From the NCBI RefSeq assembly GCF_014218335.1, contig NZ_AP023367.1, positions 1,613,501 to 1,677,500 on the forward strand: a DNA stretch of 64,000 nucleotides. Direction: 5' to 3'. Made by a program: the position numbers and the translations under genes. The DNA is from Anaerocolumna cellulosilytica (GTDB taxonomy: Bacteria > Bacillota > Clostridia > Lachnospirales > Lachnospiraceae). Below are positions 1 to 64,000 of the stretch, piece by piece. Under the pieces are notes generated by a model. That model had not been told where the DNA came from, did no database searches, and worked only from the letters and a program-made list of their open reading frames with translations. Position 1 is the first letter of the stretch. Every line of letters starts with the position of its first letter.

Positions 1-206
1 CGTTTTACAGGAGGCTCATTAAGTCCCCAATATTCCGCCACATTCTCTCTTTGCTCCTGAGATACATTAGACTCCGCACCTACATAAGCATCAATGGGAT
101 CAATGGGAGAAGAAATAACTAATAAAAAAGAAATAATACTAACGCCTGCCAATAAGAGTATCATCCGTAATAAAGTGGTGACAGCATGCTTCAAAATTTG
201 ATTCAT
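1..206 (-). CDS. ABC transporter permease, DppB/OppB-like (N-terminal part, runs off left edge)
   Basis: Only the first 68 codons lie in the window. The start is the ATG at 204-206, with a GGAG ribosome binding site about ten bases upstream. The protein opens with a short basic stretch and one strong membrane segment (about residues 10-32), followed by a Ser-Pro-Ile-Asp-Pro motif. That sits where DppB/OppB permeases usually carry an Arg-x-x-Pro-Gly-Asp-Pro motif just outside the first helix. It lies downstream of the lipoprotein gene at 291-1922 on the same strand, the usual order for peptide/nickel importers. Substrate cannot be told from this fragment. Confidence 0.75.
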   Translation of the reverse strand, partial: MNQILKHAVTTLLRMILLLAGVSIISFLLVISSPIDPIDAYVGAESNVSQEQRENVAEYWGLNEPPVK

Positions 207-290
207 TGAATTATCTCCAATCATGCTATAAGTTGTTTTTGTTTTTTCTGAACAAACCGTAAAAGTCTGAATCTATAGTTCATATTTCTT

Positions 291-1922
291 TTAATTTGTA
301 TAGGTCCATTCACTTAAATTCTGAATTACAGGTGCCCCATGTCCATGAGGATGAATTCTTTGGGTACCAAGATTTAAGCCGTCACGTACAAAATATGTAT
401 GATCAATATTGACTAACCAGATATAAGGGAAGTCAGCATTTGCTCCAGTAGTGCCATCATACTGGGCTTTTTTACCGAATTCAATCGCCTCATCTTCTGA
501 AGTAGCTGCAATCATTGCCTCCAAATACCCGTCAACAGTGGGATTGGAATACATAGCGGAATTGCTTAAATTAACCATATCCACTCCCGAGAAGGAAGAA
601 TGAAAAGCATTGTATACATCAATGAAGCTATAATCGCCTGTACCAATGCAGGTCGGCACATTTCTGGCAATCTGCTTACAGGTTGTCCAGTCAAGAGCTT
701 CGGCAATTATATTGATGCCAAGAATCTTAGCGTTTTCACTGAAGGCAACAGCCAAATTATAGCGTTGCAAATCATCTGTTCGACCTGAGATACGGAATTC
801 ACACTTGATACCGTTCTTTTCACGAATACCGTCTCCATCTGTATCCACCCACCCAGCCTCTTCCAGCAGGGCTTTTGCTTCTACGACCCGTCCATCAGTA
901 AGCAGAGGTTCTTCATTCGCCCAAGGTAATCCTTCAAATCGTACCCAGCTTGCTGTGCCCACGCCGTTAAGAGCGTTATCGATGATTTCCTGACGGCTAA
1001 TACCAATATTTAGAGCCTTTCTCACAACGGGATCGGAGGTAATGTTATTACCAACAGTCTCTCCAGCTGCATTTGTTGTCTCGGGTATACATGGCAAATT
1101 AAATCCTCGGTTATCAGCAGTTTTAATGGTTTCGATATGCATACCTTCAACGGTTTCCTTGGCGTATTCAGGATTTACCATCACCAAATCTAACTGGCCG
1201 GACTTTGCAGCAGCAAGAGCCGTTTCCTCATCAATATTTAAGAAGGTGATTTGCTTAAATTGTGATTTTGTTCCATAGTAGTATTCATTTGGCTCTACAA
1301 TGAGCTGTTGACCCACATCAAGTTGCTTTACTTTAAAGGGGCCGGTTCCAATTGGGTTAGACGCATAGGAATCATTATAGGCATGTTCTGGCACTATACC
1401 CAGTAAAGCTACGGTGCGGGTAAATGGAGAGTATGCTCTGTTTAGCGTAAACTGTATTTTATTACTATCAATAACTTCGACGTTCTCAAGCATTGTTAAG
1501 TCCACGCTGGAACCACTGTTTTTGGCAGTTTTAAAAGTAAATACCACATCTTCTGGTTTCAGCTTCTGACCGTCGGAAAATTTGACATCTTCCCTCAGAG
1601 TAAAAGTATAAATCAGACCATCCTCACTGACTTGATACTCCGTAGCTAAGTCACATTCTGTCTTCACATTAGTGGTGATTTTCAAAAGTGAGGTATGAAA
1701 CAGGCCATACCCATAGGTACCGTAACCAGTGCAAGGATTAAAATTACCTTCATAGAAACCACCGCCGACAGAAACTGTAAGAGCATCCTTTAATTTGGAA
1801 GAGGAATTTACTGATGGTTGTGTAAGTGGTTCCTCTATTTTAGTCTTGTTCGATTTACAACCCACTAATAGGATGGTGGTTAATATGGCTAAAAGCATTC
1901 GCATGATTCGTTTCTTTTGCAT
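291..1922 (-). CDS. ABC transporter substrate-binding lipoprotein, family 5 (peptide/nickel type)
   Basis: The extracellular binding lipoprotein of an ABC importer, 543 residues. The start chosen is the ATG at 1920-1922, preceded by AGGAGG (1931-1936); a longer frame exists but adds an unlikely 28-residue extension. Residues 1-22 form a lipoprotein signal peptide with the lipobox cysteine at Cys22. The body reads as SBP_bac_5: the stretch 'YTFTLREDVKFSDGQKLKPE' with 'VVFTF' close after it is the family signature, and 'GTGPF' appears near the middle. The C-terminal end is histidine-rich (HPHGHG), which could suit a metal or metal-chelate ligand, but family 5 members bind peptides, nickel complexes and other solutes. 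Together with the permease at 1-206 it begins an operon leaving the window. Its 5' end faces the molybdenum hydroxylase operon, so the two are divergent; a functional link is only a guess. Confidence 0.85.
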   Translation of the reverse strand: MQKKRIMRMLLAILTTILLVGCKSNKTKIEEPLTQPSVNSSSKLKDALTVSVGGGFYEGNFNPCTGYGTYGYGLFHTSLLKITTNVKTECDLATEYQVSEDGLIYTFTLREDVKFSDGQKLKPEDVVFTFKTAKNSGSSVDLTMLENVEVIDSNKIQFTLNRAYSPFTRTVALLGIVPEHAYNDSYASNPIGTGPFKVKQLDVGQQLIVEPNEYYYGTKSQFKQITFLNIDEETALAAAKSGQLDLVMVNPEYAKETVEGMHIETIKTADNRGFNLPCIPETTNAAGETVGNNITSDPVVRKALNIGISRQEIIDNALNGVGTASWVRFEGLPWANEEPLLTDGRVVEAKALLEEAGWVDTDGDGIREKNGIKCEFRISGRTDDLQRYNLAVAFSENAKILGINIIAEALDWTTCKQIARNVPTCIGTGDYSFIDVYNAFHSSFSGVDMVNLSNSAMYSNPTVDGYLEAMIAATSEDEAIEFGKKAQYDGTTGANADFPYIWLVNIDHTYFVRDGLNLGTQRIHPHGHGAPVIQNLSEWTYTN

Positions 1923-2129
1923 AACTATAACCTCCTTGTTTTGTTTTTCAATTGATTTGTATACATATTTTAGACAAATTTCATCGTACATTACATAAAC
2001 GCACATTACAAGCCCTATGGGGGGATAATGCGATCCAAAGTATGTAAAAGCGCGTACTTTAGAGGCTATATATTCTTGAATCGTCTTGACGATTGTTATG
2101 TTTTTTTTATGTATTTAAAAGTTTTTTTA

Positions 2130-2157
2130 TTGACTAATCAATAAAAAACAGTATAAT
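2130..2157 (+). promoter_or_regulatory. sigma-A promoter of the SDMH operon
   Basis: TTGACT at 2130-2135, a 16-base spacer, then a perfect TATAAT at 2152-2157. Transcription should begin near 2164, just upstream of the aptamer at 2196. Confidence 0.75.
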
Positions 2158-2195
2158 TATAATAAAAATACAAAGAAGTATTTGGTTATGACTAC

Positions 2196-2340
2196 TTCTT
2201 GTATAAGCTCATTAATATGGTTTGAGCGTTTTGACCAGGCAACCTTAAATTGCCCCAGGCTACATGAGTAACAAATCCGAACTGCCGTTTTACAGAAGCG
2301 ACTGGTTCTGGATTGTGTCTCTTAGCCTGGGGCTTTTCTT
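2196..2340 (+). promoter_or_regulatory. Purine-class riboswitch variant with intrinsic terminator (predicted ON switch)
   Basis: The RNA folds like the guanine/adenine aptamer. P1 pairs 2196-2203 with 2261-2268 (one U-U mismatch), J1/2 is UAA (2204-2206), and P2 pairs 2207-2213 with 2221-2227. L2 is AAUAUGG (2214-2220). J2/3 is GUUUUGAC (2228-2235). P3 core pairs 2238-2242 with 2250-2254, and L3 is CCUUAAA (2243-2249), so the loop-loop GG/CC contacts are kept. The specifier C74 equivalent is C2260. Compared with the Bacillus subtilis xpt aptamer, positions equivalent to C50, U51 and A73 are U, G and G, and there are extra bases around P3. GCCCCAGGCTA (2252-2262) pairs perfectly with 2323-2333, followed by TTTTCTT, giving a terminator whose left arm uses P3, J3/1 and P1 bases. 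Ligand binding should therefore block termination. The gene controlled is a xanthine dehydrogenase-type operon, so xanthine or a related purine is the likely ligand (inference). Confidence 0.8.
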
Positions 2341-2551
2341 ATATCCAGGTTTAATCCTGACTATACAATGAGGATAGGTGAATAAGAAAATCAATTGCAA
2401 TGATTGAACTGAGTGTGCCAATGCATGCAGATGGGAGCTAAGGCTGAAAGAAAATATAAAATAATGGAAGGAAGCCACGCAAAGATTCTTTCAACCTATT
2501 TATATGTGGCAGTACCGGAAGAAAAGTTTGCGGTATACAATGGGCGTAAAT

Positions 2552-4045
2552 ATGAAGAAAACAATTCGCTTCTTTCTAAATGGGAATTTAAAAGAGATAC
2601 AGGTAAAGGCAGAAACCACCGTATTGGAACTTCTTCGGAACAACCTAGAATTAAGAGGAATAAAGGAAGGCTGTGGCGAAGGTGATTGTGGTGCCTGTAC
2701 CGTTGTAATTGGTGAAGTCAGACAAGGTAAGGTGCATTACAAGTCAGCTGCCGGCTGTCTTTATCTGGCAGCTAAATTAGAAGGTAAACACTTAATAACC
2801 ATCGAGGGATTATCAGAGAAGGGGAAACTTCATCCCATACAAGAGGCAATACTAGGTGCCCATGCAACCCAATGCGGATTCTGCACACCGGGGGTAAGCC
2901 TGTCCATTCTGGCATTATATCTGGAAAGAGAAAGTCCAACCAGAGAAGAATTTCGCAGATATTTAGAAGGAAATCTTTGCCGCTGTACCGGATATGTCTC
3001 GCTTCGGGAAGTACCAGAATATCTAAAGGATTTATCGGTCTGTTCTAAGGACATCAGACCTGGTTATTTAACTGAAACAGAGGAAAAACAGCTTCATTTT
3101 GTCCAAGAGGATATCTTTGTAGATGACGGTATCTATGCCTATTATTCACCGGTTTCAGAAGATAACCTATTGGAGTTTTTACATAGCCATACAGAATTAA
3201 CAGAAGGAAATAACTTTCGTTATATAAACGGTGGCAGCGATGTAGTGGTAGGTATTAAGAAAAGGAAGCAGCACCATAGATTACTCATAGACTTAAGCAA
3301 AATATCATCTTTGCAGGATATTATTTATAATAGCAGTATGAAGGATGTACCGGAAAATATTCTAGTAACAAATGTATTAACAATGGGAGGAAGTGTATCA
3401 CTATCCAGAATCATAGATTTCACAAAAAAAATATTTCCTGTATTTTCTGAAGCGGTAGAAAAAATGTGTTCTGAGCAGGTACGTTCCTCTGCTACGTTAG
3501 CGGGGAATATAGTCAATGCCTCTCCTGTTGCAGATACGGTTCCTCTGCTCATGGCGGTGGATGCCAAACTCACCTTAGGCGGACCTGGAGGAGAGAGAAG
3601 GATTCCGGTAATAGATTTCTTTCATGGATATAAAAAGACTAAGAATAAAACGGAAGAATGGATTTCTTCTATCTCCATTCCTTTGAATGAATATGACTTC
3701 ATACATTTTGAAAAAGTAAGCAAAAGAAAAGAAGTGGACATTTCGGCAGTTAATTCAGCCATTGCCTTAAAAGTGGAACAGGGGACAATTACAAAAGCCC
3801 GTATCGCCTGTGGAGGGGTTGGTGCAACGACTCTCTATATGCCAAAAACTTCTAAATTCCTGGAAGGTAAAGAAATGAAGGAAGAGACTTTTTTAAAAGC
3901 TTTTAAGGTTATAGTCACAGAAGCAGCTCCTATTGGGGATGTAAGAGGAAGTGCAGAATACCGAAAGGCAATGATGCAGAATTTGTTAATGAAGCATTAT
4001 CTGGCTTATAAAACCAGGCAGGAGGTAGATGGATATGAAGCATGA
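2552..4045 (+). CDS. Xanthine dehydrogenase-type subunit with [2Fe-2S] and FAD domains
   Basis: Electron-transfer subunit of a molybdenum hydroxylase, about 497 residues, cytoplasmic. Residues 1-75 form a plant-type ferredoxin domain with Cys41, Cys46, Cys49 and Cys69. The second, helical [2Fe-2S] domain has Cys108/Cys111 (CGFCTPG) and Cys143/Cys145 (CRCTGY). From about residue 175 a CO-dehydrogenase-type FAD domain follows, with a GGSDVVVG motif and an RSSATLAGNI motif. It thus joins in one chain what other systems carry as two subunits. The start is uncertain: the ATG at 2552 begins right at the ferredoxin fold but has no clear Shine-Dalgarno; ATGs at 2504 and 2540 are in frame. The stop overlaps the start of the next gene, which encodes the matching molybdopterin subunit. 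Expression should be set by the riboswitch at 2196-2340. Substrate (xanthine, hypoxanthine or another purine) is inferred from context only. Confidence 0.88.
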   Translation: MKKTIRFFLNGNLKEIQVKAETTVLELLRNNLELRGIKEGCGEGDCGACTVVIGEVRQGKVHYKSAAGCLYLAAKLEGKHLITIEGLSEKGKLHPIQEAILGAHATQCGFCTPGVSLSILALYLERESPTREEFRRYLEGNLCRCTGYVSLREVPEYLKDLSVCSKDIRPGYLTETEEKQLHFVQEDIFVDDGIYAYYSPVSEDNLLEFLHSHTELTEGNNFRYINGGSDVVVGIKKRKQHHRLLIDLSKISSLQDIIYNSSMKDVPENILVTNVLTMGGSVSLSRIIDFTKKIFPVFSEAVEKMCSEQVRSSATLAGNIVNASPVADTVPLLMAVDAKLTLGGPGGERRIPVIDFFHGYKKTKNKTEEWISSISIPLNEYDFIHFEKVSKRKEVDISAVNSAIALKVEQGTITKARIACGGVGATTLYMPKTSKFLEGKEMKEETFLKAFKVIVTEAAPIGDVRGSAEYRKAMMQNLLMKHYLAYKTRQEVDGYEA

Positions 4046-6379
4046 ACGGACAGATAGCAGCAGCTCACAGTGGGGGCAAGTAGGCACTTCACCGTTACAT
4101 ATAAGCGGACGTAGCCATGTAATGGGACGTTCTGAGTTTATTGATGACATTCCCAAACCCCGTAACCTATTGTATGTAAAAATATTGACAAGTCCCCTTG
4201 CCCATGGAAAGATAAGTAAGCTAAACGTGGAGAAAGCCAGAGAAATGCCGGGCGTTATGGCGGTTCTTACGGCAAAGGATATACCAGGAGAGAATCAGAT
4301 TGGAGGAATTATAAAGGATGAGGTCTGTTTAGCGCAGGAACAGGTACATTTTGTAGGAGAACCGGTAGCTATTGTAGCAGCTGAAACCATAGAGGAGGCG
4401 GAAGCTGCATTGGAGCTTATCGAATTACAGCTGGAAGAAGAGATACCGGTATTAACGATAAAAGATGCCATAGCTAAGAATCAGTATGTGGGACCGGTAA
4501 GAAAAAAATTGAAAAAGGGGATGTGGAAGCAGTTTTTGCAGACTGCCCAAACTATCTGGAAGGAGTAATCTGTAACGACGGACAGGAACACTTTTATCTG
4601 GAGACTCAAAGTGCACTGGCTGTACCTGAGGATACGGGTGGCTTAACTATATATTCCTCTTCTCAGAATCCCAATGAGATACAACGGATGACTGCTACTG
4701 TACTGGGTTTACCGCAACACCAGATTACTGTAGATATTAAAAGACTTGGAGGCGGTTTTGGCGGGAAGGAATCACAGGCAACTGTTTGGGCATGTTTAGC
4801 GGCACTTGCAGCTTTCCATACAGGACGACCGGCAAAGCTTTGTCTAGCCAGGGAGGAAGATATGCTGTGTACGGGCAAGCGTCATGCCTTTGAAAGTAAT
4901 TACCGCGTAGCCTTTGACAAAAAGGGGAAGATACTTGCTTATTCAGTGGAACTTAATTCCAACTGTGGTGCTGTTGCTGATGTGAGTACTTCTGTACTTG
5001 AGAGGGCTATGCTGCATGCTGAGAATAGTTATCAGATTGAGAATATCCGCATTATCGGCAGACCCTGTAAGACCAATCTTCATCCGGCTACAGCTTTTCG
5101 AGGTTTTGGAGGCCCCCAGGGAATCTTTGCTATCGAGAGTGTTCTACAAAGAATCGCTTTTACCTTAGGTCTTGACCCTTATGATGTAAGAGTGAAAAAT
5201 AGATACAGACAGGGAGATATTGCTCCGTATGGAGAAGAAATTATCCATGCGGAGCACATGGATAAGGTTTTTGATAAGTTAAGAAAAGATAGTTTATGGG
5301 ATGAACGGAGGAAGAATACCATAACTTTTAATGCTGAGAATAAGTATTATAAAAAAGGTCTTTCAATTACGCCTGTTAAATTCGGGATATCTTTTACGGC
5401 AGCGCATCTAAATCAGGGAAGTGCTCTTATACATGTTTACTTTGACGGTTCCATCTCTGTAACCCATGGAGCCATTGAAATGGGGCAGGAGGTGAACACC
5501 AAGATTGGTCAGATAGCAGCCACTAATTTTGGTGTACCTTTATCGTATGTGCGTATTGAAAGTAATAATACGAAAAGAGTTGCTAATACTTCCCCTACGG
5601 CAGCTTCCTCCGGCTGTGATCTAAACGGCTATGCAGTGGAGGCAGCTTCCTTAGAGATAATGAAGCGATTAAGAGAATTAGTATTAAAACTTTTTAGTGA
5701 GGCAGAAGTAGTATTTGAGAATGGATTTGTTTATCCTGTAACAGCAGACGGGGCGACCTATGAAAATCCTCTTATATCTTTTATAGAACTGGTGAAAAAA
5801 GCTTACTATGAACGAATTAATCTGTCAGCCCATGGTTTTTATGCCACACCGGGAATCCATTTTGACAGGGATAAAGGACAGGGGCATCCTTTCTTATATT
5901 ATGTATTCGGTGCAGCAGTCAGCGAGGTAACAGTGGATTTACTAACAGGACACACTACCCTTGATTATGCCCATATTATACATGATTGTGGCAGTAGTAT
6001 AAATCCAAGAGTAGATGTGGGGCAGATTCAAGGAGGTTTTGCCCAAGGAATTGGTTGGGTTACCACAGAGGAATTGGTGTACAATGAGAAAGGAAAACTT
6101 CTTAGCAGTTCCCCTGCTACCTATAAAATCCCAACCATAGGAGATATGCCGGAGGAATTTCATATTGAGCTGCTAGAGGGAAGTATCAATGAACAGGGAA
6201 TTAAACGCTCTAAAGCAATCGGAGAGCCCCCCTTTGTATATGGAGAATCTGTATTTTTTGCCATTGTGGATGCGCTCTGTTCCATGGGGAGATATCCGGA
6301 AGAATTAAGCATACCGGCAACTCCGGAAAAAGTATGGCGTGAAATAAGGAGGAATATTGATAATGGAAGAAAAGAGTAA
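4035..6379 (+). pseudogene. Molybdopterin-binding subunit of a xanthine dehydrogenase-type enzyme, split by a frameshift
   Basis: Catalytic subunit that binds the molybdopterin cofactor, about 780 residues if read through. The start ATG at 4035 follows GGAGG (4021-4025) at good spacing. Translation in the first frame runs to 4568, but similarity to the family leaves that frame at an A7 run (4502-4508). The next frame (GTG at 4523 through 6379) carries the rest, including the GGGFGGKES cofactor-binding motif and an AFRGFGGPQG motif. One extra A, or a -1 slip on codons AAA-AAA, joins 'PVRKK' to 'IEKGDVEAVFADCPNYLEG' without loss. Both parts keep coding character right up to the junction, so the break is recent, a read error, or bypassed by slippage. 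It pairs with the preceding FeS/FAD subunit; the end overlaps selD by 17 bases. Listed as pseudogene because the frame is broken as given. Confidence 0.8.
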
Positions 6380-7433
6380 AGTACGTTTAACAACCATGTC
6401 TACCAAAGCCGGTTGTGCAGCCAAATTCGGTCCTGGTAATCTGGCTAAAGTTATGGCACATATGAATAGGCAGGAAAGAAAGGATGATCCGAACTTGATT
6501 GTAGGGTTTGGTACTTGTGATGATGCAGGCGTTTATAAGATAGCACCGGATTATGCCCTAATTCAGACAGTGGATTTCTTTACACCAATTGTAGATGATC
6601 CGTACACCTTTGGAGCCATTGCGGCTACCAATGCATTAAGTGATGTTTATGCCATGGGAGGAACGCCTCTGACCGCTCTAAATATCTGTTGTTTTTCCAC
6701 AGGATTGGATCCTGAGGTGTATGCAGAGATTCTTCAGGGAGGACTGGATAAGGTAACAGAGGCGGGGGCAGTGGTTCTTGGCGGCCATACAGTTACCGAT
6801 AATGAAGTGAAGTTTGGCGTTTCCGTAACCGGTCGTGTGCATCCGGATAAGGTGCTCACGAATGGTGGTGCAAAACCGGGTGATGTTCTTATCTTAACAA
6901 AGCCCATCGGGACAGGAGTGCTTAGTACTGCCTTTAAGAATGAAATGATTTGTGAGGAAGATATGAAGGAAGCAATTACTTCCATGAGTACCTTAAATAA
7001 GACAGCTTCTGAAGCTGCCCAAAAAATCGGTGTCAATGCATGTACGGATGTGACTGGTTTTGGACTATCCGGTCACTCCTATGAAGTAGCAGCAGCCAGC
7101 AATGTAAATATAAGAATTAATATTTCAAAAGTGCCTGTAATGGAAGGCGTTCTTAATTTAATTGAGAAGGAGTGCATACCGGGAGGCGGATATGCCAATA
7201 GAAGTCATTATGAAAAGTGGATTGAATTTGAAGGAGATATTTCGGATATAAAGAAGGCTCTGGTTTTCGATCCGCAGACCTCAGGAGGACTGTTGCTCTT
7301 TGTACCTAAGGAAAAAGCACTTGACCTTGTAAGAGAGCTTAAGGAGAGAGGAACTTTGAGAAGTCAGGTAATTGGAGAAGTAATGTCAAAAACTGAAGGA
7401 GAGAAATTCATTACCTATTATGAAGGAGAATAA
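6363..7433 (+). CDS. selD: Selenide, water dikinase (selenophosphate synthase)
   Basis: Makes selenophosphate from selenide and ATP, the activated selenium donor, 356 residues. The ATG at 6363 follows AGGAGG (6347-6352) at ten bases; an upstream TTG at 6357 is possible but too close. The N-terminal catalytic pair is visible as Cys18 and Lys21 in KAGCAAK, so this is a cysteine-type, not selenocysteine, enzyme. The second cysteine of the E. coli GCGCK motif is replaced by alanine. The AIRS-type ATP domain follows, with DDAGVYKI and GGHTVTDNE motifs, then the C-terminal domain (TDVTGFGLSGHS, FDPQTSGGLL). It sits inside the operon between molybdenum hydroxylase subunits and yqeC/yqeB. That is the recognised signature of selenium use in a labile molybdenum-hydroxylase cofactor. 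No selA or selB lies in this window. Confidence 0.95.
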   Translation: MEEKSKVRLTTMSTKAGCAAKFGPGNLAKVMAHMNRQERKDDPNLIVGFGTCDDAGVYKIAPDYALIQTVDFFTPIVDDPYTFGAIAATNALSDVYAMGGTPLTALNICCFSTGLDPEVYAEILQGGLDKVTEAGAVVLGGHTVTDNEVKFGVSVTGRVHPDKVLTNGGAKPGDVLILTKPIGTGVLSTAFKNEMICEEDMKEAITSMSTLNKTASEAAQKIGVNACTDVTGFGLSGHSYEVAAASNVNIRINISKVPVMEGVLNLIEKECIPGGGYANRSHYEKWIEFEGDISDIKKALVFDPQTSGGLLLFVPKEKALDLVRELKERGTLRSQVIGEVMSKTEGEKFITYYEGE

Positions 7434-7521
7434 AGAATAGGCAGTACTTATTATTTCCACTGCGTATAAACCTAGCAGTATGCAAAATAGTTTAAAAAAT
7501 TATTTATCCGGAAAGGTTCTT

Positions 7522-7857
7522 ATGAGTGAAATTATTATAATCAATAGCGAATGTATGGGAAAAGGAAATGAGGAGCTTGGCAAGACACTAATAGGTGCAT
7601 TTTTAAGAAAACTCTGGGCGCAGGAGAAGAAGCTGAGTAATATTATACTGTATAATTCAGCAGTAAAGCTTATAGCGGACGGCTCTGTAGTATTAGATGC
7701 CATGGATGGGCTGTTCAGTGCAGGAGTAGATATATTAGCCTGTGGAACCTGTGTAGAATTTTATCAGTTAAAAAACAGCATAAAAACTGGGCGTATCAGC
7801 AGCATAGATGAAATTTGTGCTTTGATAATGCATGCCGATAAGGTTATAACAATATAA
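7522..7857 (+). CDS. yedF: Selenium metabolism protein of the YedF family, DsrE-like domain only
   Basis: A 111-residue protein, thought to act in sulfur/selenium transfer. The ATG at 7522 follows GGAAAGG (7510-7516). The sequence matches the C-terminal DsrE-like half of YedF: 'INSECMGKGNEELGKTLIGA' near the start, then LYNSAVKLIADGS and LACGTCVEFY. Two cysteines in ACGTC are candidates for carrying the chalcogen. Typical family members also have an N-terminal TusA/SirA-like domain with a conserved cysteine. It is absent here, and no open frame for it lies in the 88 bases before the start. It sits between selD and yqeC in the SDMH operon, which supports a role in selenium delivery. The family role is inferred from neighbourhoods in other bacteria rather than from firm biochemistry. 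Confidence 0.82.
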   Translation: MSEIIIINSECMGKGNEELGKTLIGAFLRKLWAQEKKLSNIILYNSAVKLIADGSVVLDAMDGLFSAGVDILACGTCVEFYQLKNSIKTGRISSIDEICALIMHADKVITI

Positions 7858-7933
7858 CGACTTAACAAACCCAGCAACGAACATTTTGTAAGAAAAATAA
7901 ACAACAGCTTAAGAAACAGAAAGAGGGATTGTT

Positions 7934-8644
7934 ATGCAACTCACAGAAGCACTTAATCTGGTGCCGGATGGCAAAGGGACAATGATTAGTTTTGTGGGAG
8001 GTGGTGGTAAAACATCCTCTCTTTTTGCACTTGCCTATGAACTGGCAGGAGCAGGGAAGAAGGTATTAGTAACTACTACGACTGCAATGTATAACCCGGT
8101 GGGAGCATGTCACCCAAATATTACCATACTAGGAGAGTATATAACCACAGAAGGAAAGCTAAAAGGCATTACGAAAGAAAGGACAGATGAGATTTATAAG
8201 TTGAACAGCTATGATTATATCCTCGCAGAAGCGGATGGATCCAGAGGCAGGCCCATAAAAGCACCGGCAGAACATGAGCCCGTAATACCAAGAAATACTG
8301 GCATTTTAATTGGTGTAATAGGAATGGATGCTTTTGGGAAAGAACTATCGGCGGCTTATGTCCACCGACCCGAAATTCTAAGCGAGTTGACCGGAGCAGG
8401 TCTTTGGGATAGGGTCAATGAAGAGGTGATAGTAAAGCTTGTATCACATCCATTGGGACTTTTTAAGGCGTGTCCATTAGGAGCTGATAAAATACTTCTT
8501 CTTAACAAAATTCTTGAGGATGGGACAAAAGATGCGGCCAGAAAGATAGGGTATAAGGTACTTGAGGCCTGTTATAGTATTGATAGGGTCATATTGGGAG
8601 CTGTTCAGGAAGAAGAACCTGTAAAAGAAATAGTACTGAGGTGA
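7934..8644 (+). CDS. yqeC: Selenium-dependent hydroxylase accessory protein YqeC
   Basis: Marker protein of selenium-dependent molybdenum hydroxylases, 236 residues. A P-loop (GGGGKTS, about residues 22-28) near the N-terminus shows a nucleotide-binding fold, followed by VLVTTTTAMYNP and the acidic motif ILAEADGSRGRPIKAPAEHEP. These are the hallmarks of the YqeC family, whose exact reaction is not established; it is presumed to help make or insert the labile selenium cofactor. The ATG at 7934 follows AGAGGG. It ends one base before the mocA reading frame, so both are surely co-transcribed. Length is normal for the family and nothing looks damaged. Confidence 0.92.
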   Translation: MQLTEALNLVPDGKGTMISFVGGGGKTSSLFALAYELAGAGKKVLVTTTTAMYNPVGACHPNITILGEYITTEGKLKGITKERTDEIYKLNSYDYILAEADGSRGRPIKAPAEHEPVIPRNTGILIGVIGMDAFGKELSAAYVHRPEILSELTGAGLWDRVNEEVIVKLVSHPLGLFKACPLGADKILLLNKILEDGTKDAARKIGYKVLEACYSIDRVILGAVQEEEPVKEIVLR

Positions 8645-8648
8645 GATG

Positions 8649-9239
8649 ATGATTGCGGTTATATTAGCAGCCGGTTTATCTAAACGGTTTGGTGGTAAAA
8701 AGCTTTTGAAAGAAATACAGGGAAAAGCGATGGTACTCCATGTGACAGACCTTGTAGGTAATATGGACTTTGAACAGAGGATTTTGGTTTATTCCGATGA
8801 AGCAGTGTTAAATAAAGTAAAGGATAGTTGCGGATGTGCTTATGACTATCAATTTTTCTATAATAGGCAGGCAGAGAAGGGATTAAGTACATCTATAAGA
8901 CTTGCCTTGGAAACTCTAGCAGGCGATAACAAAGACACCGGCATTATCTTCTTTGTTGCGGATCAGCCTTTTGTAGATGAAACTACGGTAAAAGTTCTAT
9001 GTGAAGCTTATAATGAGGGAAAGGGCTCGATAATCGTTCCTTTGTATGGTCAAAATAGAGGAAACCCGGTGGTCTTTTCAAATAAATGGATAGAACAGCT
9101 TAAAAATCTGGAAGGTGATGTAGGCGGACGTATTATCATAAGAGAGAATCCGAAAGAGGTATGGGAGGTTCCTCTTGTTGATGATAGAATAGGCAGAGAT
9201 ATTGATACGATAGAAGACTACCACGCCCTATTTAGGTAA
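8649..9239 (+). CDS. mocA: Molybdenum cofactor cytidylyltransferase-like protein (MocA/YgfJ)
   Basis: Nucleotidyltransferase that probably adds CMP to molybdopterin to form the cytosine dinucleotide cofactor used by bacterial xanthine dehydrogenases. It has 197 residues and is cytoplasmic. The N-terminal ILAAGLSKRFGGKKLL is the nucleotide-binding loop of the GT-A NTP-transferase fold, and FVADQPFVD in the middle is the metal-binding strand with DQP. GNPVVFS and the terminal DIDTIEDY also match MocA/YgfJ. Two ATGs occur at 8646 and 8649; the second has better spacing from GAGGTGAG. The gene abuts yqeC and precedes yqeB, the standard order in SDMH clusters. The choice of CTP over GTP is from family knowledge, not read from the sequence. 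Confidence 0.9.
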   Translation: MIAVILAAGLSKRFGGKKLLKEIQGKAMVLHVTDLVGNMDFEQRILVYSDEAVLNKVKDSCGCAYDYQFFYNRQAEKGLSTSIRLALETLAGDNKDTGIIFFVADQPFVDETTVKVLCEAYNEGKGSIIVPLYGQNRGNPVVFSNKWIEQLKNLEGDVGGRIIIRENPKEVWEVPLVDDRIGRDIDTIEDYHALFR

Positions 9240-9284
9240 ATGCGAAACAGCTATGTGATTTAGACGAAAGGATATAAAACGGGA

Positions 9285-10097
9285 ATGAAGATACAGAATA
9301 ACCTTGTCGTGGTAAGAGGGGGAGGAGATCTGGCAACAGGAGTTGCTTATCGGTTAATTCGATGTGGTTTTAAGGTAATAATACTGGAGATAGAAAAGCC
9401 AACGGTTATACGTAGAACCGTAGCTTTTGCGGAAGCAGTATATCATGGCGTGGCTGTAGTGGAAGGTATACAGGCAATAAGAGTTCAGAATGCAGAAGAA
9501 GCCATACATTGCGTAACAAAAAATATGGTTCCGGTGGTAGTGGACCCTGCCGGGGACACGCTTCCTGTATTTAAACCTGATGTTCTGGTGGATGCGATTC
9601 TTGGGAAAAGAAATCTGGGTACCCGTCTTAATATGGCACCTATAGTAGTGGGGTTGGGGCCGGGCTTTTGTGCGGGAGAGGATGTACATGCAGTAATTGA
9701 GACCAACAGAGGGCATAATCTGGGTCGTGTTTTTCTTGAAGGGACAGCGGAGCCTGATACAGGTGTTCCGGGCGTAATCGGAGGCTTTGATTACCAAAGA
9801 ATATTAAGAGCCCCTAAAGACGGAGTGATTCGAACCGTGAAGGAAATCTGTACAACAGTACAGTGCGGAGAAGTTATTGCCTATGTAGAGGATTTACCCA
9901 TTGTCTCCCACCTTGAAGGGGTACTTCGTGGACTTATAACCGATGGATTGTGGGTAAAGAAAAACCTCAAAGTAGGAGATGTGGATCCCAGATGTAAAAT
10001 CGAATATTGTTATTCCATATCGGATAAAGCACGTGCCATTGGAGGTGGTGTGCTTGAAGCAATTCTGTATTTATTAAAGAAAGAAGGGACCGGCTGA
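9285..10097 (+). CDS. yqeB: Selenium-dependent molybdenum hydroxylase system protein YqeB
   Basis: Second marker protein of the SDMH trait, 270 residues. The N-terminus (VVVRGGGDLATGVAYRL) is a Rossmann-like nucleotide-binding motif, followed by RTVAFAEAVYHG and later VGLGPGFCAGEDVHAVIETN and RGH motifs characteristic of the family. Its reaction is unknown; genome neighbourhood studies tie it to maturation of the labile selenium cofactor. A fairly weak AAAGGA (9267-9272) lies 12 bases before the ATG. The stop at 10097 is one base from the start of the xanthine dehydrogenase gene, so the two are tightly coupled. A possible lipoyl-like or barrel C-terminal segment (GVIRTVKEICTTVQCGE, VAYVEDLPI-type) is suggested by its repeated beta pattern, but this is tentative. 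Confidence 0.92.
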   Translation: MKIQNNLVVVRGGGDLATGVAYRLIRCGFKVIILEIEKPTVIRRTVAFAEAVYHGVAVVEGIQAIRVQNAEEAIHCVTKNMVPVVVDPAGDTLPVFKPDVLVDAILGKRNLGTRLNMAPIVVGLGPGFCAGEDVHAVIETNRGHNLGRVFLEGTAEPDTGVPGVIGGFDYQRILRAPKDGVIRTVKEICTTVQCGEVIAYVEDLPIVSHLEGVLRGLITDGLWVKKNLKVGDVDPRCKIEYCYSISDKARAIGGGVLEAILYLLKKEGTG

Positions 10098-10098
10098 T

Positions 10099-12711
10099 AT
10101 GAAATTCGTACACATAAACGGACAGGATTACTCATGGGAAATTGATATGTTCTTAATGGATTTTCTTAGGGAAGAACTGAATATTACATCAGTAAAGAAT
10201 GGCTGTAAGGAGGGAGCCTGTGGCACCTGTACTGTTATCATAGATGGTAAAATGGCCCGTGCCTGTATTCAGAAGTTATCCAGACTTGAAGGTAAGAAGA
10301 TTTTGACAATCGAGGGGTTTACAGAACGGGAAAGAGCGGTATTTACTTATGCATTTGCTGTCTCAGGGGCGGTACAGTGCGGGTTTTGCATTCCTGGTAT
10401 GGTAATCAGCGGGAAATGTCTGATAGACCAAAACCCAAGCCCTACCAGAGAGGATGTAAAGCAGTCTATCCGAACAAATATATGCAGATGTACCGGTTAT
10501 AAGAAAATAGAAGACGGTATACTTCTGGCAGCAAAAATGTTCTTAGATTATTCTGAAATACCAGACATAATTCAGACAGGCAAGGTAGGGGAGCGAACCT
10601 GTCGTGTGGATGCTGTACCCAAAACACTTGGGACTGCTAAATACACGGATGACTATAGATTTGAAGGTATGCTCTACGGTAAGAATGTATTCAGTAAATA
10701 TGCCAGAGCGAAGATAGTAAAGATTGATATAGAAAAAGCACTATCCTTGCCGGGGATAGTTGCGGTGTATACTGCCAAGGACATTCCAGGAAAGCGTTAT
10801 ATCGGACATTTGGCACAGGACTGGCCGGGAATGATTGACATAGGGGAGGAAACCAAATGCTGCGGAGATACGTTAGCAATGGTAGTGGCAAATACAAAAG
10901 AGCAGGCCATAGCAGCTGTAAAGGCAGTTGAAGTAGAATATGAAGAACTTACCCCCATTTGCTCTCCGGAAGAAGCAGCAAAACCAGATGCACCGCAGAT
11001 TCATGGAGAAGGGTTTATGCAGTTTGGTAAATTTATTATTCCGGAACATAATTTGCTTGACCATGAAGAAGTGAAAAGAGGTGATGCAAAAACTGCACTT
11101 GAGAACGCCAAGTATATAGCCGAGGGAACATTTTCCCTGCCGCCTACAGAACACGCCTTCATGGAGCCGGAAACAGCTGTGGGAGTCCCTGATGGAGACG
11201 GCATATTGGTGATAACAGGAGGACAAGGAATTTACGACGAATATCATGAAATCAGTAATTATCTGGGACTTCCCATGGAAAAGGTAAGGATTCAGAGTGC
11301 CGTGGTAGGTGGTGGTTTTGGCGGGAAAGAGGATATGAGTGTCCAACATCAGGCAGCTTTGTGTGCCTATCTGACAAAACGCCCTGTTAAGGTATTCTTT
11401 AGCAGACAGGAAAGCATTCATTACCATCCCAAAAGACATGCCATGGAAATTTACTGTAAAATCGGCTGTGATGAAAATGGAATCTTACAAGGTATGATGG
11501 CAAGGCTTATTTCGGATACGGGAGCATACGCTTCCCTTGGAGGTCCCGTACTGCAAAGAGCCTGTACCCATATCGGAGGACCTTACAACTACCAGAACAT
11601 TGATGTGGAGGGGAATGCTTATTACACCAATAATCCTCCCGGCGGGGCATTCAGAGGTTTTGGCGTAACGCAATCCTGTGCCGTCGTAGAATGCCTTATG
11701 AACCAACTGGCAGAACAGGCAGGAATATCCGGCTGGGAGATACGCTACCGTAATGGGATTAAACCCGGTCAGTGCCTGCCAAATGGTCAGATTGCAGATA
11801 ACGGCACTGCTATGATGGAGACTCTCAATGCGGTAAAAGAGGAATTTGAGTATTATGAAGCGCATCCAGATTATTATGTGGGGATAGCTTCGGCAATGAA
11901 AAATGCCGGAGTTGGGGTAGGAGTTCCAGATATCGGTCGCTGTAACTTAAAGATAATAGATGGAAAAGTTCATACCAGATCCTCCGCCGGTGCTATTGGG
12001 CAAGGAGTTCAGACTGTTTTTATGCAGATGGTATGTGAATGTAGTGGACTGACACCTGAAGATATCGTAGTGGAACACCCAGATACCAGATATACCCCGG
12101 ATTCCGGTACCACAACTGCTTCTCGTCAGACCGTATTTGCCGGTGAAGCTGCCAGAAGAGCTGCTCTTAAGTTGAAGATGGATTTGGATAAGGGATATAC
12201 ACTTACTAATTTGGAAGGAAAAGAGTATATAGGAGAGTTTGAATTCAAGACAGATCCCATCGGTTCTGCGAAAACCAACCCGGTCAGCCACGTTGCTTAT
12301 GGTTATGCCACACAGTTATTTATCCTTGATAAGGAAGGAAAGGTAGTAAAGGTAGTAGCAGCTCATGATGTAGGGAGAGTCATAAATCCCTTGGCCGCAG
12401 AGGGCCAGGTAGAAGGTGGAGTTGCCATGGGACTAGGATATGCTTTAACGGAGAATTTTCCGCTAAAAGACGGCATACCGCAGGTAAAGCTTGGAACACT
12501 GGGGCTTTTTAAGGCCAATCAAGTACCTCCCATAGAGGTACATTTACTTGAGAAAAATAACCCAGATATTGCGTTTGGTGCCAAAGGTGTAGGAGAAATC
12601 GTCTGTGTAATGGGAGCACCTGCCTGTCAGAACGCCTATTATAAGAAAGATGGTGTTTTTCGGTATAAATATCCTTTAGAAAATACGTATTATCGTAAAT
12701 CCAAAGCCTGA
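10099..12711 (+). CDS. Selenium-dependent xanthine dehydrogenase, fused [2Fe-2S] and molybdopterin domains
   Basis: An 870-residue catalytic enzyme that should hydroxylate xanthine or a related heterocycle at a molybdenum centre. Residues 1-80 hold the first [2Fe-2S] domain (Cys36, 41, 44, 56) and residues 85-150 the second (Cys94, 97, 129, 131). There is no FAD domain. From about residue 165 the aldehyde-oxidase/xanthine-dehydrogenase catalytic domains follow, with GGGFGGKED, AFRGFGVTQ and the glutamate-bearing GAKGVGEI near the C-terminus. The FeS-Mo fusion without FAD, immediately after yqeB, fits the Se-dependent XDH family. The selenium is a labile ligand, so no UGA selenocysteine codon is expected and none is present. 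The FAD-bearing subunit at 2552-4045 could supply electron transfer to this chain, which is inference. It is the last gene of the operon. Confidence 0.93.
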   Translation: MKFVHINGQDYSWEIDMFLMDFLREELNITSVKNGCKEGACGTCTVIIDGKMARACIQKLSRLEGKKILTIEGFTERERAVFTYAFAVSGAVQCGFCIPGMVISGKCLIDQNPSPTREDVKQSIRTNICRCTGYKKIEDGILLAAKMFLDYSEIPDIIQTGKVGERTCRVDAVPKTLGTAKYTDDYRFEGMLYGKNVFSKYARAKIVKIDIEKALSLPGIVAVYTAKDIPGKRYIGHLAQDWPGMIDIGEETKCCGDTLAMVVANTKEQAIAAVKAVEVEYEELTPICSPEEAAKPDAPQIHGEGFMQFGKFIIPEHNLLDHEEVKRGDAKTALENAKYIAEGTFSLPPTEHAFMEPETAVGVPDGDGILVITGGQGIYDEYHEISNYLGLPMEKVRIQSAVVGGGFGGKEDMSVQHQAALCAYLTKRPVKVFFSRQESIHYHPKRHAMEIYCKIGCDENGILQGMMARLISDTGAYASLGGPVLQRACTHIGGPYNYQNIDVEGNAYYTNNPPGGAFRGFGVTQSCAVVECLMNQLAEQAGISGWEIRYRNGIKPGQCLPNGQIADNGTAMMETLNAVKEEFEYYEAHPDYYVGIASAMKNAGVGVGVPDIGRCNLKIIDGKVHTRSSAGAIGQGVQTVFMQMVCECSGLTPEDIVVEHPDTRYTPDSGTTTASRQTVFAGEAARRAALKLKMDLDKGYTLTNLEGKEYIGEFEFKTDPIGSAKTNPVSHVAYGYATQLFILDKEGKVVKVVAAHDVGRVINPLAAEGQVEGGVAMGLGYALTENFPLKDGIPQVKLGTLGLFKANQVPPIEVHLLEKNNPDIAFGAKGVGEIVCVMGAPACQNAYYKKDGVFRYKYPLENTYYRKSKA

Positions 12712-12743
12712 TACTAGTAAGTAACAGCAAAGTAAAGCGAAAA

Positions 12744-12773
12744 CACGGAAGCAATAGTCTATCTGCTTCCGTG
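12744..12773. terminator. Intrinsic terminator between convergent genes
   Basis: A perfect 10-bp stem (CACGGAAGCA with its complement) around a 10-base loop. On the minus strand it is followed by TTTT, so it best terminates the LOG gene; on the plus strand the U-tract is poor, yet it is the only stem after the SDMH operon. Confidence 0.7.
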
Positions 12774-12841
12774 CAATTAAAACTACAATAACTCTTATTA
12801 GAAGTACACAATGTTTCAATATTCGTACATAAGTAATCAAT

Positions 12842-13423
12842 TTATATTTTTAATTCATTCCATTTTTGTTCCATAACAGGCGGAACATATTCTTTCATCA
12901 TATTCACAAGTTCTGCCGGATTGGAGGATACAAGCAAAAGTTTTAGATTGGATTCCTTCATAAACCCTTCTTTTATGGTGTTATGAAGCAGAGAAATAAC
13001 AGGGTCGTAAAAGCCTTTTATATTAAGGAGCCCGATGGGCTTTTTATGAATTCCAAGCTGTGCCCAGGATAGTATTTCAAAAAGTTCTTCAAAGGTTCCG
13101 ATTCCTCCCGGCAGTGCAATAAAACCATCTGACAAATCAGCCATTTTCTTTTTTCTTTCATGCATATCTTCTACATAAATCAGATGAGTAAGCTGTGTAT
13201 TTACAACATTTTCAGGAAATAGGTTTTTTGGCATTACACCGGTTACCTTACCGTTCTTTTTTAGTACTTGATTGGAAAGCTCACCCATTAATCCAAGTCG
13301 GGAACCACCATAGACTAAGTCTATATTATTCTGTACAAGAACGTTACCTAATTGAAGTACGCTTTCTCTATATTCGACTCTGCTGCCTGGGTTAGAGCCT
13401 AAATAAACACATATATTTTTCAT
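12842..13423 (-). CDS. LOG-family protein (TIGR00730 Rossmann fold, nucleoside-5'-monophosphate phosphoribohydrolase-like)
   Basis: A 193-residue cytoplasmic protein of the LOG family, whose characterised members release the base from nucleoside 5'-monophosphates. The signature PGGIGTFEELFE and the preceding MHERKKKMADLSDGFIALPG carry the conserved Arg and Glu residues. The N-terminus (KNICVYLGSNPGSR) is the usual first strand. The ATG at 13421-13423 follows AAGGAG (13432-13437) at eight bases; an in-frame TTG two codons earlier is less likely. It is divergent from the LysR gene at 13543 and converges on the SDMH operon. A purine link with the neighbouring operon is tempting, but many genomes carry LOG genes without such context. 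Confidence 0.9.
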   Translation of the reverse strand: MKNICVYLGSNPGSRVEYRESVLQLGNVLVQNNIDLVYGGSRLGLMGELSNQVLKKNGKVTGVMPKNLFPENVVNTQLTHLIYVEDMHERKKKMADLSDGFIALPGGIGTFEELFEILSWAQLGIHKKPIGLLNIKGFYDPVISLLHNTIKEGFMKESNLKLLLVSSNPAELVNMMKEYVPPVMEQKWNELKI

Positions 13424-13455
13424 ACACAAAACTCCTTATAGATTAACTTATAGTA

Positions 13456-13484
13456 TTACTTGTTGCATACTGCTTCATTATAAT
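13456..13484 (+). promoter_or_regulatory. Probable promoter of the LysR gene
   Basis: TTACTT (13456-13461), 17-base spacer, TATAAT (13479-13484), in the 119-base divergent region between the LOG and LysR genes. Confidence 0.55.
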
Positions 13485-13542
13485 GTATAAATAGGTATAA
13501 GTAAAATAATAAATTTTGTTAGGAGGTATATTAAAATATTAT

Positions 13543-14427
13543 ATGTATGTTAATTTAGATCTTTATAAGATTTTTTATATTACTGCAAAATCAGGAAGTA
13601 TATCAAAAGCAGCTAAGGAACTGTTTACCTCCCAGCCTGCCATCAGCCAGTCAATCAAACAATTAGAAGAAAAGCTTGGCGGGCAGTTGTTTTACAGAAC
13701 CCCGAAAGGTGTATCACTAACCGTAGAAGGGGAATATTTATTCCGTCACGTAGAACCAGGATATGGCTTGATGGAGACCGCAGAACGCAAATTTATGGAA
13801 CTAAAGCAGATGAGCACCGGACAGCTAAGAATCTCCGTATGCAGTGCAATATGTAAATATGATTTATTGGAGTCTATAGGACAATATAACCAACGTTATC
13901 CGAATATTCAGGTTCATATAAAGGATGAATCAAGTAAGGTAATAGCAAGACAATTGGACTTAGGTGAAATTGATATAGGCGTATTGAATTTGAATGGAAT
14001 AGATGAGAATAAATTTGATGTAATAAAGATATTTCAAATGCAGGATTGCTTTGTTGCAGGAGAAAGATATAAAAGTTTGAGTGAAACAGATCTGACTCTT
14101 CAAATACTTGCAGAAGAATACCCAATTATCATGCTTCAAAAGGGTGGCAATACAAGAGCCTTTCTTGACCAGTATTTTAAAACCCATGGCATTGATTTAG
14201 TACCGCAAATAGAGTTGAGTAATATGGATTTAATAGTTGAATTTGCCATAAAGGGATTAGGTATTGCCTGTGTTATAAAAGATTATGTTCAAAGAGAATT
14301 GCATAGAGGGCTATTATACGAGTTAATGGTTAAAGAGCGAATACCACCAAGAAGTCTAGGAATGGTCACAAAGAAGGGGATACCGCTTTCTACAGCAGCC
14401 CAGAAATATGTAGATATGCAAGTGTAA
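13543..14427 (+). CDS. LysR-family transcriptional regulator
   Basis: A 294-residue LysR-type regulator. Residues 1-62 form the winged helix-turn-helix: LDLYKIFYITAKSGSISKAAKEL, then TSQPAISQSIKQLEEKLGGQLFYRTPKGV. The rest is a substrate-binding-like effector domain (LRISVCSAICKYDLLESI, DIGVLNL, LIVEFAIKGLGIACVIKDYV). The ATG at 13543 begins exactly where homologous proteins begin, but AGGAGG (13521-13526) is 16 bases away, longer than ideal; no better start is visible. It is transcribed divergently from the LOG gene, the classic position for a LysR target, so autoregulation and control of LOG are plausible. It could also act on the SDMH operon. Effector unknown. Confidence 0.9.
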   Translation: MYVNLDLYKIFYITAKSGSISKAAKELFTSQPAISQSIKQLEEKLGGQLFYRTPKGVSLTVEGEYLFRHVEPGYGLMETAERKFMELKQMSTGQLRISVCSAICKYDLLESIGQYNQRYPNIQVHIKDESSKVIARQLDLGEIDIGVLNLNGIDENKFDVIKIFQMQDCFVAGERYKSLSETDLTLQILAEEYPIIMLQKGGNTRAFLDQYFKTHGIDLVPQIELSNMDLIVEFAIKGLGIACVIKDYVQRELHRGLLYELMVKERIPPRSLGMVTKKGIPLSTAAQKYVDMQV

Positions 14428-14582
14428 ACTCATTAGGATGTCGCTTATTATAGGGCTTATTGTTCATATCATCTCATGGAAGGCAGTATTACAATAATGG
14501 TTAGGGATTTTAATATCCAACCCTAGACCTATGTTTTGTAATCGAAAAAGTCATATCATAAAGTAGTGAAAGGAGTATTAGG

Positions 14583-15092
14583 ATGAGTTTCAGACAAACA
14601 CTGTTGTCCCAGAATAATGGGAAAGGGACCCCAAAGCAGGTATATGAGCTTTTAGCAGAGAAGCAATATTACCTTGCATACTCCATGGCGAAAAGCCTCG
14701 AAATACAACAACCTTCGACTCCGTTATACATGAATATCGCCTTGTGTTTAACTCGTATCGGGGAAGAAAAAGAAGCAATTGTTTACCTGCAAAAGGCCTT
14801 TCAGTTAAATCATGGGGTTCCGGATACATCAAATAATCAATTTTCCTTGCGGGATTTACAATTTCTAAGAGCAGAAGATGAAGATGAAGCCTATTTAAAA
14901 CCTCTGAATCCCGAGGTGGAGTATCCTTTGACGCTGCTTGATTTTAGAATTGAACTTTTACTTTTACACCTGTATATGTGCAGTAAAAATATAGATGCAA
15001 TGAAACGTATTATCAGTAAATACAGGCGGTTTCAGTTGGGAAGTATTGATAAGGCAATTCAGTATATAGAGAGGATACAAGAGAATGAATGA
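14583..15092 (+). CDS. Tetratricopeptide-like helical repeat protein
   Basis: A 169-residue cytoplasmic protein with paired helices typical of TPR folds: QVYELLAEKQYYLAYSMAKSL, then PLYMNIALCLTRIGEEKEAIVYLQKAFQLN, the clearest repeat. The C-terminal part (LDFRIELLLLHLYMCSKNIDAMKRIISKY) is another helical pair. No catalytic motif or signal peptide is seen. The ATG at 14583 follows AAAGGAG. It overlaps the next gene by eight bases (ATG at 15085 inside its 3' end), so it is translationally coupled to the ankyrin protein. This suggests the two products work together. Function unknown; the module may be a protein-interaction scaffold. Confidence 0.75.
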   Translation: MSFRQTLLSQNNGKGTPKQVYELLAEKQYYLAYSMAKSLEIQQPSTPLYMNIALCLTRIGEEKEAIVYLQKAFQLNHGVPDTSNNQFSLRDLQFLRAEDEDEAYLKPLNPEVEYPLTLLDFRIELLLLHLYMCSKNIDAMKRIISKYRRFQLGSIDKAIQYIERIQENE

Positions 15093-16602
15093 TACACAAA
15101 TGTTAATTCTTCATTTACAACAGTATTATGAAGCCAAGAAACAAACAGATGAAAACAGTCTTGCTTTTTATCAGCAAATTAAGGATAAAGATGCTATCGA
15201 TGAATATAACAAAGGGTGTAGTCTGCTGCATATAGCGGCAGGCAATGGAGATATAAAAGCCGTTAAATATTTACTGGAACAGGGTGCAAAGGCGGCGGTT
15301 TTTGATTCTTATGGGGGAACACCTCTGCACTACCTGGCAGAAGAAAACCGTATACTTGTGTGTACAGAGGAAACAATAGAGGAGATTGCGAAGCTGCTGT
15401 TAGAGGCACGGGTCAGTACGTTTCGAAAAAATGACCAGGGTCATTGTGCGTATCATATTGCTGCAAAACATGCCAATGTTACCTTGATTAAAGTTTTAAT
15501 TAAACATAATGTAAAAATGACTTTGACCAATCAAGCTGGAAACACAGCACTACATATTCTGGCAGAAGAGGCCGGAAGAAATCAAAATGCTTTCCAGTAT
15601 ACCCGAGATGAGGAATCAAGGAATAAGCTAAAAGAAAAAGAAAATAAATATTTTGAAGCTGCAAAGTTATTGGTAGAGTATGGATTAGATATCGATGCAT
15701 TAAACGGTGAACACAAGAAAGCTTATGAAATTGCTGCGGGGTACAGTTGTGGGAGAATAGCTATAGTGCTGCGAGGTGAGTATGATGAGTGTGATGAAGA
15801 ATTACAATTGAAAATTGCCAGCAAAGGTAAATTTCTTCACCAGGCAATTAAGGATGGGGATATAGAAGCAGTAAAAGCTTTAATCGAACTGGGGGCAGAT
15901 GTGAACGAAGTGTATCAAGAACCTCCTTTTTCTTTTCAGACGCCTCTGGCAGTGGCCTGTATGCAAATGCAATGTGAGTGTGTGGAGCTTTTGCTTAAGG
16001 CAAAAGCAGATCCAAATTTCAGAACGGGTGAAGAAGAACGGTCCGCCTTATATTGGATGATAAAGTATTGTCATTATAATGATAATTATTACAAAGAAAA
16101 GCGGTTGGACCGCGTGCTGAAAGCATTGATAGATGCAGGTTTGGAATTAAATGCACCTGTTGACAGGAATCAGAATACAGCCATAGGCTGTGCCTATAGC
16201 CCCAGTGTCGGTGTTACCAGAGATTTCAGTTATGGAAGTTTTAGTGAATTGTTTGTAAATACATATCTCTCACTTGGAGCAGACGGTACTATAAAAAATA
16301 ATCAAGGCAAAACACCCCTTATGGAATTTGTTGAAAATTCCTATTATGCCCGTGAGAATGCCTTGTTGGGTCTTCTAGAACATGGTGTGGATGTTTCTGT
16401 AAAAGATAACCGTTCAGAGACTGTTTTAATGAAGGCTGCAAGAAATAGAAATCATGTGGTAATGGTTCAACTGGTTGAATTGATGAGCAATTTTGGGAAT
16501 TTAGATATTCAGGCGGTGAATGAGGAAGGCAAGAGTGCCCTTGATATTGCCGCAGAAAGTAACAATGAAGAGCTTCTTAAGTGGATGTTAGAAAAGATAT
16601 AA
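15085..16602 (+). CDS. Ankyrin-repeat protein (505 aa)
   Basis: Protein-interaction scaffold built of ankyrin repeats. Clear units read SLLHIAAGNGDIKAVKYLLEQGA, GTPLHYLAEE, HCAYHIAAKHANVTLIKVLIKHN, GNTALHILAEEAG, KFLHQAIKDGDIEAVKALIELGAD, TPLAVACMQMQCECVELLLKAKAD and further weaker units to the end. Together they make roughly eight to ten repeats, some interrupted by long insertions with charged helices (around residues 165-200). No signal peptide, membrane segment or enzymatic domain is present, so it is likely cytoplasmic. Its start overlaps the end of the TPR-like gene, and a second ankyrin gene follows at 16698. Partners and function are not evident from the sequence. Confidence 0.9.
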   Translation: MNDTQMLILHLQQYYEAKKQTDENSLAFYQQIKDKDAIDEYNKGCSLLHIAAGNGDIKAVKYLLEQGAKAAVFDSYGGTPLHYLAEENRILVCTEETIEEIAKLLLEARVSTFRKNDQGHCAYHIAAKHANVTLIKVLIKHNVKMTLTNQAGNTALHILAEEAGRNQNAFQYTRDEESRNKLKEKENKYFEAAKLLVEYGLDIDALNGEHKKAYEIAAGYSCGRIAIVLRGEYDECDEELQLKIASKGKFLHQAIKDGDIEAVKALIELGADVNEVYQEPPFSFQTPLAVACMQMQCECVELLLKAKADPNFRTGEEERSALYWMIKYCHYNDNYYKEKRLDRVLKALIDAGLELNAPVDRNQNTAIGCAYSPSVGVTRDFSYGSFSELFVNTYLSLGADGTIKNNQGKTPLMEFVENSYYARENALLGLLEHGVDVSVKDNRSETVLMKAARNRNHVVMVQLVELMSNFGNLDIQAVNEEGKSALDIAAESNNEELLKWMLEKI

Positions 16603-16697
16603 GGTTAAGAAAAAATAGTCAAGTATAGAAAGGATGCCGCATAGTGATTCTTTTATCCTGTTTTAGTTGTGGCAGTATCACATGGACTGTGATATAA

Positions 16698-17684
16698 ATG
16701 GGTATCAGTATGGATAATAATATATTTATAACAGCGTGTAAAAATGGACAAAAAGGTGTTGTTCTGGCACTTCTGAAAAAGGGAGGCTTTGATGTAAATA
16801 AACGTGATTCTTTGGGAAATACTGCCCTATATTATGCTTCCGGAAAAGGTGCCAAAGATATTGTAAAAGCTATCTTGGAGGCAGGAGCAGATGCAAGTCT
16901 TGCAAATAATAACAGCAATACACCGCTGCATATTGTCTCCCAAAGCGGTAATAAAGATATTATAAAAGCATTGCTGGAGGCGGGTGCAGATATTAATGCA
17001 ACGGATAACCAGGGAAAAACTCCGCTTATTTATACAGTAATTGCAGGAAGAACAGAAACAGCAAAAACTTTACTAAAAGCAGGAGCGGATAAAACCTTAA
17101 AAGACAATCAGGGATTATCAGCCATTGATTATGCCACTTCTGCAGGACTGAGAGACCTTATTGAGTTACTGCAATATAGTGGTCAGAATAAAGATGCAAA
17201 AGGAAATACCCCTCTTCATCAAGCTTGTTTCAATGGACAAAGTGAAGTGGTACAAGTTCTGTTGAAACATCCGGATGTTATGATTGATGCGTTGAATGAT
17301 GCAGGTGATTCACCATTAAATATTGCATGCCGTATAAAAAGTGTTGTCATAGTAGAAGAGCTGTTAAAACACAAGGCGGATACAAATCTTAAGCTGTTAA
17401 ATGGGAATGCACCTTTGCATTTTCTTGCACATCAGGGAAATCAGGCAATAGGTAAGTTGCTGATAAAATATGGAGCAGATGTCAATATTAAGAATGAAAG
17501 CAGTGAAACACCATTAATTGTTGCCGCACTTTCAGGAAATAACGATTTTGTGAATTTATTAATCGAGCATGAAGCTGATGTAAAGGCTGTTGATAATACG
17601 GGACATAATGCACTTTACTATGCTAGTGAAGGCGGATATACAGAAATTGTGGAGTCCCTCCTCACTGCTGGTTCAGATATGTAA
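16698..17684 (+). CDS. Ankyrin-repeat protein (328 aa)
   Basis: A compact ankyrin protein with about nine regular 33-residue units. Examples are GNTALYYASGKGAKDIVKAILEAGAD, NTPLHIVSQSGNKDIIKALLEAGAD, KTPLIYTVIAGRTETAKTLLKAGAD and SETPLIVAALSGNNDFVNLLIEHEAD. The units are more regular than in the preceding gene, suggesting a continuous solenoid. No enzymatic domain, signal or membrane segment. The ATG at 16698 lacks a clear Shine-Dalgarno; the next in-frame ATG at 16710 is no better. It lies 95 bases after the first ankyrin gene on the same strand and is followed by a strong terminator, so it closes this three-gene unit. It is not an obvious duplicate of its neighbour at the sequence level. 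Confidence 0.9.
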   Translation: MGISMDNNIFITACKNGQKGVVLALLKKGGFDVNKRDSLGNTALYYASGKGAKDIVKAILEAGADASLANNNSNTPLHIVSQSGNKDIIKALLEAGADINATDNQGKTPLIYTVIAGRTETAKTLLKAGADKTLKDNQGLSAIDYATSAGLRDLIELLQYSGQNKDAKGNTPLHQACFNGQSEVVQVLLKHPDVMIDALNDAGDSPLNIACRIKSVVIVEELLKHKADTNLKLLNGNAPLHFLAHQGNQAIGKLLIKYGADVNIKNESSETPLIVAALSGNNDFVNLLIEHEADVKAVDNTGHNALYYASEGGYTEIVESLLTAGSDM

Positions 17685-17770
17685 TATAAAAATTGTAAGA
17701 TGCGTCACAGGATTGAGCTTTTAAACAATACAGAATTCAATAAAATAAGTAAGAGACGAGAGATGACATA

Positions 17771-17819
17771 AGCTAAGTTATCGGCACTATTTAAGCAGTG
17801 CTTGATAACTTAGCTGTTT
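17771..17819 (+). terminator. Intrinsic terminator after the ankyrin unit
   Basis: AGCTAAGTTATC (17771-17782) pairs with 17804-17815; an inner GCACT/AGTGC stem extends the hairpin. It is followed by GTTTTAG. Confidence 0.8.
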
Positions 17820-17909
17820 TAGTATACAAATTTATCTGGTTCCTTTTTAGTTAGAATTGTTTTTTATGAAACGTTTTTGAAAGTACATAATACCATGTTA
17901 GGTTTAAAA

Positions 17910-17974
17910 GGTTAAAATACTACAGGGATGTTAAATATCTACTATTGTTGTAAAATTATTCAAAAGGTATAATA
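17910..17974 (+). promoter_or_regulatory. Operator/promoter A of the carbohydrate regulon
   Basis: TTGTTG (17945-17950), 17-base spacer, TATAAT (17968-17973). Directly upstream lie tandem direct repeats GTTAAAATACTA (17911) and GTTAAATATCTA (17930), 19 bases apart. The 65-base block matches 29356-29420 at 55 of 65 positions with identical spacing, so it looks like one activator site used twice. AraC-type regulators often bind such direct repeats; the response regulator at 42887 is the obvious candidate (inference). Confidence 0.7.
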
Positions 17975-18216
17975 GAACACATGATATACAGTAAAAAGTA
18001 TACTATATGACGAAGTAATAATTAGGAAATACCATAAAGGATAAAAAAATATATAAAAAGTCATATTAAAAACCGAATTAATAGGATGGATTCGGAGAAA
18101 ATTTGTACATGGTAAGAATGGATTGGAGGAAGAAAACCAGTGAGTCAGACTGGACAATATAGTTAATAATGGGACTAGCCATTATTATATAAATCAAAAT
18201 CAAGGAGGGATTCAGT

Positions 18217-20937
18217 ATGAAAAAGGCAAAAAAGGTTATATGTATCATGTTGACTATGCTTTATATTTTGTCCATGTGCCTGACAAGCTATGCAGCAACC
18301 GATGCGGAAACAACCTCTGCACCAAAGAATTATGCCTGTTATTATGTTGATAATAACGGCAGTGATAGTAACAACGGCAGTAAACAGGCTCCTTTTCAAA
18401 CAATACAAAGGGCAAAGGAGGCGGTGCGAACACGAATCGGTGAAGGCAGACTGCCAGAAGGAGGCGCAAGGATATATCTTCGTGGGGGTATCTACTATAT
18501 GTACGATTCGCTGGTCTTTGAACCTGAGGACTCCGGTTACGAAGAGGGAAAGATTATATACACAGCTTATCCGGGAGAGGAGGTAAGGATATCCGGAAGT
18601 AAACCCATTGAACAGAGTTGGTTCCGACCCATAACGGAGGAAGAGAAAACACCGATTATTGATCAGGAGGCTGCCAGTAGAGTAATGGTTGCTGATTTAA
18701 GAAACAATGGTATCACCGAGTATGGGGAACTGAATACCAGGGGGTATCATTATTTCAACAAAGGCCAGTATATGGCAGCGGAATTAATTGTCAATGGAGA
18801 AAATCAGACCCTTGCGCGCTATCCTAATGAGGGAACTATCCCGGTTAATAACAAGAATCTGCTGCCGGAGGAAATGTCCTTTAAGTATGAAAATGAAAGG
18901 CCGTCAAGTTGGGTAAATGCAACGGATGCGTGGATTTGCGGTACTTTATCGATTAATTATGAAAATAATTATTATCCAATTGATAATATTAATACGACAG
19001 AGAAAAAAATTAAGCTAAAGGAAGGAAAGATAAAGACCTATTATACAAACGGTTGGTATTTTGCAGAAAATCTTCTGGAAGAAATGGATCAGGTAGGAGA
19101 ATATTACATAGACCGTGAAAATGGAAAGCTTTATTATCTACCGCCCGAAGATTTTAATACTAATAATTATACGATTGAACTATCTACCATAGGTAATCCT
19201 ATATTCTATTTTAATGGTGCAAAAAATATTGCTGTAAAAAATATGACTATTGAAGGTGGAAGAGGGTATGCGGCCCTGGGAACAACAAAGGATTACAAGA
19301 TAATGACATATGGGGAGTTTTTAAGAAAGAACAATATGACAAATCCGATTACCTTTGACCCTAACTCTACTCATTTTCTCAGACTGGCGGATCCTTTGAA
19401 TTATCCTGAAGCCCAGGTATTTCCAGGCCATATCTGGGATGGTTTTCTGGATGACGGAGCGGGAGTCCAGGGGATAGAATTCAGAAATTGCCAGATACGT
19501 AATTTTGGTCAAGGGGGATTAATATTCAGAGGGACTAAGATTAAGTTAGAATATAATGAAATAAAAAACATCGGCGGAACAGGAATATTTATGTCCGGTG
19601 GCGATTATGAGACCCTGACATCAAGTGAGAATTCAATAATAAACAATACAATACACAGAGTCGGATACCAGCATAGAGCTTATAATCCCGCGCTTGCCAT
19701 ACAAGGAGTTGGATGCAGAGTGGCTTATAATGATGTTTATGACGGACCACATTGTATTATAAACTTTGGTGGAAATGACCATATCTTTGAATATAATAAG
19801 ATTCATGACGCAGTAAAAGAGTGTTTGGATATGGATGCTATATATACCCGAAATGAAATCAGTCCTCAGCAAAGGGGATCTATGTTCAGAAACAATTATA
19901 TCTATAATCTTGGTATCTATCCCGTAGGTGAATATATCAAACAATTTAACGTTTGCGGAATAAGGACGGATAATAATGGACATGCACTGCAAATTTACAA
20001 TAATATCTTTGCTAATATTGGCTCCAATAAAGCCAATAATGTGGTGGCAGTCAGAGCCCAGGGAACCCGTAGTGTTATAAAAGCAAATTTATTCTTAGAC
20101 TGTTCGGCTACCTACTGGGGTTTTGACAGTTATAAACCATCAATGACTTGGAATACTGAGGATGAAGAAACCAGAAGGAGACTGGAGCTTGTAAAAACCT
20201 ATGCTGCTAATCCTGTCTATGCTGCTAAGTACCCGGAGCTTTTAACTTTTCATCAGGAATTTTATGCGGCAGTAGCAACAAATGTATTTGATGAGAATTT
20301 GACTGTGAATATTAAGTTTCCCCTAAGTACGATAAATGGAACCCCCCTTCCAAGCGGTGCAAGAGGAGCCACAGAACTAATACTCGGCACAAACAATATA
20401 GCTACGACAAATGATCCTGGGTTTAATGGGTACAGTAATGGAGACTATGAACTTCAGACAGGGCTTACTCTGCTGGATCAAATTCCAAATTACAAGAACC
20501 ATAATATGAAAGAATTTGGCCCTAAGAGTTTTAATGCAAAGGTTTTGACAGAAGATTTGGCAGACTATGTCATTAATCTGGATACTAATACAGTATCAAA
20601 AGAGTTGTTAATGAAAAATCTGATGGAAGTAACGAATTATCTGAACAAAGAACAGTATAAGCTGGCATTGTTAAATATAAAATTATTTATGGCAAAAGTT
20701 TGGCTTCAAACCCCTTGGATTATCAACACAGAACAATCTGACGTTATATTTAATGATAGTCTTTCTATTTGTAAGACTATCTGGGAGGAAGCACAGAGGA
20801 AGGCAGAAAGTAAGAGTGATAACAGGATAGACCAGATATTTGACTTCCTTCATAGCTTTACAATAGAAACGGATAAAACAGAGAAGTATAATGCTTTATT
20901 GGATACGATGGATGATTTAATCGATAGTGTTCAGTAG
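18217..20937 (+). CDS. Secreted right-handed beta-helix glycan-active protein (GH141-like)
   Basis: A 906-residue exported protein. Residues 1-27 are a Sec signal peptide (basic start, hydrophobic core, SYAATD cleavage region). Residues 40-75 read YYVDNNGSDSNNGSKQAPFQTI followed by RAKEAV, then ARIYLRGGIYYMYDSLVFEP. This is the N-terminal signature of beta-helix carbohydrate enzymes such as GH141 and polysaccharide lyases. Many short IxNNxI coils (NEIKNIGGTGIFMSGG, NNTIHRVGYQ, NDVYDGPHCIINFGG) follow to about residue 640. The last 150 residues are helical and may be a binding or spacer module. AAGGAGGG precedes the ATG. It shares its promoter with the importer at 29446 and precedes a DUF2264 gene, so it probably trims an extracellular glycan. 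The GH141 assignment rests on recalled resemblance; a lyase is possible. Confidence 0.75.
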   Translation: MKKAKKVICIMLTMLYILSMCLTSYAATDAETTSAPKNYACYYVDNNGSDSNNGSKQAPFQTIQRAKEAVRTRIGEGRLPEGGARIYLRGGIYYMYDSLVFEPEDSGYEEGKIIYTAYPGEEVRISGSKPIEQSWFRPITEEEKTPIIDQEAASRVMVADLRNNGITEYGELNTRGYHYFNKGQYMAAELIVNGENQTLARYPNEGTIPVNNKNLLPEEMSFKYENERPSSWVNATDAWICGTLSINYENNYYPIDNINTTEKKIKLKEGKIKTYYTNGWYFAENLLEEMDQVGEYYIDRENGKLYYLPPEDFNTNNYTIELSTIGNPIFYFNGAKNIAVKNMTIEGGRGYAALGTTKDYKIMTYGEFLRKNNMTNPITFDPNSTHFLRLADPLNYPEAQVFPGHIWDGFLDDGAGVQGIEFRNCQIRNFGQGGLIFRGTKIKLEYNEIKNIGGTGIFMSGGDYETLTSSENSIINNTIHRVGYQHRAYNPALAIQGVGCRVAYNDVYDGPHCIINFGGNDHIFEYNKIHDAVKECLDMDAIYTRNEISPQQRGSMFRNNYIYNLGIYPVGEYIKQFNVCGIRTDNNGHALQIYNNIFANIGSNKANNVVAVRAQGTRSVIKANLFLDCSATYWGFDSYKPSMTWNTEDEETRRRLELVKTYAANPVYAAKYPELLTFHQEFYAAVATNVFDENLTVNIKFPLSTINGTPLPSGARGATELILGTNNIATTNDPGFNGYSNGDYELQTGLTLLDQIPNYKNHNMKEFGPKSFNAKVLTEDLADYVINLDTNTVSKELLMKNLMEVTNYLNKEQYKLALLNIKLFMAKVWLQTPWIINTEQSDVIFNDSLSICKTIWEEAQRKAESKSDNRIDQIFDFLHSFTIETDKTEKYNALLDTMDDLIDSVQ

Positions 20938-20966
20938 CCTTAATAGGGGCTATTAAGAAAAGTAAT

Positions 20967-21004
20967 AAATTCCTTACTCACTTTTAAGGTGCGTAAGGAA
21001 TTTT
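20967..21004. terminator. Stem-loop terminator
   Basis: AAATTCCTTAC (20967-20977) pairs with 20993-21003, ending in a TTTT tract. It lies between the beta-helix gene and the DUF2264 gene, so it may partly separate their transcripts. Confidence 0.65.
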
Positions 21005-21165
21005 ATGCGGCCAAGGAGTTATAACAGATGTATTTAAAAGATTAAGAAAGAAATAGGATAGAAAAGCAGAAAAAGTTAGTTAATAACATTATAAGTTATT
21101 TAACAGAGGGAAGCAAAAGTTATACAATACTGTCATCTAGTTCAAGACTAAAAGGAGTAATTATA

Positions 21166-23220
21166 ATGATATTTCAGCCAAATACATTGGATTTTACAGT
21201 AAGCCCTTATACAGGGCTTACCAGGGATAGCTGGATAGAAGCCGGAGAGTATCTTTTAACCGGAATTTTTAAGAACATAAAATCCATGCATGACCCCATT
21301 ATCATGCCAAGAAAGGAAACAGAAGTTACCTATCCACATAAAAATGCTTCGAAAGCCCAGAGAGAAATTGAGAGAAAAGCAGAAATCTTTGAGGGACTTG
21401 CAAGGTCTTTTTTCCTGGCAGCACCTTTGATTCACAATAACCCAGATATTACTATCTGTAGTTATAAGCTCAGAGACTATTATAAGGAGCAGGTATTGCG
21501 GGCATGTACCAAAGGGGATAGTAATTCAGTGGGAAGCTATGAGGAGCAACTGGAATTAGCAGAAAGTAAGGATACGTTCAGAACCTTTCAGCAGACAGTA
21601 GAGACCTGCGCCTTAGTGATATGCCTGTGGAGCTGTAAAGCAGAACTCTGGGACACATACACAAAGGAAGAGAAAGATATTATAGCTGTATTTTTGAGCA
21701 GTTATGCCCATGCCAGTACAGTTCCCCAGAACTGGAGACTTTTTAATATGCTGGATATGGCCTTTTTATACAAGGAGGGCTATTCTATTGATGAAGATAT
21801 AATGAGAGATCATGGACAGGCAATTTTAAACTTCTATGCAGGAGATGGCTGGTATCGGGATGGGCACTCCTTTGATTACTATTCCTGTTGGGCATTTAAT
21901 GTATATACACCGATCTGGAATCTTTGGTATGGGTATGAAAAAGAGCCTTATCTGGCTCAGAAGTTTGAAGAAAATTCCAATAAACTGATGGAAACTTACA
22001 GTGACTTTTTTGATTGTGATGGTTTTACTAACATGTGGGGCAGGAGTAATATTTATCGGAATGCGTCTACCAGTGCTTTTGACGGAAATATGATGCTTCG
22101 TAATTCCACAGCAGATCCAGGATTGGCAAGGCGTATTTCTTCCGGCTCTCTGTTGCAGTTTTTGACCAGAGAAGACTTTCTTCATGAAGGGATTCCTACT
22201 TTGGGCTTTTACGGACAGTTTACACCACTAGTACAGGGATATTCGTGTGCGGAATCTCCTTTTTGGCTGGGGAAGGCATTCCTTTGTCTGCACCTGCCAT
22301 CAGACCATCCCTTCTGGACAGCCATAGAGAATAACGGAATCTGGGAAAAGCTTAGGAAAAACGAGATAAAAGAGACCACTCTAAACGGCCCCGCGCTTTG
22401 TTTTACGAACCACGAAGCCAATGGAGAAACGATTCTTAGAAGCGGAAAGGTAGTCAGAAACTGTAGAGACGAACATGGTATGTGGAATTATTCCAAGCTG
22501 TGTTTTAACAGCAAGTATCCATGGGAATCAGCTCCTTCTAAAGATGTGGAAGCCCAGCAGTATGTCCTTAAAGATAGTACGACCGGTGATTATTCAAAAG
22601 CCAATGTTACTTTCTGGCATGGCAAAAGAGAGGGAGTGCTGTACAGAAGGCAGTTCTTTCATTATGAAATATCCAAAGAATGTACATGGATTCAGGCGGT
22701 AAATCTTGCTGATTTTCCTGTGGCACATGGAATTGTCAGGGTAGATAAGCTTAAATTACACCGCAGACCCATTTCAATGACTCTAGGTGCATATGGATTT
22801 CCGGACAATGGTACTGAGATTATACGATTGGAAAAGGAAAATGCTAAGGCAATTATTTTAAAAGGACATGACTTTACCGGAAGAGAGAAGCAGCTTGCAA
22901 TGACCCTGTATGATGGTTGGGAAGAAATTGGATTTCTTAACAGTGAAGGAACCAATCCTGATTCTAAAAAATCAATTATTGTGTATGGTAAGCTCACAAG
23001 TAAGAAACAGTATGGCTATGAACCATATATTATGATATCTCAGGTAATTACGAAAGAAAGTCTGGAGGATTTTACAGAAGAAGAGATTTTTTCTATTGCC
23101 TCAGTGGAGTATACAGATAAAGAAAAATGTGGTGGTTATGGTCCGGTTCAAGTCTTATTAAAGGATGGAGACAGGAAAGTAATTGAATTCGAAGGCATGG
23201 AAGGTAATCTGCAATTGTAA
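21166..23220 (+). CDS. DUF2264 protein, probable glycoside hydrolase (GH154-like)
   Basis: A 684-residue protein without signal peptide, so cytoplasmic. The N-terminal two-thirds is an (alpha/alpha)-barrel typical of DUF2264: SRDSWIEAGEYL-type start, ERKAEIFEGLARSFFLAAPLI, VPQNWRLFNMLDMAFLYKEGY, then GDGWYRDGHSFDYYSCWAFNVY with acidic and aromatic residues lining a pocket. The C-terminal part is beta-rich. Members of this family have been placed in GH154 with exo-beta-glucuronidase activity, which would fit an acidic glycan. AAAGGAG precedes the ATG at 21166. It follows the secreted beta-helix gene on the same strand. Activity and substrate are inferred from family knowledge only. Confidence 0.78.
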   Translation: MIFQPNTLDFTVSPYTGLTRDSWIEAGEYLLTGIFKNIKSMHDPIIMPRKETEVTYPHKNASKAQREIERKAEIFEGLARSFFLAAPLIHNNPDITICSYKLRDYYKEQVLRACTKGDSNSVGSYEEQLELAESKDTFRTFQQTVETCALVICLWSCKAELWDTYTKEEKDIIAVFLSSYAHASTVPQNWRLFNMLDMAFLYKEGYSIDEDIMRDHGQAILNFYAGDGWYRDGHSFDYYSCWAFNVYTPIWNLWYGYEKEPYLAQKFEENSNKLMETYSDFFDCDGFTNMWGRSNIYRNASTSAFDGNMMLRNSTADPGLARRISSGSLLQFLTREDFLHEGIPTLGFYGQFTPLVQGYSCAESPFWLGKAFLCLHLPSDHPFWTAIENNGIWEKLRKNEIKETTLNGPALCFTNHEANGETILRSGKVVRNCRDEHGMWNYSKLCFNSKYPWESAPSKDVEAQQYVLKDSTTGDYSKANVTFWHGKREGVLYRRQFFHYEISKECTWIQAVNLADFPVAHGIVRVDKLKLHRRPISMTLGAYGFPDNGTEIIRLEKENAKAIILKGHDFTGREKQLAMTLYDGWEEIGFLNSEGTNPDSKKSIIVYGKLTSKKQYGYEPYIMISQVITKESLEDFTEEEIFSIASVEYTDKEKCGGYGPVQVLLKDGDRKVIEFEGMEGNLQL

Positions 23221-23347
23221 TTTACACAGAAGTAAATTTCTTGTATATAACTATTTGAAATGGCTTAAAATACATGCTAGTATGAAAGGAATAGAAAAGA
23301 AAGGAATGCCACTTGATGGTTCTCTCATACCTTTATTTGTGGCAATA

Positions 23348-23368
23348 CATCTGTGACCAGATGTGTTA
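23348..23368 (+). repeat. 21-bp hairpin repeat, copy 1
   Basis: CATCTGTGACCAGATGTGTTA; bases 23347-23364 form a perfect 7-bp hairpin with a TGAC loop. A second copy (20 of 21 identical) lies at 62780-62800. Here it sits just before the AlkD-like start, close to its ribosome binding region. Confidence 0.6.
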
Positions 23369-23380
23369 GGCAAGTTTAAG

Positions 23381-24052
23381 ATGACAAAAAATGAAATACT
23401 GGAAACCCTTAATTCTCTAGGCAATGAAAAGCGCAAACAAATGTATATTAAGAATGGTGCCGATACGAATACTTACGGTGTTTTACTGGGAGAACTGCGT
23501 AAACTGGCAAAACAAGTAGGAACCAATCATCAACTGGCTTTAGAACTTTGGCAGAGTGGTAATACGGATGCTAGGTGGCTGGCATGTATGCTATTTCAAG
23601 CTAAGGAACTAACGATGGATGAAATAAAAAGTATGGTTTCCCAAGTAACATACCCGGCTCTAATAGACAAATTCATTGGTGAGGTTATCTTTAACCATAA
23701 AGATGCAGATTTTTTGGCAAGGGAATGGTCAGTTTCAGAGAAAGATAATTTAGGCAGGGCGGGCTGGGAGCTTATTGCCCTTAATATATCCGACGGTAAA
23801 CAAAACCATGACGAATTGGAGGAAATTCTTACAACTGTTACAAGAGAGCTGCAAACTGCAACACCGGGTAAGCAATGGGCGATGAATCATGCATTGTGTG
23901 AAATAGGAATATGTTATCCCATGTTTACAGAACGGTGTATCAAACTTGGTGAAACGTTAGGGGTGTATAAAGATTTGAAGGTTGCGAAAGGCTGTACCTC
24001 AGCTTATGCACCCAATTGGATTAATGCAGTTGTTAATAAGCGAAAGAAATAA
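23381..24052 (+). CDS. DNA alkylation repair protein, AlkD-like HEAT-repeat family
   Basis: A 223-residue cytoplasmic protein built of HEAT-like helices. It has the family pattern YGVLLGELRKLAKQVG, TDARWLACMLFQAKEL, then WSVSEKDNLGRAGWELIALNI and AMNHALCEIGICYP. Family members remove alkylated bases or bind damaged DNA. The ATG at 23381 is preferred over an in-frame GTG at 23363, which would lie inside the hairpin repeat; neither has a strong Shine-Dalgarno. It is followed by a strong terminator. It stands alone between the DUF2264 gene and a UvrA-like gene; both flanking it could be called repair genes, but no shared promoter is seen. Confidence 0.82.
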   Translation: MTKNEILETLNSLGNEKRKQMYIKNGADTNTYGVLLGELRKLAKQVGTNHQLALELWQSGNTDARWLACMLFQAKELTMDEIKSMVSQVTYPALIDKFIGEVIFNHKDADFLAREWSVSEKDNLGRAGWELIALNISDGKQNHDELEEILTTVTRELQTATPGKQWAMNHALCEIGICYPMFTERCIKLGETLGVYKDLKVAKGCTSAYAPNWINAVVNKRKK

Positions 24053-24137
24053 ATCGTGGTTTGTATAGTAATAAGTATTATTTTGAGTAAATATAGCAAT
24101 GCTAGCTATTAGGTACTGTATATATCTATAGCAACAT

Positions 24138-24200
24138 GCTCCCTTTATGGCAGGCAGTTTAATACGAAACTGGTTGTCTGCCATAAGGAGGGGCATTTTT
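24138..24200 (+). terminator. Large intrinsic terminator
   Basis: GCTCCCTTTATGGCAG (24138-24153) pairs with 24178-24194; an inner CAGTTT/AAACTG stem extends it, and ATTTTTAA follows. Confidence 0.8.
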
Positions 24201-24314
24201 AATCCTCATTTATAATGGGACTTCTCATAGTGAATAATATACAAAATGCACAAAAACAATCCGGCTAAACCGGAGTAATAATCAACAAATATTACAAAAA
24301 CTCAGAAAATTTAC

Positions 24315-24376
24315 TTGCTATCATATACTCGATATTGTACACTGTTCTAAGTCTAGTTCGGCCGAATTCTAGGACA
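24315..24376 (+). promoter_or_regulatory. Probable promoter with overlapping operator palindrome
   Basis: TTGCTA (24315-24320), 17-base spacer, TACACT (24338-24343). An inverted repeat starts at the -10: outer arms TGTTCTA (24343-24349) and TAGGACA (24370-24376) enclose the perfect palindrome TTCGGCCGAA (24357-24366). Such a site over the transcription start suggests a repressor, or a leader hairpin. Confidence 0.5.
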
Positions 24377-24523
24377 AGATATACAGTTACAAAAGTATTC
24401 TGAATTTAAGGTAAGGGAGTATGTCAATAATAATTATTAACTTAAACTTTGACCAATATAGATATCCAAACAAGGATTTGTCACTGGAATCCTATATTAA
24501 ATATAAGATATAAGGAGAAAAAT

Positions 24524-26761
24524 ATGGGACAAGATTATATTGAAATACTAGGAGCACGAGGGAATAATTTAAAAAATATTAGTTTAAAAATTCCTAAAAA
24601 GAAAATTACTATATTTACAGGTGTGTCAGGCTCAGGTAAGTCTTCCATTGTATTTGAAACCATTGCTCAGGAAGCCGGAAGGCAGCTGAATGAAACCTTT
24701 AGTAAATTCGTGCAGGGTTTTTTACCAAAGTATGGTCATCCGGAGGTCGATGAAATTAAAAACTTATCTCTGGCGATTATCATCGACCAGAAGAGAATAG
24801 GTGGTAATTCACGTTCAACCCTCGGTACAATAACGGATATTAATCCATTACTAAGAGTTTTGTTCTCACGGATTGGGCAGCCTCATATAGGTCCCTCCTC
24901 TTATTTTTCCTTTAATGACCCAAATGGGATGTGCAAGACCTGCGAAGGTATAGGCAGGATTGTCGCGCTGGATATGGACAAGGCACTGGATAAAGAAAAG
25001 TCCTTAAACGAAGGGGCTATTTTACTGCCAGGCTATAAACCAGGCTCCTGGCAATGGAAAATTTATGCTGCTACGGGATTTTTTGATTGTGATAAAAAAA
25101 TCAAAGATTATACAGAGGAAGAATATGAGAAACTGGTTTACTGTAAACCGGTCAAATTAAATTCCACTGTCATGGAAGGCATCAACACCACCTATGCAGG
25201 TCTTGCAGAGAGATTCATCCTTCAGAATATTAAAACGGAGTATGAGAAATCAGAGGCATCTCAGAAGAAGATTGCTCCTTTTACTACCGAAGAACAGTGC
25301 CCCGATTGCGATGGGAAGCGATACAATGATAGTATTTTATCCTCAAAAATCATGGGATATTCAATTGCCGATTTAACAGCTCTTCAGGTGGATGAACTTC
25401 TGGAACTTATACAGAAAATTGACGATAAGAATGTAAAACCGATTATCATAAATCTGACTGAGCGGTTGAAGGATTTAATACAAATAGGGCTTGATTATGT
25501 AAGTCTTAACAGGGAAACTTCTACCTTATCAGGGGGTGAATCACAACGCGTTAAAATGGTTAAGCATCTTACGAGCAGTTTGACGGATGTGATGTATATT
25601 TTTGATGAACCAAGTATTGGATTACACCCAAGAGATGTACACAGGCTGAATGAATTATTAATAAAATTGAGGGATAAGGGCAATACGGTGATAGTCGTTG
25701 AGCATGATCCTGATGTGATAAAGGTTGCTGATTATATCGTTGATGTAGGACCCAAAGCCGGTACAAAAGGCGGTAATATAATGTTTGAAGGCACCTATGC
25801 TGATTTGTTAAAATCTAACACACTTACTGGAGAATATATAGGCAGGAGACTGCCTATTAAAAGCAATAAAAGGACTAGTAAAGAACTCTTGGAAACGAAA
25901 AAGAGTAGTCTGCACAATCTTAAGAATGTTAGTTTAAGAATACCAAAGGGCATATTCACGGTTGTTACAGGAGTGGCAGGTTCCGGTAAGTCTACCCTTG
26001 TTAACGGTGTCTTTGCCAAGGAGTATAAGGAAGCAGTTATTATTGACCAGTCCCCAGTCAGTGCAAATTTACGTTCAAATCCTGCAACCTTTACAGGTAT
26101 CATGGATAAAATCCGTAAACTATTTGCAGAAGAAAACAAGGTTAGTGCAGGACTTTTCAGTTATAATTCGGAAGGTGCATGTGAGGCTTGCAAAGGACGC
26201 GGGTTTATCGAAACCGACTTGTCCTTTATGGAATCGGTTGAAACAATTTGTGAAGAATGCGGTGGTAAACGATTTAAACAGGAAGTTCTAGAATATAAGT
26301 ATAACCATAAGTCCATTGTTGAAGTTCTTGATATGACAATTGCAGAAGCGGTGGAATTTTTTGCACAAAGTGATATTATGAATAAACTAAAGTACATCGT
26401 TGAAGTTGGGTTGCATTATATGACTCTTGGTCAACCTTTAGATACCCTCTCAGGAGGAGAGTGCCAGCGTTTAAAACTTGCTAAGGAACTAAGCCAGAAG
26501 GGGAATATTTATATTATGGATGAACCTACAACCGGTCTGCATATGTCTGATATCACCAGCATTTTGAACATTATTGACCGTCTTGTTAAGAAGGGGAATA
26601 CAGTAATTGTAATAGAACACAACCTGGATGTAATTCGCAATGCTGACTGGATGATTGATGTAGGAGTGGAAGGTGGCAGTAAAGGCGGGCGGATTCTTTT
26701 CGAAGGGGCACCAGATGATTTAAGAAATTGCAAAGAATCAATTACTGCAAAGTATTTGTAA
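24524..26761 (+). CDS. UvrA-like ABC-type ATPase (short excinuclease A paralogue)
   Basis: A 745-residue twin-ATPase protein, about 200 residues shorter than housekeeping UvrA. The first P-loop is GVSGSGKSS (residues 33-41), followed early by CKTCEGIGR and CPDCDGKRYN zinc-module pairs, LSGGESQRVK and DEPSIGLHPRD. The second half repeats this: GVAGSGKST, CEACKGRGFIE, CEECGGKRF, LSGGECQRLK and DEPTTGLHMSD. The short span between the first P-loop and the zinc module indicates loss of the UvrB-binding region. It therefore matches the UvrA-like group found with antibiotic self-protection as well as repair. The ATG at 24524 follows AAGGAG; a longer frame from 24449 lacks a ribosome site. A drug-type ABC exporter and MerR regulator follow on the opposite strand, which hints at toxic-compound defence. 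Confidence 0.88.
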   Translation: MGQDYIEILGARGNNLKNISLKIPKKKITIFTGVSGSGKSSIVFETIAQEAGRQLNETFSKFVQGFLPKYGHPEVDEIKNLSLAIIIDQKRIGGNSRSTLGTITDINPLLRVLFSRIGQPHIGPSSYFSFNDPNGMCKTCEGIGRIVALDMDKALDKEKSLNEGAILLPGYKPGSWQWKIYAATGFFDCDKKIKDYTEEEYEKLVYCKPVKLNSTVMEGINTTYAGLAERFILQNIKTEYEKSEASQKKIAPFTTEEQCPDCDGKRYNDSILSSKIMGYSIADLTALQVDELLELIQKIDDKNVKPIIINLTERLKDLIQIGLDYVSLNRETSTLSGGESQRVKMVKHLTSSLTDVMYIFDEPSIGLHPRDVHRLNELLIKLRDKGNTVIVVEHDPDVIKVADYIVDVGPKAGTKGGNIMFEGTYADLLKSNTLTGEYIGRRLPIKSNKRTSKELLETKKSSLHNLKNVSLRIPKGIFTVVTGVAGSGKSTLVNGVFAKEYKEAVIIDQSPVSANLRSNPATFTGIMDKIRKLFAEENKVSAGLFSYNSEGACEACKGRGFIETDLSFMESVETICEECGGKRFKQEVLEYKYNHKSIVEVLDMTIAEAVEFFAQSDIMNKLKYIVEVGLHYMTLGQPLDTLSGGECQRLKLAKELSQKGNIYIMDEPTTGLHMSDITSILNIIDRLVKKGNTVIVIEHNLDVIRNADWMIDVGVEGGSKGGRILFEGAPDDLRNCKESITAKYL

Positions 26762-26782
26762 ATATAAGGTTATCCTGTATTG

Positions 26783-26828
26783 ATGAAAGACCTTCCAATG
26801 GCATGATTTCCATTGGAAGGTCTTTCAT
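26783..26828. terminator. Bidirectional terminator, perfect 18-bp inverted repeat
   Basis: The arm 26784-26801 pairs perfectly with 26810-26827 around an 8-base loop. It lies between the convergent UvrA-like and ABC permease genes. Confidence 0.8.
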
Positions 26829-26846
26829 GCAATTCCTATTGCTTTG

Positions 26847-27590
26847 TTACTCCCATTTAAAAAAGCGAATTGAAATACTGACACATATCACTGCTACTAA
26901 AAGCATCACGATAACAGGTATATAAACACTGTCCATTGGCAGACCGAGAGAAGCGGCCTTAAGAAGTTTAATCCCTTGTGTCAAGGGCAGTATGTCAGCT
27001 CCTTTTTGAAGGGCAACGGGCATAACTTCATAAGGCAGAGTAGCTCCTGAAAAAATAAGCATCGGAAAGTATAACAGGCTGGCAGCAGCACTTGCTATCT
27101 TCGTATTTGGTGCAAGCCCCCCTACCAATAGCCCAATACTGAACATAGATAGCATAACCAGAAAGTAGGCGCCTAAGAATTGAAACCATGAGCCTGGTAA
27201 TTGATAGCCAAAAAAGACCGCGGCCACAATGTAAACGAGGATAAGTGATACAATCGAATAAAGTGCATAAATGACAACCTGTACCGACAAGATTAAGGAG
27301 GGGCTGGTAGGCGTGACCTTAAAACGTTTTAATATTTTTCGATTTCGGTAATCGGATACCACCAAAGGAAGACCCATCACACCTCCGGCACAGATGGCAA
27401 TCGTCGTTATTGCGCCGAAAGACTGTTCTAAGAAGGTATAATCTGCACCATTAAAAGCCGTTTTGTCACCGAATACAGCCCCTATGATAATAATGACAAC
27501 AATAGGCATGCAGATAGCAAAAATAAACATGTCCATTCCACGAAGGGACAATCTGCTTTCTGATTTTAGTAATGTTTTAAATGCTTTCAT
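26847..27590 (-). CDS. ABC-2 type exporter permease
   Basis: A 247-residue membrane protein with six predicted helices, beginning with the amphipathic LLKSESRLSLRG stretch, then FIFAICMPIVVIIIIGAVFG. The segment near residues 170-190 (PMLIFSGATLPYEVMP), followed by LPLTQGIKLLKAASLG, is the standard ABC-2 signature. It pairs with the ATPase gene at 27648, transcribed just before it, as a homodimeric or single-permease drug/lipid exporter. AGGAG-like bases (GGGAGCTAAAA) precede the ATG. No substrate can be read from the sequence. Control by the MerR-type regulator at 28431 is likely from the shared repeat upstream. Confidence 0.85.
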   Translation of the reverse strand: MKAFKTLLKSESRLSLRGMDMFIFAICMPIVVIIIIGAVFGDKTAFNGADYTFLEQSFGAITTIAICAGGVMGLPLVVSDYRNRKILKRFKVTPTSPSLILSVQVVIYALYSIVSLILVYIVAAVFFGYQLPGSWFQFLGAYFLVMLSMFSIGLLVGGLAPNTKIASAAASLLYFPMLIFSGATLPYEVMPVALQKGADILPLTQGIKLLKAASLGLPMDSVYIPVIVMLLVAVICVSISIRFFKWE

Positions 27591-27647
27591 TTTTAGCTCC
27601 CATCTGCGACCTTTGGCCGCGTAAAATCAAAGGGTTAAATTTAAAAT

Positions 27648-28367
27648 TCAACCTTCCAACTCATCTGTATACCAAAGATATGCATCCTCGAATTTATCAT
27701 AAGGACTGGCTTTAACTGCTTCACTCACTGTACCGCAAAAAATATTTTTCCCATTTTTTAGAATCATAATTTTATCACAAAGAACCTCTACCTCATCCAT
27801 AAAATGAGAAGTTAACAAAATAGTGATTCCTTTTGCTTTTAACGCTAAAAGACTGTTCCACACATCCCGCCGTGCCTTGGCATCTAATCCGGTGGTTAGC
27901 TCATCTAGGAATACGATTTCAGGGTCTGGAATCAAGGCAAGTACGATAAAAAGCCGCTGCTTCTGACCTCCTGAAAGTTCACTAACCTGACTTTTTTTCT
28001 TATCTGAAAGTCCGAATTGATGTAATAGTGATAAATAATTCTGAGAGGTTTTGTAAAGCGAAGCGGTAACCTCACAAAGTTCAGCTACCTTGATTTTGTC
28101 TTGATAACTGGCCTCCTGAAATTGAATGCCAATTTTCTCAAAGAGCTTTTTTCGATCCTTTTGCGGATTCATTCCCAGAATAGATACTGTTCCGCTATCT
28201 TGCTTTTTTGTACCTAAAATACATTCGATTGTGGTACTTTTGCCTGCACCGTTTGCTCCGAGTAAACCAAATACGTCCCCGCGGTTAATAGAAATATTAA
28301 TATTCTCTACCACGTTAACATGGTCGTAAGACTTACAGAGTTTGTCTACTTTAATGGTTGTTTCCAT
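27648..28367 (-). CDS. ABC exporter ATP-binding protein
   Basis: A 239-residue ATPase with all motifs: Walker A GANGAGKST (about residue 37), Q-loop QFQEAS, signature LSGGQKQR, Walker B IVFLDELTTGLD and the switch histidine in LLTSHFMDE. It drives the permease at 26847. AGGAGG lies eight to ten bases before the ATG at 28365-28367. The gene follows the MerR-type regulator, and a motif seen upstream of that regulator is repeated 55 bases upstream of this start. It belongs to the CcmA/DrrA group of drug and lipid exporters; the actual substrate is unknown. Confidence 0.9.
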   Translation of the reverse strand: METTIKVDKLCKSYDHVNVVENINISINRGDVFGLLGANGAGKSTTIECILGTKKQDSGTVSILGMNPQKDRKKLFEKIGIQFQEASYQDKIKVAELCEVTASLYKTSQNYLSLLHQFGLSDKKKSQVSELSGGQKQRLFIVLALIPDPEIVFLDELTTGLDAKARRDVWNSLLALKAKGITILLTSHFMDEVEVLCDKIMILKNGKNIFCGTVSEAVKASPYDKFEDAYLWYTDELEG

Positions 28368-28407
28368 GAATCAAAAGTCCTCCTAATTATTCTTTGTATA
28401 AAAAGAA

Positions 28408-28433
28408 TAACACCAGAGCAAGGTCTGGTGTTA
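28408..28433 (-). terminator. Inverted repeat at the end of the MerR gene (terminator or operator)
   Basis: TAACACCAGA pairs perfectly with TCTGGTGTTA around CCTTGC; on the minus strand TTCTTTTT follows. The stop codon of the MerR gene forms the base of the stem. It could stop transcription or serve as an operator for the ABC genes. Confidence 0.6.
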
Positions 28434-28451
28434 AAGTGGAGGGTTTAATGT
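28421..28451 (-). repeat. MerR-associated operator-like repeat, copy 2
   Basis: Matches 29241-29270 at 26 of 30 positions. It overlaps the last codons of the MerR gene and lies about 55 bases before the ABC ATPase start. Confidence 0.6.
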
Positions 28452-29192
28452 AAATTGTTTATTCATATTCTCAAGATGTCCAAGCATTGTGATAGCATTT
28501 TTTTCCGCATAGTGCAAAGAGGTGAGCAGTCTATCACATACAGAAATAATAGTATCGTTTTTTTGAGGAGTATCAATGATTTGCCTAATATCTGCGTCGG
28601 GATTTTGGGATAAGGTGCAAAGCATTCGGAGAATTGCTGAAAGTGAGTAATTTGCCAGGCGCAATGAACGTATGATTTTTAAACGTTTTATATCTTCATC
28701 GGTATAAACACGATAGCCATTTTGCTTTCGTTTTATAGTTAGCAAACCGTTCATTTCCCAATTTCTTAAGGCATCCATGGATATTTGTAAATAATCGGCT
28801 GTTTCTTTCCTGGTTAAGCAGATAGTACCTATTCCTTGTTTCGTGTCTGAAAACAGCTGTTCTGTAATTTCAATCGCTTCTTCTGCATTACGTATCTCAT
28901 TTTTTATTTGCTGCAAATAGCATTTTGTCAGCTCGATTGCTTTGTTAAAATTCCCGGATGCTGAAGTTTTAATAATAGCAATTACTTGTTTTCTCAGGCC
29001 GTTTTGCAGAACTTCAACCTGTAAGGCAGTCCTTGTAAGTTTAATTTGTTCTATATGAAAATCTGTAAAGATACGGTATCCGTTTGCTTTCCGTTTTGGT
29101 GTAGGAATGAGTTCAAGTTTTTCATAAAGCCGAACTGTGTTGGGATGGATTCCAATGCTTTTTGCAATCTCTGATGTTTTGTAAGTCTTCAT
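28431..29192 (-). CDS. Tandem MerR-type regulator with two HTH domains
   Basis: A 253-residue regulator with two MerR-like winged-helix domains in one chain. The first (residues 1-70) reads YKTSEIAKSIGIHPNTVRLYEKLELI, then RKANGYRIFTD. The second (about 125-195) reads LTRKETADYLQISMDALRNWEMNGLLTI, then RKQNGYRVYTDEDIKRL. A helical linker of some 50 residues joins them. Usual MerR proteins have one such domain and dimerise. The C-terminal tail may hold a ligand or dimer region. It lies upstream of an ABC exporter on the same strand; a 30-base motif occurs both before this gene and before the exporter, suggesting autoregulation plus control of export. The inducer is unknown. Confidence 0.88.
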   Translation of the reverse strand: MKTYKTSEIAKSIGIHPNTVRLYEKLELIPTPKRKANGYRIFTDFHIEQIKLTRTALQVEVLQNGLRKQVIAIIKTSASGNFNKAIELTKCYLQQIKNEIRNAEEAIEITEQLFSDTKQGIGTICLTRKETADYLQISMDALRNWEMNGLLTIKRKQNGYRVYTDEDIKRLKIIRSLRLANYSLSAILRMLCTLSQNPDADIRQIIDTPQKNDTIISVCDRLLTSLHYAEKNAITMLGHLENMNKQFTLNPPL

Positions 29193-29240
29193 TTAATAGT
29201 ATCACCTCCATTCTATTCCACTATTATATCATATCATAAA

Positions 29241-29270
29241 AGTCTGGGGTTATAGTGGAGGGTTTTATGT
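29241..29270 (-). repeat. MerR-associated operator-like repeat, copy 1
   Basis: On the minus strand this contains two direct half-sites, AACCCTCCACT and AACCCCAGACT, 13 bases apart. It is followed downstream by TATAAT (29223-29228). It lies 49 bases before the MerR start, and copy 2 is at 28421-28451. Confidence 0.6.
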
Positions 29271-29355
29271 TACTTTTTTTGTTTTCTTTTATGAATTTAT
29301 ATTCCAGCAGCAATGGTTGGTTTCTAAGTCATCGGTTAGCAAAGTAAATAATATT

Positions 29356-29420
29356 GGTTAAAATACTACAGTTATGTTAAATATCTATGATTGTTAGGAA
29401 ATTGTTGAAGAGGTATAATA
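29356..29420 (+). promoter_or_regulatory. Operator/promoter B of the carbohydrate regulon
   Basis: TTGTTA (29391-29396), 17-base spacer, TATAAT (29414-29419), with direct repeats GTTAAAATACTA (29357) and GTTAAATATCTA (29376) upstream. Near copy of 17910-17974. Here the leader is only about 20 bases. Confidence 0.7.
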
Positions 29421-29445
29421 AAAAACAAGAAGAGAGATAAAAATT

Positions 29446-30432
29446 ATGCAATATAACGAAAGGATATTTAAAAATATGCCGAGAATAAAAAAAGGAAATA
29501 CAAGTTTAACAATAAAAAAGAAAAGCAGATGGGGTGTATTTAGGGAAAATTTTGAGTTGTCGGTGATGTTGCTACCGGGTATTATCTTCTTTCTAATTTT
29601 TAGTTACTTACCAATGCTTGGAATAATTATCGCATTTAAAGATTATCGCAACAATTTAGGCATATTTAAAAGTGAATGGATTGGATTTCGAAATTTTAAA
29701 TTCTTCTTTACCTCCCAGGATGCATTCAGGATAGCAAGAAATACGGTGGGATACGGAATTGTATTTATTATACTGGGAATTGTGTGCGCGGTAACAATAG
29801 CAATACTTCTGTATGAAATAAAAAATAAACTGGCCTTAAAGTTCTACCAGACTACTATGATATTGCCACATTTTCTTTCTTGGGTTATCGTGGGCTATAT
29901 TACATATATCATATTGGAGCCTAATATGGGGATATTAAATCAGATTTTGAACTTTTTTGGGATAAATAGTATCAACTGGTATTTAGAACCAAAATATTGG
30001 GTGGCAATATTGCCTGTAGTTAATGTATGGAAAACGGTTGGACTTAACAGTATTATGTATTATGCAGCTTTAATGGGGATAGATGAACAACTCTTTGAAG
30101 CTGCAACTGTTGACGGAGCAGGCAAATGGAAACAGATAAGGCATATTACAATTCCATCTTTAGTTCCATTGATGACTATTTTAACAATCTTACATGTGGG
30201 AAATGTTATCAAAGGGGATTTCGGACTCTTCTATAATATACCCCGTAATGTGGGGTTATTATATCCTACGACGGATATTATAGATACCTATATTTACCGT
30301 GGCCTACAGACAGGAGACGATATCGGTATAACTACTGCGGTGGGGTTGTTCCAATCTTTTGTTGGTTTCATCATGGTTGTTGTAACCAATAAGATTGTTA
30401 AGAAGATTTCCCCGGAAAATACATTATTCTAA
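29446..30432 (+). CDS. ABC sugar transporter permease, LplB-like
   Basis: First permease of a CUT1-type carbohydrate importer, 328 residues with six membrane helices after a basic N-terminal tail of about 35 residues. The N-terminal helix region (LSVMLLPGIIFFLIFSYLPMLGIIIAFKDY) matches the LplB/YteP group that imports complex oligosaccharides. The EAA loop reads EAATVDGAGKWKQIRHITIPSL, where it contacts the ATPase. No ATPase gene is present; this group normally shares an MsmX-type ATPase encoded elsewhere. It is the first gene behind promoter B and is followed by the second permease and the binding lipoprotein. Confidence 0.92.
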   Translation: MQYNERIFKNMPRIKKGNTSLTIKKKSRWGVFRENFELSVMLLPGIIFFLIFSYLPMLGIIIAFKDYRNNLGIFKSEWIGFRNFKFFFTSQDAFRIARNTVGYGIVFIILGIVCAVTIAILLYEIKNKLALKFYQTTMILPHFLSWVIVGYITYIILEPNMGILNQILNFFGINSINWYLEPKYWVAILPVVNVWKTVGLNSIMYYAALMGIDEQLFEAATVDGAGKWKQIRHITIPSLVPLMTILTILHVGNVIKGDFGLFYNIPRNVGLLYPTTDIIDTYIYRGLQTGDDIGITTAVGLFQSFVGFIMVVVTNKIVKKISPENTLF

Positions 30433-30444
30433 AGGAGGCCAAAT

Positions 30445-31329
30445 GTGAAAAGTAAGAAAGCAAATATACCAGTGAATCTCTTTTTTATAGCATTTTCTTT
30501 ATGTTTTATACTACCCTTTGTATTAATCATATCTTCATCAATTACGGACGAACAGGCACTTTTAACAAACGGTTATCGTTTGATACCTTCAAAAATATCT
30601 TTTGAGGCTTATAAGTATGTGATGAAAAGTCCGGGACAGTTGCTAAATTCTTATAAGGTAACTATTGTTTACTCTTTGATTGCTACCGGATTAAGCATGA
30701 TTGTTATGACTTTGATGGCTTATCCATTGTCAAGACCTAATTATAAATATAAAAAACCAGTTACGTTCTTTATTATTTTTACTATGTTGTTTTCTGGAGG
30801 ATTAATTCCTACTTATATATTAATGACTAAATATTTGCATCTTCAGGATAATATCTGGGTGTACATATTACCTAACCTGGCAAATGCATTCCACATTATT
30901 GTAATTAGGTCTTTCTTTCAGGGATTGCCGTCCTCGCTTGTTGAGTCTGCAAAGATTGACGGAGCAAGAGAACTGCAGGTATTTTATAAAATTGTTCTTC
31001 CATTATCAAAACCGGTAATTGCCACAGTTTCTTTGTTGAATCTGTTAGCCCGGTGGAATGACTGGAATACTGCTTTAATCTATATTAGAAGCAAGGAACT
31101 ATATTCGTTGCAGTATTTGCTGCAGCAGATATTAAGGGAAGTACAATTTATAAAAGATATGGCAGAAAGCTCTCCGGTTGCTGGTATTAGTATTAATTTA
31201 ACGCAGCTTCCGTCAGAGACCATAAGATTTGCTTTGTGTATTGTTGCGGCAGGTCCTATGCTGATAATATTCCCGTTTTTTCAGAAATATTTTGCGAAAG
31301 GTTTAACAGTAGGTGCGGTAAAAGGTTAA
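30445..31329 (+). CDS. ABC sugar transporter permease, LplC/YtcP-like
   Basis: Second permease of the importer, 294 residues, six membrane helices. The start is GTG at 30445, supported by AAAGGAGG seven bases upstream. The N-terminus (FIAFSLCFILPFVLIISSSITDE) and the EAA loop (ESAKIDGARELQVFYKIVLPLSKP) are typical of YtcP/LplC. It lies 12 bases after the LplB-like gene and 28 before the lipoprotein gene. The C-terminal GLTVGAVKG is the standard ending for the family. Confidence 0.92.
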   Translation: MKSKKANIPVNLFFIAFSLCFILPFVLIISSSITDEQALLTNGYRLIPSKISFEAYKYVMKSPGQLLNSYKVTIVYSLIATGLSMIVMTLMAYPLSRPNYKYKKPVTFFIIFTMLFSGGLIPTYILMTKYLHLQDNIWVYILPNLANAFHIIVIRSFFQGLPSSLVESAKIDGARELQVFYKIVLPLSKPVIATVSLLNLLARWNDWNTALIYIRSKELYSLQYLLQQILREVQFIKDMAESSPVAGISINLTQLPSETIRFALCIVAAGPMLIIFPFFQKYFAKGLTVGAVKG

Positions 31330-31357
31330 TGGTTTACAAGGAAAAGGAGGATTTTTT

Positions 31358-32965
31358 ATGTTAAAGAGAATGAAAGTTTTAGTAGCAATCAGTCTTATGT
31401 TTTCCATGATTCTGACAGGTTGTACGGGCAGTAGCAATGGACCGAAAGAAACTAAGGAAACAAAAGAAACAGATGCCAAGCAGGGGGATTCCACCGGAAG
31501 TGCAGATACAAAGACTGATGCCGAACCGGTAACTTTAAAATGGGTATTCTTAAGTCCCGGAGAGCAAAAAGATGCGCAAAAGGTATGGGATACATTTAAC
31601 GAAGAACTGCAAAAATATCTGCCTGGGACTACTGTAGAGTTCGAAGGAATTACTTCTGCTGATTATGCCGAAAAGTGGAAGCTGATTAGTGCCTCTCAGG
31701 AAAAGGTAGATATTGTATGGCACGGTTGGATGGTTCCCTATGTCACAGAAGTAAGAAAAGGCTCCTATATGGAGCTTGATTCACTGATTTCAGAATATGC
31801 ACCGTCTCTGTTAGCAGAAATTCCGGAAAATATTTTGGATAAATCAAGGGTAGATGGAAAGCTTTATAGCATACCCTGTATGCAGCAGATGGTTTCGTAT
31901 GTTTCAACTATGCAATTCCCTGTTAAAATATATGAAAAATATAAAGATCAGATTAATGTAGAAGAATTAGCTACCTTATTCGCTTCACATCAGAAGATGG
32001 ATCAGGAACTGTGGGATGAAATCGAGAAATATATCATGATGATTAAAGATGGTGGAGATTTACTAAAAGGTGTGTTTGGTTTTGCAGATCATGTGGAAAA
32101 AGGCTATGAGTGGATATTAAATCCTTATAAACTTGATATTTACAGTGATGATTATACACCCATTAATCTTTATAGAACTCCGGAGTATGAGACTTTTGTA
32201 AAGGAGTATTCTGATTGGTACCAAAAAGGATATATCAGAAAGGATATCTTAACAGCAGATAATGTATCTCAGGATATATATGAAATCCGCGGAGGTGGAA
32301 ATTACCTGGTAGGACAGGGATATTATCCTACTGAATCTGAAATCGCTACAAGTGAGGCAGCCGGTTCAACCGCTTATGTGAAGATTCCTTTTGATAATTC
32401 ACACTATGTTCCTTATGCGGCTTCGGCAACTAACATGGCCATTTCCTCTAATTCTAAAAATCCGGAAAGGGCAATGCAGTTAATTGAATTAATGAACACA
32501 GAAAAAGGCAAAGATCTATATAACTTAATGGTATATGGTATTGAAGGAACTCATTATAACAAAATGAATGATAATGAAATTCAACCAATTGGCTACTCTT
32601 CACAACCTACAGCAGACAGCCCTTATGGTCAATATAATTGGGCAATTGGCAATATATTTAATGGTTACGAAATTTATATGGAAGATAAGCCTCTGACTTT
32701 GCAAAATGATTTTATCAAACAGTTAAATGCAGATGCTGCACCATCTAAAATGAAAGGCTTTACTTTAGATACGAATCCCATTAAGACAGAACTATCACAG
32801 GTAAATGCGGTTATCGGTGAATATAAAACTACATTAAATTCAGGTTCGGCTCCTGACACCCAATCACTGTATGAAGATTTTGTCAATAAGCTGATTAAAG
32901 CAGGTGATGATGTTATTGTCCAAGAAATTCAGCGTCAGATGGATGAATGGAGAGCATCTAATTAA
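31358..32965 (+). CDS. ABC sugar-binding lipoprotein with DUF3502-like C-terminus
   Basis: Solute-binding lipoprotein for the LplBC-like permeases, 535 residues. Signal peptide with lipobox Cys22 (ILTGC), then a Thr/Lys/Glu-rich linker to about residue 60. The core (VTLKWVFLSPGEQKDAQKVWDTFN) is a family 1 binding fold; the last 130 residues (NYNWAIGNIF-like, DTNPIKTELSQVNAVIGEY) match DUF3502, found in LplA relatives. AAGGAGG precedes the ATG. The ligand is likely an oligosaccharide released by the secreted beta-helix enzyme, inferred from the shared promoter. Confidence 0.9.
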   Translation: MLKRMKVLVAISLMFSMILTGCTGSSNGPKETKETKETDAKQGDSTGSADTKTDAEPVTLKWVFLSPGEQKDAQKVWDTFNEELQKYLPGTTVEFEGITSADYAEKWKLISASQEKVDIVWHGWMVPYVTEVRKGSYMELDSLISEYAPSLLAEIPENILDKSRVDGKLYSIPCMQQMVSYVSTMQFPVKIYEKYKDQINVEELATLFASHQKMDQELWDEIEKYIMMIKDGGDLLKGVFGFADHVEKGYEWILNPYKLDIYSDDYTPINLYRTPEYETFVKEYSDWYQKGYIRKDILTADNVSQDIYEIRGGGNYLVGQGYYPTESEIATSEAAGSTAYVKIPFDNSHYVPYAASATNMAISSNSKNPERAMQLIELMNTEKGKDLYNLMVYGIEGTHYNKMNDNEIQPIGYSSQPTADSPYGQYNWAIGNIFNGYEIYMEDKPLTLQNDFIKQLNADAAPSKMKGFTLDTNPIKTELSQVNAVIGEYKTTLNSGSAPDTQSLYEDFVNKLIKAGDDVIVQEIQRQMDEWRASN

Positions 32966-32998
32966 GTATTATCCTAACTGTTTTCAATGAATCATCAA

Positions 32999-33040
32999 CC
33001 TTCTTCCATGTTTCGTGATTCTCATAAATGTGGAAGAAGG
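32999..33040 (+). other. Stem-loop between importer and catabolic genes
   Basis: CCTTCTTCCA (32999-33008) pairs perfectly with 33031-33040 around a 22-base loop. No U-tract follows, so it is more likely an mRNA-stabilising or processing element that lets the lipoprotein be made in excess. Confidence 0.5.
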
Positions 33041-33123
33041 ATTGTGAATAGGAAAGAGGTTACTCTCTCCGGTAAGACAGTAATGATATATTTTATGAGA
33101 CCGGAGCAGAAATGGAGGAAACC

Positions 33124-35352
33124 ATGAAAAAAATGTACTTTGATATTACCGTTTCTGGTGGAGGAATTGCTGGTATCTGTGCAGCCATTACAGCCGCCAG
33201 ACAGGGAATGAAGACACTATTAATCAATGACCGGCCTGTACTTGGCGGAAATGCTTCAAGTGAAATAGGGGTTCGTATATCGGGAGCCAGTCATCATGGT
33301 TTAAATACAGCCATCTATGCAAAAGAAGGAGGCTTGGTAGAGGAAATCAGACTTCGGATGTCAAAATACGCAATGGGCGGAGGTTATGATAAATACGCCT
33401 TACTGGATGCTGTATTTTTTGACATGTGCTATGAAAATGAGACTCTGGTCTTACTTCTGAATACTTCTGTCTATTCCTGTGAAGTAAAGCATAAGAAAAT
33501 AACCAGATTATTTGCAAGACATCATATTAGCAATGAAGTATATGATATCGAAAGCAAAGTCTACATTGATGCTACCGGTAATGGAACACTTGCTTACGAA
33601 GCCGGCTGCGGCTACCGTATGGGCAGAGAAGGCAAAGACGAGCACGGTGAATTCTGGGCACCGGATAATGGGGATAAATACACCATGGGAAATACCTTTT
33701 ATTTCGAGACCTATGACTGTGGGCATGAAGTTACCTATGTACCACCTGCCTTTGCCCATAAGGTCGAAGATATGGATTTTATCAAAGACATACATAATCC
33801 AAAAAAATACCGCAGTATCACTGTAAAGGGTGCTCACTGGTCCTTTGAATACGGCGGACAGGTAGATGTGATTTACCAGAGCGAGGAGATTGATTTGGAG
33901 CTTCGCAAGTTGATTTTTGGAATTTGGGATTATATCAAGAACAGCGGTAAGTATCCGGAAGCTAAAAATTACGTATTAAAAAGAATCTATACAAAATCAG
34001 GTGCCAGAGAATCCAGGAGATTTCTGGGGGACTATATTTTAACAGAAAATGATATTGAAAATAAGACCGACTTTAAAGATGCAGTTTGCATCGGCGGCTG
34101 GCCTATGGATATTCATGCACCTTTGGGAATCTATGATTCGTTACCTGCTACGAATTTCGTACCGGTAACCGGCATCTATAATATTCCTATGAGATCACTT
34201 TTCACAAAGGATATTGACAATCTGATGTTAGCCGGCAGAAATATAAGCGCAACCCATATTGCTCTTGGCTCCACCAGAGTTATGGCGACTTGCGGGGGTA
34301 TGGGGCAGGCAGTTGCCACTGCCGCAAAATTTTGTATCGAGAAAGAACTCTCCCCCAGAGAAGTAACGGCTGATTATGGGCGGGAGCTGCAAAAGACGTT
34401 GGCTGGGGAGGATCAGACCATTATCGGTGTTCCGAATATAAGTCCTGTTATGACAAATTTTGTTGTAACAGCAACCAGTGAAAAAAGCTATGAAAATGTA
34501 AATGGTGTTGATTATATGTTACTTGACAGGGATTACGCCATAGCCTGGATGCTGGAAACAAAACAGCTTACCAGCGTGAGAATTAAAATCAGGAACAGTG
34601 CAAAGGAAGCAAAGATCTTAACATATAAAATATTAACAGGTGTTCATAAAGAAACCTTTATACCGGAGGAAGTGGTAAAAGAAGAGAGCGTTATCGTACC
34701 GGAAAATCATGAAGGCTGGCTAAAACTGCCGATTCATGCAGATAGAGGAAAGGATGGCAAGCTCTATCTTACCTTCACAAAGAACGAGGCTCTATCTTTG
34801 GGGATAGCAGAGGAGAGACCAATTGGTGCTATTACTCTTCGAATGTACCCCCAGGATAACACCGAAGAATGCAATCATGACAGCGTCCCATTGAAAGCAG
34901 CTACCGGTTATTGCTATCTGGATCATCGGTATGAAAAGAACAGAAATATATTATTTAAGGATATGGTCCCGGAGCAAAAGCTTTTTGCGCCTGCTATGGC
35001 TGTATCGCCTTATACAAGACCTTATGGTGTTCCTAATCTGTGGATTGGAGAAGGAGACTTTCCGCATACCCTAACACTGACAGCGAGAGAGCCTGTGGAT
35101 GCAGGTAAACTTGTGCTGACCTTTGACAGTTATCTTGAAAATGACAATACCGATAAGCTGCCGGGCTGTCTGGTAAGAGATTACGGGTTAAAGATTTATT
35201 GTAAGAATGGAGTAATAACTAAGAATATAAAGGATAACTGGAAGCGGTATGAAGCCCATGAAATCAATGCTGTAAGTATCGAGAAAATCGAAATTAAGCT
35301 TAACAGCAGTTGGGGAGCGGAGGCCGGTATTTACGGAGTAGACTTAATATAG
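33124..35352 (+). CDS. FAD-dependent oxidoreductase (FAD_oxidored family)
   Basis: A 742-residue cytoplasmic flavoprotein. The N-terminal dinucleotide fold reads DITVSGGGIAGICAAITAARQG, then LLINDRPVLGGNASSEIGV. Later motifs include ATGNGTLAYEAGCGYRMG and, near residues 360-405, DIDNLMLAGRNISATHIALGS and RVMATCGGMGQAVATAA, closing the FAD pocket. The last 250 residues are beta-rich and could be a carbohydrate-binding or trimerisation part. The ATG at 33124 follows GGAGG; ATG 33112 is an alternative. Members of this family occur in carbohydrate loci but their reactions are mostly unknown; a role in oxidising a sugar hydroxyl is a guess. It is the first catabolic gene after the importer. Confidence 0.85.
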   Translation: MKKMYFDITVSGGGIAGICAAITAARQGMKTLLINDRPVLGGNASSEIGVRISGASHHGLNTAIYAKEGGLVEEIRLRMSKYAMGGGYDKYALLDAVFFDMCYENETLVLLLNTSVYSCEVKHKKITRLFARHHISNEVYDIESKVYIDATGNGTLAYEAGCGYRMGREGKDEHGEFWAPDNGDKYTMGNTFYFETYDCGHEVTYVPPAFAHKVEDMDFIKDIHNPKKYRSITVKGAHWSFEYGGQVDVIYQSEEIDLELRKLIFGIWDYIKNSGKYPEAKNYVLKRIYTKSGARESRRFLGDYILTENDIENKTDFKDAVCIGGWPMDIHAPLGIYDSLPATNFVPVTGIYNIPMRSLFTKDIDNLMLAGRNISATHIALGSTRVMATCGGMGQAVATAAKFCIEKELSPREVTADYGRELQKTLAGEDQTIIGVPNISPVMTNFVVTATSEKSYENVNGVDYMLLDRDYAIAWMLETKQLTSVRIKIRNSAKEAKILTYKILTGVHKETFIPEEVVKEESVIVPENHEGWLKLPIHADRGKDGKLYLTFTKNEALSLGIAEERPIGAITLRMYPQDNTEECNHDSVPLKAATGYCYLDHRYEKNRNILFKDMVPEQKLFAPAMAVSPYTRPYGVPNLWIGEGDFPHTLTLTAREPVDAGKLVLTFDSYLENDNTDKLPGCLVRDYGLKIYCKNGVITKNIKDNWKRYEAHEINAVSIEKIEIKLNSSWGAEAGIYGVDLI

Positions 35353-35482
35353 AAGTTTTACAGGGAGTAGTAAGAAAGTCAGCGTCGGTAGTATACGGAA
35401 GGATGTTACTAATTTAGGTTAAGAATACAGACACAGAAATAAAATGCTAGTTGCAGTAATCAGAATAAGAGGTGAAATGAAT

Positions 35483-37465
35483 ATGAAATACAGGCAAGTG
35501 CATCTAGACTTTCACACGAGTGAAAAGATAGAAGGAATCGGAGAAAAGTTCAGCAAAGCTCAGTTTCAGAAAGCCTTGCAAAAAGGCTGTGTCGACTCCA
35601 TAACACTGTTTTCGAAATGTCATCACGGTTGGGCATATCACCCTTCAAAGGCGAATGAAATTCACCCCAATCTTGACTTTGACCTTTTAGGAGAACAAAT
35701 AGAAGCCGCCCATGAATTAGGGGTAAAGACGCCGGTATATCTATCCGCAGGCTTTGATGAAAAAATTGCACGCAGGCATCCGGAGTGGATAGTCAGAATG
35801 AAAGACGATTCCATGTTGTGGACCAAAAGCTTTCTGGAGCCGGGTTATCATAAATTATGCATCAATACACCATATCTGGATTATTTGCTGGAACAGATAA
35901 AAGAAGTATGTGAGAATTACGAAGCCGATGGTATCTTCTTAGATATTATCGGAGTCCAGCCCTGCTACTGCAAGCATTGCAGAGAGACAATGGAACAGGA
36001 GGGAATGGACCCCTTTAAGGGAGAAGAGGTTATAGCTTTGGCAGAAAGAGTCTATGCCAATTATGCAATGAGGGTAAGAGAGACCATTGACCGTGTAAAA
36101 CCGGGACTGCCGGTGTTTCACAACGGAGGACATATAAGACGGGGCAGAAGAGATCTGGCTTCTATGAACAGTCATCTGGAACTGGAAAGCCTGCCTACCG
36201 GGGGCTGGGGATATGATCATTTTCCGCTGTCCGCTGCTTATGCCAGGACTCTCGGTGTGGAGTATCTTAGCATGACAGGGAAATTCCATCAGTCCTGGGG
36301 AGAATTCGGGGGCTTTAAGCATCCCAATGCCCTCCGTTATGAAGCTTCTCTGTCTGTTGCTAACGGAGCGGGAGTTTCTATCGGAGACCAGCTGCATCCG
36401 TCGGGAGAGATGGATATGGCAACCTATGCTTTAATTGGCAAAGCCTATGAGGAATTAAGCCTTGAGGAGCCTTGGCTTCTTGGGGCAGAAAATATTGCGG
36501 ATATTGGAGTGCTGTCTGCTGAAGCGGTTTTAGAAAAGAGCAGCGGTTTCATCGACAAAATTGCCTTAGAAGAAGCCGCTAAACTGGCGGATATCGGAGC
36601 TGCCAGAATTCTTCTGGAGGGACATTATCTGTTCAATGTTATTGATGATGAAGAGGATTTCAGCAGATATTCTTTGATGATATTACCGGATATCATTTTT
36701 CTGGATGAGGAACTGAAGAATAAGCTGGGGCAATATGTAGAACAGGGGGGGAAACTTCTGTCCACCGGCAGCTCAGGATTAGATAGAGACAAGACGGAGT
36801 TTCAATTGAACTTTGGTATTCGTTATCTGGGTGAGAATAAATTCCGCCCGGACTATTTCCGCCCGGGATTTACAATACAAGATCTTGAAACCTCAGCGTT
36901 TGTTATGTATTCCCAGGGTTATGAAATAGAGACGGTTTCAGGAAAAGAGCTTGGCAGCAGGGAGAATCCTTATTTTAACAGAACAGCCACTTCATTTTGT
37001 TCTCACCTTCATTCTCCAAGCAGGAATGAAAAGGATGGACCCGGAATGGTAAGCGGAAAGGATGGCATCTATATATCCTGGGAAGTATTCAGGGATTATG
37101 CGACTACAGGAAGTCTTATTTTAAAGCGGATGGTTCAATATGCTCTTGACCAGTTGCTCAAAGACAAGGCAACTATCAGAACCTCTCTCCCTGCACAAGG
37201 AATCGTTACCCTGGCAAAACAAAAGAATCGTTATGTAGTTCATCTGCTGTATGGAGTTCCGGTTAAACGCGGAAGGAACACAGAGGTTATAGAAGATATA
37301 CAGCCTCTTTATGAGATTGAGGTACAGTTAAATAGCAGGGAAAAGATTAAGCGGATATATCTTGCTCCCGAAGAGTTAGATCTTAATTATACACAGGAGA
37401 AGGGAATCGTAGGATTTAAGGTACCAAAGCTTGCGCTGCATCAGATGATTGTGGCTGAGTATTAA
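35483..37465 (+). CDS. Glycosidase-like TIM-barrel protein (GHL6/beta-galactosidase trimerisation type)
   Basis: A 660-residue cytoplasmic protein. The first 350 residues form a TIM barrel: VDSITLFSKCHHGWAYHPSK, VKTPVYLSAGFDE, YEADGIFLDIIGVQPCYCKHCRE. In the last, a likely catalytic aspartate (DGIFLD) precedes a CxCxxC cluster. The layout resembles the hypothetical glycosyl hydrolase 6 family, distantly alpha-fucosidase-like. A beta-galactosidase-type trimerisation domain follows (SLMILPDIIFLDEELKNKL), and a small beta domain ends the chain. The ATG at 35483 is eight bases after AAGAGGTG; 35477 is also possible. It lies in the operon between the oxidoreductase and the GH28-like gene. Substrate unknown. 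Confidence 0.75.
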   Translation: MKYRQVHLDFHTSEKIEGIGEKFSKAQFQKALQKGCVDSITLFSKCHHGWAYHPSKANEIHPNLDFDLLGEQIEAAHELGVKTPVYLSAGFDEKIARRHPEWIVRMKDDSMLWTKSFLEPGYHKLCINTPYLDYLLEQIKEVCENYEADGIFLDIIGVQPCYCKHCRETMEQEGMDPFKGEEVIALAERVYANYAMRVRETIDRVKPGLPVFHNGGHIRRGRRDLASMNSHLELESLPTGGWGYDHFPLSAAYARTLGVEYLSMTGKFHQSWGEFGGFKHPNALRYEASLSVANGAGVSIGDQLHPSGEMDMATYALIGKAYEELSLEEPWLLGAENIADIGVLSAEAVLEKSSGFIDKIALEEAAKLADIGAARILLEGHYLFNVIDDEEDFSRYSLMILPDIIFLDEELKNKLGQYVEQGGKLLSTGSSGLDRDKTEFQLNFGIRYLGENKFRPDYFRPGFTIQDLETSAFVMYSQGYEIETVSGKELGSRENPYFNRTATSFCSHLHSPSRNEKDGPGMVSGKDGIYISWEVFRDYATTGSLILKRMVQYALDQLLKDKATIRTSLPAQGIVTLAKQKNRYVVHLLYGVPVKRGRNTEVIEDIQPLYEIEVQLNSREKIKRIYLAPEELDLNYTQEKGIVGFKVPKLALHQMIVAEY

Positions 37466-37514
37466 TGTAACTGGTCTAAATTGCTTAAGAATACCTGTAA
37501 GGAAGGACTTATAA

Positions 37515-39665
37515 ATGAATTACACCGTCTTTGTGAATAATGAAAATATAGAAATTAAAACAACACATATATTTCCCGCACCCTACAACGAAGTACAGGT
37601 TAGCGAATATACACAATTTACTATGAAGGAACCTGTAGATATACGCATCCAATCTATAACGCCACTCCAAAGCGTAATCATAAGACCCCTTAGCATGGGA
37701 TTAGATTATAGCTTCAACGACCATGAGATTTTTCTTCATCTGGAAGAACCTAAAAAGTTCTCTGTTGAGATAAACGGAAGCTTTTATAACAACCTCATTG
37801 TCTTTGCGGAAGCCATAAAGTATGAAGACTTTAACAAATACGCGGATAATGTTATTTATTATGAGCCGGGAATCCATACAGTGGATGTCCTGAAATTCGA
37901 AAAGGAGAATACCGTTATTTATCTGGAGGAAGGAGCATTTCTAAACGGCAAGATGGAATTTAACCAGTGCAGCCACCTTACAATCTGTGGTTATGGTACT
38001 ATCAGTATGGAAAAATATCCACTTGAAATGAGAAATGTCTATCAGCGCTGCATCGATGTTCTTCATTGCAAAGCAGTAAGCATCAGGGACATTACCATCA
38101 CTGACAGCAATGACTGGAGTCTGAGGATTTTTGGCTGTGATAATGTAACCATAGATAATGTTAAAATCTTTGGCTGCCGTGGCAATTCAGACGGAATTGA
38201 TATCTGCGGTTCTAGAAATGTATTGGTGCAGAACATTTTTACCAGAGTATGGGATGATTCCTTTGTTGTAAAGGCTTTTAATACCGGTGATGTGGATAAT
38301 GTAACATTTAAGGACTCTATTCTCTGGAATGACTTTGCAAGACCTTTGGAGGTAGGGGTAGAGCTTCGGGCTGAAAAAATCCATAACGTCCGTTTTGAGA
38401 ACATTGATATCATTCATTCTCCTACCGGTTATCCCTTAATGGGAATTCACCATGGAGACAGAGCGGAGGTTTCTGATATCTGCTTTGAAAACATTCGAAT
38501 AGAGAATGCACCGGGGGCACAGCTTTTCGATATCCGTATCAGGGATTCGGTTTGGAACAGAGACAGGGAAAAGGGAAGTATCAGAGATATTACTTTCAAG
38601 GATATATATTACATAGGAAATCCCGGTATGGGCTGGCTCCTATCCAAATCCAGATTGCAGGGCTTTCGTGAGGAGAGTCGTATCAGTAATATAACCTTTG
38701 ATAATATCAATATTCTTGGAAAAGTTGCCACAAATGAAAAGGAATGCGGGCTGCTAACGATGGAGTACGTAGATAATGTAATCTTTAAATACCCGGAAGA
38801 CACTCCTAAAATACAGACCATTGATTCTGAACTTACAATTACAGAAAATTTTCATTTAACAGGTAAGGGCTGTTATCAGGGAAAATTAAAGGTAGAGCTT
38901 AAGAATACAGGTGAAAAAACACAAAAAAACAGCTTCTGGCTGCAGATATCTCCTGCCCATACCGGAGAATATAACAGAGAACCGCAGGCCTTTGTATTGG
39001 AAGCCGGAGAGAATATAAGCTATGAGTATCAGGTAGAACTTCCGCCGGGTAAATATGTTCTTGCAGTACAGGCAGAAGATGTAGATGTAAGCTTTGACTG
39101 GCAGTTCCTTAATCTTGACTGGATACTTTCTGAAACAGAGAGAGTGGAGGAAACACCTGAACTCGAGTTTATCAATTATTATAACATCAGAACCAAGGGG
39201 CTGAAAGCTTCTACCTTTAAAGGGAAACTGTTACTGCAATCAGATATCTTAAAAGATAGTGACAACAGTCTTGTAATATATACAGCTCTCCCGGTTCCCA
39301 AAAGGGAAGAAGAGGTATTATTCTCCGTAGAGGAAACAGATTTTGGTGTGGTTCCCGCTGTGTTAAACGGCAAACAAGGATTAGAGCTTGCGCCCCAGCT
39401 GCGCACTCCCCTTGAAATTACGCTGGTATTTAAAAATGAACCAAAGGTAAAGGAAATAAAGAGAATCCAGATACCCGGAGGGGGGGATGGCTTTGCGTCC
39501 ATTTCGTTTGAAGAGCTTGGACTGGAAGCCGGTACGAAAAACTTCTGGATGGAGATCGAGGCACAGACTGCCAAGGTAAAGAAATACAGATATCCGTATA
39601 CCTTATTTCATTCCGTTACACCACTTACAAGTGCTCATATGTATGCAAATGTGATAGTAAAATAG
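37515..39665 (+). CDS. Intracellular beta-helix glycosidase, GH28-like
   Basis: A 716-residue protein without signal peptide. The N-terminal 120 residues are a beta domain (TPLQSVIIRPLSMGLDYSF) seen in dextranase/GH28 relatives. The helix proper runs from about residue 125 to 420: NTVIYLEEGAFLNGKMEF, CGYGTISMEKY, then ITDSNDWSLRIFGCDNVTI and GCRGNSDGIDICGS. The NSDGID and WDDSFVVK motifs resemble the catalytic NTDGID and DD pairs of polygalacturonases. The C-terminal 230 residues are additional beta domains. AAGGA precedes the ATG at 37515. As a cytoplasmic enzyme it would act on imported oligosaccharides, probably uronate-containing ones (inference). Confidence 0.75.
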   Translation: MNYTVFVNNENIEIKTTHIFPAPYNEVQVSEYTQFTMKEPVDIRIQSITPLQSVIIRPLSMGLDYSFNDHEIFLHLEEPKKFSVEINGSFYNNLIVFAEAIKYEDFNKYADNVIYYEPGIHTVDVLKFEKENTVIYLEEGAFLNGKMEFNQCSHLTICGYGTISMEKYPLEMRNVYQRCIDVLHCKAVSIRDITITDSNDWSLRIFGCDNVTIDNVKIFGCRGNSDGIDICGSRNVLVQNIFTRVWDDSFVVKAFNTGDVDNVTFKDSILWNDFARPLEVGVELRAEKIHNVRFENIDIIHSPTGYPLMGIHHGDRAEVSDICFENIRIENAPGAQLFDIRIRDSVWNRDREKGSIRDITFKDIYYIGNPGMGWLLSKSRLQGFREESRISNITFDNINILGKVATNEKECGLLTMEYVDNVIFKYPEDTPKIQTIDSELTITENFHLTGKGCYQGKLKVELKNTGEKTQKNSFWLQISPAHTGEYNREPQAFVLEAGENISYEYQVELPPGKYVLAVQAEDVDVSFDWQFLNLDWILSETERVEETPELEFINYYNIRTKGLKASTFKGKLLLQSDILKDSDNSLVIYTALPVPKREEEVLFSVEETDFGVVPAVLNGKQGLELAPQLRTPLEITLVFKNEPKVKEIKRIQIPGGGDGFASISFEELGLEAGTKNFWMEIEAQTAKVKKYRYPYTLFHSVTPLTSAHMYANVIVK

Positions 39666-39793
39666 TGATTATTTCATAGGGTAGCGTTATACAAAAGTTA
39701 ACAATGCAAGCTCTGATAGTATAAAGGAAAGCTAGATATAAGAAGGAGTAAAGGACATACGTTTTAAGCGACAGAGCTCGGAAAGGAGTTTTT

Positions 39794-40462
39794 ATGAAAA
39801 CAATATTATTCCAAGGAGATTCCATTACAGATGCAAATAGAGATAGAGAAGGAAAAGATAAGAACAGGATTCTGGGAGACGGTTATGTTAATTTCCTGGG
39901 GGCAAGTTTAATGTGCGACTATCCGGGAATTCAGATTCAGAATACTGCCATTGCCGGTAACAGAATTTCTGATCTTTACGGCAGATGGATTGAGGACACG
40001 CTAAACATTGATTTTGATGTGTTAAGTATCTTATGCGGAGTAAATGATATCGGATATTCCTTAAGACGGAATATGGGAGCAGATGCAGAGAAATTTGAAT
40101 TTGTCTTCGACCGGATGCTGCAGGAAGTAAAACAGGCAAAGCCACAGGCGAAGATGGTACTTTGTGAGCCATTCCTATTAAAACTCGATATAAATGAAGC
40201 AGGGAATGCAGCAGATATCGTTGAAAACTGGGAGATATGGAATAAGCATATGCTGGAGAGAAGGGCCATCGTAAAAGCATTGTCTGAGAAGTACAAGACT
40301 ATCTTTGTACCCTTTGGCAGTATGTTTGAGGAAGCACTTAAGAAAGCACCGGCGATACACTGGTCCCCGGACGGAATCCACCTAACTATGGCCGGTAATG
40401 AATTAATGGCCAGAGAATGGTTAAGATGTGTTGAAGGAGAATTGAATGTATCAATTTCATAA
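39794..40462 (+). CDS. SGNH/GDSL-type carbohydrate esterase
   Basis: A 222-residue cytoplasmic esterase. Block I is FQGDSITDANRD with the nucleophile Ser; AIAGNRISDLYGRW holds the oxyanion Gly; GVNDIGYS holds the Asn; and WSPDGIHLTMAGN carries the Asp/His pair. These complete the SGNH catalytic set. Similar small enzymes remove acetyl groups from plant or microbial polysaccharides. AAAGGAG precedes the ATG at 39794. Its 3' end overlaps the start of the GH94-like gene by 17 bases, so the two are translationally coupled; deacetylation before phosphorolysis is a sensible order. Confidence 0.88.
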   Translation: MKTILFQGDSITDANRDREGKDKNRILGDGYVNFLGASLMCDYPGIQIQNTAIAGNRISDLYGRWIEDTLNIDFDVLSILCGVNDIGYSLRRNMGADAEKFEFVFDRMLQEVKQAKPQAKMVLCEPFLLKLDINEAGNAADIVENWEIWNKHMLERRAIVKALSEKYKTIFVPFGSMFEEALKKAPAIHWSPDGIHLTMAGNELMAREWLRCVEGELNVSIS

Positions 40463-42725
40463 TGAGAAAAAAGAGATAACCTTTGATAAATACAACACAC
40501 CAACACCTTGGATGAACTATTTGTCCAACGGTACTTTTCATACTATGATATCTCAGGCAGGTGGCGGTGTAGCCTTTTACAAATCCCCTCAGATATTTCG
40601 AATCAACCACTACCGCTTCTTTCATCTGCCTACGGATAGAAGTGGTTTCTACACTTATATAAATGACGGTCAGGAGATCTGGTGTCCCACCAGTGAACCC
40701 TGCAAAAATAAACCCGACTGGTGGCAGTCCACTCATGGTATGGGGTATACCAGATTCCAGGCAAGTAAGAATCATCTGGAGGTAACCGCTACGTATCTGG
40801 TTGGAAAATACGAAAATACATTAATATGGAATTTGAAAATAAAGTCTGCTGAGAATAAGAAAATATCAATATATCCATATGTGGAATTAGGCATGATGGA
40901 ATTTATGAGAGAACTGCAATGGCAATGCTATAATAAGCACCAGCTATCGGTATATAACAGGGAAGATATACTAATATACCATTATGGTGTAGAGGAACAG
41001 CCAAAACCAGCGGAAACCCCTTTGGTATACTTTGCCAGTGATGCTTCTGTCAGTGGTTTTGACTGTGATAGGGATGAATTTATCGGCAGCTACAGAAGCG
41101 AGGAAAATCCCTTCCGGGTAGAGAAGAATGCATGTTCCGGTTCTACCTTATATGGCGGAGATCCCTGTTTTGCCTTGCAGCTGGAGGTGGATCTAAAGGC
41201 AGGGGAAGAGAAAGAGATTAATATTTTCCTTGGCACAGCCATGACAGAAGAAGAGGTTATAAAATCTGTACAAAGGTGCAGACAGAAGGGATTTGTTAAT
41301 AAATCCTTTGAAGTCCTTTTGGATGAATGGGAAGCCTTCTTAGGCAAATTCAAATGTGAACTTCCGGATAAAGAGGCAGAAACCATGATTAATATATGGA
41401 ATCCCTATCAGATGGAGAGGAATTTTCAGTTTTCAAGAAATATCAGTTATTATGCAACGGGAACCTTCAGAGGGGTCGGTGTCAGAGATACGGCACAGGA
41501 TATTCTGGCAATGATTCCTTTTGATCTTAACCGGGCGAAGGAGAAGCTGAATTCCCTCTTCACCCAGCAGTACAAAGATGGGCACTGCAATCATTATTTC
41601 TATCCCAATGAAGGCTGGGAGCCGATTACGAGAATTCACTCCGATAATCATCTATGGCTGGTCATGGATGTGTACCATATTGTTATGGAGGAAGGAAAGC
41701 TTGACTATCTGTTAACGGAAGTTTCTTTTTATGATGGTGGGGCAGACACTGTCTGGAATCATATCAAAAAATCCATTGCATTTACCAGACAGAATCTTGG
41801 GGAGAGAGGTTTTCCACTTATGCTTTCCTCTGACTGGAACGATATGCTTTACAAAGTATGCAGACAAGGGAAAGGCGAGAGCATCTGGACCAGCATGCAG
41901 TTTGGAACGGTGCTGCAGATGATGGTTCAGCTGTCACAGCTTATGAAAGAAGACGGCAAAGCATATCTGAAACTATACGAAGAACAGAAGCGACTTATAA
42001 ATTCCACTGCCTGGGATGGTGCGTGGTTCAGACGCTGTATTACCGATGAGGGAACCTTTATAGGTTCAGAAGCGGAAGCCCAGGCTAAAATCTGGCTGAA
42101 TACCCAAAGCTGGGCAGTAATCAGCGGAATGGGTGAACCCCAAAAACAGCTTCAGGCGATGGACAGTGTAAAAAAATATCTGGATACAGACTACGGAATC
42201 AAAAAGATACATCCTTCAATGAAGGATTATCCTACAAAAGAAGACCCCCTTACCCACTATAACAAAGGCTGTGGAGAGAACGGAAGTATCTTTTGCCACG
42301 CCAATACCTGGGCTATTATAGCTGAGTGTATGTTAGGAAGAAGCGAACTTGCGTTTAAGTATTATCAGCAGCTCCTGCCCATGGTGGTACAGGATAAGGC
42401 AGGTGAATATCGTTATAAAGCAGAACCCTATGTCTATGCCTCTAATATCTTTGGGCCGGAAAGCGATAAGTTCGGACTGGCAAATGTTTCCTGGCTGACC
42501 GGAACGGCAGCTTGGATGCACCTGGCAGCAACCCAGTATATTCTGGGAATCAAAGCAAAGTGGGAAGGTCTTGAGATAGCCCCCTGTATCCCGGAGGAAT
42601 GGAAGGAAGTTAAGATAGACAGGGAGTTCAGAGGCTGCAAATACCACATCACGATTAAGAATAAAGGTAAGAAAGTCTTTTTAGAGCACGTAGAAGGTCG
42701 TAAGGAATTCTCAGTAGAGATATAA
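40446..42725 (+). CDS. GH94-like glycoside phosphorylase
   Basis: A 759-residue cytoplasmic enzyme of the cellobiose/chitobiose phosphorylase group, which splits a beta-glucoside with phosphate to give a sugar 1-phosphate. The N-terminal beta-sandwich (TPTPWMNYLSNGTFHTMISQAGGG) and helical linker lead to an (alpha/alpha)6 barrel. Motifs are GVRDTAQDILAMIP (about residue 345), SSDWNDML (Asp463, a likely catalytic acid region), YNKGCGENGSIFCHANTW and GLANVSWLTGTAAWM near the C-terminus. GAAGGAGA precedes the ATG at 40446. It is the last enzyme gene before the regulators. Which sugar 1-phosphate is formed cannot be told; the neighbouring enzymes suggest an unusual substrate rather than plain cellobiose. 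Confidence 0.85.
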   Translation: MYQFHNEKKEITFDKYNTPTPWMNYLSNGTFHTMISQAGGGVAFYKSPQIFRINHYRFFHLPTDRSGFYTYINDGQEIWCPTSEPCKNKPDWWQSTHGMGYTRFQASKNHLEVTATYLVGKYENTLIWNLKIKSAENKKISIYPYVELGMMEFMRELQWQCYNKHQLSVYNREDILIYHYGVEEQPKPAETPLVYFASDASVSGFDCDRDEFIGSYRSEENPFRVEKNACSGSTLYGGDPCFALQLEVDLKAGEEKEINIFLGTAMTEEEVIKSVQRCRQKGFVNKSFEVLLDEWEAFLGKFKCELPDKEAETMINIWNPYQMERNFQFSRNISYYATGTFRGVGVRDTAQDILAMIPFDLNRAKEKLNSLFTQQYKDGHCNHYFYPNEGWEPITRIHSDNHLWLVMDVYHIVMEEGKLDYLLTEVSFYDGGADTVWNHIKKSIAFTRQNLGERGFPLMLSSDWNDMLYKVCRQGKGESIWTSMQFGTVLQMMVQLSQLMKEDGKAYLKLYEEQKRLINSTAWDGAWFRRCITDEGTFIGSEAEAQAKIWLNTQSWAVISGMGEPQKQLQAMDSVKKYLDTDYGIKKIHPSMKDYPTKEDPLTHYNKGCGENGSIFCHANTWAIIAECMLGRSELAFKYYQQLLPMVVQDKAGEYRYKAEPYVYASNIFGPESDKFGLANVSWLTGTAAWMHLAATQYILGIKAKWEGLEIAPCIPEEWKEVKIDREFRGCKYHITIKNKGKKVFLEHVEGRKEFSVEI

Positions 42726-42829
42726 GAAAAGATTCCACGGCAGAATTCTTCCTAAGGTTTACTTGTATTTTTCAATGTGCTATAGTTTACTATATAAGTT
42801 ACAGGTGGTTTTTTGTTTAAATATATATA

Positions 42830-42860
42830 GTTAAAATAGTACATATTACTTAAAAATTTC
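42830..42860 (+). promoter_or_regulatory. Third copy of the regulon half-sites, before the response regulator
   Basis: GTTAAAATAGTACA (42830-42843) matches the first half-site of operators A and B at 13 of 14 bases. CTTAAAAATTTC (42849) follows at the same 19-base offset. It ends only 12 bases before the Shine-Dalgarno, leaving no room for a promoter between, so binding here might repress the regulator gene. Confidence 0.5.
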
Positions 42861-42886
42861 AGCAAAATTCAACGAGGAGATGAAGT

Positions 42887-43924
42887 ATGTATCAGGTAAT
42901 CACAGTAGATGACGAACTCGTAATCCGTAGTGGTATTACGAATTTCATCAATTCCGAATTTGAAGATTTTGAAGTATTGCACAGTTTCAGTGATGGAGCG
43001 GAAGCTATTGAGTTTATAAAAGCAAATGATATAGATATAATTATTTCTGATATTCGGATGAACCATGTGTCAGGAATAGAACTTGCAAAATACATCTTTG
43101 AACATAAACCTTATATTAAAGTGATTTTACTCAGTGGTTACCGAGAATTTGAATATGCCAGATCTGCCCTCCAATATGGCGTAAAAAATTATATCTTAAA
43201 ACCTACTAACTTTTCGGAGTTTAGAGAAATACTATTTAAGCTGAAGCTGGAATTAGACCAAAGACAGGTTAAAAAAGACCAGGTATTATTTATGGATAAA
43301 ATTAAGTTATTCTATTCTAATATTTTATCCGGTAAGAAACAGGAAGCGGCAGATACCTTACTGTCTGTATTAGAGGATGTGAAAGACAATTCTTACGCGA
43401 ATATAGGACAATACATATATGATTTATATGAAATTATTCTTGATAAACTAAATCTATACTTAAAGCTTCAGTTAAGTATTGACAAATTTAATCTAAAACA
43501 GCTGCTATCGCAAAACAGTGTGCAGAGTTTAACATATATCGCACTGGATATTCTGGATCGGATTTCAGGTCTGCTATTAAACGAAGAAGAAGCTTCCAAT
43601 GAATTTCTGCTGCAGGATATCAAGGAATACATGAATGAGCATCTCCATGAGGATATATCCCTACAGGATGTTGCCGATAAGATGTTCTTTAGTACGGTTT
43701 ATTTCAGCCGTTTCTTTAAAAAGCAAACGGGTGAGACCTTCAGCAATTATCTGCTTCGCATTCGGATGGAGCAGGCCGTTAAACTGCTGGAGAAAAACCT
43801 TAAGGTTACGGAAATCAGTGAAGCCTGCGGATACCATGATTCCAGTTATTTTACACGTATTTTTAAGGAATATTATAAATACACTCCCAAGGATTATGCC
43901 AGAAGGTTTATGAGCTGTAAGTAG
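42887..43924 (+). CDS. Two-component response regulator, AraC family (YesN-like)
   Basis: A 345-residue DNA-binding response regulator. Residues 1-120 form the receiver with the acidic pair Asp8-Asp9, phospho-acceptor Asp55 in IIISDIRMNHVSG and Lys in KNYILKP. A 120-residue helical linker follows. The C-terminal AraC domain (about 245-345) holds two HTH units: ISLQDVADKMFFSTVYFSRFFKKQ, and VTEISEACGYHDSSYFTRIFKEY. GAGGAGA precedes the ATG at 42887. It forms a pair with the kinase at 43945 and probably activates promoters A and B, since direct-repeat sites fit an AraC-type dimer. Not shown by sequence alone. Confidence 0.93.
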   Translation: MYQVITVDDELVIRSGITNFINSEFEDFEVLHSFSDGAEAIEFIKANDIDIIISDIRMNHVSGIELAKYIFEHKPYIKVILLSGYREFEYARSALQYGVKNYILKPTNFSEFREILFKLKLELDQRQVKKDQVLFMDKIKLFYSNILSGKKQEAADTLLSVLEDVKDNSYANIGQYIYDLYEIILDKLNLYLKLQLSIDKFNLKQLLSQNSVQSLTYIALDILDRISGLLLNEEEASNEFLLQDIKEYMNEHLHEDISLQDVADKMFFSTVYFSRFFKKQTGETFSNYLLRIRMEQAVKLLEKNLKVTEISEACGYHDSSYFTRIFKEYYKYTPKDYARRFMSCK

Positions 43925-43944
43925 GATACCAGGGGGAACATAAT

Positions 43945-45735
43945 ATGAAGAAAAAGAACAACATATGGTCTTATATAAAAAACTATAAGTTCAACAGCAT
44001 GTTTATCCGTACATTCCTGCTGGTTTTTATTATGTTCTCCATTCCCTTTTTTCTTCTCAATGATTTATATTATAGAGACGTAGAGCGTATCGCGAAAGAT
44101 GAAATTATTATGGAGAATAACTCGTTACTCTATGGGGTAAGGGATATTTCAGATACCATACTAAGTGATTGCGATATGCTCTGCACCTATATATCTTATA
44201 ATGACAATGTACAGATGTTTATGGTAAATGACTGGTTTACGGATCTTAACAGTAAATCCATGAAGGAATTCACACAGTTGGTAAAAGCAATTCCTTTGAT
44301 TTATAAGTACATAGACTCTATCTATGTGTACTCAGAGTACAACAATTCCGTATATATTGGTGAAAGAAAGAGCCCACTGAAGGAACTGAAGGATATTTCA
44401 TGGCTTGAGGAGTACAACAAGCTGGAGGATGTCTCCGGCCGTACGATATCAAGGCTTAAGAATAATAACTATCCCAAAATAATTTCTATTATTAAACCAA
44501 TTATCATGGATCATGAAAAAAAAGGTGCGGTTATATTAAATATTAACAGTGAGAAACTCCATAATATTATTACCACAGAAAAATATCAGAATCAAAGCAA
44601 AATTTACCTCTACAATGACAGCGGCAATATCATAATGTCCAGTGAGGAAAAGCAGTTTGGTAACGAAATTAAAGAAATCTCTTACTTAAAAGATATAGTA
44701 GAAAGTGGTAATGAGGCTTCTGTGATAAAAAATATTGATGGGATGGATTCAGTTATTTCTATAACACCATCTGCTAAGTTTGGTTTTACCTATATCAGTA
44801 TTACTTCTATGTTTCATTACCAGAATAAATTAAATCAGTTAAAATCACAGATACTGCTGCTTATTATACTATTAGTTGTTCTGAGTATAGTATTTGCTTA
44901 TTTTGCTGCAATCAGAAGCTACAAGCCTGTTGCTGAGATTATTACGGTGTTGGAGGAACCCCAGAAGTTTAATAATTACAGTGATCCCGCGAAAGCCAGG
45001 CTGAATGAGCTTAGATATATTATAAGCACTATTTTAAAGCAGATTCAGGCAAATGAGATTATGAAGGATGAACTGGAGAGTAAATTAAAACTGCTGGATC
45101 AGTCACAATTTGCTATGCTGCAATCTCAGATTAATCCTCATTTTCTCTATAATACACTGGAAACCATTAACTGGATGGCTTTTGACTTAACCAAAAGTGA
45201 AAATAATGTATCCAAGGCCGTGAACAGCCTGGCACAGTTGTTTCGAAACAATGTATATCTGGGAGATTACATCATTCCCATAGAACAAGAAATTGATAAT
45301 ACAAAAAATTACCTGGATATTCTGGAACTAAGATACGGGGATATTTTTAAGGTCATATGGGACATCGATGAAGGGATAAAAAACTATTCAATTATAAAGA
45401 TATGTCTTCAACCAATCATAGAAAATGCAGTATATCATGGGCTAAAGCCAAAGGGCAGAGAAGGGCTATTAAAAATCTGTGGGGAGCTAAGTACAGATAA
45501 AAATATACACTTTTGTGTAAGGGATAATGGAGTTGGAATGAATTCCATTCATTTGGCTGAAATGAACCGTAAGTTAAACGATAGAGAGAACCAGATGGAA
45601 GACCACATCGGAATCTATAATGTCAATCAAAGAATTAAAATTGTTTTTGGTGAAGAGTATGGAGTGAGCATTAAATCAGAGGAACATCAGGGCACGGAAG
45701 TTTTTATAAAAATCCCATTGGTTCATCTCCATTAA
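43945..45735 (+). CDS. Sensor histidine kinase (YesM-like)
   Basis: A 596-residue membrane kinase. The first helix lies at about residues 20-38 and a second at about 300-325, enclosing an extracytoplasmic sensor domain of roughly 255 residues (Cache-like). A HAMP-like linker follows. The His_kinase domain reads AMLQSQINPHFLYNTLETINWM with phospho-acceptor His399; IIKICLQPIIENAVYHGLKP is the N box, and VRDNGVGMN and HIGIYNVNQRIK the G boxes. AGGGGGA lies upstream of the ATG. It sits directly after its response regulator and is followed by a terminator. The signal is probably an extracellular sugar or the loaded binding lipoprotein. Confidence 0.93.
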   Translation: MKKKNNIWSYIKNYKFNSMFIRTFLLVFIMFSIPFFLLNDLYYRDVERIAKDEIIMENNSLLYGVRDISDTILSDCDMLCTYISYNDNVQMFMVNDWFTDLNSKSMKEFTQLVKAIPLIYKYIDSIYVYSEYNNSVYIGERKSPLKELKDISWLEEYNKLEDVSGRTISRLKNNNYPKIISIIKPIIMDHEKKGAVILNINSEKLHNIITTEKYQNQSKIYLYNDSGNIIMSSEEKQFGNEIKEISYLKDIVESGNEASVIKNIDGMDSVISITPSAKFGFTYISITSMFHYQNKLNQLKSQILLLIILLVVLSIVFAYFAAIRSYKPVAEIITVLEEPQKFNNYSDPAKARLNELRYIISTILKQIQANEIMKDELESKLKLLDQSQFAMLQSQINPHFLYNTLETINWMAFDLTKSENNVSKAVNSLAQLFRNNVYLGDYIIPIEQEIDNTKNYLDILELRYGDIFKVIWDIDEGIKNYSIIKICLQPIIENAVYHGLKPKGREGLLKICGELSTDKNIHFCVRDNGVGMNSIHLAEMNRKLNDRENQMEDHIGIYNVNQRIKIVFGEEYGVSIKSEEHQGTEVFIKIPLVHLH

Positions 45736-45770
45736 TATATAAAGTATGAATTGAATATTCAATATACTAC

Positions 45771-45810
45771 AAAAGGCCATCGTGGAGTTAATGCTTCACA
45801 GTGGCTTTTT
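45771..45810 (+). terminator. Terminator after the two-component genes
   Basis: AAAAGGCCA and an inner GTG pair with CAC and TGGCTTTTT, giving a stem followed by a T-tract. Confidence 0.7.
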
Positions 45811-45982
45811 GCTTTTAGAGGTAAAATATTATTTTAGTTTGACTGCTGATAAAGGACAAAATATGGCAGTATGGTCGGAATGTTCTAAGACATACCAATG
45901 AATTATCTGCTAGGCATAATCAATTTGGCATGTTATGATATAGAATATTACTTGTTTTACTATTAAAAAATGGGAGGTATAT

Positions 45983-46687
45983 ATGATAAAAGCGGTATTT
46001 TCAGATTTTTACGGAACAATTGTTCATGAAAATGGTCCGAAATCTTTTGAGGTCATTAAGCGAGTGTTTAATAATAGTACTGCAACAAAGCCGGAAGAAG
46101 TTATAGAATATTGGTGGAAGACATTTCGTATGCAGTTAGAGGCGGCAAACGGGGAGGCTTATCGTTTGCAATATGACTTATCTTTGGAGAACTTTAAAGA
46201 ACTAGTCTCACATTTTCAGTCCAGTGAGAATCCAAAGGAATTGTGCGATATGATGGTAGAACACTGGTGTAATCCTCCATTGTATGATGATACAAGATTG
46301 TTTATGGAAGATATACACCAAAAGCAATTGCCAATATATTTTGTAACCAATAGCGATGATTTATTTATTAAGGAAGCGGTTAAAAATCATCAATTAAAAC
46401 CGGATGGCATCTTCACCAGTGAGCAGGCAAAATACTCAAAACCTAGAAAGGAGATATTCCTGTATGCACTGGAAAAGGTTCATTTAAAGCCAGAAGAGGT
46501 GCTTCATATCGGAGATTCTATCGCCGGAGATATAAAATGCCCGGAATCCATTGGTATAAAGGCAATTTGGGTAAACAGAGAGAACAAACCGGTACCGGAA
46601 GGAATTACTGCCGCTGCCAATTTGATGGATATAAATAAAATGATAGAGTCAATTATGCGGACAAGTGTTGAAGGACTGAAGCAGTAA
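45983..46687 (+). CDS. HAD-superfamily hydrolase (DxYGT type)
   Basis: A 234-residue cytoplasmic HAD protein. Motif I reads FSDFYGTIV: the nucleophile Asp is present but the usual second Asp is Tyr, as in haloacid dehalogenase-type members rather than phosphatases. Motif II is YFVTNSD, motif III is the Lys in KYSKPRKEIF, and motif IV is HIGDSIAGDIK. The cap domain is helical (about residues 15-90). AGGGAGGT-like bases precede the ATG. It lies alone after a terminator and 59 bases before an unrecognised gene that may be in the same transcript. The substrate cannot be inferred; a sugar phosphate is possible, but the Tyr argues against simple assignment. Confidence 0.82.
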   Translation: MIKAVFSDFYGTIVHENGPKSFEVIKRVFNNSTATKPEEVIEYWWKTFRMQLEAANGEAYRLQYDLSLENFKELVSHFQSSENPKELCDMMVEHWCNPPLYDDTRLFMEDIHQKQLPIYFVTNSDDLFIKEAVKNHQLKPDGIFTSEQAKYSKPRKEIFLYALEKVHLKPEEVLHIGDSIAGDIKCPESIGIKAIWVNRENKPVPEGITAAANLMDINKMIESIMRTSVEGLKQ

Positions 46688-46746
46688 GCAAAACACTATC
46701 AACGATTGGTTAGAGTGCGTGCGAATGAGCGCAGATAGGAATATGA

Positions 46747-47877
46747 ATGAAAAAACAAAATATTGATTTGGCTGATTTTATATCAAAAGGAAATGTCGAA
46801 CATATGTATAAAGATAATTTTCTTTTTATGAAGACGAACCGTGCTATACCAACACGCCGGTTTGATAAGGAACATCTTTCAGTGAATTCATATATGTATC
46901 TTCCTTATCGATATAAATTACCTTTACGCATTGACCTGACAGTTAAGATTGACGCCCCTGGATTTTACTTACTATTCGGAAAGGGGCATATAAATTTTGG
47001 TACTCTAATTTCGGATAACCGGAGAATCGATGATATTGTGGCTCCCAGCAGAAAAACAGCTCTTTTTCATAACTATATGAAGATGGATGAGTTTACCGAT
47101 ATCTCAGTTTTATATGATTTAAATGAAATGCAGATATTAATAAATGGTGAGGAACGATACGATTCAAAGAAAGAAAAATATATGAAGGCCTCTGCCTTTG
47201 ACCCAATGAATGCAGAAGGGTTTGAGTTTAAATTAGCCTGTGATAAGTTAGTTAATTTGTGTATAAAATCAGTCTGTATCACAGAATATGAGGATACCTG
47301 TAAAATTAACCATGAAGGAGAAGATAATCCTTCTGCCATTACCAGTAATTACATGAAGGAACCTGGTGAAAAGCTGACTTTTGAGAAGTATATCTCGTTG
47401 TTGCCAACACAGTTTCGTATCGATATTACTCATATGGATGCATATTTAAAATCACTAAAAGCAGTAAAAATGAAACGTATTTTAGAAAAGAACGGCAATA
47501 AAATAACATATGTATCCTCGGATTATGGTTTTTCTTATGCCATTCATTTAAGTAATGATGTATTCTATCACACCTTGCAATGGTATGTGATAACCAAGGG
47601 AAAGCCGGATACCTGGCACAGAAAAGCGGATATGATGGAGGAAACGCTAAGAAGACTTCGTGTAAAAATGCCGGAGTTTGCAGATCGTATGTTTTATAAT
47701 TTAGAAGACTGTGTCGGGTGCTATAACCATTGTCTGGTGAAGACCAGATATCAGTTGCAGGACAAGCAAAAACATGCCTGTCACGGCAGGCTGCAATTTC
47801 AGATGAATACAGCCGGTTTTCAGGATGCACGTATTTTCATAGATGAAATCAACCAGATTGTTAAGGAAACCCCATAA
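46747..47877 (+). CDS. Protein of unknown function, 376 aa
   Basis: Not recognised. The N-terminal 170 residues are rich in beta-strand-like segments (KLPLRIDLTVKIDAPGFYLLFG, QILINGEERYD) and could be a lectin-like sandwich. The C-terminal half is helical and mixed, with VSSDYGFSYAIHLSNDVFYHTLQWYV, then a cysteine-rich patch EDCVGCYNHC followed by Cys in HACHG. These cysteines and histidines might bind a metal. No signal peptide or membrane segment. AGGAAT precedes the ATG at 46747. The gene is 59 bases downstream of the HAD hydrolase and is followed by a strong terminator, so the two may be co-transcribed. Confidence 0.7.
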   Translation: MKKQNIDLADFISKGNVEHMYKDNFLFMKTNRAIPTRRFDKEHLSVNSYMYLPYRYKLPLRIDLTVKIDAPGFYLLFGKGHINFGTLISDNRRIDDIVAPSRKTALFHNYMKMDEFTDISVLYDLNEMQILINGEERYDSKKEKYMKASAFDPMNAEGFEFKLACDKLVNLCIKSVCITEYEDTCKINHEGEDNPSAITSNYMKEPGEKLTFEKYISLLPTQFRIDITHMDAYLKSLKAVKMKRILEKNGNKITYVSSDYGFSYAIHLSNDVFYHTLQWYVITKGKPDTWHRKADMMEETLRRLRVKMPEFADRMFYNLEDCVGCYNHCLVKTRYQLQDKQKHACHGRLQFQMNTAGFQDARIFIDEINQIVKETP

Positions 47878-47921
47878 ACGGTTGTAAGGGGAGAGTATTA
47901 ATTATATAAGATATATGAAGT

Positions 47922-47966
47922 AAAAAGAGACAGATATCACAGGAGTGGATGATATCTGTCCTTTTT
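47922..47966. terminator. Bidirectional terminator
   Basis: GACAGATATC (47929-47938) pairs perfectly with 47951-47960; AAAAAG and CTTTTT flank the stem. Confidence 0.8.
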
Positions 47967-48160
47967 ACTTTCTGAGAAGCCATGATTGTTTAGAATTGAA
48001 AAAAGAAAAGTGCAAAAGCATGGATTTTTATAAGAAAAACAAGTATAATATAGTCCTTATTACCCAATTCAGCTATGATATTTATTCTTTCAGGCTAAGT
48101 AACAGCAGGTCTACTGTAGTAATAAAAATGATTAGGTTATAGACAGAAGGGAAAGTCAAA

Positions 48161-51127
48161 ATGATATTTTCGAAACAGGAAAAGCAACGTTTATCAAAAT
48201 TAGAACAGGAATACGAAAACAGCCTGTTAACAATAGAAAGCTTAAATGATAATTACAACAAAAGCAGAGAAATGCTGGATAGAAGAGAGCAGGAGATTAA
48301 ACAACTTCAGCAAAAGATTACATTTTTTCAAGGTGAGATAGCCAAGTATAACGAAATTACTGTCGAAATAGAAGATTATGTTAACAAAAGAGAAGCTGAG
48401 ATTTCAAACCTAAATAGTAATATAGCTGATTATGAATCGAAATTAAAATCAATTCTTGTAGAAAAGGAAAGCTTATCCAATATAATAAAAGATAAGCAGA
48501 AAATACATGCGGAGATTGAGGAACAATTACAGTCCATTGAAGGTATAAGAGCAGCGGAAAAAGAAAAATTAGAAGCCGGTGAAAATAAAATAAGTGAGTT
48601 AATAAAGTTATTAGAAGAGTCGGAAGCCATTTTTTTAGTAAAAGAAGGTGAAATATCAAAACTTACGGAACGTGTTAAGGAGTTAGAGGCAAAGCACGAA
48701 GAAAAGACGTCTATTATTAACAATAAGGTTAATCTTATTCTGGAGCTAGAGAAAGAGAAAAAACTACAACAAGAAGAATTGAAGAAAACCAAGGAACAGT
48801 TTGAGGAGATCAAGCTTGAGTCAGAACAAGTTAAGCAAAGTTTTGAGCAGGTCTCTTCACTGTTAAAGAAGGAGATGACGGAGCAAGCACAGGTAAAGAA
48901 AGAACTTCTTGATGTAATAGAGCAATTAAAAACAAAAGAGCTGGAATGTAATAATTTAACGGCGAACCTAACAAATCTTGAAAAAGAACTAGTTCAGGGA
49001 GAAGATGAAAAAAAGAAGATACGGAATGAGTTACAGCAAAGTACCTTAAGAAACGAAGAATTACAGCAGGAAAAAGCACAGCTTACCAAAGAACATAGTA
49101 CCGTAGCTGCCAATTTAGAAGAGGAAAAGGTTAATAATCGGAGTTTAAGTACTTCCTTGGAGGAGATAAAACTACAATCTGATTACATAAAGCAGGAACT
49201 TGAATCAGCTTCTTCAGAACTCCATTTAAAAACGCAGGAACTTGCGACCCTCACCAGACAAAATGAAGATTTAAAAGCATCACATCAAATTACAATAGAG
49301 GAATTACAGTATCATACTCTGGAAAATGAAAATTTAACAGAAGAAAAGAAGGCATTGGCAACTACAATTACGAATCTTGAATGTCAGTTAAAAGATGTTT
49401 TACTTGAGAAGGAGCAGCTGCTAAAACAGAAGGAGAGTATAAGAAAGTCAGAAGAAGAATTAACATCAAAGCTTCTTGAATTTCAAGAGCTTGTAAAATT
49501 ATCAGAAGAAGAAAGAATGGATGTTAAAAAAAGGTTAGACAGCACAATGAATGAGAATCAATTATTGCTAGAAGAGCAGGAACATATTATAAAACAGACA
49601 GATAGTAGGATTCTTACCTTAAAAGAGGAATGGCAAAAAGAAAAGTCAGAACAGCAGGAAAGACATAAGTTGGAGATTTCTAAAATAACCCAGCAGTGTG
49701 AATTGGACATAGAAAATATTACAGAACTTACCAGACAGGAAAAAGAAGAAATAAAGATTCTTTATGAGCAAGAGCTTGAAGAATATAAGAAACTGTCAGA
49801 ACAAGAAAAAACAGAGATCAAACTCTACGCAGAGCAAGAGCTTGAGAAATGTAGGAAACTGTCAGAACAAGAGAAAATAGAGATAAAACTCTATGCAGAG
49901 CAGGAGCTTGAAGAGAATAAAAGACTTGCCATACAAAAACAGGAAGAACTACAAGAAAGTATCCATACTAAGTTGAAGGAGGTCAACCAAAAGCTAATAC
50001 AAGCCGATAGAGAAAAGCAAAAGGTATTGGAAGAAAAAAAGGACATCAGCAGGAAGTCGGAGTATGAGATAAAGCAGTTAAAAGAACAGTTTCAACATGA
50101 AAAGGCAGAACTACATAATAATTATAAACAGGAAATATCTCAAATCATAGAACAAGAAAAACAAAATAAAGAGAAGTTAAGAGAGCTTACGAATCATGAA
50201 ACGGAAGAAATAAAAGCACTTGCTAGGAAGGAATTGGAGGCGTTTAAGAAGGTTACAGACCGAGAGAAGGAAGAAATCAGAACACTTGGTAGGCTGGAAT
50301 TAGAAGAGTATAAGAAGTTTGCAGAGCAAGAAAAAACAGAAATAAAGCTGGAAGCAGAACAAGAAATAGAAGCGTATAAGAAGCTTACTCTTCAAAAGCA
50401 GGATGAAATGATGGAGGATTTTGAAAATGAAAGATCACTCCTTCAAGAAAAGATGGCAGAAATAATAAATGAAAAAGGCCAACTACATAAGCATATTGAA
50501 CGTAGTAATACAATGCAGCAACAGGCAGAGCAGAAAATACTTGAGTACGAATCAGACTTAAAAAGTAAAGAAGAGTCAATTAAGCAAAGAAAACAGCAGG
50601 TTTACCGACTGGAGCAAAAGTTATATAAACTTAATCAGGAAGATTCAAAGAAAGCTGCTGAAATTAGCCGGAGGCAGGAAGAATTCGACCGGAATCTTAA
50701 GGAGGTTGAATTGCTTTCTGATGAAGTTAAGAGGCTTAACTATTTGATACGACAGCATGAGTCAGAGATTCAGGAAGTAACAGCTGAAAAACAAGCCATA
50801 TTGAATAAGATGAATCAGAAAGAGACTATACTAAATTCTGTTGAACTTGCCCTAGAAAAGCAAAAGGAAACTTCCATAGTGCAAGTCACTATGTTGGAAA
50901 AACAAAATAAAACGCTTAAAGAGCAGACCGATTTCATACAGCAATTGATTGACAAAAACGAAGAACTTCAACAAAGCAGTAATACCTTAGAAAATCAACT
51001 AGCCGATTTGAAGCAGAAGGAAAAAGAAGTCACTCAATTATCCAATGAACAATTAAATGATAAAATCAGGGTAATTGATGAATTAGAAACCCAACTTCTC
51101 GAATGTATGATTGCATTAGATAAATAA
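48161..51127 (+). CDS. Long coiled-coil protein with 22-residue internal repeats
   Basis: A 988-residue protein almost wholly predicted to be coiled coil: very rich in Glu, Lys, Gln and Leu, with few aromatic residues and almost no Pro or Gly. No P-loop, signal peptide or membrane helix is seen, so it is not an SMC ATPase. Around residues 535-590 a 22-residue unit of the type EQELEEYKKLSEQEKTEIKLYA is repeated nearly three times (nucleotides about 49765-49930). Diverged copies recur at about 50215-50390 (RKELEAFKKVTDREKEEIRT and EQEIEAYKKLT). GAAGGGA precedes the ATG. It is a single-gene unit bounded by terminators. A structural or filament-forming role is plausible but not shown. Confidence 0.85.
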   Translation: MIFSKQEKQRLSKLEQEYENSLLTIESLNDNYNKSREMLDRREQEIKQLQQKITFFQGEIAKYNEITVEIEDYVNKREAEISNLNSNIADYESKLKSILVEKESLSNIIKDKQKIHAEIEEQLQSIEGIRAAEKEKLEAGENKISELIKLLEESEAIFLVKEGEISKLTERVKELEAKHEEKTSIINNKVNLILELEKEKKLQQEELKKTKEQFEEIKLESEQVKQSFEQVSSLLKKEMTEQAQVKKELLDVIEQLKTKELECNNLTANLTNLEKELVQGEDEKKKIRNELQQSTLRNEELQQEKAQLTKEHSTVAANLEEEKVNNRSLSTSLEEIKLQSDYIKQELESASSELHLKTQELATLTRQNEDLKASHQITIEELQYHTLENENLTEEKKALATTITNLECQLKDVLLEKEQLLKQKESIRKSEEELTSKLLEFQELVKLSEEERMDVKKRLDSTMNENQLLLEEQEHIIKQTDSRILTLKEEWQKEKSEQQERHKLEISKITQQCELDIENITELTRQEKEEIKILYEQELEEYKKLSEQEKTEIKLYAEQELEKCRKLSEQEKIEIKLYAEQELEENKRLAIQKQEELQESIHTKLKEVNQKLIQADREKQKVLEEKKDISRKSEYEIKQLKEQFQHEKAELHNNYKQEISQIIEQEKQNKEKLRELTNHETEEIKALARKELEAFKKVTDREKEEIRTLGRLELEEYKKFAEQEKTEIKLEAEQEIEAYKKLTLQKQDEMMEDFENERSLLQEKMAEIINEKGQLHKHIERSNTMQQQAEQKILEYESDLKSKEESIKQRKQQVYRLEQKLYKLNQEDSKKAAEISRRQEEFDRNLKEVELLSDEVKRLNYLIRQHESEIQEVTAEKQAILNKMNQKETILNSVELALEKQKETSIVQVTMLEKQNKTLKEQTDFIQQLIDKNEELQQSSNTLENQLADLKQKEKEVTQLSNEQLNDKIRVIDELETQLLECMIALDK
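49765..49930 (+). repeat. Tandem 66-bp repeats inside the coiled-coil gene
   Basis: Nearly three copies of a 66-base unit encoding 22 residues; the first two are almost identical at the DNA level, implying recent duplication. Further diverged copies lie near 50215-50390. Confidence 0.75.
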
Positions 51128-51157
51128 AATAGTAAAAATATAAAGATATAAAACAAC

Positions 51158-51203
51158 AAAGTCTTTGCAAATTGCGGATTTGGCCGTAATGCAAAGACTT
51201 TTA
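51158..51203. terminator. Terminator after the coiled-coil gene
   Basis: AAAGTCTTTGCA (51158-51169) pairs with TGCAAAGACTTT (51190-51201); TT follows. Confidence 0.7.
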
Positions 51204-51264
51204 AGGTATAAGCATCTAAAAATGAACAGTAGGAAGTAATACTGGAATTTTTTCTGCTTAAGAT

Positions 51265-51756
51265 TTAAAAGGTACGAGATACTCTAATAAGTGTATTCTG
51301 AGGAGATATTTTTGCTTCCGGATACGTATGAAGGATTTTAAACTGTTTGTGATTTCTTATCAGTACAGAACAGGCAGTGTTGTAACCAGAAGTCTGAATT
51401 TCAGAGATATTAAAGGTTAAAAGTAATTTTCCACGGTGGAAACTGTCACCGATTTTTAAAGTGTTAGGAAAATACGAGTAGTCTAATAATTCCGTATGAA
51501 TACCTACTTGTATCATTAACTCTAAGCCGTAAGTACTCTTTAAAAAAAGTGTGGAGCTGTTTTCTGATATATCTGTTATTACGCCGTCAAAAGGGGCATA
51601 TAAAGCTCCAACATTTGGTACGATACCTACTCCTACTCCACATAGCGAGGTGTTTAAAATATCATCAGGAATATTAGTTTGCTCAATTGCAATGCCTTTT
51701 AAGGGAGAGTTAATCTGATAAATTGAACGTTTGGTTAATTTTGCTGATTTTTGCAT
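51265..51756 (-). CDS. EIIA-Glc-like protein lacking both phosphorylation-site histidines
   Basis: A 163-residue cytoplasmic protein with the PTS EIIA-Glc fold: INSPLKGIAIEQTNIPD, GVGVGIVPNVGALYAPFDGVIT and YGLELMIQVGIHTELL. Aligned to E. coli IIA-Glc, the phospho-acceptor His90 is Gln here (LMIQVGI for LFVHFGI). The assisting His75 falls on Ser (ENSSTLFLKS for ETNHAFSIES). It should therefore not relay phosphate, though the fold looks intact. It may act as a sensor or partner protein, or be decaying. AAGGAG precedes the ATG at 51754-51756. It is divergent from an RpiR-type regulator, with inverted repeats between them. No EIIB or EIIC gene is nearby. Confidence 0.82.
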   Translation of the reverse strand: MQKSAKLTKRSIYQINSPLKGIAIEQTNIPDDILNTSLCGVGVGIVPNVGALYAPFDGVITDISENSSTLFLKSTYGLELMIQVGIHTELLDYSYFPNTLKIGDSFHRGKLLLTFNISEIQTSGYNTACSVLIRNHKQFKILHTYPEAKISPQNTLIRVSRTF

Positions 51757-51897
51757 ATTTTGTTTCTCCTTTTCTGTCTTTTAATTTTAGGCAATTACGA
51801 AACGATAGGTCTAGAGGCTGGAAGTAGGCAAAATCACAAAAACAAAGGTGACTTTTCATTGCATCGGAACCTGTTTTTAGCGATTTCAACTGATTCT

Positions 51898-51924
51898 GAC
51901 ACATAAAATAATAGTTTCACAATT
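51898..51924 (+). repeat. 27-bp repeat, copy 1
   Basis: Identical to 53120-53146 at 25 of 27 positions; contains GTTTCACAATT, resembling the palindrome halves at 51995-52011. Confidence 0.6.
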
Positions 51925-51985
51925 ACCTATTTGATAAATTTATTGTCATATATTAAGAGGCAAAAGTCTTGTTTTTTTCAGAAGT

Positions 51986-52011
51986 TGAAATCTTGTTTCA
52001 CAAATTGAAAC
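51986..52011. promoter_or_regulatory. Overlapping TGAAA/TTTCA operator palindromes
   Basis: TGAAA-N5-TTTCA followed by GTTTCA-N5-TGAAAC sharing the central GTTTCA. MurR/RpiR-family operators often have TGAAA-N5-TTTCA form; the regulator gene begins 84 bases downstream. Confidence 0.55.
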
Positions 52012-52094
52012 GGCGGGAATGGACAATACTAGTAAAAAATGATAAATTTTAAGTAGGAAATACAATTAAATTAGAGAGCTATTGGGGGAGTACT

Positions 52095-52880
52095 ATGAGC
52101 AGGTTGCCAATTTTACTTAGTAGCATGATGAATACAGTACCGGAAGACAGCATTAATTATGTGTTGGCTGAGGCAGTATTAAAGAAAATATATAAGAATG
52201 ATTTCAAGGATGTTTCCGTAATATCTTTAGCGAAGGAATGTAATGTATCAAAGGCCAGTGTTAGCAGATTTTTCAGGACGTTAGGATATGATGATTATAT
52301 GGATTTTAAGCTGGATTTACTTTATATGCAAAGAAATATGAAAAATGAATGGCGGCCTAATACATTTTATCCTAACATGAGTACAGCTAATATTAAGGAA
52401 TCCTATCTACAGGCTGTAACAAACTCCATTCATCAGCTAGAGAAGAACATTGAAGAGAAAGACCTAAGAAGGGTTGCAAAATATATTAATGAATATCAGC
52501 ATGTTGTATTAATGGGGCATATACAATCGGGTTATACAGCACTGGCAATGCAGCAGTATATTCAGAGCTCTGATAAAAGGGTGGAGGTTATCTTAAATCC
52601 AACCGAGCAAAAAGAATACTTTTTAAAAAATGAGGAAGCAGCTTTTGTAATTATTTTTTCGTCTGGTGGTCATTTTTTTGACCGATTTACGCCCAATTGG
52701 AATTTGCAAGTAAGCAGTAAGATACGAATCTGCGTCATCACAACAAACAGTCAGATAAAAGAGATTCCAGGTGTTGACCTATTTATTAACAGCCATACCA
52801 CAGAACATTTTGCAGCAGGGAATATTAGTATGGAGTTCATTGCAAAATTAATAATTTTATACTATAAAAACACAAAATAA
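52095..52880 (+). CDS. MurR/RpiR-family regulator (HTH plus SIS domain)
   Basis: A 261-residue transcription regulator. Residues 1-75 form the RpiR HTH (VSVISLAKECNVSKASVSRFFRTLGY); about 110-250 form the SIS sugar-phosphate-binding domain (VVLMGHIQSGYTALAMQQYI, FVIIFSSGGHFFDRF, ICVITTNSQ). The usual SIS serines are partly kept (SSGG). GGGGGAG precedes the ATG at 52095. It is divergent from the EIIA-like gene and flanked by TGAAA/TTTCA palindromes, so it probably controls both and senses a phosphorylated sugar. Confidence 0.9.
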   Translation: MSRLPILLSSMMNTVPEDSINYVLAEAVLKKIYKNDFKDVSVISLAKECNVSKASVSRFFRTLGYDDYMDFKLDLLYMQRNMKNEWRPNTFYPNMSTANIKESYLQAVTNSIHQLEKNIEEKDLRRVAKYINEYQHVVLMGHIQSGYTALAMQQYIQSSDKRVEVILNPTEQKEYFLKNEEAAFVIIFSSGGHFFDRFTPNWNLQVSSKIRICVITTNSQIKEIPGVDLFINSHTTEHFAAGNISMEFIAKLIILYYKNTK

Positions 52881-53119
52881 ACCATTGTGATGGCATTGCA
52901 TTGTATGATAGGAAGGGATAAAATGAAAATTATTATAGATAAGATTCATAACAAAGAAAGGAATGGTAGGCAGCTGCGAAAATGAAGCAAAAACTTATTT
53001 ACATGTTAGGTAAAATAGTACAGTTTTGGACTCACGATTACGATGTCGTAACGTATAGTATTTGTGTTTACAGAGAATGTTTCTGCAAATGAACAGTAAG
53101 TAACCTTTTGACTGGTATC

Positions 53120-53146
53120 GACACATAAAATAACAGTTTCGCAATT
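53120..53146 (+). repeat. 27-bp repeat, copy 2
   Basis: GACACATAAAATAACAG and the following GTTTCGCAATT match 51898-51924. This copy runs into the -35 element of the T-box promoter. Confidence 0.6.
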
Positions 53147-53173
53147 GACAAACCTATTTACTTGTGCTATTAT
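53145..53173 (+). promoter_or_regulatory. sigma-A promoter of the asnA operon
   Basis: Perfect TTGACA (53145-53150), 17-base spacer, TATTAT (53168-53173). Confidence 0.8.
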
Positions 53174-53199
53174 TGCTTAAAATAGTGAAAAGGCTATGA

Positions 53200-53470
53200 A
53201 GAGAAATAGTAAGTATACAATAAATTTCAGAGAGAAGATGGATGGTGAAAATCTTCATTTTAGTATATCGAAGCAGTCTCGGAGCTTTGAACCGAACAAT
53301 TATTTGTCCCTAGGAAAAGTAGTTTAGTAGGCTTCAACGTATTCCCACGTTATAGGGGACGCGGTATGATAGTATCGTATGAGAGTGCAGAGATTCTTCT
53401 GAATTTAGGTGGTAACACGGATTGTATATTCGCCCTAAACGTTTCGACGTTTAGGGCTATTTTTTTTTCA
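53200..53470 (+). promoter_or_regulatory. T-box leader, asparagine-specific, with terminator
   Basis: The leader has the Stem I features CAGAGAGAAGATGG and TGGTG near 53230 and an AGTA box. The likely specifier AAC (Asn) lies at 53290-53292; a second AAC at 53295-53297 gives the same reading. The T-box sequence TTTAGGTGGTAACACGG (53404-53420) follows AGAGTGC. The terminator is GCCCTAAACGT (53432-53442) pairing with 53447-53457, then eight or more T. Uncharged tRNA-Asn should favour the antiterminator and switch on the aminotransferase and asnA genes. Confidence 0.88.
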
Positions 53471-53504
53471 CTAATTTTAATACGCAGAAAGAAGGGCTAT
53501 TTTT

Positions 53505-54722
53505 ATGAGAAGTTTCGAAAAGTCAAGTAAACTGGACAATGTGTGTTATGATATTAGAGGGCCTGTCATGGATGAGGCCAATAAAATGATAGGGCAAGGA
53601 ATGAATATATTAAAACTGAATATTGGCAATCCGGCACCTTTTGGTTTTCGAGCTCCAAAAGCACTGTTAGCAAGACTAAATGACAATTTAACAGAGACAG
53701 AAGGGTATTCAGATTCTAAGGGATTACTTTCAGCAAGAAAAGCTATCGTAAAATACTGTAATAAAAAGGGGATTGAAAATGTTACCATAGAGGATGTATA
53801 TACAGGAAATGGCGTTAGTGAGCTGATTACGTTATCTATGCAGGGGCTTCTAAATTATGGGGATGAAATTCTAGTGCCTTCACCTGATTATCCTTTATGG
53901 ACGGCATCAGTAACCTTAGCAGGAGGTAAGGCAGTACATTATGTCTGCGATGAAAGCAGCGAATGGTTTCCTGATATCAAGGATATTAAGAGCAAGATTA
54001 CGGACAGAACAAAAGGAATTGTTGTCATTAATCCCAATAATCCTACAGGTACATTATATCCCAAAGCTATTCTAAATGAAATCGCAGAGCTTGCCCGCCA
54101 AAGCGGATTAATAATTTTTGCTGATGAAATCTATGACAGACTGGTTTTAGATGAATTAGAACACATCTCTATAGCTTCCCTTGCACCAGATCTTTTGACA
54201 GTGACCTTTAACGGACTTTCTAAATCCCATTTAATAGCAGGATATCGCTGTGGATGGATGAGCCTTTGCGGTAATAAGTCCTTTGCAAAAGGCTACGTGG
54301 AAGGCATTAATTTATTATCTTCCATGAGGCTGTGTTCCAATGTTCCGGCTCAGTCAGTCATAGAAATAGCATTGGAAATGGAAGAAGAAACAAAAAGCCT
54401 GCTGTTACCGGGGGGCAGGATATATGACCAGAGGGAATACATATATAAGGCATTGAATGAAATCCCCGGCATCTCAGTTGTAAAGCCGAAAGCGGCATTT
54501 TATATGTTCCCCAAAATAGACGTTGAAAAGTTTAATATATCCAGTGATGAACAATTTGTTCTAGACTTTTTAAAAGACAAGAAGATTCTACTGACACATG
54601 GAGGTGGTTTCCATTGGGGGAAACCAGATCATTTCAGAGTGGTTTTCCTGCCTGAATTAGTAGAATTAAAGAAGGCATGCACTGCGTTGGCAGATTTTAT
54701 GTCATATTACAGACAAAAATAA
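53505..54722 (+). CDS. PLP-dependent aminotransferase (AlaA/aspartate aminotransferase family)
   Basis: A 405-residue cytoplasmic class I aminotransferase. Typical motifs: LNIGNPAPFGF, TGNGVSELITLSMQ (cofactor phosphate loop), VVINPNNPTGTLYP, IFADEIYDRLVLD with the PLP aspartate, and TFNGLSKSHLIAGYRCGW carrying the Schiff-base Lys. This resembles the alanine/valine-pyruvate AlaA-AlaT group. Position under an asparagine T-box directly before asnA suggests it supplies aspartate, but the sequence alone does not settle the amino donor. GAAAGAAGG lies before the ATG at 53505. Confidence 0.9.
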   Translation: MRSFEKSSKLDNVCYDIRGPVMDEANKMIGQGMNILKLNIGNPAPFGFRAPKALLARLNDNLTETEGYSDSKGLLSARKAIVKYCNKKGIENVTIEDVYTGNGVSELITLSMQGLLNYGDEILVPSPDYPLWTASVTLAGGKAVHYVCDESSEWFPDIKDIKSKITDRTKGIVVINPNNPTGTLYPKAILNEIAELARQSGLIIFADEIYDRLVLDELEHISIASLAPDLLTVTFNGLSKSHLIAGYRCGWMSLCGNKSFAKGYVEGINLLSSMRLCSNVPAQSVIEIALEMEEETKSLLLPGGRIYDQREYIYKALNEIPGISVVKPKAAFYMFPKIDVEKFNISSDEQFVLDFLKDKKILLTHGGGFHWGKPDHFRVVFLPELVELKKACTALADFMSYYRQK

Positions 54723-54839
54723 ATATTATATAAATTTTCATTGCATTATTAATATTTATGCCTATAATAATACATAAATATACAATCAAAAGTTATTGAT
54801 ATTGTATTGAAAAAAAGGTTAAAATCAGGAGGTGTATGT

Positions 54840-55844
54840 ATGCATTACATACCGGAAGGTTATAAAAGCAAAACAAAGTTAAGAGAAACAGAAATAGCGA
54901 TTAAACTCATTAAGGATTATTTTGAAACGAATCTGGCAGCTAAGTTAAATCTAACCAGAGTTTCTGCACCTTTATTTGTTCGTCCTGAAACAGGATTAAA
55001 TGACAATTTAAACGGTGTTGAACGCCCGGTTTCATTCTCTGGTATCGGTACACAGAGCAGAATTTGTGAGATAGTTCAGTCACTTGCGAAATGGAAAAGG
55101 ATGGCGCTGAAACGATATAATTTTTTAGTTGGTGAAGGATTGTACACAGATATGAATGCTATCAGATGTGATGAGACACTAGACAATATCCATTCCATCT
55201 ATGTTGACCAATGGGATTGGGAAAAAGTAATATTAGAAAAAGACAGAACCATTGAAACATTAAAAAATACTGTTAATAAAATTTATGAGGTATTTTTAGA
55301 AACAGAAAAGTATGTCTGTAGTAAATTTGCTGCTTTTGAAGCTAAATTACCGAAAGAAGTGACCTTTATTACCAGCCAGGAACTTATGGATTTATATCCT
55401 GAACTTTCTGCAAAAGACAGAGAAAAAGCTTTTGTAAAAGAAAAGGAAGCTATTTTTATTATGCAGATAGGTGATAAACTGAGTAACGGCCAAAGGCATG
55501 ACGGACGTTCGCCAGATTATGATGACTGGAATTTAAATGGGGATTTAATTTTGTATCATCATCTTTTGGACATAGCCTTTGAAGTATCCTCTATGGGAAT
55601 ACGTGTTGATGCAGAGGCCATGAACAGACAGTTAACAGAGGCAGATGCCGATAATCGAAGAACATTGCCGTATCATCAGGATATTTTAAATAACCGGTTA
55701 CCATTCACTATAGGAGGGGGAATCGGTCAGTCCAGAATATGTATGTACTTCATGGACAAGGTACATATCGGAGAAGTACAGGCTTCTGTATGGGAAGATG
55801 ATATGTTAGATTATATGGCGGAAAGAGATGTTGAAATTCTTTAG
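54840..55844 (+). CDS. asnA: Aspartate-ammonia ligase (asparagine synthetase A)
   Basis: Makes asparagine from aspartate, ammonia and ATP in the cytoplasm, 334 residues, the usual length. It has the class II aminoacyl-tRNA synthetase-like fold: YKSKTKLRETEIAIKLIKDYF, VSAPLFVRPETGLNDNLNGV, RPVSFSGIG, KRYNFLVGEGLYTDMNAIR, DQWDWEK, and the C-terminal LPYHQDIL with TIGGGIGQSR. AGGAGG (54827-54832) lies seven bases before the ATG at 54840; an upstream in-frame TTG is not needed. Co-transcribed with the aminotransferase behind the Asn T-box, which fits demand-driven asparagine supply. Confidence 0.96.
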   Translation: MHYIPEGYKSKTKLRETEIAIKLIKDYFETNLAAKLNLTRVSAPLFVRPETGLNDNLNGVERPVSFSGIGTQSRICEIVQSLAKWKRMALKRYNFLVGEGLYTDMNAIRCDETLDNIHSIYVDQWDWEKVILEKDRTIETLKNTVNKIYEVFLETEKYVCSKFAAFEAKLPKEVTFITSQELMDLYPELSAKDREKAFVKEKEAIFIMQIGDKLSNGQRHDGRSPDYDDWNLNGDLILYHHLLDIAFEVSSMGIRVDAEAMNRQLTEADADNRRTLPYHQDILNNRLPFTIGGGIGQSRICMYFMDKVHIGEVQASVWEDDMLDYMAERDVEIL

Positions 55845-55894
55845 GAAGATTTTGATGTAGAAAGATATCGTTCGATTACTAACAGGAGGGTATT

Positions 55895-56167
55895 TCATTT
55901 TGAAAGAGTATATGAGCTACACTGGAAGTTGTAAAAGGTGTATGTACCCGAACCCTTTTTAAGGGAGATTTTCAAATTACCGATAGAACACAATACGGTA
56001 CCCTCTAATACTGTCATGAATTCGACCTCTTTGTGCCAATGCCAATCAATGATATGGTTTTCGAATAAGAGAATATCTTCATAATAGTACTTAAAGGGAA
56101 ATGAAACTGTCCCATGTGGAATAAGTTCCATCAGTGACTCATCTGTTATGATTTTTGTATTTTGCAC
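55895..56167 (-). pseudogene. Truncated AraC-type sensor (cupin) fragment
   Basis: A 90-residue remnant. Residues 20-68 (FPFKYYYEDILLFENHIIDW, then HWHKEVEFMTVLEGTVLCSIGN) form the start of the arabinose-binding cupin typical of AraC-family regulators. The frame then drifts into unrelated sequence and stops; the two C-terminal HTH motifs are missing, and none were seen downstream on this strand. It is probably a decayed gene next to the MFS transporter it may once have regulated. A start with GGAG-like bases remains. Confidence 0.65.
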
Positions 56168-56283
56168 GGCTTTCTGACTCCTTTGGTCATTTTGCTATAT
56201 TGTATCATAAATTGACTTTATACTGCAAGACCGGATGATGGTTTGTGTGTTATGATATATGAAGAATTCAGGAGGACAAAATA

Positions 56284-57477
56284 TTGAATAAGAACTATAC
56301 AAAAACTGTACATACCTGTTTTATTGGATATATTGTACAAGCCATTATAAATAACTTTGTACCCCTTTTGTTTCTTACGCTACAGTCAGAGTATAATATT
56401 TCTTTAAGCAAAATAACCATGCTTGTAACAATTAATTTTGGTATACAGCTTGTTGTTGATTTGCTTTTTGCAGGATTTATTGATAAGCTGGGATATCGTG
56501 TGTCCATTGTGCTGGCACATATTTTAGCAGCTGGGGGACTGATTTCGCTTACTGTATTACCGGGGCTATTTGCAGATTCCTTTACTGGGCTTTTAGCAGC
56601 CGTTATAATTTACGCTATTGGCGGTGGTTTACTTGAAGTACTTGTAAGTCCTATTGTAGAAGCTTGTCCTACAGATAATAAGGAAAAGACCATGAGTATG
56701 CTGCATTCCTTTTATTGCTGGGGGCATGTTGGAGTTGTACTGCTATCGACCTTGTTTTTTAGTCTTTTTGGGTTGCAAAACTGGAAGCTACTCGCCTTGG
56801 TGTGGTCAATGATACCCATTTTTAATGCATTCATGTTTGGGAGAGTTCCTATAGCGCCCTTGGTATCAGAAGGACAGGAAGGAATGAGATTTAGCGTACT
56901 TATAAGGAATAAGATTTTTTGGCTATTTATGCTGCTAATGGTATGTGCGGGAGCAAGTGAACAAGCGGTTAGTCAGTGGGCTTCAGCTTTTGCAGAGCAG
57001 GGGCTTGGTATAAGTAAAACCATGGGAGATTTGGCCGGGCCTATGATGTTTGCAGTCATGATGGGATTGTCTAGATTAATTTATGGGAAATATGGTGAAA
57101 ACATTAATCTGCAAAAATTTATGTTGTATAGCGGGGTGCTTTGTGTCTGCGCATATCTGATTATTTCTCTATCGCAATCGCCTGTTTTGGGTCTGATTGG
57201 ATGCGGATTATGTGGATTATCAGTGGGAATACTATGGCCGGGTGTATTTAGCATGGCAGCGGCAGCAGTTAGAGGCGGAGGGACAGCAATGTTTGCATTT
57301 CTTGCACTTGCAGGAGATTTAGGATGTTCCGGGGGACCTACTCTTGTGGGCATGGTATCGGGCACTTTTAATAATAACCTAAAGGTTGGTATACTGGCAG
57401 CGATAGTGTTCCCAGTCATTCTTATCGCAGGACTTACAATTAAGAAGAAAGTGGAGATTCTTTCAAACACATTTTAA
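56284..57477 (+). CDS. MFS transporter
   Basis: A 397-residue membrane transporter with twelve predicted helices. The A-motif region reads FAGFIDKLGYRVS between helices 2 and 3; IYAIGGGLLEVLVSPIVEA and FYCWGHVGVVLLSTLFF suggest the sugar/fucose-permease-like part of the superfamily. The start is TTG at 56284, with AGGAGG eight bases upstream and no better ATG. It is divergent from the AraC remnant. The substrate is not evident; a sugar is a reasonable guess. Confidence 0.85.
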   Translation: MNKNYTKTVHTCFIGYIVQAIINNFVPLLFLTLQSEYNISLSKITMLVTINFGIQLVVDLLFAGFIDKLGYRVSIVLAHILAAGGLISLTVLPGLFADSFTGLLAAVIIYAIGGGLLEVLVSPIVEACPTDNKEKTMSMLHSFYCWGHVGVVLLSTLFFSLFGLQNWKLLALVWSMIPIFNAFMFGRVPIAPLVSEGQEGMRFSVLIRNKIFWLFMLLMVCAGASEQAVSQWASAFAEQGLGISKTMGDLAGPMMFAVMMGLSRLIYGKYGENINLQKFMLYSGVLCVCAYLIISLSQSPVLGLIGCGLCGLSVGILWPGVFSMAAAAVRGGGTAMFAFLALAGDLGCSGGPTLVGMVSGTFNNNLKVGILAAIVFPVILIAGLTIKKKVEILSNTF

Positions 57478-57509
57478 AAAACATATACATCATGGTTTCT
57501 TTTAACATT

Positions 57510-57545
57510 CTATCGACAGGTATTTTTTATACCGGTTGTAGATAG
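57510..57545. other. Stem-loop after the MFS gene
   Basis: CTATC (57510-57514) and GATAG (57541-57545) enclose GGTAT (57519-57523) pairing with ATACC (57529-57533). It is a possible weak terminator; no T-tract follows. Confidence 0.4.
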
Positions 57546-57717
57546 GTTAACATAAACCAGGGTGTTTTTATTATTTGTTAAAATAAATTACTACTAGTAT
57601 CATACTTTTAGACTGCTTTATGAGGGCGATGTTTCATTGACAAAAAATTGAGTTTATCCTAAAATTATAACAAGCAGATATAAAATCTAAGAAGGCAATT
57701 TCAGGGGGGGATTACAT

Positions 57718-58095
57718 ATGAACAGCTCAAATAAAGAAGACAGTAAGATAAGTCATACGCATATAGGAGAGGATGGCAGAGAGTATACTCACAGTCATGC
57801 GGAGAGTCATTCTCATAGTCATACCCACAATCACCAGCATCAAAATACGAAGTTAGTAATCAACCGACTATCCCGTGCCTGCGGACATCTGGAATCCGTA
57901 AAACGCATGGTAATGGATGGAAAGGATTGCAGTGAAGTCTTAATACAGTTATCAGCAGTAATTGCAGCTTTAAATAATACAGGTAAAGTCATTATTAAGG
58001 ATCATATAGAGCATTGTATTGTGGATGCAGTGGAATCAGGTGATAGAGAAGCAATTGAAAAATTAAATAACGCCATTGACAAATTCATAAAATAA
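57718..58095 (+). CDS. CsoR-family metal-sensing repressor with histidine-rich N-terminus
   Basis: A 125-residue all-helical DNA-binding sensor (DUF156). The core (NRLSRACGHLESVKRMVMDG, then KDCSEVLIQLSAVIAAL) keeps the CsoR Cu(I) ligands: Cys in DCSEV, and His and Cys in KDHIEHCI, matching the C-H-C pattern. Preceding it are about 44 extra residues with some ten histidines in His-x-His runs (THSHAESHSHSHTHNHQHQ), uncommon for CsoR and suited to bind nickel, zinc or copper. GGGGGGA precedes the ATG. No metal-efflux gene lies next to it, so its targets are unknown; downstream is an iron importer. Confidence 0.88.
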   Translation: MNSSNKEDSKISHTHIGEDGREYTHSHAESHSHSHTHNHQHQNTKLVINRLSRACGHLESVKRMVMDGKDCSEVLIQLSAVIAALNNTGKVIIKDHIEHCIVDAVESGDREAIEKLNNAIDKFIK

Positions 58096-58347
58096 TTCAT
58101 AAGAAATCTATAAACGTCCTCTGGGGTGGCTTGTGCACCTGTTTTTCCTCCTTTATACTTTTATTATTCAGAAAGAGATAAAGCTTAAGGGGATAATAAT
58201 GCATTGAAAATAAATGGATTCGTTTTGCAGTATTCGTTTTAGTGACAGCCTTTATCCTGTAAAAACAGTGCATGTTTTTCATAAAAGTTGTTAAATAATG
58301 GAGGATATATAACGGAAAGTTGTAGATTATAATCATTTGAATGAAAA

Positions 58348-58362
58348 TGATAATTTTTATCA
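58348..58362. promoter_or_regulatory. Fur-like iron box
   Basis: TGATAATTTTTATCA, a perfect 6-3-6 inverted repeat within GAAAATGATAATTTTTATCA, close to the 7-1-7 Fur consensus. It lies about 230 bases upstream of the binding-protein gene. Confidence 0.65.
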
Positions 58363-58436
58363 ATTAAAAAATCAATGTGATGATACTTGTGTACAAGCCT
58401 ATATTTTATTTAATTTATAGGTGTTTTACAGTTTTA

Positions 58437-58524
58437 TGTGAAGCTAAAAATCACATATGCAGACTATGTGATGCTAAAAACCAAAAGGGGAGCACTTGAC
58501 AGAAAGGGATACGGGTGATAAGCT
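58437..58524 (+). promoter_or_regulatory. Promoter with upstream repeat element
   Basis: TTGACA (58496-58501), 17-base spacer, TAAGCT (58519-58524). Upstream are direct repeats TGTGAAGCTAAAAA (58437) and TGTGATGCTAAAAA (58467), 30 bases apart, overlapping the inverted repeat TCACATA/TATGTGA. The weak -10 and upstream sites suggest an activator. Confidence 0.5.
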
Positions 58525-58591
58525 GTTTGAGTTAGATTGCACTAACATGGAACAAATGAAAGAAATTCTTTAAGAAAAGAGGAGCCTAACT

Positions 58592-59662
58592 ATGAAACTA
58601 AAAAAAATAAGTGTTATGATGGCTGTTATTTTATCAGTATTCTTAACAGCGTGTTCTAATACTAAAACAAATTCATCGGGGAATGAAAGTACACCTGTTG
58701 GAGAAAAAACAACAGAAACACCTTCTGTGGAGGAAGGAGAAACATCAGCAGAATATCCAATCACTATAAAGCATGCTTTTGGTGAGACTGTGATTGAGAG
58801 TAAACCGGAAAGAATTGCAACTATTTCCTGGGGAAATCAGGACGTACCTTTGGCGTTAGGAGTAATACCTGTAGGTATTTCGGAAGCAAATTATGGTGTG
58901 ACTGATGGCAGCAGATTATTGCCTTGGACAGCAGAAGGTTTTAAGACACTAGGTGTGGAAAATCCGGTGCTTTTTAGTGATACTGATGGGTTAGATTATG
59001 AAGCAATCAGTGATTCACAGCCGGATGTAATACTTGCGGCATACTCAGGAATTACACAGGATGAATATAATTTATTAAGCGAAATTGCACCAGTAGTTGC
59101 CTATCCTACTCTTGCATGGCAGACTTTATGGCGTGACCAGATTGTTATGGACGCTACAGGAATGGGCATGAAGTTTGACGGAGAAGTGTTGGTGGCAGAA
59201 CTTGAACAGTTGATTGGTGATGAAGTAGCTGCATACCCTCAGATAGCAGGAAAGAGTGCAGCATTCTTTTATTTTAATCCTTCTGATTTGGGTAAATTCT
59301 ATATTTACCTTCCTACAGATCCTCGTGCTGCTTATTTAACTGATTTAGGATTAAAGGTACCTGAGAGTGTATTAGAAATGGAAAAAACGTCTGACAGCTT
59401 CGCACTTGAAATAAGTGCTGAAAATGTTGATGTTCTGGATGATATAGATATTATCATTGCTTATGGAGATGCGGCATTAATGGAAAGTCTACAGGCTGAT
59501 TCTCTTGTAGGAACGATTCCGGCAGTACAAAGAGGTTCAGTAGTGCTGATTCAAGATGGTACACCGTTAGCAGCATCGAGTACTCCAAGTGCTCTTTCTA
59601 TCCCTGCAACCATTGAAGAGTATCTGAGTTTAATCGGAGAGGCAGCTGATAAGGTAAAATGA
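58592..59662 (+). CDS. Iron-siderophore ABC transporter, binding lipoprotein (FecB/FepB-like)
   Basis: A 356-residue extracellular lipoprotein. Signal peptide with lipobox Cys21 (FLTAC), then a Thr/Glu-rich linker. The periplasmic-binding fold reads ITIKHAFGETVIESKPERIATISWGNQDVPLALGV-like at its start, and later QPDVILAAYSG, typical of catecholate/hydroxamate siderophore binders. AGAGGAG precedes the ATG. The end overlaps the first permease by four bases. With the Fur-like box upstream, expression under iron starvation is expected. Confidence 0.93.
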   Translation: MKLKKISVMMAVILSVFLTACSNTKTNSSGNESTPVGEKTTETPSVEEGETSAEYPITIKHAFGETVIESKPERIATISWGNQDVPLALGVIPVGISEANYGVTDGSRLLPWTAEGFKTLGVENPVLFSDTDGLDYEAISDSQPDVILAAYSGITQDEYNLLSEIAPVVAYPTLAWQTLWRDQIVMDATGMGMKFDGEVLVAELEQLIGDEVAAYPQIAGKSAAFFYFNPSDLGKFYIYLPTDPRAAYLTDLGLKVPESVLEMEKTSDSFALEISAENVDVLDDIDIIIAYGDAALMESLQADSLVGTIPAVQRGSVVLIQDGTPLAASSTPSALSIPATIEEYLSLIGEAADKVK

Positions 59663-60657
59663 AAATAAAGAAGATATTGATACTGATAATTGCCGGTGTT
59701 ATAGGTATTGTTTTGAGTGTATTTGCATCACTGGCTCTTGGTTCACGTAATGTAGGGCTCAGAGAGGTCATAGATGCTTTATTTAATGGAAGTAGTGAGT
59801 CCTTTAATGCACTGGTAGTCCGTGAACGTATTCCAAGAACTGTATTTAGTATCATTGCCGGAGCTTCCCTTGGTGTCTCCGGTGCTTTGATGCAGGCGAT
59901 TACTCGTAATCCCGTTGCAGACCCAAGTATTCTGGGAGTCAACACAGGAGCGTCCTTGTTTGTGGTAAGTGGAATTGCATTTTTCCAAATTAATACTGCC
60001 GGTGAATATATATGGTTTGCATTAGCAGGAGCAGCATTGACAGCAGTTTTTGTGTACCGGATAGGTTCTATGGGTTATGGAGGTGCTACCCCTATAAAAC
60101 TTGCTTTGGCAGGTGCTGCAACGAGTGTTGCCCTGTCTTCACTGGTAAGTGCGGTGATTCTTCCAAGAACAGATGTTATGAATGCTTTTCGTTTCTGGCA
60201 GGTAGGAAGTGTTGGTGGTGCAACCTGGGATGGAATTCTTAAGGTTTCTCCGTTCCTTCTGGTTGGTTTAGTAATGGGAATATTAGCAGCACCTGCTTTA
60301 AACGCCCTGGCTTTAGGGGATGATGTAGCAACCGGACTAGGTGTAAAAACAGGAATGGTCAGAATAGTAGGTGCATTGGCAGGAGTACTGCTCTGTGGAG
60401 CTACGACAGCTTTAGCCGGACCTATTGGTTTTGTGGGATTAATGATTCCTCATATGATAAGGTTGGTTTGCGGACCTAATATGAGATATATAATTCCTAT
60501 GTCTGCTGTAGGCGGAGCCATACTTTTAACGATTTCAGACGTTATAGGAAGACTCATTGGAAATCCCGGAGAACTTGAAGCAGGAATTGTGACGGCATTT
60601 TTAGGAGCACCGATTCTGATAATGATTGCTATGAGAGCGAAGGTGCGTGCATTATGA
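59659..60657 (+). CDS. Iron-siderophore ABC permease (FecCD family)
   Basis: A 332-residue inner-membrane permease with about nine to ten helices. The motif RIPRTVFSIIAGASLGVSGALMQAITRNPVADPSILGV is the FecCD family hallmark. GPIGFVGLMIPHMIRLV and GNPGELEAGIVTAFLGAPI mark the ATPase-contacting C-terminal part. ATG overlaps the lipoprotein stop. It forms a heterodimer with the next permease. Confidence 0.94.
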   Translation: MKIKKILILIIAGVIGIVLSVFASLALGSRNVGLREVIDALFNGSSESFNALVVRERIPRTVFSIIAGASLGVSGALMQAITRNPVADPSILGVNTGASLFVVSGIAFFQINTAGEYIWFALAGAALTAVFVYRIGSMGYGGATPIKLALAGAATSVALSSLVSAVILPRTDVMNAFRFWQVGSVGGATWDGILKVSPFLLVGLVMGILAAPALNALALGDDVATGLGVKTGMVRIVGALAGVLLCGATTALAGPIGFVGLMIPHMIRLVCGPNMRYIIPMSAVGGAILLTISDVIGRLIGNPGELEAGIVTAFLGAPILIMIAMRAKVRAL

Positions 60658-61688
60658 CAAATAGAAAAACAAATATTGTAACCGAAGGTTTTATGCGCAG
60701 AAAAATCCGTTATATGACGGTAATTATTACATTAGCCGTTCTAACACTTATTCTATGTATAAGTCAGCTTTATCTTGGAAATACCAGATACTCACTGGAG
60801 GTGATGATCAGAGTTCTCTTAGGTGAAGATATAAAAGGTGCCACATTTGCTATCAAAACCTTGCGTCTGCCAAGGATGCTGTCGGGTCTTCTTGCAGGAA
60901 TGGCCTTTGGAATGGCAGGAAATACATTTCAGACCATGCTTAGAAATCCTCTGGCAAGCCCGGATATTATAGGCGTAACTTCCGGTTCCAGTGTGGCGGC
61001 AGTTTTTTGTATTCTTGTGTTAAATGTAAGCGGTAATATTGTTTCTGTAGCAGCAGTAGCAGCAGGACTTACAGTGGCATTCTTAATATATGTTCTGTCC
61101 AGAGGAGGCAGTTTTTCTGGGGGAAGACTGATTCTGATTGGTATTGGAATACAGGCAATGTTAAATGCAGTAATTTCATATTTATTGCTTCGGGCAAACC
61201 AGTATGATGTACCGGCAGCCCTCAGGTGGCTTAGCGGCAGTTTAAACGGAATGCAGATGAAAGATATTCCGGGACTTTTTATTGCGGTTCTGGTGTTTGG
61301 ATGCGCTTTAATTGTACTTGGCAGACATTTAAAGGTGCTTGAACTGGGCGAACAGTCTGCTATTACACTGGGACTCAGGACTGACCGGACTAGAATGCTT
61401 TTAGTATTATGTGCTGTCTTTTTAATTGCTTATGCAACGGCAGTAACAGGGCCTATCGCCTGTGTTGCCTTCCTGGCAGGACCAATAGCCGCCAGATTGG
61501 CGGGTGCAGGCTATTCCAATATATTGCCTGCCGGTTTAACAGGGGCAGCCATGGTATTGCTAGCAGATGTTATAGGGCAATATGCTTTTGATATACGTTT
61601 TCCGGTAGGCATTATTACAGGAATTCTTGGAGCGCCTTACCTATTATATTTATTAATACGCATGAATCGAACCGGAGGTACAGCATGA
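60654..61688 (+). CDS. Iron-siderophore ABC permease (FecCD family), second
   Basis: A 344-residue permease. It has a longer basic N-terminus (MTNRKTNIVTEGFMRRKIRY) before the first helix. RLPRMLSGLLAGMAFGMAGNTFQTMLRNPLASPDIIGV is the family hallmark; GPIACVAFLAGPIAARL and FPVGIITGILGAPYLLYLL lie near the end. It overlaps the first permease by four bases and the ATPase gene by four, giving a tightly coupled operon. Confidence 0.94.
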   Translation: MTNRKTNIVTEGFMRRKIRYMTVIITLAVLTLILCISQLYLGNTRYSLEVMIRVLLGEDIKGATFAIKTLRLPRMLSGLLAGMAFGMAGNTFQTMLRNPLASPDIIGVTSGSSVAAVFCILVLNVSGNIVSVAAVAAGLTVAFLIYVLSRGGSFSGGRLILIGIGIQAMLNAVISYLLLRANQYDVPAALRWLSGSLNGMQMKDIPGLFIAVLVFGCALIVLGRHLKVLELGEQSAITLGLRTDRTRMLLVLCAVFLIAYATAVTGPIACVAFLAGPIAARLAGAGYSNILPAGLTGAAMVLLADVIGQYAFDIRFPVGIITGILGAPYLLYLLIRMNRTGGTA

Positions 61689-62506
61689 AACAAACACCAT
61701 TATTTTCGGCTAGCAATGTAGTTGCCGGGTATGATAAAAAAATCATTATTAATAATATTGATGTGGTGATTCCAACCAATAAAATCAGTGTAATCATCGG
61801 GGCTAACGCATGTGGTAAATCCACGTTATTGAAAACACTTGCACGGTTGATAAAGCCGATATCAGGACAGGTTGTTCTGGATGGCAAACAAATCAGTGAT
61901 ATCCAGCCAAAGCAATTAGCAAGGACATTAGGTTTACTTCCTCAGTCTCCTGTGGTTCCGGAGGGTATCACGGTTTCTGACCTTGTTTCCAGAGGTCGAT
62001 ATCCTTATCAGACCTTTTTAAAAGGTTTGGAAAAAAAGGATTATGAGGCAGTGGAAGAAGCCTTGGATATTATGGGAATTACAGAACTTGCAAACCGCAG
62101 TGTAGATGAGCTGTCGGGAGGACAGAGACAGCGGGTGTGGATTGCAATGGCTCTTGCCCAGCAAACCGATATTCTGCTTTTGGATGAACCAACCACATTT
62201 TTAGATATTACTTATCAGGTTGAAATTCTGGATTTACTGACTGATTTAAACCGGAAGAGGGGTACAACTATTGTTATGGTTCTCCATGATATTAATTTAT
62301 CTGCCAGATATGCAGATTATATATTTGCTGTACAAAAAGGAAATTTGATTGCTCAGGGGGCACCTTTTGAGGTTATTACAGAAGGGTTAATGAAGCAAGT
62401 ATTCGGACTGGACTGTACAGTAATAAGTGACCCGGTTTCTGGCTCACCGTTTATTGTACCTAAGGGAAGATATCATGTCAGAGAAGATAAAATTAATAAG
62501 GGATAA
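61685..62506 (+). CDS. Iron-siderophore ABC ATPase (FepC-like)
   Basis: A 273-residue ATPase. Walker A GANACGKST, Q-loop LPQSP, signature LSGGQRQRVWIAMALAQ, Walker B ILLLDEPTTFLD and switch His in VLHDINLSARYAD are all present. VTVSDLVSRGRYPYQ-type region fits the FecE/FepC group. It completes the importer; a stem-loop terminator follows at 62602. Confidence 0.94.
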   Translation: MKQTPLFSASNVVAGYDKKIIINNIDVVIPTNKISVIIGANACGKSTLLKTLARLIKPISGQVVLDGKQISDIQPKQLARTLGLLPQSPVVPEGITVSDLVSRGRYPYQTFLKGLEKKDYEAVEEALDIMGITELANRSVDELSGGQRQRVWIAMALAQQTDILLLDEPTTFLDITYQVEILDLLTDLNRKRGTTIVMVLHDINLSARYADYIFAVQKGNLIAQGAPFEVITEGLMKQVFGLDCTVISDPVSGSPFIVPKGRYHVREDKINKG

Positions 62507-62601
62507 AATCAATAGAAGGGTTGAAGAGATTTCAAGCAAATAATATTAGAATAGATAGCAGTTATCATTAGATGTAAAATACTCAGATATCATAAGAGCA
62601 G

Positions 62602-62636
62602 GTTCCATATCAAGACAGATTGGTATGGGACTTTTT
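62602..62636 (+). terminator. Terminator of the siderophore operon
   Basis: GTTCCATATCA pairs with TGGTATGGGAC with wobble pairs; TTTTT follows. Confidence 0.7.
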
Positions 62637-62670
62637 CGTATTAATATTTGAAAATTTAATCTATAGTAAA

Positions 62671-62732
62671 ATTCTCCGTCAAGAATTTACATCTACGGGT
62701 TTGTAATGATACCCTTATTCTTAACGGAGAAT
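62671..62732. other. Extended inverted-repeat element (possible structured RNA)
   Basis: ATTCTCCGT (62671-62679) pairs with 62724-62732, AAGAAT (62681-62686) with ATTCTT (62717-62722), and GGGT (62697-62700) with ACCC (62711-62714). There is no T-tract, so it does not look like a simple terminator. Confidence 0.5.
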
Positions 62733-62779
62733 ATAAAACATTTAATGGTATTAGAGTGGGGTTATTTGTGATAGTAACG

Positions 62780-62800
62780 CATCTGTGACCAGAAGTGTTA
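62780..62800 (+). repeat. 21-bp hairpin repeat, copy 2
   Basis: CATCTGTGACCAGAAGTGTTA, one base different from 23348-23368; the substitution breaks one stem pair. Confidence 0.6.
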
Positions 62801-62808
62801 AGTAAGCA

Positions 62809-63585
62809 TTAGTGAGATGAATACTGCTCCTGATACCAACGGATGATTTTACCTGCAATGCTGAAAGAAGATGGGATTTCCGGCAGATTATCTGCGTGAA
62901 ACCATGCGGCTTCTGTAATTTCGTTCCCATCTACCGTAATTTCACCACTTTCATAATCTGCAAGAAAAGCTATCATTAGTGAATCCGGAAAAGGCCATGG
63001 TTGACTGTTAAAATACCGGATATTGTTTACTTTTATCCCTATTTCTTCACGAATTTCCCGTGCAACACACGCCTCTAGGGTTTCACCTGGTTCAACAAAT
63101 CCAGCTATTAAACTGTGCATCTTACCCTTGAAGTTTCGATTGTGGGCAAGTAAAATCTCATCACCACGGAAGATAGCAGTTATAATAGCTGGTGAAATAC
63201 GTGGATATATCACAGTATTACAAGAAGGGCAGAGTTTAGCTCTTTCATCTTCTTTGTCTATGGTTTTGTGTCCGCAGCAGCCGCAATACCGATTCGAATG
63301 GCTCCAATGTAGAATATGGTTCGCTGTCCCTGCAAGTATAAAAAGCTCTGTGTCATCAGTTAAGGAGGGGATACTCCTGACATCGACAAATTCGTAATCA
63401 GAGGGTATATCGGAAACGGTATCATCTTGTATACAGAGGCATTCTTCGCCCTTGTAGGTGCCAACGGATTCGCTGTGTTCTGTACCAGGTACTATGCTGT
63501 CTAATTCATTAGCTTTAGGAATTCGGTATTCATTTTCTATCTTTTGTAATAGTAATTTTCCTTTAGAAAAAAAAAGTTTCATCAT
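62809..63585 (-). CDS. nudC: NAD+ diphosphatase / Nudix hydrolase NudC
   Basis: Cleaves NAD(H) to NMN(H) and AMP, and in E. coli decaps NAD-capped RNA; 258 residues, cytoplasmic. A zinc ribbon reads CGCCGHKT and CPSC. The Nudix box is GFVEPGETLEACVAREIREEIGI, and the NudC-specific SQPWPFPDS follows it, which makes the assignment firm. The ATG at 63583-63585 is chosen; an in-frame GTG three codons earlier (63594) is possible, and neither has a strong ribosome site. It stands alone, convergent with the siderophore operon. Confidence 0.94.
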   Translation of the reverse strand: MMKLFFSKGKLLLQKIENEYRIPKANELDSIVPGTEHSESVGTYKGEECLCIQDDTVSDIPSDYEFVDVRSIPSLTDDTELFILAGTANHILHWSHSNRYCGCCGHKTIDKEDERAKLCPSCNTVIYPRISPAIITAIFRGDEILLAHNRNFKGKMHSLIAGFVEPGETLEACVAREIREEIGIKVNNIRYFNSQPWPFPDSLMIAFLADYESGEITVDGNEITEAAWFHADNLPEIPSSFSIAGKIIRWYQEQYSSH

Positions 63586-63816
63586 TATGTTCACTACTTT
63601 CTTTGCGTTGATAATAGATTTAGTCTATTATACACAGTATTATCTGAAAAGTCGATATGCATTATTTTAAATTGAAGCGGCACAAGGTATCTCATGTCAT
63701 TTAAGATAAAAGGTGAAGGATGAAACGATAGAGTATGCTAAAAATACAATAACCACTTTGCACAAAACCTATTCTTTCTTCATATCATAAATGTAAACAT
63801 GATAGGGGAAAATAAA

Positions 63817-64000
63817 ATGCTCCCAATACGTGACTTTGTTCAACAATCATTAGAATTACACCTATTTTTTGGAAGAATAATGAAAGAACATTCCTTTTTC
63901 CTTGAAATAGGATTTACTCCAAGAGACAGTAATTTTATGGACCAGGCAGATATTTTTAGAAGAGAATTCGACAGACTGTTGTGGGATGTGGTTAAGGCTT
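63817..64000 (+). CDS. DUF2935-type protein (N-terminal part, runs off right edge)
   Basis: The first 61 codons of a gene that leaves the window. The ATG at 63817 follows AGGGGA. The sequence SLELHLFFGRIMKEHSFFLEIGFTP, then FMDQADIFRREFDRLLWDVV, matches the start of DUF2935 proteins, helical bundles with metal-binding Glu and His residues (ExxxH-like pairs are visible). Function unknown. Confidence 0.75.
   Translation, partial: MLPIRDFVQQSLELHLFFGRIMKEHSFFLEIGFTPRDSNFMDQADIFRREFDRLLWDVVKA

Follow-up and report, generated by a model that had tools for sequence, protein, structure and literature searches.

Xanthine-II riboswitches were described, in the accessible sections of Hamal Dhakal et al. 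(PNAS 2022, PMC9295807), as variants of guanine riboswitches that carry a U51G substitution, a two-nucleotide insertion in junction J2-3 and a further insertion in J3-1. According to the same sections they have an ON architecture and precede dioxygenase, allantoinase and xanthine dehydrogenase genes, and the leader of Paenibacillus allB binds xanthine with a KD of ~36.5 µM while rejecting guanine at 100 µM. The sister group guanine-II is characterized there by a retained U51 and a one-nucleotide J2-3 insertion, and is most commonly found before phosphoribosyltransferase genes. PMC12776560 refers to a crystal structure of xanthine-II (9IWF, Xu et al. 2025).

The window analysed here is a 64,000-nt stretch of the Anaerocolumna cellulosilytica genome. 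A leader within it had been predicted to fold as a guanine/adenine aptamer (P1, P2, P3, L2 AAUAUGG, L3 CCUUAAA, the C74 equivalent kept), with U, G and G at the positions equivalent to C50, U51 and A73. The Rfam covariance-model search proposed with the original prediction gave a match to the Purine family (RF00167) at window positions 2179-2282 on the forward strand, with a score of 55.3 bits (gathering threshold 37) and a whole-window E-value of 9.9e-7. This is the single RF00167 match at E ≤ 0.001 in the 5.43-Mb genome. The Infernal alignment confirmed both the fold and the three substitutions, and showed that U22 is retained along with C74 (Table 1). T-box and Purine were the only families listed in the Rfam scan of the window. 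Three further lax matches in 1900-2600 all fell under their family gathering scores; one of them, to the microRNA family mir-460 (E = 0.0033), was set aside as chance.

Table 1. Features of the riboswitch leader and the genes downstream of it, in window coordinates
Feature	Coordinates	Strand	Basis
Promoter of leader (probable), TTGACT-16-TATAAT	2130..2157	+	Consensus scan, 11/12 matches
Xanthine-II aptamer, three-way junction P1-P2-P3	2193..2269	+	RF00167 match and alignment with 23 other G51 aptamers
P1 5′ strand; partner 2261-2268; U-U mismatch 2199/2265	2196..2203	+	Infernal alignment and helix test
P2 hairpin, L2 AAUAUGG (2214-2220)	2207..2227	+	Infernal alignment and helix test
J2-3 GUUUUGACCA; U50 = 2232, G51 = 2233	2228..2237	+	Infernal and aptamer alignments
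P3 hairpin, L3 CCUUAAA (2243-2249)	2238..2254	+	Infernal alignment and helix test
J3-1 CCAGGC with insertion; G73 equivalent 2259, C74 equivalent 2260	2255..2260	+	Infernal and aptamer alignments
Terminator left arm GCCCCAGGCTA, built of P3, J3-1 and P1 bases	2252..2262	+	Perfect 11-bp complement to 2323-2333
Terminator right arm TAGCCTGGGGC (2323-2333) and T-rich tail TTTTCTT	2323..2340	+	Complementarity to 2252-2262
xdhA-like Fe-S/FAD xanthine dehydrogenase subunit; start probably 2552 (cf. L004)	2504..4045	+	Four Pfam domains over cut-off; TIGR02963 384.5 bits, under 467
xdhB-like molybdopterin subunit, frameshift-split (ORFs 4029-4568, 4523-6379)	4029..6379	+	TIGR02965 in two pieces, each under 849.5
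selD, selenide water dikinase	6357..7433	+	TIGR00476 396.5 bits, cut-off 125
YedF-like selenium metabolism protein	7480..7857	+	TIGR03527 106.7 bits, slightly under cut-off 110
yqeC, selenium cofactor biosynthesis	7934..8644	+	TIGR03172 168.6 bits, cut-off 73.05
mocA-like molybdenum cofactor cytidylyltransferase	8646..9239	+	TIGR03310 153.5 bits, under cut-off 186.45
yqeB, selenium-dependent molybdenum cofactor biosynthesis	9285..10097	+	TIGR03309 370.6 bits, cut-off 220
Selenium-dependent xanthine dehydrogenase, single open frame, 870 aa	10099..12711	+	TIGR03311 1276.8 bits, cut-off 830.45

The window aptamer shares its purine-type three-stem junction, the loop letters (from which the kissing-loop pairing was judged) and U22 with the guanine-I and adenine riboswitches of RF00167, whereas these have U51 and junctions without insertions. 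In the window, U51 is replaced by G, and both J2-3 and J3-1 exceed the lengths found in guanine riboswitches when P3 is taken as GGCAA/UUGCC. With P3 beginning at 2238 (GGCAA), J2-3 is two nucleotides longer than in guanine riboswitches and one longer than in guanine-II-like relatives, and J3-1 reads CCAGGC, which includes the insertion. The guanine-II-like loci resemble the window in J3-1 CCAGGC, in scaffold and in ON arrangement, but they keep U51, have a one-nucleotide J2-3 insertion and are associated with phosphoribosyltransferase genes. Xanthine-I (NMT1), which probably has the same ligand and is linked to similar genes, has an entirely different fold, as described in the accessible sections of PMC9295807. 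The 2′-deoxyguanosine and 8-oxoguanine classes were considered on the basis of published descriptions.

With xanthine-II, the window has in common the U51G substitution, two additional nucleotides in J2-3, the J3-1 insertion, an ON-type terminator, purine-degradation genes including xanthine dehydrogenase, and an origin in the Firmicutes. It differs in its U at position 50, in an L2 (AAUAUGG) like that of guanine riboswitches, and in an operon that additionally encodes selenium-dependent molybdenum hydroxylase functions. Since its junctions, U22, G51 and C74 match those of the G51 relatives described below, the window aptamer belongs by sequence among the xanthine-II aptamers, a single base being unusual, and the leader is most likely a member of this already published class and not a new kind of switch. 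The aptamer family, its distinguishing features, the terminator and the gene context were all observed, and we are highly confident that the leader is a xanthine-II riboswitch acting as an ON switch for the xanthine dehydrogenase (xdh) operon. Within this assignment, xanthine is the presumed ligand by analogy with the Paenibacillus relative on which binding was measured (accessible sections of PMC9295807), and the ON direction is the one that the leader architecture suggests.

An altered ligand pocket with xanthine as the probable ligand had been put forward in the original prediction, and the comparison with xanthine-II features supports it. The junction insertions (J2-3 GUUUUGACCA, J3-1 CCAGGC) were not spelled out there. 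The prediction had also left open whether the aptamer belonged to a known class or was a further variant. The first option stands, and the second finds no support apart from C50U, because the window aptamer has the traits by which PMC9295807 describes xanthine-II. An ordinary guanine riboswitch, of guanine-I or guanine-II type and responding to guanine, would have the same scaffold and loop letters and would likewise match RF00167. However, G51 in place of U51, the insertions in J2-3 and J3-1, the terminator overlapping the aptamer and the catabolic operon all argue against it, as does the rejection of guanine at 100 µM reported for the published xanthine-II aptamer in the same part of that paper, and we consider a guanine response exceedingly improbable.

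Relatives of the leader were collected by pattern and covariance-model searches. A pattern scan of a collection of 84,980 species gave 15 matches, of which three reach the RF00167 gathering score: L004 (Herbinix sp.), L005 (Clostridiales UBA11329) and L008 (Desulfosporosinus sp.). This first pattern demanded AUAUGG in L2 and was blind to Paenibacillus-like members, because none of those has such an L2. A pattern search of 200 genomes of the window's family gave four matches in three genomes. One, L017, is the window's own; the others are L018, L019 and L020, the last of which lies at another place in the genome of the window. These three were dropped as pattern-only matches in which a purine aptamer was absent by eye beyond the pattern. 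A covariance model, R1, built from the window, L004, L005 and L008, was searched against 148 genomes of family f29 (probable Paenibacillaceae), 15 genomes of the window's genus, the three genomes of L004, L005 and L008, and 398 genomes of the phylum at E ≤ 1e-11. The AUAUGG-restricted pattern had at first raised the suspicion of a class separate from xanthine-II, which the search of family f29 dispelled.

All 26 f29 matches of at least 63 bits were aligned (15 G51, 11 U51). The full alignment comprises 69 distinct rows, 24 of them clear G51 and 45 U51, the latter number being that of a sample since weaker f29 matches and phylum matches were aligned only in part. The 24 G51 rows represent 19 distinct sequences, 15 of the rows coming from the probable Paenibacillus family; this count may omit G51 aptamers whose junctions differ, because both pattern and model rest on a J2-3 of the window type. 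The match L153 (G324:C60, 67 bits) was left out of the 24. U22, C74 and a J2-3 of the form GU[UC]U[CU]GACCA are common to all 24, as is a J3-1 of the form C[CU]AGGC (CCAGGC in 17 rows, CUAGGC in 7). L2 AAUAUGG is present in five of the 24 and in none of the 15 Paenibacillus-like rows. The guanine-II pattern, with a J2-3 shorter by one nucleotide (GUNUCUACA) and a J3-1 of CCAGGC or CCAGC, was seen in 12 of the 45 U51 rows. Within the window's genus, the aptamer was found in 4 of 15 genomes (5 of the 15 being only 63-81% complete), and the same four carry xdhB (TIGR02965, E ≤ 1e-100).

Position 50 is the one junction position at which the window stands alone: it is C in 68 of the 69 rows, including the other 23 G51 rows, and U only in the window. 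In guanine riboswitches this position helps to form a base triple adjoining the ligand, and on this ground C50U might have turned the specificity or affinity of the aptamer from xanthine to another ligand, such as urate or hypoxanthine, or made the switch weaker, which would make the leader a further variant class. However, the remaining junction positions equal the xanthine-II set, a similar xdh operon is found at L004 together with C50, and a lone change confined to one genome can be without effect. A shift of this kind is distinctly improbable in our view. In a xanthine-II riboswitch, C50U may have no effect, adjust the response or impair it, and as a natural point variant it could be used to test the role of base 50.

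The helices of the aptamer are well maintained among relatives. Across the 19 distinct G51 aptamers, standard pairs fill 98.5% of helix cells, compared with 30.5-58.6% when the partners are slid. Compensatory changes in homologous leaders, named in the original prediction as something to look for, were found: four pairs change on both sides in the G51 alignment, against none or one when slid, and 1 of 500 shuffles reaches four. As the alignment was fitted to the structure and comprises close relatives, these figures are to be taken as support for the structure and not as proof of it. The number of further pair types in the G51 alignment (11) shows no excess over shuffles (mean 10.0; 119 of 500 reach 11).

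The left arm of the terminator had been predicted to draw on P3, J3-1 and P1 bases, and its perfect complement was located downstream (Table 1). The terminator 11-mer occurs in the window at these two places only and in none of 100 dinucleotide shuffles; when 2270-2400 was shuffled 20,000 times by mononucleotide, its complement arose in 0 shuffles and any 7-mer of it in 266. For 2190-2336, ViennaRNA gave -50.3 kcal/mol for the terminator form and -32.5 kcal/mol for the aptamer-enforced form. A leader ending at 2318, and hence without the right arm, was predicted to fold into P1-P2-P3, with the outer P1 slightly shifted and two additional C-G pairs between J2-3 and J3-1. The motif CCAGGC is present twice in the aptamer, at the J2-3/P3 border (2235-2240) as well as in J3-1 (2255-2260), so the first copy is a conceivable alternative partner for the right arm; in the RNAfold prediction, however, the J2-3 CC is paired with the J3-1 GG instead. 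A promoter scan found one site upstream of the leader, a weak call by itself because shuffles give a mean of 2.2 such sites.

Because the left arm holds P3, J3-1 and P1 bases, aptamer and terminator are mutually exclusive, and bound ligand should therefore prevent termination. This overlap of terminator and aptamer (2252-2262 with 2323-2333), known from sequence alone, corresponds to an ON architecture. We hypothesize that G51 and the enlarged J2-3 and J3-1 form a xanthine pocket within a three-way junction like that of guanine riboswitches. When xanthine is scarce, 2323-2333 would capture 2252-2262 in the nascent RNA, breaking P3, J3-1 and P1, and the intrinsic terminator would form before the xdh operon. 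When xanthine is bound, the aptamer would hold 2252-2262 and permit read-through into the xdh and selenium-cofactor genes.

The overlapping terminator recurs among relatives, which together with the window's own terminator lends support to the ON logic of the original prediction. In an ungapped scan run without a shuffle control, with tails judged by eye, a helix between J3-1 or the P1 3′ strand and a downstream arm was found at 22 of the 24 G51 loci, the arm holding or directly preceding a CCUGGGG-like stretch. The left arm lies in P3/J3-1 at 16 of these 22 loci (7 to 28 bp) and starts in P1 at the other 6. At L096 and L144 the same scan gave no clear overlapping helix, with pairings of 5-6 bp only. 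The window and most of the clostridial loci have a clear T-run behind the arm, whereas that of L086-L090 is weak. One arm pair varies between loci, being C-G in the window, U-A in L004, L140 and L141, and U-G in L005 and L139.

The genes downstream of the leader, with an xdhA-like gene, a split xdhB-like gene and a selenium-dependent xanthine dehydrogenase gene, are of the purine-degradation type. The xdhA-like, xdhB-like, YedF-like and mocA-like proteins all score under the curated NCBIfam cut-offs. Gene context and comparison with relatives support the claim that the leader controls a xanthine dehydrogenase operon. The leader is an added member of a rare, validated riboswitch class, placed before a selenium-dependent xanthine dehydrogenase operon, and leaves the picture of the class unchanged. 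Xanthine dehydrogenase is already among the genes listed for the class (PMC9295807). In a C. acidurici paper (PMC3519856), a glycine riboswitch is the only riboswitch mentioned in the part available.

The second ORF of the xdhB-like gene is in the -1 frame, and the split lies near a run of seven A (4502-4508); an error in sequencing, slippage and a real mutation are all conceivable causes. The gene is a single ORF in L004, L139, L140 and L141. A frameshift in the first xdh large-subunit gene, together with a base at position 50 that is unique to this leader, would fit a decaying, non-functional leader in a degenerating operon. However, the aptamer helices and the terminator are complete, as are the other, open ORFs of the operon, among them that of the 870-aa selenium-dependent xanthine dehydrogenase, and the frameshift, situated at a seven-A run, may come from sequencing error or slippage. 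We judge decay to be very improbable.

The first downstream ORF was profiled at 11 of the 24 G51 loci, and at 9 of these 11 it fits the gene kinds published for xanthine-II. Rieske oxygenases come first at L086, L096, L097, L099 and L144, amidohydrolases at L092 (over the AllB allantoinase cut-off) and L093 (Pfam only), and xdhA-like ORFs at the window and L139. Of the two other loci, L091 has a phosphoribosyltransferase ORF first and a Rieske oxygenase ORF next, and at L142 the first ORF encodes a BMP-family binding protein. The ORFs at L004, L005 and L008 resemble xanthine dehydrogenase subunits on reading, without a profile scan, and the genomes of L140 and L141 also carry xdhB. The U51 sister loci L081, L095 and L098 precede phosphoribosyltransferase-like genes that score under equivalog cut-offs.

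Three U51 aptamers, L115 (1501-1576), L116 (1501-1577) and L150 (1501-1577), precede genes for xanthine dehydrogenase large subunits (L115 and L116 by NCBIfam, L150 by eye), and for this reason gene context alone cannot fix the pocket. In L116 and L150, J2-3 has the xanthine-II length and J3-1 reads CUAGGC; a terminator overlapping the aptamer was recognized by eye in both. The aptamer L153 (2013-2090, reverse strand) is a possible further variant. Its J2-3 (GUGCAGUACCA) is one nucleotide longer than in xanthine-II, J3-1 is CCAGGC, and a terminator overlaps J3-1 by eye. It is followed by a 300-aa ORF resembling glutamate formiminotransferase by eye, and it shares its genome with the G51 aptamer L112. 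The C50U of the window, the xdh-linked U51 aptamers and L153 might be taken to form a wider set linked to purine degradation, with differing pockets for xanthine, hypoxanthine or urate and with G51 as one of several solutions, an idea we regard as unlikely. L115, L116, L150 and L153 are better places than the window in which to seek a new variant.

Two other U51 aptamers, L113 (1501-1577) and L121 (794-870), from two genomes of one genus, have an unusual J3-1 (AUAGCC and AAAGUC, respectively), and the ORF that follows them (443-459 aa) has no NCBIfam match at 1e-20. The T-box leader of the window lies at 53187-53440 (122.5 bits) and is followed by ORFs that by eye resemble an aminotransferase (53505-54722) and the asparagine synthetase AsnA (54807-55844).
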